Shown here one piece after another: positions 1 to 24,192 of a stretch of DNA of 24,192 nucleotides. This DNA comes from a virus, in IMG/VR virus record IMGVR_UViG_3300020185_000259, positions 1 through 24,192 of that record. One strand, given 5' to 3'. Every line of letters starts with the position of its first letter. The stretch's first letter is position 1. Below the pieces are notes generated by a model. The model worked only from the letters and a program-made list of their open reading frames with translations. It was not told where the DNA came from and searched no databases. The position numbers were made by a program, and so were the translations under genes.

Positions 1-229
1 TAGACCCGTCCCAAATGGATTCAAATCCATTGTTACCTAGATTTTCGTTGTACCCAAACTTGTTGATCGAAGAGTATCCTTCAATTAAACCACCAGCAAG
101 ATTGATATTAGTCAAAGCGCCACCACCAGAATTAATGTTGCCGTCTTTGTCAGCAATCATAACAACTTCGTGGAGGTCGCGGTTTGAGCTTAGATAATGT
201 GATTTTCTGTTAACACTAAATTGTGCCAT
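1..229 (-). CDS. Virion structural protein, N-terminal part (3' end outside window)
   Basis: An open frame starts at ATG 229 and runs off the left edge without a stop, giving the first 76 residues. The start reads MAQFSVNRKSHYLSSN. Later segments include HEVVMIADKDG, a Gly/Asn-rich stretch, and FESIWDGS near the window edge. From memory, this layout resembles a virion structural protein common in marine T4-like phages, with a basic start, a Gly-rich segment and an 'IWDG' motif followed by repeats. I cannot verify that here. A perfect T4-type late promoter lies 35 bases upstream, which fits a late structural gene, and it is the only gene in the window with such a promoter. The structural role is inferred; the open frame itself is clear. 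Confidence 0.72.
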   Translation of the reverse strand, partial: MAQFSVNRKSHYLSSNRDLHEVVMIADKDGNINSGGGALTNINLAGGLIEGYSSINKFGYNENLGNNGFESIWDGS

Positions 230-263
230 GACTGACGCCCTATAAAATGGATGGTATTTATCC

Positions 264-271
264 TATTTATA
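264..271 (-). promoter_or_regulatory. T4-type late promoter (TATAAATA)
   Basis: Read on the minus strand this is exactly TATAAATA, the T4 late promoter -10 element recognised by the gp55 sigma factor with gp33 and the gp45 clamp. It sits 35 bases upstream of the ATG at 229 and needs no -35 element. It marks the early/late gene boundary. Confidence 0.75.
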
Positions 272-302
272 GCGATCCAGTTTTGACGACGTAATTGTTG
301 CG

Positions 303-449
303 TTATGATAGCTGGACGAATCCAGACCAACAGAGAAACCCAAACACGAGAGAGTATGATTTGTAGTGACGCTCAAGGGTGAGCTGTGGGAGAATATGGA
401 AATCGCCATGTAATTTCCAAGAGTTTTCAAAGTCAAAGTCTATTTTCAT
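303..449 (-). CDS. Small hypothetical protein, 48 aa
   Basis: The ATG at 449 directly follows the TAA stop of the upstream gene at 450, and a GGAGGTG ribosome-binding site lies in the end of that gene. The frame stays open for 48 codons to a TAA. The protein begins MKIDFDFENSWKLHGDF and has a hydrophobic, aromatic C-terminal half (YSLVFGFLCWSGFVQ). I do not recognise a family. The strong Shine-Dalgarno sequence and tight coupling support it as real. The late promoter lies downstream of its stop. Confidence 0.62.
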   Translation of the reverse strand: MKIDFDFENSWKLHGDFHILPQLTLERHYKSYSLVFGFLCWSGFVQLS

Positions 450-719
450 TTACACCTCCATCTTATATGTGGCGAAAACCTTTGTGGTGATTTTACCTGA
501 TTGATATATCTCGGCAGTGGGTAAGCCTTCTTCGTTTTCAGACATCTCAACCAACATGATTTCTTTAGTACTTTGGGCGATACCAACCGCCATCTGTTTT
601 ACTGCTGCGTAAATATCGTTCAATTCGGTTTTGATTACCTTTAGGCTTCCGCCCGAGACTTCAAAAACAGCGTCGTCGTCCGAACAGGTCGCGACCATTA
701 TTTTACAAGATGTATTCAT
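450..719 (-). CDS. Hypothetical protein, 89 aa
   Basis: The start at ATG 719 has an AGGAG site 7-8 bases upstream. The 89-residue protein starts MNTSCKIMVATCSDDDAVF and has alternating strand-like segments with a central helix (NDIYAAVKQMAVGIAQS). No membrane segment or catalytic motif is visible and I do not recognise it. It lies downstream of the terminator at 741-780, so it needs read-through or a promoter I could not identify. Confidence 0.65.
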   Translation of the reverse strand: MNTSCKIMVATCSDDDAVFEVSGGSLKVIKTELNDIYAAVKQMAVGIAQSTKEIMLVEMSENEEGLPTAEIYQSGKITTKVFATYKMEV

Positions 720-740
720 AACAAACTCCTAATAATAACA

Positions 741-780
741 CAACAAAGAAAAAAGGTAGGAGGGCCATTACGACCCTCCT
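741..780 (-). terminator. Rho-independent terminator after the HTH gene
   Basis: On the minus strand AGGAGGG, a 9-base loop region and CCCTCCT form a perfect 7-bp stem, followed by a T-rich tract (ACCTTTTTTC). It begins 10 bases beyond the stop of the gene at 790-1047 and is well placed to end the operon driven by the promoter at 1606-1655. Confidence 0.85.
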
Positions 781-789
781 GTCACACCG

Positions 790-1047
790 TTATACTAAAC
801 CAGACGCCAGCGCCTTGTAGCCAGCAGCGATTACTGCTTTGCTTGGAGTACCAATTCGGTAGAAACCTTTGGTAGCACCTTTGCTGTTGGTCTTTTCATT
901 TCGATATACAGGATAACCTGCGAATCGAATGTTTTGGACTACAGCATGTGGGTTTTTAGCGCCGAACTGTGCAGTGATTTGCTTCGAAGTCAATTGACGA
1001 CCTTCTAAGAGAGCGTTCAATACGCGAGTAGTTTGTGATGCTTTCAT
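790..1047 (-). CDS. Helix-turn-helix protein, 85 aa
   Basis: The start ATG 1047 (MKASQTTRVLNALLEG) is chosen because AAAAAGGAAAG sits just upstream. A longer in-frame version has no such site and overlaps the preceding gene. Residues ~6-45 read as a winged-helix/HTH reader head: a helix (TTRVLNALLEG), then QLTSKQITAQFG, then NPHAVVQNIRFAGYPVY as recognition helix and wing. Short HTH proteins of this type are common in phages, usually without known function. It is the last gene before a strong terminator and could be a small DNA-binding regulator. Its target is not evident. Confidence 0.75.
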   Translation of the reverse strand: MKASQTTRVLNALLEGRQLTSKQITAQFGAKNPHAVVQNIRFAGYPVYRNEKTNSKGATKGFYRIGTPSKAVIAAGYKALASGLV

Positions 1048-1072
1048 ATTACTTTCCTTTTTCATTATTAAA

Positions 1073-1579
1073 TTACCAATACAATTCAAGTAGTTCCTCC
1101 TCGAGCCGAAACGCCTCTTCTTCCCATGGAAGATTTCGGTATTGCTCGGATGACAGTGTCTTTCTTTTACCAGCGCTGGTATACAGCGCGTTGGTAAGAG
1201 CTTTGGCTGTCAGCTCTCTTCGGATGTACTGCTTGGCATGTACAAGTTCATGTGCCAGCGTACTGGCTATTTCCTTTACGGTGTAAGGGAAATTCTCTGG
1301 GTACTCCTCTTCAGCGTCAAAATAATTGCGCGCCAAGGAGATACTGATCATTCTGGATCTTTTGCCTGCACTTTCTTTACTGCCAAATTGGCCACAAGCA
1401 AAGGATCCGTAGTCGACGCAAAACCCAGCGTCATTAAATTCTAATTTCGGTTTCATTTCTATGCCGATGCAGATAATATCTTTACGGTCACGTTTGAAAA
1501 AATGATTTATCACATCATCGCCGAATTCGACCAAACGGGCTTTTTGTGGAAACCTGCCAGCGAAAATTAAATTAATCAT
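1073..1579 (-). CDS. Predicted zinc metallopeptidase-like protein (HExxH)
   Basis: This 168-residue protein contains STLAHELVHAKQYI around residues 105-118, an HExxH zinc-binding and catalytic signature. A downstream LPWEEEAFRLE segment could supply the third ligand or a structural glutamate, as in SprT-like and related minimal metallopeptidases. The N-terminal half is strand-rich and has no signal peptide, so it should act in the cytoplasm. The start is ATG 1579, about 20 bases from the likely transcription start of the promoter at 1606-1655, making it the first gene of a two-gene operon with the HTH protein. The substrate is unknown. Such proteins are often annotated only as hypothetical in phages. 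Confidence 0.7.
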   Translation of the reverse strand: MINLIFAGRFPQKARLVEFGDDVINHFFKRDRKDIICIGIEMKPKLEFNDAGFCVDYGSFACGQFGSKESAGKRSRMISISLARNYFDAEEEYPENFPYTVKEIASTLAHELVHAKQYIRRELTAKALTNALYTSAGKRKTLSSEQYRNLPWEEEAFRLEEELLELYW

Positions 1580-1605
1580 GTTTATTACTCAATTTCACAA
1601 GAGAT

Positions 1606-1655
1606 ATTATACTTCGAATACCCGAATAAATCAACGTTGTGCAAGTGTTTGATTT
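1606..1655 (-). promoter_or_regulatory. Boxed sigma70-like promoter, site H
   Basis: On the minus strand: upstream box AATCAAACACTTG, 7 bases, -35 TTGATT, 17 bases, -10 TATAAT. It lies in the last codons of the upstream gene and drives the metallopeptidase/HTH pair. The box is a variant of the AATCAACAAGTTA element found at seven other promoters here. Confidence 0.7.
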
Positions 1656-2317
1656 CGTTCAGAAAATAGTTCTTTGAAGTACTCTGACGTATACTGGCTA
1701 GTCTTATCGTGCCAAGCGCCTTTCATATACCCAACAGAAGCGTACCCACCCTTGGCCATTGATTCAGCATAGTCGAAGCTTACGAACAGCTCCTCCTCGT
1801 CGTACCACATGGACTCTATGATACTAGCCACATCTGTCTCAAGAGAGGAGTAGGAGAGCCGAGAGGGGTCGAAATCACCCTTACATTCAACAAACCAAAC
1901 CCCGAAGCTACCTTTCTCTCCAGAATGCATAGTCAAAACGGGATCCACATCAGGGTCTCCCATCTCTTCCTTGAATCGTTCTGGGTTCATTGTGTAGGCC
2001 TCTCTACCGTATAGGTGATACACCTTGGAGATTTCCACTTCGATTTCATCTTCGGATATCAAGTAATCATCGGTTCCGTCGGCAGGAACCTCAGTAACAA
2101 ACAGATTCCCATCATCATATGGACCGTTGATATGTTCGATTTCATCGACCTCCCACCAAGCCCGTCCTTCCAGCTCTTTGGATGCCTCGATTTCCATGAT
2201 ATAATCTACGATCTCATCTGAAGTACAATCCTTCAGCTTTTCTGCTAATTCGGGTGAGATGGTACCGATTACCAATTCACCACCGTATCGCGATCCATCT
2301 ATTCGATATCTTCTCAC
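1631..2317 (-). CDS. Hypothetical acidic protein, 228 aa
   Basis: The start codon is GTG at 2317, overlapping the previous gene's stop as GTGA, with GAGG upstream. The sequence MRRYRIDGSRYGGELVIG opens a strand-rich N-terminus. The protein is strongly acidic, with many Glu/Asp residues in the middle (SEDEIEVEISKVYHLYG). The C-terminal half has DEEELFVSFDYAESMAKGG. I recall proteins with a similar N-terminus in marine T4-like phages, always without known function. No membrane segment or active-site motif is visible. Confidence 0.72.
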   Translation of the reverse strand: MRRYRIDGSRYGGELVIGTISPELAEKLKDCTSDEIVDYIMEIEASKELEGRAWWEVDEIEHINGPYDDGNLFVTEVPADGTDDYLISEDEIEVEISKVYHLYGREAYTMNPERFKEEMGDPDVDPVLTMHSGEKGSFGVWFVECKGDFDPSRLSYSSLETDVASIIESMWYDEEELFVSFDYAESMAKGGYASVGYMKGAWHDKTSQYTSEYFKELFSERNQTLAQR

Positions 2318-2694
2318 GCCGCTGACCTCACCAACAATTTATCCTTGGGTTGCGGGTAACTCCATTCGCAGTTGATGTAACTCGAAATCAACCGATCGTT
2401 TTGTCGGACGGCAATTACTACCTTGGGGTCTTTATTCTCGCCATACTCCAAGATACGATCAAGCTGTACAAGCGTCGATTGCCTACCTTCAGTTTCAACC
2501 ATGCCATGTTTGCCTTCTTTGACAAATTCGATCTGATAGTACTTCAAAGTATTATTCTCTGCTTGGTCTTCGAGGTAGTTCTCGATGATTTCATTACACA
2601 AAGGGAGAGGCACCTTGGAAACCCTCTTCAAGAGAGTTTCTTCAAGGATTACTCGACGATATGCTGTTGGGATATCTGCGTGGTTTGTATACAT
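2314..2694 (-). CDS. Hypothetical protein, 126 aa
   Basis: It starts at ATG 2694 with GGAGATG upstream and ends overlapping the GTG start of the next gene. The N-terminus is helical (TAYRRVILEETLLKRVSKV) and contains PLPLCNEIIENYLEDQ. The C-terminus is strand-rich, with KVVIAVRQNDRLISSY. No family is recognised. It is coupled between the DUF932 gene and the acidic 228-aa protein, so the three are probably made together from promoter site A. Confidence 0.7.
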   Translation of the reverse strand: MYTNHADIPTAYRRVILEETLLKRVSKVPLPLCNEIIENYLEDQAENNTLKYYQIEFVKEGKHGMVETEGRQSTLVQLDRILEYGENKDPKVVIAVRQNDRLISSYINCEWSYPQPKDKLLVRSAA

Positions 2695-2695
2695 A

Positions 2696-3649
2696 TTATG
2701 CCATCTCCGCCATATTAATTGCTGAATTCACTGCTACGATCTTACGCTTGGCGTTATGACCATACCACGCTGAGGTTAACCGAGCATCAGCAGTCCTACC
2801 TAGGACATGATCCGTCATGTAGGTTACGCTGTTGAGTGCTTGCCACCAAGTTCCTGCAGCAAGATCAGCTCCTGGTTGCGTTTCGAGGATATCGAAACTT
2901 TGCTTTGCCGTGGGAGACAACTCGTCGTAAGTCTTAACTTCCTTACCTTTGGTATTAGAGTGAGGGAACACACCGTTGAGGTATTGAATCACATTCGCGC
3001 TGGTTGCTTTCTTGGTTGCCAAGAAATTTGCCATTTCTTTGTATTGTTCAAACTTCTCATGCGCCAGACCCATCTGAGTCTTAACCAGTTGTGCGTCAAA
3101 CTTTCGGCGGTGGTTCAATTTCACTTCGTTGTTGCTTTTTTGATTCAAAGACATAGTCAGTGTGTTGTTGCAGACAACTCGAACAGGAGTCATTCGAACG
3201 TTCACTGATTTACCGTACTGGTGAGGATTAGAGAACAACATATAATTGTCAACTTGATCCTTACCGAGAACATCAAAGGACTCTTTGATCTTAGCGAGCA
3301 CCCAGACAATCTTACCGTCTTGGAGAGAGCCAGCAGTATGCATTTCCATATCACCAGCGGCGCAGAATTCATTGAAGAAATTAAACGCCTCTTCATTTGG
3401 AACTGGTTCCCAGTCGTTACCAACCATCGGTGCCAGAATCTTATTATCAGAATCTCGCACTAATGCATTGGTGCCTGTTTCGATCATCTCACCATCATAG
3501 GTGATGAACGATGGTCGTTTTGCTACACCCCAATCAACCTCAGCTTGTTGCATCATCTGCTTTGGAGAGAGATCAATTGAGACTTTTGTCCCAAGACCAT
3601 GCCATGGAACCTGTCCCGCGTATGCCATTGTTTCAACATTGTGACTCAT
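2696..3649 (-). CDS. DUF932 phage/plasmid-like protein
   Basis: This 317-aa protein opens MSHNVETMAYAGQVPWHGLG, the signature start of the DUF932/TIGR03299 'phage/plasmid-like' family. Matching features follow: a WGVAKRPSF segment, VGNDWEPVPNEEAF, and TPVRVVCNNTLTMSL around residues 155-170, which is very typical. The length matches the family. Function is not established; homologues occur in phages and plasmids, often near recombination or DNA-transfer genes. It is the first gene after promoter site A, with AAGGAAGTG upstream of ATG 3649, and is followed by two coupled genes. Family assignment is firm; no function can be given. Confidence 0.9.
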   Translation of the reverse strand: MSHNVETMAYAGQVPWHGLGTKVSIDLSPKQMMQQAEVDWGVAKRPSFITYDGEMIETGTNALVRDSDNKILAPMVGNDWEPVPNEEAFNFFNEFCAAGDMEMHTAGSLQDGKIVWVLAKIKESFDVLGKDQVDNYMLFSNPHQYGKSVNVRMTPVRVVCNNTLTMSLNQKSNNEVKLNHRRKFDAQLVKTQMGLAHEKFEQYKEMANFLATKKATSANVIQYLNGVFPHSNTKGKEVKTYDELSPTAKQSFDILETQPGADLAAGTWWQALNSVTYMTDHVLGRTADARLTSAWYGHNAKRKIVAVNSAINMAEMA

Positions 3650-3680
3650 ATTTCACTTCCTTTTCCTTATTTACAAGAGT

Positions 3681-3730
3681 ATTATCTCTTAAAAACATTA
3701 ACGAGACAACAGGCGGTAAGTTGTTGTTTT
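3681..3730 (-). promoter_or_regulatory. Boxed sigma70-like promoter, site A
   Basis: Minus strand: box AAACAACAACTTA, 7 bases, -35 TTGTCT, 17 bases, -10 GATAATACT, then a leader with AAGGAAAAGGAAG before the ATG at 3649. The -10 and leader (3658-3686) are identical over 29 bases to those of site B (5314-5342). The region 3650-3743 holds only this promoter and leader. Confidence 0.8.
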
Positions 3731-3743
3731 ACCACAGTTTTTA

Positions 3744-4064
3744 CTACTCGCCTTCACGAGCAGTTAGTTCACGTTGGTACTCTCCACCGTCCAGAGTGGT
3801 TTTGTTCATATTACACCAAGCAGCAACAACATGCCGTAAGGCAAGACACACAGGTGTTCCGATATGTTTGAAAGCATATGCTTCGACCATCTTCATATCT
3901 TCCCGTGTAAGCTGCTGGGGAGTCTTGGAGAAGAAAGTCTCGACCAATCCATATCCAACCTCGAACAAGAATTGGTTCAGTTCATCTTGAATTAGATCGT
4001 GGTTGTCCACAATGAAATCCTTGATGAATTTCTCCCCGCCCAATGTTTCTATTTTTCCCGCCAT
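3744..4064 (-). CDS. Hypothetical protein, 106 aa
   Basis: The ATG at 4064 overlaps the stop of the preceding small membrane-protein gene as TAATG. The protein is mostly helical (EKFIKDFIVDNHDLIQDEL, REDMKMVEAYAFKHIG) and has Cys and His residues in VCLALRHVVAAWCNM, too few for a clear metal site. No family is recognised. It closes the gene run that begins at promoter site B and is followed by promoter site A. Confidence 0.68.
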   Translation of the reverse strand: MAGKIETLGGEKFIKDFIVDNHDLIQDELNQFLFEVGYGLVETFFSKTPQQLTREDMKMVEAYAFKHIGTPVCLALRHVVAAWCNMNKTTLDGGEYQRELTAREGE

Positions 4065-4225
4065 TATGAAAATACTCCATTAGCAAGTACAATAATCTGG
4101 ACTCCGGTTACCAACATCATTAGAAAATACAACGCCCAGACAGACTTCTCGAGCCGGTCATGTTTTTCGTCTAATTTGGTAAAGGTCTTTTCCAGACCTG
4201 ATAAGATTTTATCTTCTTTACTCAC
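4064..4225 (-). CDS. Small single-pass membrane protein, 53 aa
   Basis: The GTG start at 4225 has GAGGAGG nine bases upstream and overlaps the previous stop (GTGA). The stop overlaps the next ATG (TAATG). Residues 1-29 are charged and helical (EKTFTKLDEKHDRLEKS), possibly a short coiled coil. Residues ~30-50 are hydrophobic (ALYFLMMLVTGVQIIVLANG), a single membrane span. This arrangement resembles small inner-membrane phage proteins of unknown role. Confidence 0.7.
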   Translation of the reverse strand: MSKEDKILSGLEKTFTKLDEKHDRLEKSVWALYFLMMLVTGVQIIVLANGVFS

Positions 4226-4428
4226 GCTGACGCCTCCTCAGTTTTTACGAACACGGTGTAATCCGTGTTATGATTTGGAAACCGCTTATCATTGTGGACT
4301 ACCATGTCCACAGCAAAACCTTCGTCGAAGACTTCCGAAACGAAACCTGTAGCGCGTTTACCGTTGCGTTCAAAATTGACATAAGAACCATTCAGATACG
4401 CTTTTGGGTTGGTAGTTGATTTGCTCAT
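4222..4428 (-). CDS. Hypothetical protein, 68 aa
   Basis: It starts at ATG 4428 with GGAGATAATAC upstream and overlaps its neighbours by 4 bases at each end. The sequence (GSYVNFERNGKRATGFVSEV, then FAVDMVVHNDKRFP) suggests a small beta-barrel or SH3-like fold. No family is recognised. Confidence 0.68.
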   Translation of the reverse strand: MSKSTTNPKAYLNGSYVNFERNGKRATGFVSEVFDEGFAVDMVVHNDKRFPNHNTDYTVFVKTEEASA

Positions 4429-4568
4429 GTATTATCTCCATCGGTATATTTTACATCATTTTTATTAAAACGTTTTTTCTCACGTTCTTCCATGAATGGG
4501 TATACTATTGCTGCCAGCACCCATAAAACGAAAACAACAGCCAGCGAGATTATGAAAAAGGTATCCAT
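4425..4568 (-). CDS. Small single-pass membrane protein, 47 aa
   Basis: ATG 4568 follows the previous stop by one base, and the 3' end overlaps the next ATG (ATGA). Residues ~3-25 (TFFIISLAVVFVLWVLAAIV) form a membrane span. The remainder is a charged cytoplasmic tail (EEREKKRFNKND). No clear ribosome-binding site lies at optimal spacing, so translational coupling is likely. Function is unknown. Confidence 0.65.
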   Translation of the reverse strand: MDTFFIISLAVVFVLWVLAAIVYPFMEEREKKRFNKNDVKYTDGDNT

Positions 4569-4569
4569 C

Positions 4570-4821
4570 TTAGACCAAATGTCCTTCTACTTTTAAACTG
4601 TTTGGCTTCCATCCTGCGATGATGACTTTGGCGGTCAATTGGTATCCCATAGCATCAAGAACACTACGGATGTATTCAATCTCATCTGCTTCCGCAAGAC
4701 CAGCATGATACGCACGGCTGTCATCCGACATCATGTAAGTCCAGTCGTGAAACTTACATTTCTCGTGAAGAATTTCACAGATTTCTGTCGCGTCCAGCCC
4801 AGACAAATTTACCTTTTCCAT
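4570..4821 (-). CDS. Hypothetical protein, 83 aa
   Basis: ATG 4821 overlaps the stop of the preceding gene (TAATG). The protein has a helical N-terminus (DATEICEILHEKCKF), a middle AYHAGLAEADEIEYIRSVLD and a strand-like C-terminus (AKVIIAGWKP). No motif or family is recognised. Confidence 0.65.
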   Translation of the reverse strand: MEKVNLSGLDATEICEILHEKCKFHDWTYMMSDDSRAYHAGLAEADEIEYIRSVLDAMGYQLTAKVIIAGWKPNSLKVEGHLV

Positions 4822-5033
4822 TACGCCACCTCTCCTAAAAATGATTTAACTGGATCGAAACTTTTAGACCAATGATTGAAGACATAATACGCAGCGGCAG
4901 GAGTCATGTTAAACTCTTCTTGGAGCATCATCTCACCCCAACGCTGCGCTTCACCTTCTACATTCATAACATCTAACGCTTCGAACATTTCTGCGATGGT
5001 AACGCCGGAAACAAACTCGGGGATATTACTCAT
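4821..5033 (-). CDS. Hypothetical protein, 70 aa
   Basis: Start ATG 5033 (MSNIPEFVSGVTIAEMFEAL) is preferred over an upstream in-frame start because AAGGAGAATGAT lies directly before it. The protein is small, acidic and mainly helical, ending KSFDPVKSFLGEVA. It overlaps the next gene by one base. No family is recognised. Confidence 0.68.
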   Translation of the reverse strand: MSNIPEFVSGVTIAEMFEALDVMNVEGEAQRWGEMMLQEEFNMTPAAAYYVFNHWSKSFDPVKSFLGEVA

Positions 5034-5043
5034 ATCATTCTCC

Positions 5044-5307
5044 TTATTGGTAAGCACAAACACGATCCCAAAGATTAATCAATTCTTCAGCGTTCTTGAA
5101 ACCGTACTCTTGAGCAGATTCATCGTCGCCACAAGAAGCCTCAATGAAGCCTGACGAAGCCCTGACCGTCTTGGCAGAGCCACCAGCCTTCCTGATTAGT
5201 TCCGCGAGAAACCATGCGCCATTGCTCATACCAACGATTTTTTCACCGTCATGCAGCTGAATAGCACCATGGCCATTCATTTCAGTCAAAGAGATATAGT
5301 CGATCAT
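5044..5307 (-). CDS. Hypothetical protein, 87 aa
   Basis: This is the first gene after promoter site B, with AAAGGAC upstream of ATG 5307. Its sequence runs MIDYISLTEMNGHGAIQLHD, then SGFIEASCGDDESAQEYGF and KNAEELINLWDRV. The pattern looks like a compact alpha/beta protein. I do not recognise a family. It heads a run of six overlapping or adjacent small genes ending at 3744. Confidence 0.7.
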   Translation of the reverse strand: MIDYISLTEMNGHGAIQLHDGEKIVGMSNGAWFLAELIRKAGGSAKTVRASSGFIEASCGDDESAQEYGFKNAEELINLWDRVCAYQ

Positions 5308-5336
5308 TTTTAGTCCTTTTCCTTATTTACAAGAGT

Positions 5337-5386
5337 ATTATCGCGCAAATCTGTTATTAAAACAACCACTGGTAACTTGTTGATTT
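5337..5386 (-). promoter_or_regulatory. Boxed sigma70-like promoter, site B
   Basis: Minus strand: box AATCAACAAGTTA, 7 bases, -35 TTGTTT, 17 bases, -10 GATAATACT. The box begins at the stop codon of the upstream gene (5386-5388). It drives the small-gene run from 5307 to 3744. Confidence 0.82.
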
Positions 5387-5646
5387 CACACGCATTTGGG
5401 CTTAACGCTTTGATGATCGAGCAATTCAATTACTTCTTTTGATAACAATTCCACTCCGATGGTGTCTTCAGCCAACCCACCCCAGTACTTGATGTGCCAA
5501 GATAGAAAGTCTGCAGATTTACCCTGAGCCACGAAGTACTCTCCTGGTCCTTCCTCTCGATCAGTGCGATACGCTGTCAGTCTTATCGCGGTTTCATCCC
5601 ACTCAGCCAGTTCGATTCGGGTAATTCTTCTTTCTTCTTCGATCAT
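5386..5646 (-). CDS. Hypothetical protein, 86 aa
   Basis: ATG 5646 with GAGGAG seven bases upstream is the natural start; the in-frame TTG just before it is not needed. The sequence begins MIEEERRITRIELAEWDETA and contains EYFVAQGKSADFLSWHIKYW and GVELLSKEVIELLD. It is the only gene between promoters C and B, so it is probably monocistronic. No family is recognised. Confidence 0.7.
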   Translation of the reverse strand: MIEEERRITRIELAEWDETAIRLTAYRTDREEGPGEYFVAQGKSADFLSWHIKYWGGLAEDTIGVELLSKEVIELLDHQSVKPKCV

Positions 5647-5670
5647 CAATTTCTCCTCAATTCAGAATAT

Positions 5671-5720
5671 ATTATGGATCAATTACATAAACATTTCAAG
5701 GGTGGATAACTTGTTGATTT
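5671..5720 (-). promoter_or_regulatory. Boxed sigma70-like promoter, site C
   Basis: Minus strand: box AATCAACAAGTTA (identical to sites B and F), 7 bases, -35 TTGAAA, 17 bases, -10 CATAAT. Its box and -35 lie inside the 3' end of the upstream gene (5683-5955). It drives the gene at 5386-5646. Confidence 0.78.
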
Positions 5721-5955
5721 TAGAGGGATTCGGCGGGCGGTTTTTGATCACACCTGTGCGGATCTCTTCTTTTGTGAGATCTCGGAATGTTCTCCTCGAA
5801 ACAGACCATTGTTTCTTGGGCTTGGAGAATCGAATCTCTTCACCATCATAGGGTATGAAGCCAATCAAGTAGCTACCTTCAGTGATGTAGATGTGGTTTG
5901 TAGTGGTGGGTGCTTTGTCCCAAACGGTGGTTTCTAAACGATATCGTGCAGCCAT
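5683..5955 (-). CDS. Hypothetical protein, 90 aa
   Basis: Start ATG 5955 (MAARYRLETTVWDKAPT) is chosen for its GGAGGTG site and TAATG overlap with the preceding gene. The protein is strand-rich in the first half (NHIYITEGSYLIGFIPYDG), then basic (SKPKKQWSVSRRTFRDL). The C-terminus SKINKLSTLEMFM contains a Leu-Glu-x-Phe element resembling the tail of gp43 here, though one residue differs and it may be coincidence. No family is recognised. Confidence 0.68.
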   Translation of the reverse strand: MAARYRLETTVWDKAPTTTNHIYITEGSYLIGFIPYDGEEIRFSKPKKQWSVSRRTFRDLTKEEIRTGVIKNRPPNPSKINKLSTLEMFM

Positions 5956-6275
5956 TATGAAGCACCTCCATTTGGATACAAAGTGTGGTTTTTGATCGAC
6001 CACCGCTCGAGGGTAGGACCACCGTCTCTGTTATTCCAGTCAACGTTGTCGACGAGAATATAGCAGACCGTCTTGAGGACTTTGGCGTAGCGATAACCCT
6101 GATCAAGACCCTCACGTGGAGTGGTGACCCAGACCTTGTGGGGGTAGTTAGAGCCGAATTCGCATTCGTCGTCATTGACACTAAACTCGAAAAGGTTGCC
6201 ATGATCCTTCTCTCGAAAACAACCGAGGATAGTGCCATCTTGTCCGAAATAGGTGCTGCTGGGGGCGTAGGCCAT
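5955..6275 (-). CDS. Hypothetical protein, 106 aa
   Basis: ATG 6275 (MAYAPSSTYFGQDGTILG) has AAGGAAG upstream and is the first start after promoter site D. The protein contains VWVTTPREGLDQGYRYAKVL and CYILVDNVDWNNRDGG, consistent with a small all-beta protein. No family is recognised. It is followed by a coupled gene. Confidence 0.7.
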   Translation of the reverse strand: MAYAPSSTYFGQDGTILGCFREKDHGNLFEFSVNDDECEFGSNYPHKVWVTTPREGLDQGYRYAKVLKTVCYILVDNVDWNNRDGGPTLERWSIKNHTLYPNGGAS

Positions 6276-6305
6276 ATTCACTTCCTTATCCTTAATTACC
6301 AGAGT

Positions 6306-6355
6306 ATTATCTCTCGAAATCAATAATAGTACAAGCGCGTATAACCTATTGTTTT
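6306..6355 (-). promoter_or_regulatory. Boxed sigma70-like promoter, site D
   Basis: Minus strand: box AAACAATAGGTTA, 7 bases, -35 TTGTAC, 17 bases, -10 GATAATACT, leader with AAGGATAAGGAAG. The box contains the TAG stop of the upstream 57-aa gene. It drives the pair at 6275-5683. Confidence 0.78.
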
Positions 6356-6519
6356 TTAACAGGATTTCGTGTTAGGATACCGTCGTACAGTCCGTAACGG
6401 TGTTTGTTGGTGATTAATTCATTGCCAGTGAAGTCTTTGACCCTTTCCTTGCCGTCTCTCTCGATATGGTCTCGAAGCTGGGAGAGAGAGCTCCACGTCC
6501 GTTTCGTGTAATCTGTCAT
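6346..6519 (-). CDS. Small hypothetical protein, 57 aa
   Basis: ATG 6519 overlaps the previous stop (ATGA) and the frame ends at TAG 6346. The sequence MTDYTKRTWSSLSQLRDHIE begins a basic, helical protein. The second half (HRYGLYDGILTRNPVKKQ) is also basic. No family is recognised; the tight coupling supports it as a real gene. Confidence 0.62.
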   Translation of the reverse strand: MTDYTKRTWSSLSQLRDHIERDGKERVKDFTGNELITNKHRYGLYDGILTRNPVKKQ

Positions 6520-6686
6520 GCTAGTGGGCGTCCGTCAAGCCAATCGAAGTACGCAGTGAAACCGAGAACAAAACTGATCAAGTAAGTCATTGGCTCCACG
6601 GCTACCGCAAATGTCAGGAGTGAAAGAAAGATTTCGATTTTAACTGAATGTCTCCACCAAAATCCTTGGTCCGGTGATGTGCTCAT
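6516..6686 (-). CDS. Small membrane protein, 56 aa
   Basis: ATG 6686 overlaps the stop of the preceding membrane-protein gene, with GGAGAG upstream, and the stop overlaps the next ATG. Residues ~18-48 (IEIFLSLLTFAVAVEPMTYL, then SFVLGFTAYFDW) form one long or two short membrane segments. It may act with the neighbouring membrane protein at 6683-7090. Confidence 0.66.
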   Translation of the reverse strand: MSTSPDQGFWWRHSVKIEIFLSLLTFAVAVEPMTYLISFVLGFTAYFDWLDGRPLA

Positions 6687-7090
6687 TGAAGTCTCTCCAA
6701 CAATAGATTAGATAAATTTAACAGCACTGAGGTGCCTGTAATTGAACTGCCGATCATTATAGCCTTATCATTCCAAACACTGCCAACATAAATCCAACAA
6801 ACGGAACCAAGCGCGTATGCTGTCAGTCCTGCCATCAAAAGTCCGGAGTTTTGTAAGAACACACCGGCAACAGCCAACGCGGTCGCAACCCATTTAACAT
6901 AGCTGTCGATTGTGCCGGTCGGAGTTGCAGGTTTTAGGTCTTCCACCTCTAGCTGCAGCTCTTCCATTTCTTTCTTCAGTCGCTTACGTTCAGCGCTCAT
7001 TTCCATCGCCAAACGACCAGCCTTACTCATCGTGCTCTCAGAATATTGCTGTTTGATTTCTGGGCTGATTGTGGAATCAGTTACCATCAT
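6683..7090 (-). CDS. Coiled-coil membrane protein, 135 aa
   Basis: The N-terminal ~50 residues are a charged helix with heptad-like Leu/Met spacing (EMSAERKRLKKEMEELQLEV), a probable coiled coil. Residues ~63-130 hold two or three hydrophobic spans (YVKWVATALAVAGVFLQ, GLLMAGLTAYALGSVCWI, IGSSITGTSVLLNL). It starts at ATG 7090 or the adjacent ATG 7087, overlapping the upstream stop, with GGAGATC just before. Function is unknown; an inner-membrane location is expected. Confidence 0.7.
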   Translation of the reverse strand: MMVTDSTISPEIKQQYSESTMSKAGRLAMEMSAERKRLKKEMEELQLEVEDLKPATPTGTIDSYVKWVATALAVAGVFLQNSGLLMAGLTAYALGSVCWIYVGSVWNDKAIMIGSSITGTSVLLNLSNLLLERLQ

Positions 7091-7284
7091 GGATCTCCGA
7101 ATATGTCCGCTGCGAGTTCTGCTGCATAATCCATGTCAAAATCAGTAGGATAGTGTTTTAAACACTGCGCTGCTTTTTTTCTAATTTCTTTTGGAACTCG
7201 CGGAGTCGTCTTAGGATTCATTAAATCAATTAGAAATTTCTCTGTTCTAATTACAGCCTGACGCCTTTCTCTTGGCATTGTCAT
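7087..7284 (-). CDS. BPSL0761-like small protein, 65 aa
   Basis: Start ATG 7284 (MTMPRERRQAVIRTEKFLID) is supported by GGAGATG upstream, and the upstream stop lies one base before it. The pattern of an RxxAV/RTxxFL start, PRVPKEIRKKA, then LKHYPTDFDMDYAAE matches my recollection of the BPSL0761 family of small helical proteins found in phages and proteobacteria. No function is established. It is coupled to the genes on both sides. Confidence 0.68.
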   Translation of the reverse strand: MTMPRERRQAVIRTEKFLIDLMNPKTTPRVPKEIRKKAAQCLKHYPTDFDMDYAAELAADIFGDP

Positions 7285-7285
7285 C

Positions 7286-7603
7286 TTAATACATCTCCGC
7301 AATTTCTTTAGCATACTTGGGGTTGGTTACTGGCACGGCATTGCTCTTATGAAGCTGCCCGATACCAATTACGTAGTCGCCGGTATATCTTGGGGACTCT
7401 TTGCTATCTCCTCTCGCTGCTGCTGGAGAAGCTGCCCGCGACGGATAGTGTTTTGTCTCTGCCGCGCGGCTGCGTGCATACGACGGACTTGACTTGAATT
7501 CCTCGAAAGCTTTCGAGTATTTGACACAGACTTCTCCCTTGGTTTTTTTGGGTTTACGTTTTCTGCCATGCATGTCATACTTATAATAACCATGAATCAT
7601 CAT
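7286..7603 (-). CDS. Basic hypothetical protein, 105 aa
   Basis: ATG 7603 overlaps the previous stop (TAATG), with GAGGAG upstream. The N-terminus is rich in Lys/Arg (HGRKRKPKKTKGEVCVKYSK). The middle is low-complexity and disordered (Ser/Ala/Arg). The C-terminal segment reads TGDYVIGIGQLHKSNAVPV and NPKYAKEIAEMY. From memory the '(SP)xYTG..ixGIxxxHKSNAVPV' ending recurs in small marine T4-like phage proteins of unknown function. Confidence 0.72.
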   Translation of the reverse strand: MMIHGYYKYDMHGRKRKPKKTKGEVCVKYSKAFEEFKSSPSYARSRAAETKHYPSRAASPAAARGDSKESPRYTGDYVIGIGQLHKSNAVPVTNPKYAKEIAEMY

Positions 7604-7776
7604 TACAACTTCTCCTCGAGCATATCAGTGTAATGATCCAAAATGTCGCTGATATCATTCAACAAGGAAATAGAGATCTTACCATTCATGTACGCCTCAA
7701 CGAGCCCCGAGTGACATTTCACAACTACATTGATCGTGTCCACGTATTCTTGGGTCAAATTTGATTCTGTATTCAT
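7603..7776 (-). CDS. Small hypothetical protein, 57 aa
   Basis: This is the first gene after promoter site E, starting at ATG 7776 with AGAGGTTG upstream. It is acidic and helical: MNTESNLTQEYVDTINVVVK, then NGKISISLLNDISDILDHYT. The stop overlaps the next ATG. No family is recognised. Confidence 0.68.
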   Translation of the reverse strand: MNTESNLTQEYVDTINVVVKCHSGLVEAYMNGKISISLLNDISDILDHYTDMLEEKL

Positions 7777-7805
7777 CACACAACCTCTTAATTCAATGAG
7801 AGAGT

Positions 7806-7855
7806 ATTATCGCATAACTCGTATAACAAAACAAGCGGCAGTAACATATTGATTT
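7806..7855 (-). promoter_or_regulatory. Boxed sigma70-like promoter, site E
   Basis: Minus strand: box AATCAATATGTTA, 7 bases, -35 TTGTTT, 17 bases, -10 GATAATACT. It lies between the cupin stop (7862) and the 57-aa gene and drives the run from 7776 to 6346. Confidence 0.8.
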
Positions 7856-7861
7856 GTAAGG

Positions 7862-8266
7862 TTAATTACCGTCCCAATTAAGATCTTGCTGTTCTCCTTT
7901 GGCTTCAGAAGGAACCCCGATAAACGACCCAGTTGTCCTTCGAACGATATCTTCGCTGTTGAACTCGGACCAGTACAATTCAAACGCGACACCATCTCTG
8001 ATTCCTACGAATTGGTGCCAAACCCCAGCTGGCACCGACATATAGTCACCCGCGCTTAGAATGGTGTTATCGACAATATCGCTTCCTTCTTCTGGCCAAA
8101 CACGGATCATTAACTGCCCAGACTCAACGAAGAATCCATTGCTTTTAGTTTTATGGTAATGCTCGGAGCATTGGTGATCTGCTTTAAATTCAATGCGATG
8201 CATCTCGAAGCAATCATTCATTTCTATCTGCTGAGTCTTGCCCCAGATCTTTCCTTCTTGTTTCAT
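7862..8266 (-). CDS. Cupin-domain protein, 134 aa
   Basis: This single-domain cupin has motif 1 as CSEHYHKTKSNGFFVESGQ (His36, His38, Glu48) and motif 2 as AGDYMSVPAGVWHQF (His84). These four residues form the standard cupin metal site. The sequence resembles mannose-6-phosphate isomerase/cupin-2 small-molecule proteins more than a regulator. ATG 8266 overlaps the MazG-like stop (ATGA). It ends the operon that begins far upstream, before promoter site E. The substrate is unknown; a sugar or small-molecule isomerase or dioxygenase role is possible but not shown. Confidence 0.83.
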   Translation of the reverse strand: MKQEGKIWGKTQQIEMNDCFEMHRIEFKADHQCSEHYHKTKSNGFFVESGQLMIRVWPEEGSDIVDNTILSAGDYMSVPAGVWHQFVGIRDGVAFELYWSEFNSEDIVRRTTGSFIGVPSEAKGEQQDLNWDGN

Positions 8267-8577
8267 AGATCTCCTTCTTTGACGAAAATGCCGTCAATCA
8301 TTTTACCTTTACGGTCTTTAATATCATTCCAAGACTGTTCGAGACAATCTAACATAGAGTACTTGTTACGCGCCATGATGTTGATTAGAACCACCATGAT
8401 ATCGCCAATGTCATCCTTCATGTCTTTACCTTTACACATGTTGTCTGACAACTCGCCACACTCTTGGATGAGTTTAGCGAACTGGTCTTTGTCGGTACTG
8501 CCTTCGATCAGATTGCGGTCGCGGTGCCATTGAGAAATTTTAAATTCAAGAACTGCTAACTTGTTAACATCATCCAT
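8263..8577 (-). CDS. MazG-like nucleotide pyrophosphohydrolase, 104 aa
   Basis: This small all-alpha protein carries the MazG metal motif: Glu39 and Glu42 in KLIQECGELSD, and Asp56 and Asp59 in MKDDIGDIMVVLIN. Family members hydrolyse (d)NTPs to monophosphates and pyrophosphate. Phage MazG has been proposed to adjust host alarmone or nucleotide pools. One-domain length (about 100 aa) is usual for phage versions. It overlaps the peroxiredoxin gene upstream and the cupin gene downstream, so the three are co-translated. If modified dNTPs are made elsewhere in this genome, it could also clean up unwanted nucleotides; that is speculative. Confidence 0.83.
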   Translation of the reverse strand: MDDVNKLAVLEFKISQWHRDRNLIEGSTDKDQFAKLIQECGELSDNMCKGKDMKDDIGDIMVVLINIMARNKYSMLDCLEQSWNDIKDRKGKMIDGIFVKEGDL

Positions 8578-9127
8578 TTAGAATTTCTCCATTCTTACCT
8601 CGAGACTTGACATACATCATCACATTTTGTGGCGTAGAAATTTCGTAAGGATCTTCTTCAGAATCGTGACGTTGGCTTGCCTCAGGAAAGGCCATTTCAA
8701 CAACACCATCATTAATGATGACAGAGTATCTCCAAGAACGAATACCGAACCCGAGATTGTCTTTGCGACAATCCATCAAGATTGCTTTGGTGAATAACGC
8801 GCTGCCATCAGGAATCATTTTAACATTTTTAATATCTTTTTCTTTCGCCCATGCGTTCATAACAAACGCGTCATTGACAGATATGCAGTAAATTTCGTCG
8901 ATACCGCGTTCTTTAAACTTGGGATACATTTTTTCATAATCAGGTAACTGTTCATTGGAACAAGTCGGTGTAAACGCTCCAGGGATACCAAACAGGATTA
9001 CTCTCTTGCCTAGAAAGTAATCTGCTGTGGTTTTATCTTCCCATCGGTAAGGGTTGTCGCCTTCAATGGAATCATCGCGTACGCGAGTCTTGAATGTAAT
9101 CTGCGGCAATACTTGCTCTTTTCTCAT
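8570..9127 (-). CDS. Peroxiredoxin (Prx5-like)
   Basis: This 185-aa thioredoxin-fold protein has the peroxidatic motif PGAFTPTCS at residues 49-57 (catalytic Cys56, Thr53) and the later Arg in FGIRSWRYSVIINDG. That matches the Prx5/AhpE-like 'PGAFTPxCS' subfamily, which reduces H2O2 and organic peroxides. Two other Cys residues, in YCISVND and LMDCRKDN, could serve as resolving cysteines. No signal peptide is visible, so it acts in the cytoplasm. ATG 9127 overlaps the preceding 44-aa gene (ATGA). It is an auxiliary metabolic gene, plausibly countering oxidative stress in the infected host. Confidence 0.9.
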   Translation of the reverse strand: MRKEQVLPQITFKTRVRDDSIEGDNPYRWEDKTTADYFLGKRVILFGIPGAFTPTCSNEQLPDYEKMYPKFKERGIDEIYCISVNDAFVMNAWAKEKDIKNVKMIPDGSALFTKAILMDCRKDNLGFGIRSWRYSVIINDGVVEMAFPEASQRHDSEEDPYEISTPQNVMMYVKSRGKNGEILNG

Positions 9128-9258
9128 AAACGCTTCGCCTTGTAAAAATTAATAAACTCATCCCATCTAAACATACCACCACGAATGTGACAGAAAAATA
9201 GGCCATTATAGGGTGCAGCAGTAGTGTCTTTCTCTGCAAATAAACTAGTTTGTCTCAT
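9124..9258 (-). CDS. Very small protein, 44 aa
   Basis: ATG 9258 lies inside the end of the upstream gene, with AAGGATATCCCG before it, and the stop overlaps the peroxiredoxin ATG. The sequence starts MRQTSLFAEKDTTAAPYNGL and continues FFCHIRGGMFRWDEFINFYK. No family is recognised, but the overlaps and ribosome-binding site make it likely real. Confidence 0.62.
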   Translation of the reverse strand: MRQTSLFAEKDTTAAPYNGLFFCHIRGGMFRWDEFINFYKAKRL

Positions 9259-9526
9259 CGGGATATCCTTCATACCATTTAACTAAAGTGTCAACACGGA
9301 ACGATCTCCATGCAGCTTTATCTAGTGACCATACAACTAGGTGGTCACTGATCTCTTTCTGTTCTAAAATCTCAGGAACATTATGATTTGACAACACAAC
9401 GTCTAACGTACAGGGCATTACTCTCAATTCCCCATCACCGACCTTGGTAAATTCAACAGTAACCACTCCACCCTTGGCCGCTGGAATGAATCCAGCAATC
9501 TCAGTGTATTCCTTACGCGTTTCCAT
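9245..9526 (-). CDS. Hypothetical SH3-like protein, 93 aa
   Basis: ATG 9526 (METRKEYTEIAGFIPAAKGG) has AAAAGGAATAAT upstream and is preferred to an earlier in-frame start. The protein is strand-rich. Its second half (KEISDHLVVWSLDKAAWRSF, then RVDTLVKWYEGY) recalls the DUF2693/SH3-like 'W..wr.frvd.i..w' pattern of small phage proteins. That assignment is tentative. It overlaps both neighbours. Confidence 0.65.
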   Translation of the reverse strand: METRKEYTEIAGFIPAAKGGVVTVEFTKVGDGELRVMPCTLDVVLSNHNVPEILEQKEISDHLVVWSLDKAAWRSFRVDTLVKWYEGYPDETN

Positions 9527-9740
9527 TTTTATTATTCCTTTTCTCAAAATAAATTCTCATGTAATACTTACGGCCAACAGCCAGTATAAAAAGTATTGAT
9601 GTCATGAACACAGTCATAGTCAGTGCCTGCATTTCCATTTCCAAACAAAAAGCGATCAAGATGAAGTTCACTGGGAAATTAATGAATGTCCCAAGAACAG
9701 TATCACTGAATGATTCCTTTAATGCTGGAACATTAATCAT
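9513..9740 (-). CDS. Two-span membrane protein, DUF7220-like, 75 aa
   Basis: ATG 9740 (MINVPALKESFSDTVLGTFI) is chosen because GGAGATGAT lies 8 bases upstream. Two membrane spans are evident: residues ~17-35 (GTFINFPVNFILIAFCLEM) and ~41-60 (ALTMTVFMTSILFILAVGRK), followed by a basic tail. Short proteins with a conserved 'S..ES..nt..G..in' start and two spans are widespread in phages (DUF7220-like), with unknown function. It overlaps both neighbours. Confidence 0.7.
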   Translation of the reverse strand: MINVPALKESFSDTVLGTFINFPVNFILIAFCLEMEMQALTMTVFMTSILFILAVGRKYYMRIYFEKRNNKNGNA

Positions 9741-9930
9741 AAATATCATCTCCGTCTAGATCTATTGTAAAGGTGAACGTGTCAGGATCATATGAATTGG
9801 TATTCAAGATAAACTCTAAGAAATCTTCTCTCATAATTTCTTCTTGAATTAATTCGTGCTGCTTGTTCGCGTGTTTACGAACCCGTTCGCGTTCTTTTCT
9901 GTATGCCACAAAATCTATTACATTATCCAC
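9733..9930 (-). CDS. Small acidic protein, 65 aa
   Basis: The likely start is GTG 9930, which overlaps the end of the DUF3310-like gene and has AAGGGG about 10 bases upstream. Longer in-frame starts would lie deep inside that gene. The protein begins VDNVIDFVAYRKERERVRKH, a basic helix, then REDFLEFILNTNSYDPDTFT and an acidic tail. The 'NVIDfxaYRk' start is common in tiny T4-like phage proteins of unknown function. Confidence 0.66.
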   Translation of the reverse strand: MDNVIDFVAYRKERERVRKHANKQHELIQEEIMREDFLEFILNTNSYDPDTFTFTIDLDGDDIYD

Positions 9931-10318
9931 AGAGAGGAGCCCCTTTAGCTCGATGAGCTCTGTCCCACTCGTCAGGAGAAGGATCAGTTTTAAGCGCCAG
10001 TGTGTCGATCGGATAACCGATTTCGTGTTTAGTAGGATCTGCCTTAATGGCGTATTCATCATCATGAATGTATAACTGAATCAACGCGTAGTGTAAAACT
10101 TTCATCAAGTCTTTGCGATGATCTTTGTGTGATCCCTTACGGCCATATCGCTTTGCATATTTAATAACATTACCCAAACAAAACCCCGTACCAAGACCAC
10201 TGTCAATAATGACATCAGTGGCTTGATATTTGTCTGTCGCGTAATGCTGATCGTAGGTAGAGTCGACATACGCCTGTAACTCTTCGATCAATTCTCGTTC
10301 ACGAAATTTATAGTTCAT
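9923..10318 (-). CDS. DUF3310-like (SaV-type) protein, 131 aa
   Basis: The core, around residues 24-75, reads QHYATDKYQATDVIIDSGLG, then GFCLGNVIKYAKRYGRKG and KDLMKVLHYALIQLYI. This matches the DUF3310/'SaV-like' phage family ('HY..g..e.i.viealgl.f.lGNaiKYi.R...Kg...EDlkKa..yl'). Family members are widespread in phages and sometimes annotated as nucleotide kinases, but no kinase motif is visible here, so that label is unsafe. ATG 10318 follows the HNH gene stop by five bases. Confidence 0.78.
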   Translation of the reverse strand: MNYKFRERELIEELQAYVDSTYDQHYATDKYQATDVIIDSGLGTGFCLGNVIKYAKRYGRKGSHKDHRKDLMKVLHYALIQLYIHDDEYAIKADPTKHEIGYPIDTLALKTDPSPDEWDRAHRAKGAPLCG

Positions 10319-10323
10319 TTATT

Positions 10324-10974
10324 TCAACCTGCTTTTCTTTTGGCTTGTTGTTTCGCGTCGACAGACGCGAGGAATTGTGTATAATGTTCTTCTGCTTTCT
10401 GGTACCAGAGGGAAGTAACCAAACTTTCACTGTGTTTCTTCAACATATTCGCAATAACAGCAACATGTTCTGGTGTGTGCGAACGTTCAACAAAGGTCTT
10501 ATACCTATGGCAAGAAGCACAGAAGGTTTGTAGATTAGATGGATGATTGTTGTAATGGTCTTCGTCGACATGATCAACATCAAACATACCCAAGAGTTGC
10601 GAAGGAGTTAATCCTGGTGGTTTGCTAGTGGTACAAGTAAACCCGAGTCGACCATCTACATTCTCGCAATAATCTTTGGTGTAGAAACGGTGTAGTCGAA
10701 AACCACCTGTTTGAGAATCTGAGCCAAGGGCATAGAGCTTGTTTGCGCCGATTCGAGAGGTTTTCAAACAACCACGACAGGCAAGTTTACCTTCATTGCC
10801 ACAACCATTATTCTGCTCAATACGTCGAAAATATGGTACACCACCTGCGCCAAAGGTGCTATTGAAAGCAGCGCCATGTTCTAGGCCGCAGACCTCACAG
10901 TCAGGGCGGGTGAATACAGTATTTTCTGAAACTGAGCCTTTTTTGCCGTTAATTTTAGTTTTTCTAACACCCAT
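10324..10974 (-). CDS. HNH endonuclease with extra zinc-binding cysteines
   Basis: The C-terminal half has an HNH nuclease core: FDVDHVDEDHYNNHPSNLQT around residues 131-150 (Asp134, His135, Asn147), then FCASCHRYKT with Cys152 and Cys155. The N-terminal half has further paired cysteines (CEVC at 26-29 and CRGC at 66-69), suggesting another zinc ribbon. Start ATG 10974 (MGVRKTKINGKKG) is chosen because AAGGAGAGTGAT lies directly upstream. Earlier in-frame starts fall at or before the predicted transcription start of promoter F. It is free-standing, next to the modification cassette, so it may be a homing-type nuclease or may act on unmodified DNA. Confidence 0.87.
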   Translation of the reverse strand: MGVRKTKINGKKGSVSENTVFTRPDCEVCGLEHGAAFNSTFGAGGVPYFRRIEQNNGCGNEGKLACRGCLKTSRIGANKLYALGSDSQTGGFRLHRFYTKDYCENVDGRLGFTCTTSKPPGLTPSQLLGMFDVDHVDEDHYNNHPSNLQTFCASCHRYKTFVERSHTPEHVAVIANMLKKHSESLVTSLWYQKAEEHYTQFLASVDAKQQAKRKAG

Positions 10975-10999
10975 ATCACTCTCCTTGATTTGAAGTAAC

Positions 11000-11050
11000 A
11001 TAATACTAAAATTTCTACAAATTGTCAATTGGTGAGTAACTTGTTGATTC
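11000..11050 (-). promoter_or_regulatory. Boxed sigma70-like promoter, site F
   Basis: Minus strand: box AATCAACAAGTTA, 8 bases, -35 TTGACA (perfect), 17 bases, -10 TATTAT. The box begins immediately after the TAG stop of the kinase gene. It drives the HNH gene and the run down to the cupin, and separates them from the modification cassette. Confidence 0.8.
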
Positions 11051-11592
11051 TAGAGGATTTCCGCGATCGATTCTAGGATCGCTTTCTGTTGATCGAGGTT
11101 ATTGTTACTGTGGTATTCGATACAAGACATGAGATCGAAGTTGGTTCCGAGGTTCTGGTATTTGGTCTCGCGACTCTTGATGAATTGAGTGCTTTGAGTC
11201 GAACCCCGATCTTCATATCTAATTTGCAAAGTGGTCTTGTCTGTCTGTAACATAAACACTCTCAAATCACCGGCATCGGAACAAGCTTCTAGGAAGGTCT
11301 GAGTGAACAGCCGATCACCCTCGAAAAGAATGTTCGAAGTATTTGTCTTCAGAAACTCGATGGCCTTTGGTTGTACCGCCATGCTAAGACGATCGGTTCC
11401 TTGGGCATAACCTTCACCATCATACCACGGTTGGTACTTACCAAGAACGTAAAGGTCAAGAGCCTCGCTATAGATGGAATCTAGTAGTGCAGCAGGTTTA
11501 ACCGCAACCCAGTCTTCTACTCGATCAATTATTTTTTGGACAATGGTGGTCTTGCCCGTTCCTGGAACCCCACCAACAGCAATTATCTTCAT
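11050..11592 (-). CDS. P-loop kinase, candidate DNA hydroxymethyl-base kinase
   Basis: This 180-aa P-loop NTPase has Walker A GVPGTGKTT (residues 8-16, Lys14), a Walker B-like ILFEGDRLF (88-96) and a lid segment with SRETKYQNL (140-148). That matches small nucleotide/nucleoside kinase folds. Family precedent in phages with hypermodified thymine (5-hydroxymethyl-dU DNA kinases) shows such enzymes phosphorylating hydroxymethylated bases in DNA before transferase attack. The gene overlaps the 2OG dioxygenase gene (ATGA) and is the last of the cassette. Kinase fold is secure. The base-kinase role is inferred from context, and an ordinary dNMP or small-molecule kinase is the alternative. Confidence 0.8.
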   Translation of the reverse strand: MKIIAVGGVPGTGKTTIVQKIIDRVEDWVAVKPAALLDSIYSEALDLYVLGKYQPWYDGEGYAQGTDRLSMAVQPKAIEFLKTNTSNILFEGDRLFTQTFLEACSDAGDLRVFMLQTDKTTLQIRYEDRGSTQSTQFIKSRETKYQNLGTNFDLMSCIEYHSNNNLDQQKAILESIAEIL

Positions 11593-12932
11593 CCAAAGAA
11601 CTCCTCAAGTGATGATGTTTCGTCTTGTGGGTGGTATTTGGCCAACATCTCCTCGCCACCAGTTTTACGTAAATATTCAAACCATTCAGGTTTAGACCAC
11701 ATAGAAGGTGAAACGCCGTTCCATAATGGTCGATACATCGGGTGTGTCACATTCTTACTTCGTTCTGACACAAACTGTCTGCGAATTGACTCATATTCCC
11801 AACTACCTAATTCTAGCATTTTCTCTCGGAAATAGCAAACAAGAGAGATACGCTCCATGTCTTCGAGTGCCTTACCCTTGGGAGGAACCAGTTCTGTATT
11901 GCCGTGAATGCCGTCATGGTTATTAATCAGCAACAGATCTCCAGGTCGAATATTGATCGCGACTCTATACTCGGGCAGAACTAGGTATCCTCCCTCCCAC
12001 TCTTTGTCTTTCGCAATCACGGATAGGTTAGAGAATCCCGCGTGAAGATCACCGGCATCACGGTGAGCAGATGTGCGAAAGTTTTTGTTCACCGTTACAG
12101 TGGTGAACGGAGTATCCTCGCCAGCGACTCTAAATCTGGGGTCGAGTCGCGCAGCAGCTTCATTCTGGACATTGAACCGTTCTGGCAAGAGTCGCTGAAA
12201 CTCGCTAGAGAGTTTGCGCATGAACGGATAACACTTCTCATAAACATCACGATGGTGTTCAGTGTAAGCTGTTGCTCGACCCCATGGGATGCGAGGATAC
12301 CGATCAAAGAACCCAGCAATACCAGACAATACTTGGTTAGCATAGGTTGTATTTGATACATAGTTTTCAAACAGATCTTTGGCTGCAGCCTGACGTGAAG
12401 CAAAAGGTAATGCTTGGATTTCTTCGATCTTAATGTCAAAGAATTTCTCGTAATCATAACCTTCAGCGTCAATCTTGCTTTTAATCCAAACAATTCCTCG
12501 AGCTTCTTGAGGATCTTTAATCTGTTTGTGCTTCTTTCGAATTCTTTCTACCGGATCTTCGTCCTGATCATCAACCAAACTAACAGTCTGACCTTTAATG
12601 AAGTGATCCATAATCTCTATCTGTTCTTCGGTGCACCAGTTTCGCCCACCTTGTCGTTCACCCTTTGGGCCAGCGGCCATGCCACGGTTCTGGGTGGGTT
12701 GTGCTGCTTCTACTAGACCGTCGTATGCGCCAGCTTGTTCTTCTGCGGTGAATCTATTCTTACGAAACATGAAAATACATTCTTTCTCAGAAGGCTCTGT
12801 GCGACCAATTTCTTGGATAGGCGCATAGAAATCCATATCTTCTTCTACGAGGATATCGTAATCAGAATCTTCCATGTACTTACCAAGCTTATCTTCGCAA
12901 TTGTATTTTCTTTTAGCTATAATTACTTCCAT
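11589..12932 (-). CDS. TET/JBP-like 2-oxoglutarate/Fe(II) dioxygenase
   Basis: Residues ~250-370 form a double-stranded beta-helix dioxygenase. FRTSAHRDAGD gives the Fe ligands His290 and Asp292, GGYLVLPEYRVAI is the central strand pair, NNHDGIHGNTE gives the distal His343, and SLVCYFRE gives the 2OG-binding Arg369. The 'N.n.RT..H.DaGD...G.s.l.vi...EGGYLvLPe' pattern is that of TET/JBP enzymes, which hydroxylate the methyl of thymine or 5-methylcytosine in DNA. The ~220 N-terminal residues are acidic then helical and have no recognisable domain. The C-terminus ends SSLEEFFG, like gp43. ATG 12932 has AGAGGAAT upstream. The substrate (T or 5mC) cannot be read from sequence; no C5-methyltransferase is in the window. 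Confidence 0.87.
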   Translation of the reverse strand: MEVIIAKRKYNCEDKLGKYMEDSDYDILVEEDMDFYAPIQEIGRTEPSEKECIFMFRKNRFTAEEQAGAYDGLVEAAQPTQNRGMAAGPKGERQGGRNWCTEEQIEIMDHFIKGQTVSLVDDQDEDPVERIRKKHKQIKDPQEARGIVWIKSKIDAEGYDYEKFFDIKIEEIQALPFASRQAAAKDLFENYVSNTTYANQVLSGIAGFFDRYPRIPWGRATAYTEHHRDVYEKCYPFMRKLSSEFQRLLPERFNVQNEAAARLDPRFRVAGEDTPFTTVTVNKNFRTSAHRDAGDLHAGFSNLSVIAKDKEWEGGYLVLPEYRVAINIRPGDLLLINNHDGIHGNTELVPPKGKALEDMERISLVCYFREKMLELGSWEYESIRRQFVSERSKNVTHPMYRPLWNGVSPSMWSKPEWFEYLRKTGGEEMLAKYHPQDETSSLEEFFG

Positions 12933-13258
12933 ACCATAAATTCCTCTAGAGATCCTGAATTTTCTCGCTTTCTTTTTTCATTTTCTTTTCTGAGACGCAC
13001 CCTTTCTCTATGCCCTGCGGTTTTATATCCGAGCGTTTTAGATCTTTCTTGTGTGTCTTGGTTATGACAGGAGACGCAAAAATCTCTTAATTTGGTTTTT
13101 GAATTTGGTTTTAAATAATACTCGCTACCAACTTTTACCACGCCACAACATTTACATCGTTTCATAACAACATTGTTTTTGCCATAAACCGTTATTAAAG
13201 AAAGTTCAGGCAACAATTTTCGATATTGTACACCTGCAGTGAATACGTTTTGTTTCAT
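12923..13258 (-). CDS. Small zinc-cluster protein of the modification cassette, 111 aa
   Basis: ATG 13258 overlaps the previous stop (ATGA) with AGAAGGATT upstream. Residues 35-38 (CKCC) and 61-65 (CVSCH) are paired cysteines about 23 residues apart, separated by YYLKPNSKTKLRDF: a treble-clef-like zinc ribbon resembling the zinc half of HNH/Endonuclease VII proteins. The catalytic His-Asn residues are not evident. A very basic helix follows (RERVRLRKENEKRKRE), suitable for DNA or RNA contact. The C-terminus SGSLEEFMVWK includes the Leu-Glu-Glu-Phe element shared with other cassette proteins. It may be a DNA-binding accessory factor. Function is unproven. Confidence 0.72.
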   Translation of the reverse strand: MKQNVFTAGVQYRKLLPELSLITVYGKNNVVMKRCKCCGVVKVGSEYYLKPNSKTKLRDFCVSCHNQDTQERSKTLGYKTAGHRERVRLRKENEKRKRENSGSLEEFMVWK

Positions 13259-14229
13259 CACATAAATCCTTCTAAGCCATGTCCTGATGAGCTTTCTTCG
13301 AAGTCACCAGTATCTAAGTAGAGTTCCATTTTATACTTTTCTATCTTATTATTCAACCATTTGTTCTCGAGTGTTTCTTTTCGAGCGTCCCACATGGGAG
13401 TCCAATCAATTCCCCACCAATCATCCTGCTCAACCTTCATGATTTCTTCTGCTTGCCTATCTATGTAGTAGCCAAGGTATCGACCACGGCTCTTACGGAA
13501 CAGCTTCTTGAATGAGCAGAGAGCAGTCTCCATAGCGAAGAAATCAGCCTTGTCGGCAACGTGTGGATACTGCCGCCTTGTTTCTTCGAGCAATTCCTTA
13601 GCCTCTTCTTCTAACTGAGCAACGCAAGATTTATCTAATTTGAGATCAACCCAATGATCTTTGCCTACAGCATAACACATACCGTTACGATGAGAACGAG
13701 ACCCGCTGTAGTCGTGGAACCAAAGTCCATCGACGTCAATAGGGATATCACAACATTGCTTCAGTGTTTGCATATAAAACCAAGAGGTGTATCGACCAAA
13801 TTTATGCCAGCTGTTAACCTCGTCCCAGAGCGTGTAAAAGTTGCCAACCTTGTCCTCAGTAAACCCAGCAGTAAGGGCTTCACGCTGAGATCGATCACCA
13901 ACCCAGTTCTTATATGACATAAATTGATCAGCCAAGTGTCCTTTGTTCCACTTAGTGTCTGTTTGGTATCTCAATCGTTTGTAATTCTCGTTGTTCCACT
14001 CTTTCAATCGTTCAACGCCAACCAGATGCATATCAGGAAACTCGTTCCAAATTACGTAAGAAGTAGGCCAGTAGTAGGTGTTGCCATACAACCAAGCCAA
14101 CCAGAGACGTTGCTCCTTGTTGTACTCGAATCTGTCGAAGAAATAATTGGTCATAAACAAGGCAGAATCGCAGTCTTCGATTTCAAGGCTACGGCCGAAC
14201 CATCTAACAAATGTTTCTTGTCTAGTCAT
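13258..14229 (-). CDS. Amino acid:DNA transferase (alpha-glutamyl/putrescinyl thymine pyrophosphorylase)-like protein
   Basis: This 323-aa, helix-rich and Trp/Tyr-rich protein has distinctive conserved-looking blocks: EQRLWLAWLYGNTYYWPTSY (40-59), NYKRLRYQTDTKWNKGHL (82-99), KFGRYTSWFYMQTL (143-156), YSGSRSHRNG (174-183) and FFAMETALCSFKKLFR (230-245). I associate these with the ADDT / thymine pyrophosphorylase group. Members replace the phosphate of a (pyro)phosphorylated hydroxymethyl-pyrimidine with an amine such as glutamate, glycine or putrescine. Context supports it: dioxygenase and P-loop kinase follow in the same operon, GNAT and amidotransferase precede. The C-terminus GHGLEGFM is a weaker version of the gp43-like tail. 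Family assignment is from recall and not certain. Confidence 0.72.
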   Translation of the reverse strand: MTRQETFVRWFGRSLEIEDCDSALFMTNYFFDRFEYNKEQRLWLAWLYGNTYYWPTSYVIWNEFPDMHLVGVERLKEWNNENYKRLRYQTDTKWNKGHLADQFMSYKNWVGDRSQREALTAGFTEDKVGNFYTLWDEVNSWHKFGRYTSWFYMQTLKQCCDIPIDVDGLWFHDYSGSRSHRNGMCYAVGKDHWVDLKLDKSCVAQLEEEAKELLEETRRQYPHVADKADFFAMETALCSFKKLFRKSRGRYLGYYIDRQAEEIMKVEQDDWWGIDWTPMWDARKETLENKWLNNKIEKYKMELYLDTGDFEESSSGHGLEGFM

Positions 14230-14230
14230 A

Positions 14231-14884
14231 TTATAAAAAGAATTCCAATGTGGAGGTTGATTGTTCTTCTAACGAATCTCTCAGCCAATAATCACCAACA
14301 GCTTCAATTGCTTGCTGAACTACTGCCGTTTTCTTTACTCCGAATCCGTGGGAGTCGGGGCTTTCCTTTCGTAGAAGTTGTAATACTTTTGGGTCTTTTG
14401 GTAACGCGAGCGTAGGGTCTTTTAGTGCCAGCTCTCTGAACGTAGTTTGTTCGTGTATGTTGGGGAACAATGGTTGGTCGGAACGGAGTGAGCCAGAAGG
14501 ATCAATTGCCCAGAACACCAAACCATTACGTTTGTGCCATGTTATACTAGAAGGAGTACAAGAAATCTTCAACCGTTTCATGCCGGACTCGCAAGCTGTT
14601 GTCATAACACGCTCCCAGATCTCGGAAGCGTAGCCCATACCTTCGTTTCCTTCTAATGTAACAATTTCATAGAGATTAACATATCTCGATCTTTTGCTGA
14701 AGGTAGCGAAGACAAAGGCAACAGGTTCCTCTCCGACAAAGAGTCCAAAGGGTGGTTGCTTTTCATAGTTTTTAAATCGGAACCAGAGATTATGAGATGA
14801 TTTTAAAAATCTCGTATTCTTTCCTTCTGGCTGTGATTCAATAACTTCTTCTAGTAATTCTTTACTGCAAGTCGTCAAATACAT
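14231..14884 (-). CDS. GNAT-family acetyltransferase, 217 aa
   Basis: The GNAT fold is seen as PFGLFVGEEPVAFVFATFSK (strands 2-3), LYEIVTLEGNEGMGYASEIW (strand 4 and the acyl-CoA pyrophosphate loop at ~79-86) and a helix, then RLKISCTPSSITWHKRNGLVF, matching the C-terminal 'N..a..fy.k.GF' region. It would acylate an amine using acyl-CoA. ATG 14884 (MYLTTCSKELLEEVIES) is preferred to an earlier in-frame start because it limits overlap with the amidotransferase gene. No strong ribosome-binding site is seen, so coupling is likely. The last residues STSTLEFFL closely match the gp43 tail. In context the substrate may be an amine-bearing modified base. Confidence 0.83.
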   Translation of the reverse strand: MYLTTCSKELLEEVIESQPEGKNTRFLKSSHNLWFRFKNYEKQPPFGLFVGEEPVAFVFATFSKRSRYVNLYEIVTLEGNEGMGYASEIWERVMTTACESGMKRLKISCTPSSITWHKRNGLVFWAIDPSGSLRSDQPLFPNIHEQTTFRELALKDPTLALPKDPKVLQLLRKESPDSHGFGVKKTAVVQQAIEAVGDYWLRDSLEEQSTSTLEFFL

Positions 14885-15548
14885 AATTAATATCAAATGG
14901 TATAGTGCAATCATACACTTTCAAGTGGAAGTTTTCAACCACATAGTTATGTAGCTGTTTAGTTTTGATTGGATTTTTCAATCCAGAGCGTAAAGCAATA
15001 TCTTTCGTCGAGGTAAAGATAATTCCTCGAGGATGCTTGCTGTACCATAATGGTCTTTCATGATTACGAAAAGCGGTCATCTTTCTGTTTTCGTCTAGAG
15101 AAACAACTGCCATACTAGACTCAGGGAAGTCGATGAATGGGTGCGAATCCTCCTCGAGACTTCGGAGAACAAGCTCAGAGTCGTTTCCTGTTTCGCATTG
15201 ATACATCCATTGGAACTGAGGCTCTTGCGTTATAACGCCGTTATGCACAATGGAGAGGTGATCATTGGCAAGTGGTTGAGGGTAATCTAAATCAGAAGTT
15301 GAGTATCGAGTATGTCCGATCATGTAAATTCCACCATCCGGTGTTACCGTGTCAAACAAATCCCACTTAGTGAAGAACTCTCCGACGCTGGTGTTTTCCT
15401 TACGTGTTTGAATCAGACCGTCATCATCAATCCAAGAAGCGCCAACTGAATGTTTCCCTCTTACTTGAGACTCATAAAATAGAGTCTCAATCAACGCAAG
15501 GTCTTGCTCTTCAACATTTTGAAGATATATTCCGAGAACTCCGCACAT
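14862..15548 (-). CDS. Class II glutamine amidotransferase (Ntn hydrolase), 228 aa
   Basis: The N-terminus MCGVLGIY gives the catalytic Cys2, exposed after Met removal. Class II landmarks follow: GHTRYST (78-84), HNGVIT (102-107, oxyanion Asn103) and GNDSELVLRSL (121-131, Asp123 gripping glutamine). The domain length of about 220 aa matches the stand-alone GATase domain of the GlmS/PurF/AsnB type, with no attached synthetase or sugar isomerase. It would release ammonia from glutamine for a partner enzyme. ATG 15548 has AAGAAAGGAT upstream and it is the first gene of the cassette. It could instead transfer or hydrolyse a gamma-glutamyl group on a modified base. The partner is inferred, not seen. 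Confidence 0.9.
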   Translation of the reverse strand: MCGVLGIYLQNVEEQDLALIETLFYESQVRGKHSVGASWIDDDGLIQTRKENTSVGEFFTKWDLFDTVTPDGGIYMIGHTRYSTSDLDYPQPLANDHLSIVHNGVITQEPQFQWMYQCETGNDSELVLRSLEEDSHPFIDFPESSMAVVSLDENRKMTAFRNHERPLWYSKHPRGIIFTSTKDIALRSGLKNPIKTKQLHNYVVENFHLKVYDCTIPFDINYVFDDLQ

Positions 15549-15562
15549 CTTAGTATCCTTTC

Positions 15563-16204
15563 TTAGTGCCAGCGGTAAAATTTGTGTTCACCAATTCGCC
15601 CAACTCGAACCATTCCACGATCGTTTATCCAATTCGGACTAACATATGTCGCGTGATAGTGAGTAGATCCTTCTGTTATACCTCGAAATCCATAGGAATT
15701 CAATGTCATCTCAGCAATGATTTGAGCGTCTTCCCAAGCCTCTTCTTCCATAGGTTCGTCACTCAACCCATCACAGAACCATGAGAAATGACACATGCCG
15801 CGAACAGGCACTTCGTCACCTTTCCAGTTGGTTCTCATTACAGATTGATTTACCACCTCGCAGATGGTGTTAGGAAATAAATTACTGTCGACTCTGTTTA
15901 GAACCACATCAGCAACAGCAATCCTCCCAGCGAAAGAATCGCTACGAGACTCGTGGTATATGTTAAGAGCAAGGCATTCCAGATCTTTTGCGGCTGGCTG
16001 GGCTGCAAGTTCAGGTTCGATGACCTCAATTGTTTCTGCTGATTCTTCTTCTTGATATGTTTCAATTGCCTGTTCAATTGGCGTTGTTTCTTCAATTGAT
16101 TTACTGTTCTCATCTTCTTCCTGTGCGTAATAAACTGTAGCAGCAAACATATAGAGTAATACTAGAATGGGTAATATCTCTTTCTTATTGATCTTCATTA
16201 TCAT
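15563..16204 (-). CDS. Membrane-anchored SleB-type cell wall hydrolase
   Basis: The N-terminus MIMKINKKEILPILVLLYMF forms a signal anchor (span ~10-28). A Glu-rich linker of about 40 residues (EEDENSKSIEE to EPELAAQPAAK) follows. The C-terminal SleB/Hydrolase_2 domain begins at ~75: LECLALNIYHESRSDSFAGR with catalytic Glu85, then AVADVVLNRV, CHFSWFCDG, and GSTHYHATYVSPNW near the end. SleB-family enzymes are lytic transglycosylases cutting peptidoglycan. The anchor would place it on the periplasmic face of the inner membrane. Its position in the replication region, not near holin or tail genes, is unusual. The first ATG, 16204, overlaps the neighbouring gene. Confidence 0.9.
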   Translation of the reverse strand: MIMKINKKEILPILVLLYMFAATVYYAQEEDENSKSIEETTPIEQAIETYQEEESAETIEVIEPELAAQPAAKDLECLALNIYHESRSDSFAGRIAVADVVLNRVDSNLFPNTICEVVNQSVMRTNWKGDEVPVRGMCHFSWFCDGLSDEPMEEEAWEDAQIIAEMTLNSYGFRGITEGSTHYHATYVSPNWINDRGMVRVGRIGEHKFYRWH

Positions 16205-16439
16205 TATATTGGGTCTTCCGCGCGATATCTGAGGCTCTTATTCGTTTTCCATGGATAGTAGTAAATATAACATCAGGTTCTTCGTCGTCTTCGATGACTT
16301 CAATATGTATTGCATTAAATACATCACTGAAGAATAACCAAGTTTGAGCACGACCAGCAAAGGTTCCTTCTCGTTTACCCCAAAGGTACGCACCTATCAT
16401 GCAAACCAGGGTCAATAACGTTTGATCTATTACATCCAT
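16185..16439 (-). CDS. Small membrane protein, 84 aa
   Basis: ATG 16439 has CAGGAG seven bases upstream. A short membrane span lies at residues ~5-22 (DQTLLTLVCMIGAYLWGK), followed by a soluble region with IEVIEDDEEPDVIFTTIHGK. It overlaps the SleB gene by 20 bases, suggesting coupled expression; the two could work together at the envelope. I recognise no family. Confidence 0.7.
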   Translation of the reverse strand: MDVIDQTLLTLVCMIGAYLWGKREGTFAGRAQTWLFFSDVFNAIHIEVIEDDEEPDVIFTTIHGKRIRASDIARKTQYNDNEDQ

Positions 16440-16454
16440 TTACTACTCCTGAAA

Positions 16455-17840
16455 TTAGAATCTGATTGTTTGAAGTCTCTCTCCGGAAACCCTCCTTCCT
16501 GCGTCACTGCGGTCAAATACTGGTGGTGTATCATCCATAATATTTTCCTGCTCAGTTTCATCAACATCAAATAATTTCATTTTAGACCGATCTACCCCAA
16601 TACAAAACCGTTTGTTTTGGCTCGGGTCATTATAACGATTTTTTAATTGTTTGACCATTATTTGTCCATTCGCGTCTAATTCTTCATTAGAAATCAGCGC
16701 GAACATTAGGTCAGCGGTGGCAGGTAAGCCAAATGATTCTGAGGTATCCTCAAGACCAACATCAGAATTACCATAACCAGACCGCGTTGTCTGTGTCGCA
16801 GACATAATGGGTACATTAAACTCTACAGCCAAACCACGAATTTCTTCAGCGATTGATTTAATATATGAGTATGAATTGATCGAACCACCCATACCCTTCA
16901 TTCTAGATGAGGCACATATATTTAGGTAATCAATGAACACAATCTCGGGTGCAAATCGTTTTTTAAGTTTTAATTCGTTCAAGAGTGCTCTGAAGTGTCC
17001 AGTGTGTGCAGCACCCGTCGGATATTCCTTAATGATCAATTTGCCATTTGTTTTCTTTGAGATTTTCGCGACACGGTCGGTAAACATATCCTTAGACATT
17101 TTATCGAGTTGGTCGATCGGGACGTTCAACAGATTAGCGTCAATACGTTCCGCTATACGTTCTTCAGCCATTTCCATGGTGATGTATAAGACGTTATGAC
17201 CAAGAGAAAGGCAACTGGCAGCGTGATGACACATAAAAAGACTTTTGCCCACGCCTGTACCGGCCAGTGCGATGTTCAGAGTCTTATTGGGAAGTCCACC
17301 TTTAGTTATTCGATTCAGATAATCGAGATCGAATGGTATACGTTCCTCTTGCTCATGGTAAAAGTCGAATCGCTCTTGGACATTTTCTAAATAGTCGTGC
17401 CCCACATTAGTGTCAAAACATACTGCCAGCGCCTTTTGTAACACATCAGGCAGCGAATTTTTGGTAAGCTGTTGATGTTTGCCATCAATGATCTGGATAG
17501 ACTCCATGATGGCGTTATACACGGCTCGATCTTGGCACCACTTCTCAGTTGTATCAAGCAACCACTGTTCATCTTCCTCTTTAAAGGTAAAGACATCATG
17601 TAGTATATCAAGTGCATGTGTATACATTTCCTCAGTCAGCGAAGCGTCGTCGAGTTCAATCTTGAACGCTTCCTGAGAGGGGAGTTTATTATATTTAGTA
17701 ACATAGTTCACTACTTCACTAAACATAGTTCGGTAGATTCCCTCGAAGTAGTCTTTCTTAACGAACGGGAGAACCTTACGCATGAAAGGCTCGTTCGTTA
17801 AGAGATTACGTAAGATTGTTTTTTCTAATTCAATATTCAT
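16455..17840 (-). CDS. 41: Replicative DNA helicase (T4 gp41-like, DnaB family)
   Basis: This 461-aa protein is close in length to T4 gp41 (475). The N-terminal helical domain spans ~1-150 (LEKTILRNLLTNEPFMRKV). The RecA-like domain starts near 165: GGLPNKTLNIALAGTGVGKS carries Walker A (Lys199), ITMEMAEERIAERID is the DnaB 'E-x-E' segment, and EIVFIDYLNICASS is Walker B. SATQTTRSGYGN and KQLKNRYNDPSQNKRFCIG follow, as in DnaB motifs 3 and 4. It unwinds the lagging-strand template 5'-to-3' as a hexamer. ATG 17840 overlaps the stop of the 101-aa gene (ATGA), in the uvsX-x-41 order of T4. Confidence 0.95.
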   Translation of the reverse strand: MNIELEKTILRNLLTNEPFMRKVLPFVKKDYFEGIYRTMFSEVVNYVTKYNKLPSQEAFKIELDDASLTEEMYTHALDILHDVFTFKEEDEQWLLDTTEKWCQDRAVYNAIMESIQIIDGKHQQLTKNSLPDVLQKALAVCFDTNVGHDYLENVQERFDFYHEQEERIPFDLDYLNRITKGGLPNKTLNIALAGTGVGKSLFMCHHAASCLSLGHNVLYITMEMAEERIAERIDANLLNVPIDQLDKMSKDMFTDRVAKISKKTNGKLIIKEYPTGAAHTGHFRALLNELKLKKRFAPEIVFIDYLNICASSRMKGMGGSINSYSYIKSIAEEIRGLAVEFNVPIMSATQTTRSGYGNSDVGLEDTSESFGLPATADLMFALISNEELDANGQIMVKQLKNRYNDPSQNKRFCIGVDRSKMKLFDVDETEQENIMDDTPPVFDRSDAGRRVSGERLQTIRF

Positions 17841-18142
17841 TGAGTTTGCTCTTTCGATACCACCGTTCCTTCTTCAACGCCTTCTTCTAAGACGGCTTCG
17901 AGAATATCTGCCGCAGTCAGTTGTAGACTAGTATCATCTACGGTCAGCTCAGAGTCTGGAGAAGATATAATCGAAAAGTTAAAATTCAAACAATCGTTTT
18001 CGCCATCGATAGAGATATTACCGAACCTGATTACAGATTCGACATAATCACCGGAAAGAATTCGAATGTCCCAACCCTGCTGGTTGTCAATATCAACAGG
18101 GATTAATTCGTAATCAGCGCCTTCGCGTAGCATCTTATCCAT
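17837..18142 (-). CDS. Conserved-position hypothetical between uvsX and 41, 101 aa
   Basis: ATG 18142 overlaps the uvsX stop (TAATG) and the end overlaps gene 41, so it is firmly coupled. It occupies the place of T4 gene 40 but has no obvious similarity to gp40 that I can see. The sequence MDKMLREGADYELIPVDIDN, then GWDIRILSGDYVESVIRFGN and LNFNFSIISS, reads as a small beta-rich acidic protein with a disordered C-terminus. From memory, similar proteins sit here in marine T4-like phages, with unknown function. Confidence 0.75.
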   Translation of the reverse strand: MDKMLREGADYELIPVDIDNQQGWDIRILSGDYVESVIRFGNISIDGENDCLNFNFSIISSPDSELTVDDTSLQLTAADILEAVLEEGVEEGTVVSKEQTQ

Positions 18143-19164
18143 TAAACTTCATCCAATTCTAATGAAACGGAAGCCTTGTGGCCAATTTGGTACAGTTGAT
18201 TAACCATTTCATTGAACTCTGTGTTCTCGAGAATACTTTGCCAGAAAGAACCATCGAGTTCACTGGCTCGATATTTCTTATCTTCACCAACCTTTTGGTA
18301 CCAACCATTCGATGGTTTGACTACATAACCACCAGCCAGTGCAACATCAAGGAGACCACTATATTGATCAATACCACCATCCCAAGAAACACTAATAGGA
18401 ATTTTACTCTTTTCTTTAACATAACGAGATTTATCCACATTTACAATAAAATCATATCCAGTAACTTCAGTACCGGTCTTATTCTGCCGACGACCGATGA
18501 TCCAGATGGAGTCTGCCGAGTAATAAATTCCTGTGCCTCCACCAACGATATCTTTAGGAAACAACCCGATCTCTTTGTAGGTGTGATTCACTGCAAGCAT
18601 TGGGATATCTTTCATGGTCAGGTAAGGAGTGGCCATCCTGAACAGACCCTTCAGAGCTTTTGCGCGGGACATATCAGCGACAGACTTTTCATTCAACGTG
18701 TCTTCCATTTCTTTCTTGGAAGCGAGGTTGCCGATCGAGTCGATAACGATGATGACCTTTTCCTTTGCTTCGATATTCTCGAGCTGGGAGATCAAGTCAA
18801 ACTTCAATTCTTCGACGTTGGTAATAGGAACATGCAACACTCGATCCAACTCGATACCAAACGTTTCGAAGTATGACTGTGGTGACCCAAACTCAGAATC
18901 ATAAAACATCATCACAGCTTCGGGGTCGGCCTTCAGGTACGCTGCAGCAATCTTCAACGCGAACGAAGTCTTGAAATGCTTAGAAGGGCCAGCGAGAACG
19001 GTTAGCCCAGAAGACAACCCACCAGTAAGAGAACCAGAAAGCGCCACGTTTAACATCGGTACATCTGTGACAATCTGTTTCTTGTTGCCAAAGAACTCGG
19101 ACTCGGAAAGAATCGCGGTGTGCTTCAGCTTGCTTTGTTTCTGTAGTTTTGACATTAATGACAT
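18142..19164 (-). CDS. uvsX: RecA-like recombinase UvsX
   Basis: This 340-aa protein, a little shorter than T4 UvsX (391), shows the phage form of Walker A (GPSKHFKTS, residues 59-67), typical of UvsX rather than bacterial RecA. FYDSEFGSP (88-95) holds the catalytic glutamate and VIIVIDSIGNLAS (137-149) is Walker B. MLAVNHTYKEIGLF and IVGGGTGIYYSADSIWII correspond to loop L2 and motif 4a. It forms filaments on ssDNA and drives strand exchange for recombination-dependent replication. ATG 19164 has AAGGAAAAAAT upstream. It lies between the primase-like gene and a small coupled gene. Confidence 0.96.
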   Translation of the reverse strand: MSLMSKLQKQSKLKHTAILSESEFFGNKKQIVTDVPMLNVALSGSLTGGLSSGLTVLAGPSKHFKTSFALKIAAAYLKADPEAVMMFYDSEFGSPQSYFETFGIELDRVLHVPITNVEELKFDLISQLENIEAKEKVIIVIDSIGNLASKKEMEDTLNEKSVADMSRAKALKGLFRMATPYLTMKDIPMLAVNHTYKEIGLFPKDIVGGGTGIYYSADSIWIIGRRQNKTGTEVTGYDFIVNVDKSRYVKEKSKIPISVSWDGGIDQYSGLLDVALAGGYVVKPSNGWYQKVGEDKKYRASELDGSFWQSILENTEFNEMVNQLYQIGHKASVSLELDEV

Positions 19165-19173
19165 ATTTTTTCC

Positions 19174-20103
19174 TTAGTTACGGTAAACGTATTCAATTGC
19201 ACCATCTGCTTCTTTCTCAAGTGGACGATTATCATACCACTTTCCTGTCTCATTATCAAGTTCTCTACACATATCTGCGATCTGTTTAGCAGTAATGGGG
19301 TAATCTGCTTTGACTGCATTAGCAGCAACAGCAACCATTATCGCATACATTTTTGAGTACCATCCTGTTCCTGTTATAGCAACATACTCTCGCGCTAGTC
19401 TCTTGGGGAAGAAAGGGCAATCTTTGTAGGAAGTCCAAGCGATATCAGTATTCGTCGCTTGGGATCTTCGATACGAAACCACTTGGTCTCGTAGAGCTGG
19501 GGGTAGGCGATCCAAGAAACTGTTGCCTGTCGGTTTCTCGTATGGCCACGCTTTCATAAGCGCGTCTGGGTTCATCTCCTTACCATCATTAGAGAAGATA
19601 AAGTTAAATGCATCGGGATAAACAGCAGGTACATAATACATTCTTGACAGATCTTTCGTTTGCCTGTCACCAATATCACCAAGCATTTTGTTTAACGCGT
19701 GCCAAAAATGCGGTATCTCGTCCGCTACGATTTCGCGAGTTAGTGGAAACACCAACCGAAACTTTGGTTGAATCGGGGTGCTGCTGGCGGTTGAGTAGCA
19801 AACAAATTTATATGACCCACAAATTGACTGTAGCTCTTGGTGCACTGGAAGCCGCGTGTCTGTGAACTCATCAACATCAACACAGCACCACTTACCCCAT
19901 TGCTCGACATTTCTATTAGAGCGGGTCGTACCTTGTTCATAGACGGCAGGAGTAATCAACGCGCTACTATCTTTGCCGCCTTTCTGTCCAGGTTCGAGAG
20001 AAAGTTTATACAACAAGGACTCAAAGCTTTCCCAAGAAGCGAACTCCATGGTGCGATGAGTCTTGTTGTCGAACGTATTTTTAAATATAGTTAACGAATA
20101 CAT
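19174..20103 (-). CDS. Archaeo-eukaryotic primase (AEP)-like protein with PriCT-like C-terminus
   Basis: In this 309-aa protein, KWCCVDVDEF (residues 71-80) supplies the AEP metal-binding Asp76-x-Asp78. FVCYSTASSTP and KFRLVFPLTR follow, where AEPs usually have an 'S-x-H ... FRlv' block. The His is replaced (STASST). TKDLSRMYYVPAVYP (149-163) matches the 'D.sR.yYlP' block. Residues ~245-309 look like a PriCT helical domain (MYAIMVAVAANAVKADYPIT). It may make primers or act as an initiator-like partner of gp41; a DnaG-type gp61 is not seen in the window. Starting at ATG 20103, it lies only 6 bases after the -10 of promoter G. The missing His leaves activity uncertain. Confidence 0.75.
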   Translation of the reverse strand: MYSLTIFKNTFDNKTHRTMEFASWESFESLLYKLSLEPGQKGGKDSSALITPAVYEQGTTRSNRNVEQWGKWCCVDVDEFTDTRLPVHQELQSICGSYKFVCYSTASSTPIQPKFRLVFPLTREIVADEIPHFWHALNKMLGDIGDRQTKDLSRMYYVPAVYPDAFNFIFSNDGKEMNPDALMKAWPYEKPTGNSFLDRLPPALRDQVVSYRRSQATNTDIAWTSYKDCPFFPKRLAREYVAITGTGWYSKMYAIMVAVAANAVKADYPITAKQIADMCRELDNETGKWYDNRPLEKEADGAIEYVYRN

Positions 20104-20109
20104 GGTAGT

Positions 20110-20160
20110 ATTATCTTCTACTTTGCGTAAATTGTCAACCGCTATGTAAGGTATTGATTT
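20110..20160 (-). promoter_or_regulatory. Boxed sigma70-like promoter, site G
   Basis: Minus strand: box AATCAATACCTTA, 8 bases, -35 TTGACA (perfect), 17 bases, -10 GATAATACT. The box begins at the gp43 stop. Only 6 bases separate the -10 hexamer from ATG 20103, so the transcript would be almost leaderless. No further boxed promoter occurs until site F, so G probably drives the replication/modification run. Confidence 0.82.
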
Positions 20161-22598
20161 TATGAGAAAAACTCATCCAGAGTAGACCTTGGCTCATCGT
20201 CCCAACCAATCGCAGTGAGGATCGGCTTCAACGGCTCGAGAAAGGTTTTGTCATACATCAAATCATAGTTGATGAATTTATGTAGGTGCAGCTCTTTAGG
20301 CAAAGAGTTGGGGAACGCGATAACATTTTCTCGTATTCCATTTGGCTTTTTTAGATAGATGAATTTAATTTTGTCACCGTCTTTGATGGTTTCATATTTC
20401 TTGTCGAGGCTGGCTTTCTTGATTGCATTATTATATAACAGAGACCCTCGACAATGAATTGGGGTGCCTTTGGAGTAGATGACTTCTCGGTCTGACCACT
20501 TAGTCATATCTCGCACGGAGCGAGGAAACGCGATGGTCTCTGGTTCAAGTTGACGAAACTCTTTTCTGAAGGCAAGGATGAACTCTTGTGTCTCTTTCTC
20601 AGTCCCATTCATCAATACGTGGAATATTTCCTTGAACCGATCTCGGCAGATCTGAGGAGTCGAAGATTTGATCGCTTCAATCCCCATAATCTTTAGTTTA
20701 GGTTCAGCGTACTGAACACCCTCTGAGTTGTGTACTTGGAGAATGTAGCGTTTCTTGGCTGTCCAGACTCCACGGTCAGCAATTACTTCACGCTTCATCA
20801 CCATCCTATTCTCGTAAGCATCGGTGTCTATTGCTTGATACTTATACGCGCTGGCGATGGCTTTCTCAAAATGCTCGCAGACCCCATCGAGAAATTTAAC
20901 AGGATTATTGGGCCGATGTTTCTTAACCAGATCAGCCATATTGATATAGACAGAATCAGTATCAATTGCGATAACATAATCTTCTTTGGTGCCGAGGAGA
21001 GTTTGTAACTCATCATTAACAGCTTTCTCTGCACATAAGATCGCGCGTTGACCTGTAGTTGTTACCGCTTCTGCGATTTTTAGGTCGAAGTATCGGAAGT
21101 ACTGATTGGCCAACGCGCCGTAGAGAGAGTTCATTAAGATCTTAACCGCCATCTGTTGGTTGTCAAAGATCGTAATATCGTTTGCCAATTTCTTGGTAGG
21201 CGCTTCAGCATATTCTTTCTGAGCGTTGATCATTTTAGTCTTAGCGTCGACTCGGTCACCATAAAACTGCTTGATAACTTTCGGGATAATACCTTCAACG
21301 TCTTTGCGATACCGAGTACCATTAGCTGCTTTGGTCGTGTTCTCACCGTGATATACCAAGGTCTCGGGAGACATATTGTACTGTACAATAATATTTGGGT
21401 AGAGAGAGTTTAAATCGAAAGAACAAACCCATTCATGCATTCCGACCTGTGGTTCCTTTACATAGCCACCAACGATGGTATCCTTAGAGTGAAACTTCTT
21501 GGGTGGGACTATGATATTGTCTCGCAATAGCTCATTGTAAATGACTGCGTCCCATATATTAGTTGTCCCGAAAGCGTCACTGTAGTTTACCTTGGCTTTA
21601 TATGCCATGGTCATCGCTAGGGTAATCAACCCCATCTTTTCTTCGAGTCTCTCAACTAACTCAACGTCCTTGATGTTATAATCAATGAACTTCTGGAAGT
21701 CCTCTCGGTAGAGCGTATGCAGATTACCGAATTCTTCATAGGAGAGTTTTTTCTCGCCAAGAACAGACCAAGCAATATGGTCTAGCTTAAATGATTCTTG
21801 CTGGCCGTAAGTCAGTACACCAAACTTCTGGAACAGATCATAATAGTCGAGCTGGGATATACCTTCCAACTCAAACGCTACGGCTTCTTGTCCCATGCGA
21901 GTATGCACCTTTCTCTCTCGCACAATTCCCCATGGAGAAAGTAGCTTTACAGAATCCTCTCCGAGAATGTGAGTAATTCGGTTAGCCAAGTATGGGATAT
22001 CAAAGAGCTTGCTGTTCCAGCCAGTAACGACATCAGGTGAGTGGTGTTCCGAGGACCACCAATCGAGAAACTTACTCAGCAACTCAGACTCGTTATCGCA
22101 TTTGATATACAATACTTCATGGTCGTTTTTGGTGACGTCATAATCTCCCATACCCCATACCCAATACGCGGGGCCATGGTTGCTCTTGCACGCAATCGAA
22201 ATGACTTCATGTAATGCTTGTTCGGGGTGCGGGAATCCTTGGTCAGATTGAACCTCAATATCGATGGAAGTTACATTAATCTCGTCTCGGTCGAATTTTA
22301 GAGGTAGCGGGAAGTACTCACCGATGAACTGGAATACAAAGTTCGCCATACCGTAGGTCTCTACGTTTTCTACGTCGGCGTACTTCTTAAGCCTCTCTGT
22401 GGCGGAGCGCATATCGTTAACGCTTTCGATCGGTTTTAATGGCAATCCGTATAGGGATTTGTATTCACTGTTTTTGTTTGTTGTGCGTTCAAATAGGGTT
22501 GGAACGTATTTGATCTTGGTACTGACTCGTTTACCGTTGGCGTAGCCTCGGTAAAGAATATTGTTTCCATGTCTAACTACATTAGTATAAAATTTCAT
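20160..22598 (-). CDS. 43: Family B DNA polymerase (T4 gp43)
   Basis: This 812-aa protein compares with 898 in T4. The 3'-5' exonuclease motifs are TSIDIEVQ (Asp113, Glu115), [14 protein letters not shown] (191-204) and [13 protein letters not shown] (308-320). Polymerase motifs are [15 protein letters not shown] (394-408, motif A), [16 protein letters not shown] (486-501, motif B) and [12 protein letters not shown] (543-554, motif C with Asp546 and Asp548). It is the replicative polymerase with proofreading. The last residues STLDEFFS correspond in position to the gp45 clamp-binding tail of T4 gp43. ATG 22598 has GAGGT upstream. Gene order regA-hsp20-43 followed by uvsX-41 is T4-like. Confidence 0.98.
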
Positions 22599-22639
22599 AG
22601 AATAAGTCTACCTCAATAAAACTGGTAAAACAAGGGGGT

Positions 22640-22661
22640 GGGCTTTTTTAGCAGAAAGCCC
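22640..22661 (-). terminator. Possible terminator hairpin before gene 43
   Basis: GGGCTTT and AAAGCCC form a 7-bp stem with an 8-base loop, 8 bases after the stop of the 47-aa gene. The 3' flank on the minus strand is C-rich then only weakly T-rich (CCCCCTTGTTTT), so it may attenuate rather than fully terminate. Confidence 0.5.
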
Positions 22662-22669
22662 GAAACTGT

Positions 22670-22813
22670 TTACAAGTAAGGTACTGGCAAATATAAACTT
22701 TCAGGTGAGATTCTAAGACCAAAGTTTGGTGTATAGAAAGGTGCGATTAAGCCACCTAAAAGCATTGCAGCAAATAATGTAATGCTTGCGTACTCTTTTA
22801 TTTTCTTAATCAT
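22670..22813 (-). CDS. Small membrane protein, 47 aa
   Basis: ATG 22813 has TAGGTGA upstream, overlapping the stop of the 32-aa gene, and the frame ends at TAA 22670. The sequence MIKKIKEYASITLFAAMLLG starts with a basic segment and a membrane span (~9-26). PFYTPNFGLRISPESLYLPV follows. It has signal-peptide-like character, but no clear cleavage site. Its place between hsp20 and 43 suggests small accessory membrane proteins; function is unknown. Confidence 0.66.
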   Translation of the reverse strand: MIKKIKEYASITLFAAMLLGGLIAPFYTPNFGLRISPESLYLPVPYL

Positions 22814-22821
22814 AAAATCAC

Positions 22822-22920
22822 CTACGCTAAGTATGAGGTGAAGATCATGACTGGCGCTATTGCAAATATACCAACCAATTGATATACGCCAATAGCGATA
22901 TCGCTCTTTAAAATTTTCAT
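22822..22920 (-). CDS. Tiny membrane protein, 32 aa
   Basis: ATG 22920 lies six bases after the hsp20 stop, with CAGGACG upstream as ribosome-binding site. The peptide MKILKSDIAIGVYQLVGIFA continues as a hydrophobic span and ends SYLA. It is followed at once by the 47-aa membrane gene, whose ribosome-binding site overlaps its stop. It is short, so the call rests on placement and signals. Confidence 0.55.
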   Translation of the reverse strand: MKILKSDIAIGVYQLVGIFAIAPVMIFTSYLA

Positions 22921-22925
22921 TTTTG

Positions 22926-23357
22926 TTACGTCCTGTTTGAGATTTCTATTTTTCTCGGACGCTGTTCTTCGGGTAAGTCAACTCTGAGGTTAATCACGAG
23001 TAGTCCGTTGACGAATTCAGCTCCATCAACGACAACGTGGTCTGCGAGTCGGAAAGTTTCCACAAACTTTTTAGTGGTGATACCCTTATGAAGATATTCT
23101 TTTGGATCTTCAGCAGGTTCACCTCGGACAATTAGAACTCCAGCTTTTGACTCGATTTCTAAATCTTTTTTGCGGTATCCACCAAGCGCGAATTCCATTG
23201 AGTATTCCGTGTCACTATGTTTTACGATATTGTGACGAGGAAATCCCTTTTCGTTTGCACCTAAGTCGGATAATCGTTCGATCTCGTTCCAGACATGGTC
23301 GAAACCAATAAAACGAGAATGTGGAAATGAAAACACTTTACTTCTTGTAGTAACCAT
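22926..23357 (-). CDS. hsp20: Small heat-shock protein (Hsp20/alpha-crystallin)
   Basis: This 143-aa protein has the alpha-crystallin domain across ~40-137: PRHNIVKHSDTEYSMEFALG, the 'GYRKKDLEIESKAGVLIVRG' strands, FVETFRLADHVVVDGAEF, then NGLLVINLRV, which corresponds to the conserved 'NGvL.i..p' element. The C-terminal RPRKIEISN contains the I-x-I oligomer anchor. It is an ATP-independent holdase chaperone. Hsp20 genes are characteristic of cyanophage-like and marine T4 relatives but absent from T4 itself. ATG 23357 has AGGAGG just upstream and its own promoter lies at 23427-23455. Confidence 0.95.
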   Translation of the reverse strand: MVTTRSKVFSFPHSRFIGFDHVWNEIERLSDLGANEKGFPRHNIVKHSDTEYSMEFALGGYRKKDLEIESKAGVLIVRGEPAEDPKEYLHKGITTKKFVETFRLADHVVVDGAEFVNGLLVINLRVDLPEEQRPRKIEISNRT

Positions 23358-23426
23358 TTTTGCCTCCTAAGCAGTTTTAGCAAGGTTGTTGTCTATCGAC
23401 CGGACCATTCCGCACCGACACTACTA

Positions 23427-23455
23427 TATATACTACTTTTTTGCTTAGGGTTCAA
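23427..23455 (-). promoter_or_regulatory. Sigma70-like promoter of hsp20, without the upstream box
   Basis: Minus strand: -35 TTGAAC, 17 bases, -10 TATATA, just after the regA stop. Unlike sites A-H there is no AATCAAC-type box before the -35. The predicted leader is about 60 bases and ends with AGGAGG. The region 23358-23460 holds only this promoter and leader. Confidence 0.65.
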
Positions 23456-23460
23456 GTATT

Positions 23461-23835
23461 TTAAAGTTTATTTCCAATATTGTATTTCGGGCAAAGTTCC
23501 CACTCTGATTTGTCTTTGTGTGAGATGATTTTAATCTGACGCAGAGGAGCACAATCCAGCTGTTTGGTTGGTTCGGCGATCACAACGAGACCCCAGTCAC
23601 CTAGCAGAGTGGCTATAGTATTTCTTCGCATCAAATCATTTTCATCAAAGTTAGACTTTTTACCATCCAACAAGAACAGTTCTTTGAAGTGAACGATGAA
23701 GTATCTTCCCTGCTTATGGAGGATATGACATGATTGGAATAGCTTATTATCTTTTCTTGATGCTACTCCGATTCGCGTTAACGTTTCTCGCACCTTCAAG
23801 AAATCATCGGGCTCACTTAAAAACACTTCCAGCAT
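23461..23835 (-). CDS. regA: RegA translational repressor
   Basis: Near-colinear with T4 RegA (122 aa): MLEVFLSEPDDFLKVRETLT, QSCHILHKQGRYFIVHFKEL, LMRRNTIATLLGDWGLV and SEWELCPKYNIGN all have direct T4 counterparts. RegA binds translation-initiation regions of early mRNAs and represses them, including its own. I place the start at ATG 23835, which aligns exactly with the T4 start and gives 124 aa. A longer in-frame GTG at 23880 adds 15 residues that T4 RegA lacks and overlaps gp62. A small hairpin spans this ATG. Gene order 62-regA is as in T4. Confidence 0.95.
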   Translation of the reverse strand: MLEVFLSEPDDFLKVRETLTRIGVASRKDNKLFQSCHILHKQGRYFIVHFKELFLLDGKKSNFDENDLMRRNTIATLLGDWGLVVIAEPTKQLDCAPLRQIKIISHKDKSEWELCPKYNIGNKL

Positions 23836-23844
23836 ATCTGCTGG
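23829..23844 (-). promoter_or_regulatory. Hairpin enclosing the regA start codon
   Basis: CCAGCAGATATGCTGG is a perfect 6-bp inverted repeat with a GATA loop. The AUG at 23835 spans the loop's last base and the start of the 3' arm. No strong Shine-Dalgarno is visible, so regA initiation probably depends on coupling with gp62 termination (23864), and the hairpin could be part of autogenous control. Confidence 0.5.
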
Positions 23845-23863
23845 AGTCCAATATACACTAACA

Positions 23864-24192
23864 TTATTGTTTTCTTCCACCTTTACTCACCTTGTCAATT
23901 AATTCTTGCTGTTGTTGTGGGCTAAGTAAGGTAACCACTTGTCTCGCCTTTTCATTGCTGTACGAATAGTATTCCTTTACCGCGTCTAATAAAACCTCAG
24001 TCTCTGGTTTGACCCATTTACTGAAACGCTTTCTTTTACGGATTATATTTAGCAAAAATTGAAATTGCAACTTATTATCTAAGTGTGAATATCGGTTCAT
24101 TTCGTTAGAAAGTATAACTGTATCTTGAAAATAAGATAGAGATCTATTTACAACAAATGGCACATATTTTTTCTCGTCATCGACATCCTGCA
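23864..24192 (-). CDS. 62: Clamp loader small subunit gp62 (5' end outside window)
   Basis: The reading frame is open to the right edge (at least 109 residues), so an internal GTG at 24163 is not the true start. KKYVPFVVNRSLSYF aligns with the T4 gp62 segment KDYSKFMVENALSQF, and FQFLLNIIRKRKRFSKWVK matches the T4 FNYLMAAVPRGKRYGKWAK region. With gp44, gp62 forms the clamp loader that opens and loads the gp45 sliding clamp. The downstream neighbour is regA, the exact T4 order, which strengthens the call despite weak overall conservation. Confidence 0.88.
   Translation of the reverse strand, partial: QDVDDEKKYVPFVVNRSLSYFQDTVILSNEMNRYSHLDNKLQFQFLLNIIRKRKRFSKWVKPETEVLLDAVKEYYSYSNEKARQVVTLLSPQQQQELIDKVSKGGRKQ

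Follow-up and report, generated by a model that had tools for sequence, protein, structure and literature searches.

The window analysed here is the whole of a 24,192-base IMG/VR fragment, and genome-wide absences are argued from its relatives only. The virus is described as marine-type. The minus strand contains six open reading frames at positions 11050-15548, each of which overlaps or abuts the next, as the sequence-only reading of this DNA had claimed (Table 1). The overlaps at the junctions measure 23, 4, 10, and 4 nt, and a gap of 1 nt separates the GNAT and ADDT genes. The open reading frame of the GNAT opens at position 14914, and the start in homologues corresponds to position 14884. 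UvsX, a DnaB-like helicase, and a family B DNA polymerase are encoded upstream of the cassette (16455-22598), so the earlier description of the setting as a T4-like replication region is correct. No near DNA match to the window was found among isolate phages.

Table 1 Coordinates of the cassette genes and of the DNA polymerase used as a reference for the shared C-terminal tail
Feature	Position	Strand	Evidence	C-terminal tail
Class II (Ntn) glutamine amidotransferase, stand-alone glutaminase (GATase), 228 aa	14862..15548	-	GATase_6, purF, invariant residues	
GNAT acyltransferase, 217 aa	14231..14884	-	Acetyltransf_1, AF2 model, nearest folds	STLEFFL at 14234-14254
ADDT (amino acid:DNA transferase, aGPT-Pplase2 type), 323 aa	13258..14229	-	PF18724, AF2 fold match	GLEGFM at 13261-13278
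Small zinc-ribbon protein (CxxC...CxxC), 112 aa	12923..13261	-	Weak endonuclease VII / HNH-like matches	SLEEFMVWK at 12926-12952
TET/JBP 2-oxoglutarate/Fe(II) dioxygenase, 447 aa	11589..12932	-	Tet_JBP, invariant residues	SSLEEFFG at 11592-11615
P-loop kinase, presumed 5-hydroxymethyl-dU DNA kinase, 180 aa	11050..11592	-	AAA_18 / Ploopntkinase3	None of clamp type
Family B DNA polymerase, reference for shared tail	20160..22598	-	DNA_pol_B 2e-31	STLDEFFS at 20163-20186

Pfam, profile, and fold matches support the identities originally proposed for all six proteins. The ADDT is recognized by PF18724 (E = 6e-24; 85 bits against a cut-off of 26) and is 29% identical to a ViI-like ADDT. The best PDB match of its AF2 model is the 5-PmdU glycinyltransferase (8z2m/8z2n; probability 1.00, TM about 0.6, Foldseek E = 0.01); a sequence search against the PDB gave no match, and the structural relatives came from the fold search only. 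The TET/JBP protein belongs to Tet_JBP (PF12851; 2e-25) and aligns weakly to TET2, and its iron triad and 2-oxoglutarate arginine (H290xD292, H343, and R361) are invariant. The kinase matches AAA_18 / Ploopntkinase3 (1e-7). In a set of 18 sequences, its profile matches the kinases from ADDT operons of phages Cr30, Kozie, Tonitrus, and RawrgerThat (8e-66 to 5e-20) and, weakly, the ViI-like kinase (E = 0.0025). The protein is presumed to be a 5-hydroxymethyl-dU DNA kinase. The placement in DNA-modification families that the sequence-only reading had put forward for checking thus holds for the ADDT, whereas the kinase is linked through ADDT operons and its direct ViI-type match is weak. The latter observation counts against the main reading presented below.

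The GATase matches GATase_6 (4e-8), its best NCBIfam model is purF (6.5e-11), and its best PDB profile match is an amidophosphoribosyltransferase. The hallmarks of class II enzymes are present: the N-terminal cysteine nucleophile, the glutamine-binding arginine and aspartate, and the Asn-Gly oxyanion pair. Residues C2, R81, N103-G104, and D123 are invariant in relatives, as is a C-terminal DLQ. The GNAT reaches 6e-4 with Acetyltransf_1, just under the cut-off. Its AF2 model (pLDDT of 92) has the GNAT fold with a disordered C-terminal tail, and the acyl-CoA motif EGxGYA is conserved. The nearest folds identified by Foldseek are those of PaiA, Ard1, and SpeG-type N-acetyltransferases, which are of the polyamine type.

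The five enzymes form a real unit. All of them are present at the 33 of 33 GNAT loci with enough flank, and the genes of GATase, GNAT, and ADDT are contiguous in 30. The combination of GATase, TET, ADDT, and kinase was found at 13 of 13 ADDT loci, but at none of the ten TET loci that are free of ADDT. This grouping exceeds chance, and the unit recurs amid differing gene neighbourhoods. The GATase and GNAT, which had been regarded as late additions, belong to the conserved core. In contrast, the zinc protein (PHROG endonuclease VII, 4e-7) is absent from 13 of 13 related cassettes with enough flank; the six-gene cassette claimed previously is therefore a unit of five genes, and the zinc protein is an accessory outside the core. 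It was rejected as a pathway enzyme because of the same absence. A relative of the zinc protein (82%) adjoins a TET gene without ADDT. Mapping the ADDT label onto the TET tree requires seven changes, at least five of which are forced by well-supported branches, indicating that the modules were exchanged repeatedly. In a variant cassette (variant B), the GATase gene is immediately followed by an amidoligase-like gene, and another GNAT is present. Relatives of the GNAT number 337 in IMG/VR, and 50,697 isolate phages yielded none; the ADDT cassette was not found in contigs of bacterial or archaeal genomes. The cassette is intact in many uncultured viruses, and in none of the isolate phages searched.

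A C-terminal tail of the form [ST]LExFF is common to the polymerase, TET, ADDT, GNAT, and zinc protein, whereas the GATase and kinase lack it. The shared tails are absent from the sequence-only reading. Six of the 45 genes in the window carry the tail (p = 5e-7 against internal positions, with a pattern set after inspection of the data). The tail is present in 41 of 46 TETs, 22 of 33 ADDTs, 23 of 26 GNATs, 9 of 10 family B polymerases, and 5 of 5 zinc proteins, compared with 0 of 29 GATases, 1 of 30 kinases, and 4% of other open reading frames. In a second clade, it loosens to STLEDLF, GLEAIW, or VDLF. Clamps of the gp45 type were found in 11 of the 13 TET-bearing records searched. That the tail is shared with the polymerase suggests tethering to the sliding clamp, that is, modification just behind the fork. 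The TET, ADDT, and GNAT are, judging from their sequences, probably tethered in this way. The kinase is tail-less although it must reach the DNA, which counts against the tethering picture.

The cassette can be read, with somewhat better than even confidence, as a phage-encoded pathway of post-replicative thymine hypermodification in which the TET, ADDT, and GNAT would be held by the clamp behind the fork. The TET/JBP enzyme would convert thymine in DNA to 5-hydroxymethyl-dU by hydroxylating its methyl group, and the kinase would phosphorylate this product to 5-phosphomethyl-dU. The ADDT would swap the phosphate for an amine, most likely using ammonia freed from glutamine by the PurF-like GATase, to yield 5-aminomethyl-dU, which the GNAT would cap as an amide, for example N-acyl-aminomethyl-dU. 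Viruses with the variant cassette would use the amidoligase-like enzyme and another GNAT instead. The C-terminal peptides would keep the TET, ADDT, and GNAT behind the fork, bound to the sliding clamp that the polymerase also uses. The order of hydroxylation, phosphorylation, substitution, and acylation, already proposed in the sequence-only reading, is likely. The relationship of the ADDT to a solved 5-phosphomethyl-dU glycinyltransferase, the invariant residues of the GATase, and the proximity of the GNAT to polyamine-type acetyltransferases are consistent with this chemistry. In PurF, ammonia displaces pyrophosphate, and ammonia may similarly displace phosphate here, since PurF is the closest relative of the GATase. 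However, the ADDTs characterized to date take amino acids such as glycine instead of ammonia. The GATase gene also abuts that of the GNAT (or the amidoligase-like gene), not that of the ADDT, and the GATase may therefore work with a different protein. Ammonia as the nucleophile is a nearly even call that leans slightly against, and an amide-capped aminomethyl-dU as the exact product is a doubtful, tentative assignment.

The base and the nucleophile can each be read differently. The sequence-only reading named thymine or 5-methylcytosine as the base. Thymine is very likely the substrate, because the relatives encode TET without a C5-cytosine methyltransferase or, with the exception of Cr30, a hydroxymethylase of the thymidylate-synthase type. 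The methyltransferase was not found in 16 TET-bearing records, including complete DLP6, C48C1, Cr30, Tonitrus, Kozie, and RawrgerThat and IMG/VR contigs of 51-155 kb. The same absences agree with the earlier claim that hydroxylation occurs in DNA, and disfavour hydroxylation at the nucleotide level. The ViI-like control sal1 has the hydroxymethylase and lacks TET. A cytosine pathway, in which TET would oxidize 5-methylcytosine and the kinase and ADDT would make an aminated cytosine, is improbable: some phage TETs reportedly act on 5-methylcytosine, and the TET-only relatives bear TET-associated glycosyltransferases of PF20691, but the relatives of the ADDT and kinase are tied to thymidine hypermodification. 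Less easily set aside, although it is not the reading we favour, is that, as happens in phages already studied, the ADDT joins glycine, serine, or a similar amino acid to 5-phosphomethyl-dU, which the GATase and GNAT would subsequently amidate or acylate on its amino-acid part. This would fit the glycinyltransferase as the best structural match of the ADDT, its resemblance to the ViI-like ADDT, and the position of the amidoligase-like gene in variant B. The main variant, however, has no ATP-dependent carboxylate activator, which amidation would need. A search of six large GATase-type contigs gave no DAO-type flavin enzyme for freeing the amine; in Microbacterium phage Kozie, such an enzyme is encoded next to the ADDT.

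It is very improbable that the GATase and GNAT are mere neighbours with another task, such as modification of the host envelope or proteins: class II GATases of isolate phages do occur in LUZ24-like amidoligase clusters, but the strict co-occurrence with ADDT in varied neighbourhoods and the polymerase-type tail of the GNAT count against this reading. The tails themselves could bind a common partner other than the sliding clamp, or be a functionless habit of the lineage. The contact with the clamp is a candidate predicted from sequence, and T4 alpha-glucosyltransferase binds gp45 without a recognizable C-terminal peptide; T4 therefore backs clamp binding in general, not the tail peptide, and was rejected as proof of a tail rule. 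Nevertheless, such an origin of the tails is unlikely, since they match each phage's own polymerase tail in the window and in DLP6, fit the tail of T4 gp43, resemble that of gp55, and are flexible in predicted models. Of the 193 open reading frames of sal1, only those of the polymerase, kinase, and ADDT have a common tail, which differs from the one described here.

The cassette delineated here comprises five genes for DNA hypermodification. It has hundreds of relatives in uncultured viruses and none found in isolate phages, and a specific modified base is predicted from it. Protection from host nucleases is the likely purpose. Binding of the tails to the clamp, if real, would couple base hypermodification physically to replication and would account for the ability of phages to modify a large part of their DNA ahead of attack by host nucleases. 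A DNA amidotransferase that uses ammonia, if real, would add a new reaction to those carried out on DNA and might serve as a tool for introducing amine handles into DNA. In its fullest form, which we advance tentatively, uncultured T4-like viruses of a widespread group may share a replisome-tethered line that converts thymine in duplex DNA to an N-acylated aminomethyl base, with the PurF-like glutaminase and ADDT acting as a DNA amidotransferase and the modifying enzymes carrying the clamp tail of the polymerase.

A class combining TET/JBP, a kinase, and aGPT-Pplase has reportedly been predicted before. Cassettes of TET, kinase, and ADDT are already known from operons of Rhodococcus phage Tonitrus, Mycobacterium phage RawrgerThat, and Microbacterium phage Kozie (PMC11955845). 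Their genes are grouped as in the present cassette, with the same TET/JBP and ADDT and a homologous kinase, and a hydroxymethylase of the thymidylate-synthase type and a C5-methyltransferase were likewise not found in them. However, ParB-like and/or flavin enzymes take the place of the GATase-GNAT pair in these operons, and the LxxFF tail is missing from the TETs. Caulobacter phage Cr30 and Stenotrophomonas phage DLP6 have TETs from the subfamily represented here (40-49%). ADDT, kinase, and thymidylate synthase are also encoded in Cr30, with the genes scattered, whereas DLP6 combines its TET with TAGT and has no adjacent ADDT. In Pseudomonas phage PaMx11, 5hmdU is said to be made at the nucleotide level, with glycine and a flavin lyase providing the amine; the present cassette has TET and GATase. 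The 5-PmdU glycinyltransferase pathway of PaMx11 (PDB 8z2m/8z2n; Wen et al. 2024, cited in PMC11946847) shares the ADDT fold, the kinase-then-transferase logic, and aminomethyl-dU as a predicted product. The dUMP hydroxymethylase of the M6/ViI/PaMx11 kind, which provides 5hmdUTP, is absent from the relatives of the window, itself a fragment, except for Cr30. It replaces TET in Salmonella phage ViI-like sal1, which shares the ADDT (29%) and kinase, both with their own polymerase-like C-terminal tail, but has no GATase-GNAT pair beside the ADDT. T4 alpha-glucosyltransferase is likewise a DNA-modifying enzyme that binds the clamp (PMC13216743; Sommer 2004), but it forms glucosyl-hmC on a dNTP-derived hydroxymethyl base and has no C-terminal LxxFF peptide. 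Against this background, the coupling of GATase and GNAT and the polymerase-like tails appear to be new.

The sequence-only reading had placed six overlapping or abutting genes in a T4-like replication setting, and both points were borne out: the six ORFs have exactly the positions it gave, on the minus strand, and genes for T4-type UvsX, a DnaB-like helicase and the family B polymerase lie upstream. Its identities for five proteins have clear or near-clear Pfam support (GATase_6, a marginal GNAT, ADDT, Tet_JBP and P-loop kinase). Profile searches with the zinc protein gave only weak endonuclease VII/HNH-like matches. At 24,192 bases the window spans its whole IMG/VR record, itself a virus fragment, and what is said of this genome covers that fragment. 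A gene for a SleB-type cell wall hydrolase separates the replication genes from the cassette. In the nearest relative (locus L005, proteins 97-99% identical), ADDT is split into two ORFs of 205 and 122 aa, i.e. by a frameshift or sequence error.

Coordinates of the features, their C-terminal ends, and relatives with the strict tail pattern
Feature	Record	Position	Strand	C-terminal end	Strict tail in relatives
GATase	window	14862-15548	minus		0/29
GATase C-terminus	window	14862-14870		DLQ	
GNAT	window	14231-14884	minus	STLEFFL	23/26
ADDT	window	13258-14229	minus	GLEGFM	22/33 (28/33 loose)
Zinc protein	window	12923-13261	minus	SLEEFMVWK	5/5
TET	window	11589-12932	minus	SSLEEFFG	41/46
Kinase	window	11050-11592	minus		1/30
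Family B polymerase	window	20160-22598	minus	STLDEFFS	9/10
SleB-type hydrolase	window	15563-16204			
Small protein of unknown family	window	5683-5955	minus	KLSTLEMFM	
Split ADDT	L005	4303-5270			
Polymerase, 5hmdU kinase, ADDT	sal1 (L085)	8833, 11240, 13023		NLLSMM, SLLGLL, NLMTLL	

Related loci, which share ancestry and lie on fragmentary contigs, were gathered from IMG/VR by TET (48 loci) and ADDT (35 loci) searches. Among non-redundant loci with enough flank, GATase, TET and kinase are present in 13/13 ADDT loci, whereas any of GATase, GNAT, ADDT or kinase occurs in 0/10 ADDT-free TET loci, most of which contain a TET-associated glycosyltransferase. Arithmetic puts the chance of this perfect split at about 1 in 1.1 million, though shared ancestry links the loci. 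A third scan, with a GNAT profile, gave 337 relatives, of which 80 were kept; all five genes are present in 33/33 GNAT loci with enough flank, and GATase-GNAT-ADDT are contiguous in 30/33. The zinc protein, found in 0/13 ADDT loci with enough flank and also next to TET without ADDT, was therefore left out of the core, and the proposed six-gene unit is reduced to five enzymes. The main order is GATase-GNAT-ADDT-TET-kinase, with TET upstream of GATase in some loci. In variant B, GATase is followed by an amidoligase-like protein (PF12224 match below cut-off), a different GNAT, and a protein that we read, without Pfam support, as ParB/GIY-YIG-like. The ADDT label requires seven changes on the TET tree, at least five of them forced by well-supported branches, and therefore reflects repeated module exchange rather than a single inherited block.

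TET requires a methyl group, on 5mC or thymine. Profile searches, in which absence is not proof of absence, found no C5-cytosine methyltransferase (PF00145) in 16 TET-bearing records; among them are contigs as long as 155 kb and the complete genomes of DLP6, C48C1, Cr30, Tonitrus, Kozie and RawrgerThat. A TS-type hydroxymethylase (PF00303) was likewise not found in these records apart from Cr30; the Cr30 enzyme has a strong score as a thymidylate synthase. The positive control, ViI-like Salmonella phage sal1, which has ADDT and kinase, contains a TS homologue and lacks TET. TET therefore appears, from gene content, to replace the nucleotide-level route, and the substrate is probably thymine in DNA. 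Where TET occurs without ADDT (L019-L026, L035-L044, L047, L048; L002, L003), its partner is the TET-associated glycosyltransferase, an NAD-epimerase-like gene or UDP-galactopyranose mutase; no C5-methyltransferase turned up in those of these records that were searched, and these phages are candidates for base-J-like DNA (glycosylated hmU).

The functions given here to the cassette enzymes are all inferred. The kinase family is homologous to ADDT-operon kinases of Cr30, Kozie, Tonitrus and RawrgerThat, and matches the ViI-like kinase weakly. The best PDB matches of the ADDT model (pLDDT 87) are 8z2m and 8z2n, the PaMx11 5-phosphomethyl-dU glycinyltransferase (probability 1.00, TM ~0.6, Foldseek E 0.01). 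The GATase retains all catalytic residues of class II glutaminases and is closest to PurF, in both family models and the PDB profile. In PurF, ammonia displaces pyrophosphate; because of this likeness, GATase-derived ammonia might displace the phosphate of 5-phosphomethyl-dU, about an even bet against the conventional amino-acid step. The main cassette has no carboxylate activator. In Kozie a DAO-type flavin enzyme adjoins ADDT, whereas a search of six large GATase-type contigs found none. The GNAT model (pLDDT 92) is nearest to PaiA, Ard1 and SpeG-type N-acetyltransferases, consistent with capping of an alkyl amine. The GATase homologues share an almost invariant DLQ end, which may serve to dock a partner enzyme.

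Four cassette proteins end in tails of the polymerase type, which are disordered in both predicted models (GNAT and ADDT). UvsX and helicase relatives have none. The pattern, picked after inspection of the data, occurs in 6/45 window genes (post hoc binomial p 5e-7), in 4% of other ORFs across the relatives, several being TAGT glycosyltransferases or variant-B GNATs, and at 0.6-0.7% of positions inside proteins. A second clade has drifted versions of the tails: STLEDLF, GLEAIW and VDLF. TAGT proteins of ADDT-free TET loci also carry the tail. The small protein of unknown family may be a further clamp client, and a conserved 195-aa ORF (L060, L068, L070, L073 and others) ending DSDLSGFFEE may encode a late sigma factor of the gp55 kind that carries a clamp tail. 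T4 gp43 ends ASLDFLFG and gp55 ends PSLDFLYEAND, both known clamp-binding tails. DLP6 polymerase and TET end ATLDSFFA and ATLGDFFV. The sal1 polymerase, kinase and ADDT have another tail in common, which occurs in no other of 193 ORFs; its pattern was derived from those three. Clamps of the gp45 type were found in 11/13 TET-bearing records searched. These similarities suggest that the tailed modification enzymes would ride the sliding clamp.

The five-gene unit, its abundance in uncultured viruses, its lack in 50,697 isolate phage records, where the GNAT had no match, and the polymerase-like tails on hypermodification enzymes had no account in the papers searched; their newness is provisional. 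Iyer et al. (2013, cited in PMC6449724) reportedly predicted TET-kinase-ADDT-type systems. TET-ADDT-kinase operons have been described in Tonitrus (PMC11955845), and the steps that lead from 5hmdU through a kinase to an amine transferase are established (PMC6449724). A 2026 paper (PMC13216743) shows co-purification with gp45 for T4 alpha-GT and not for beta-GT, yet alpha-GT binds gp45 without a polymerase-type tail.
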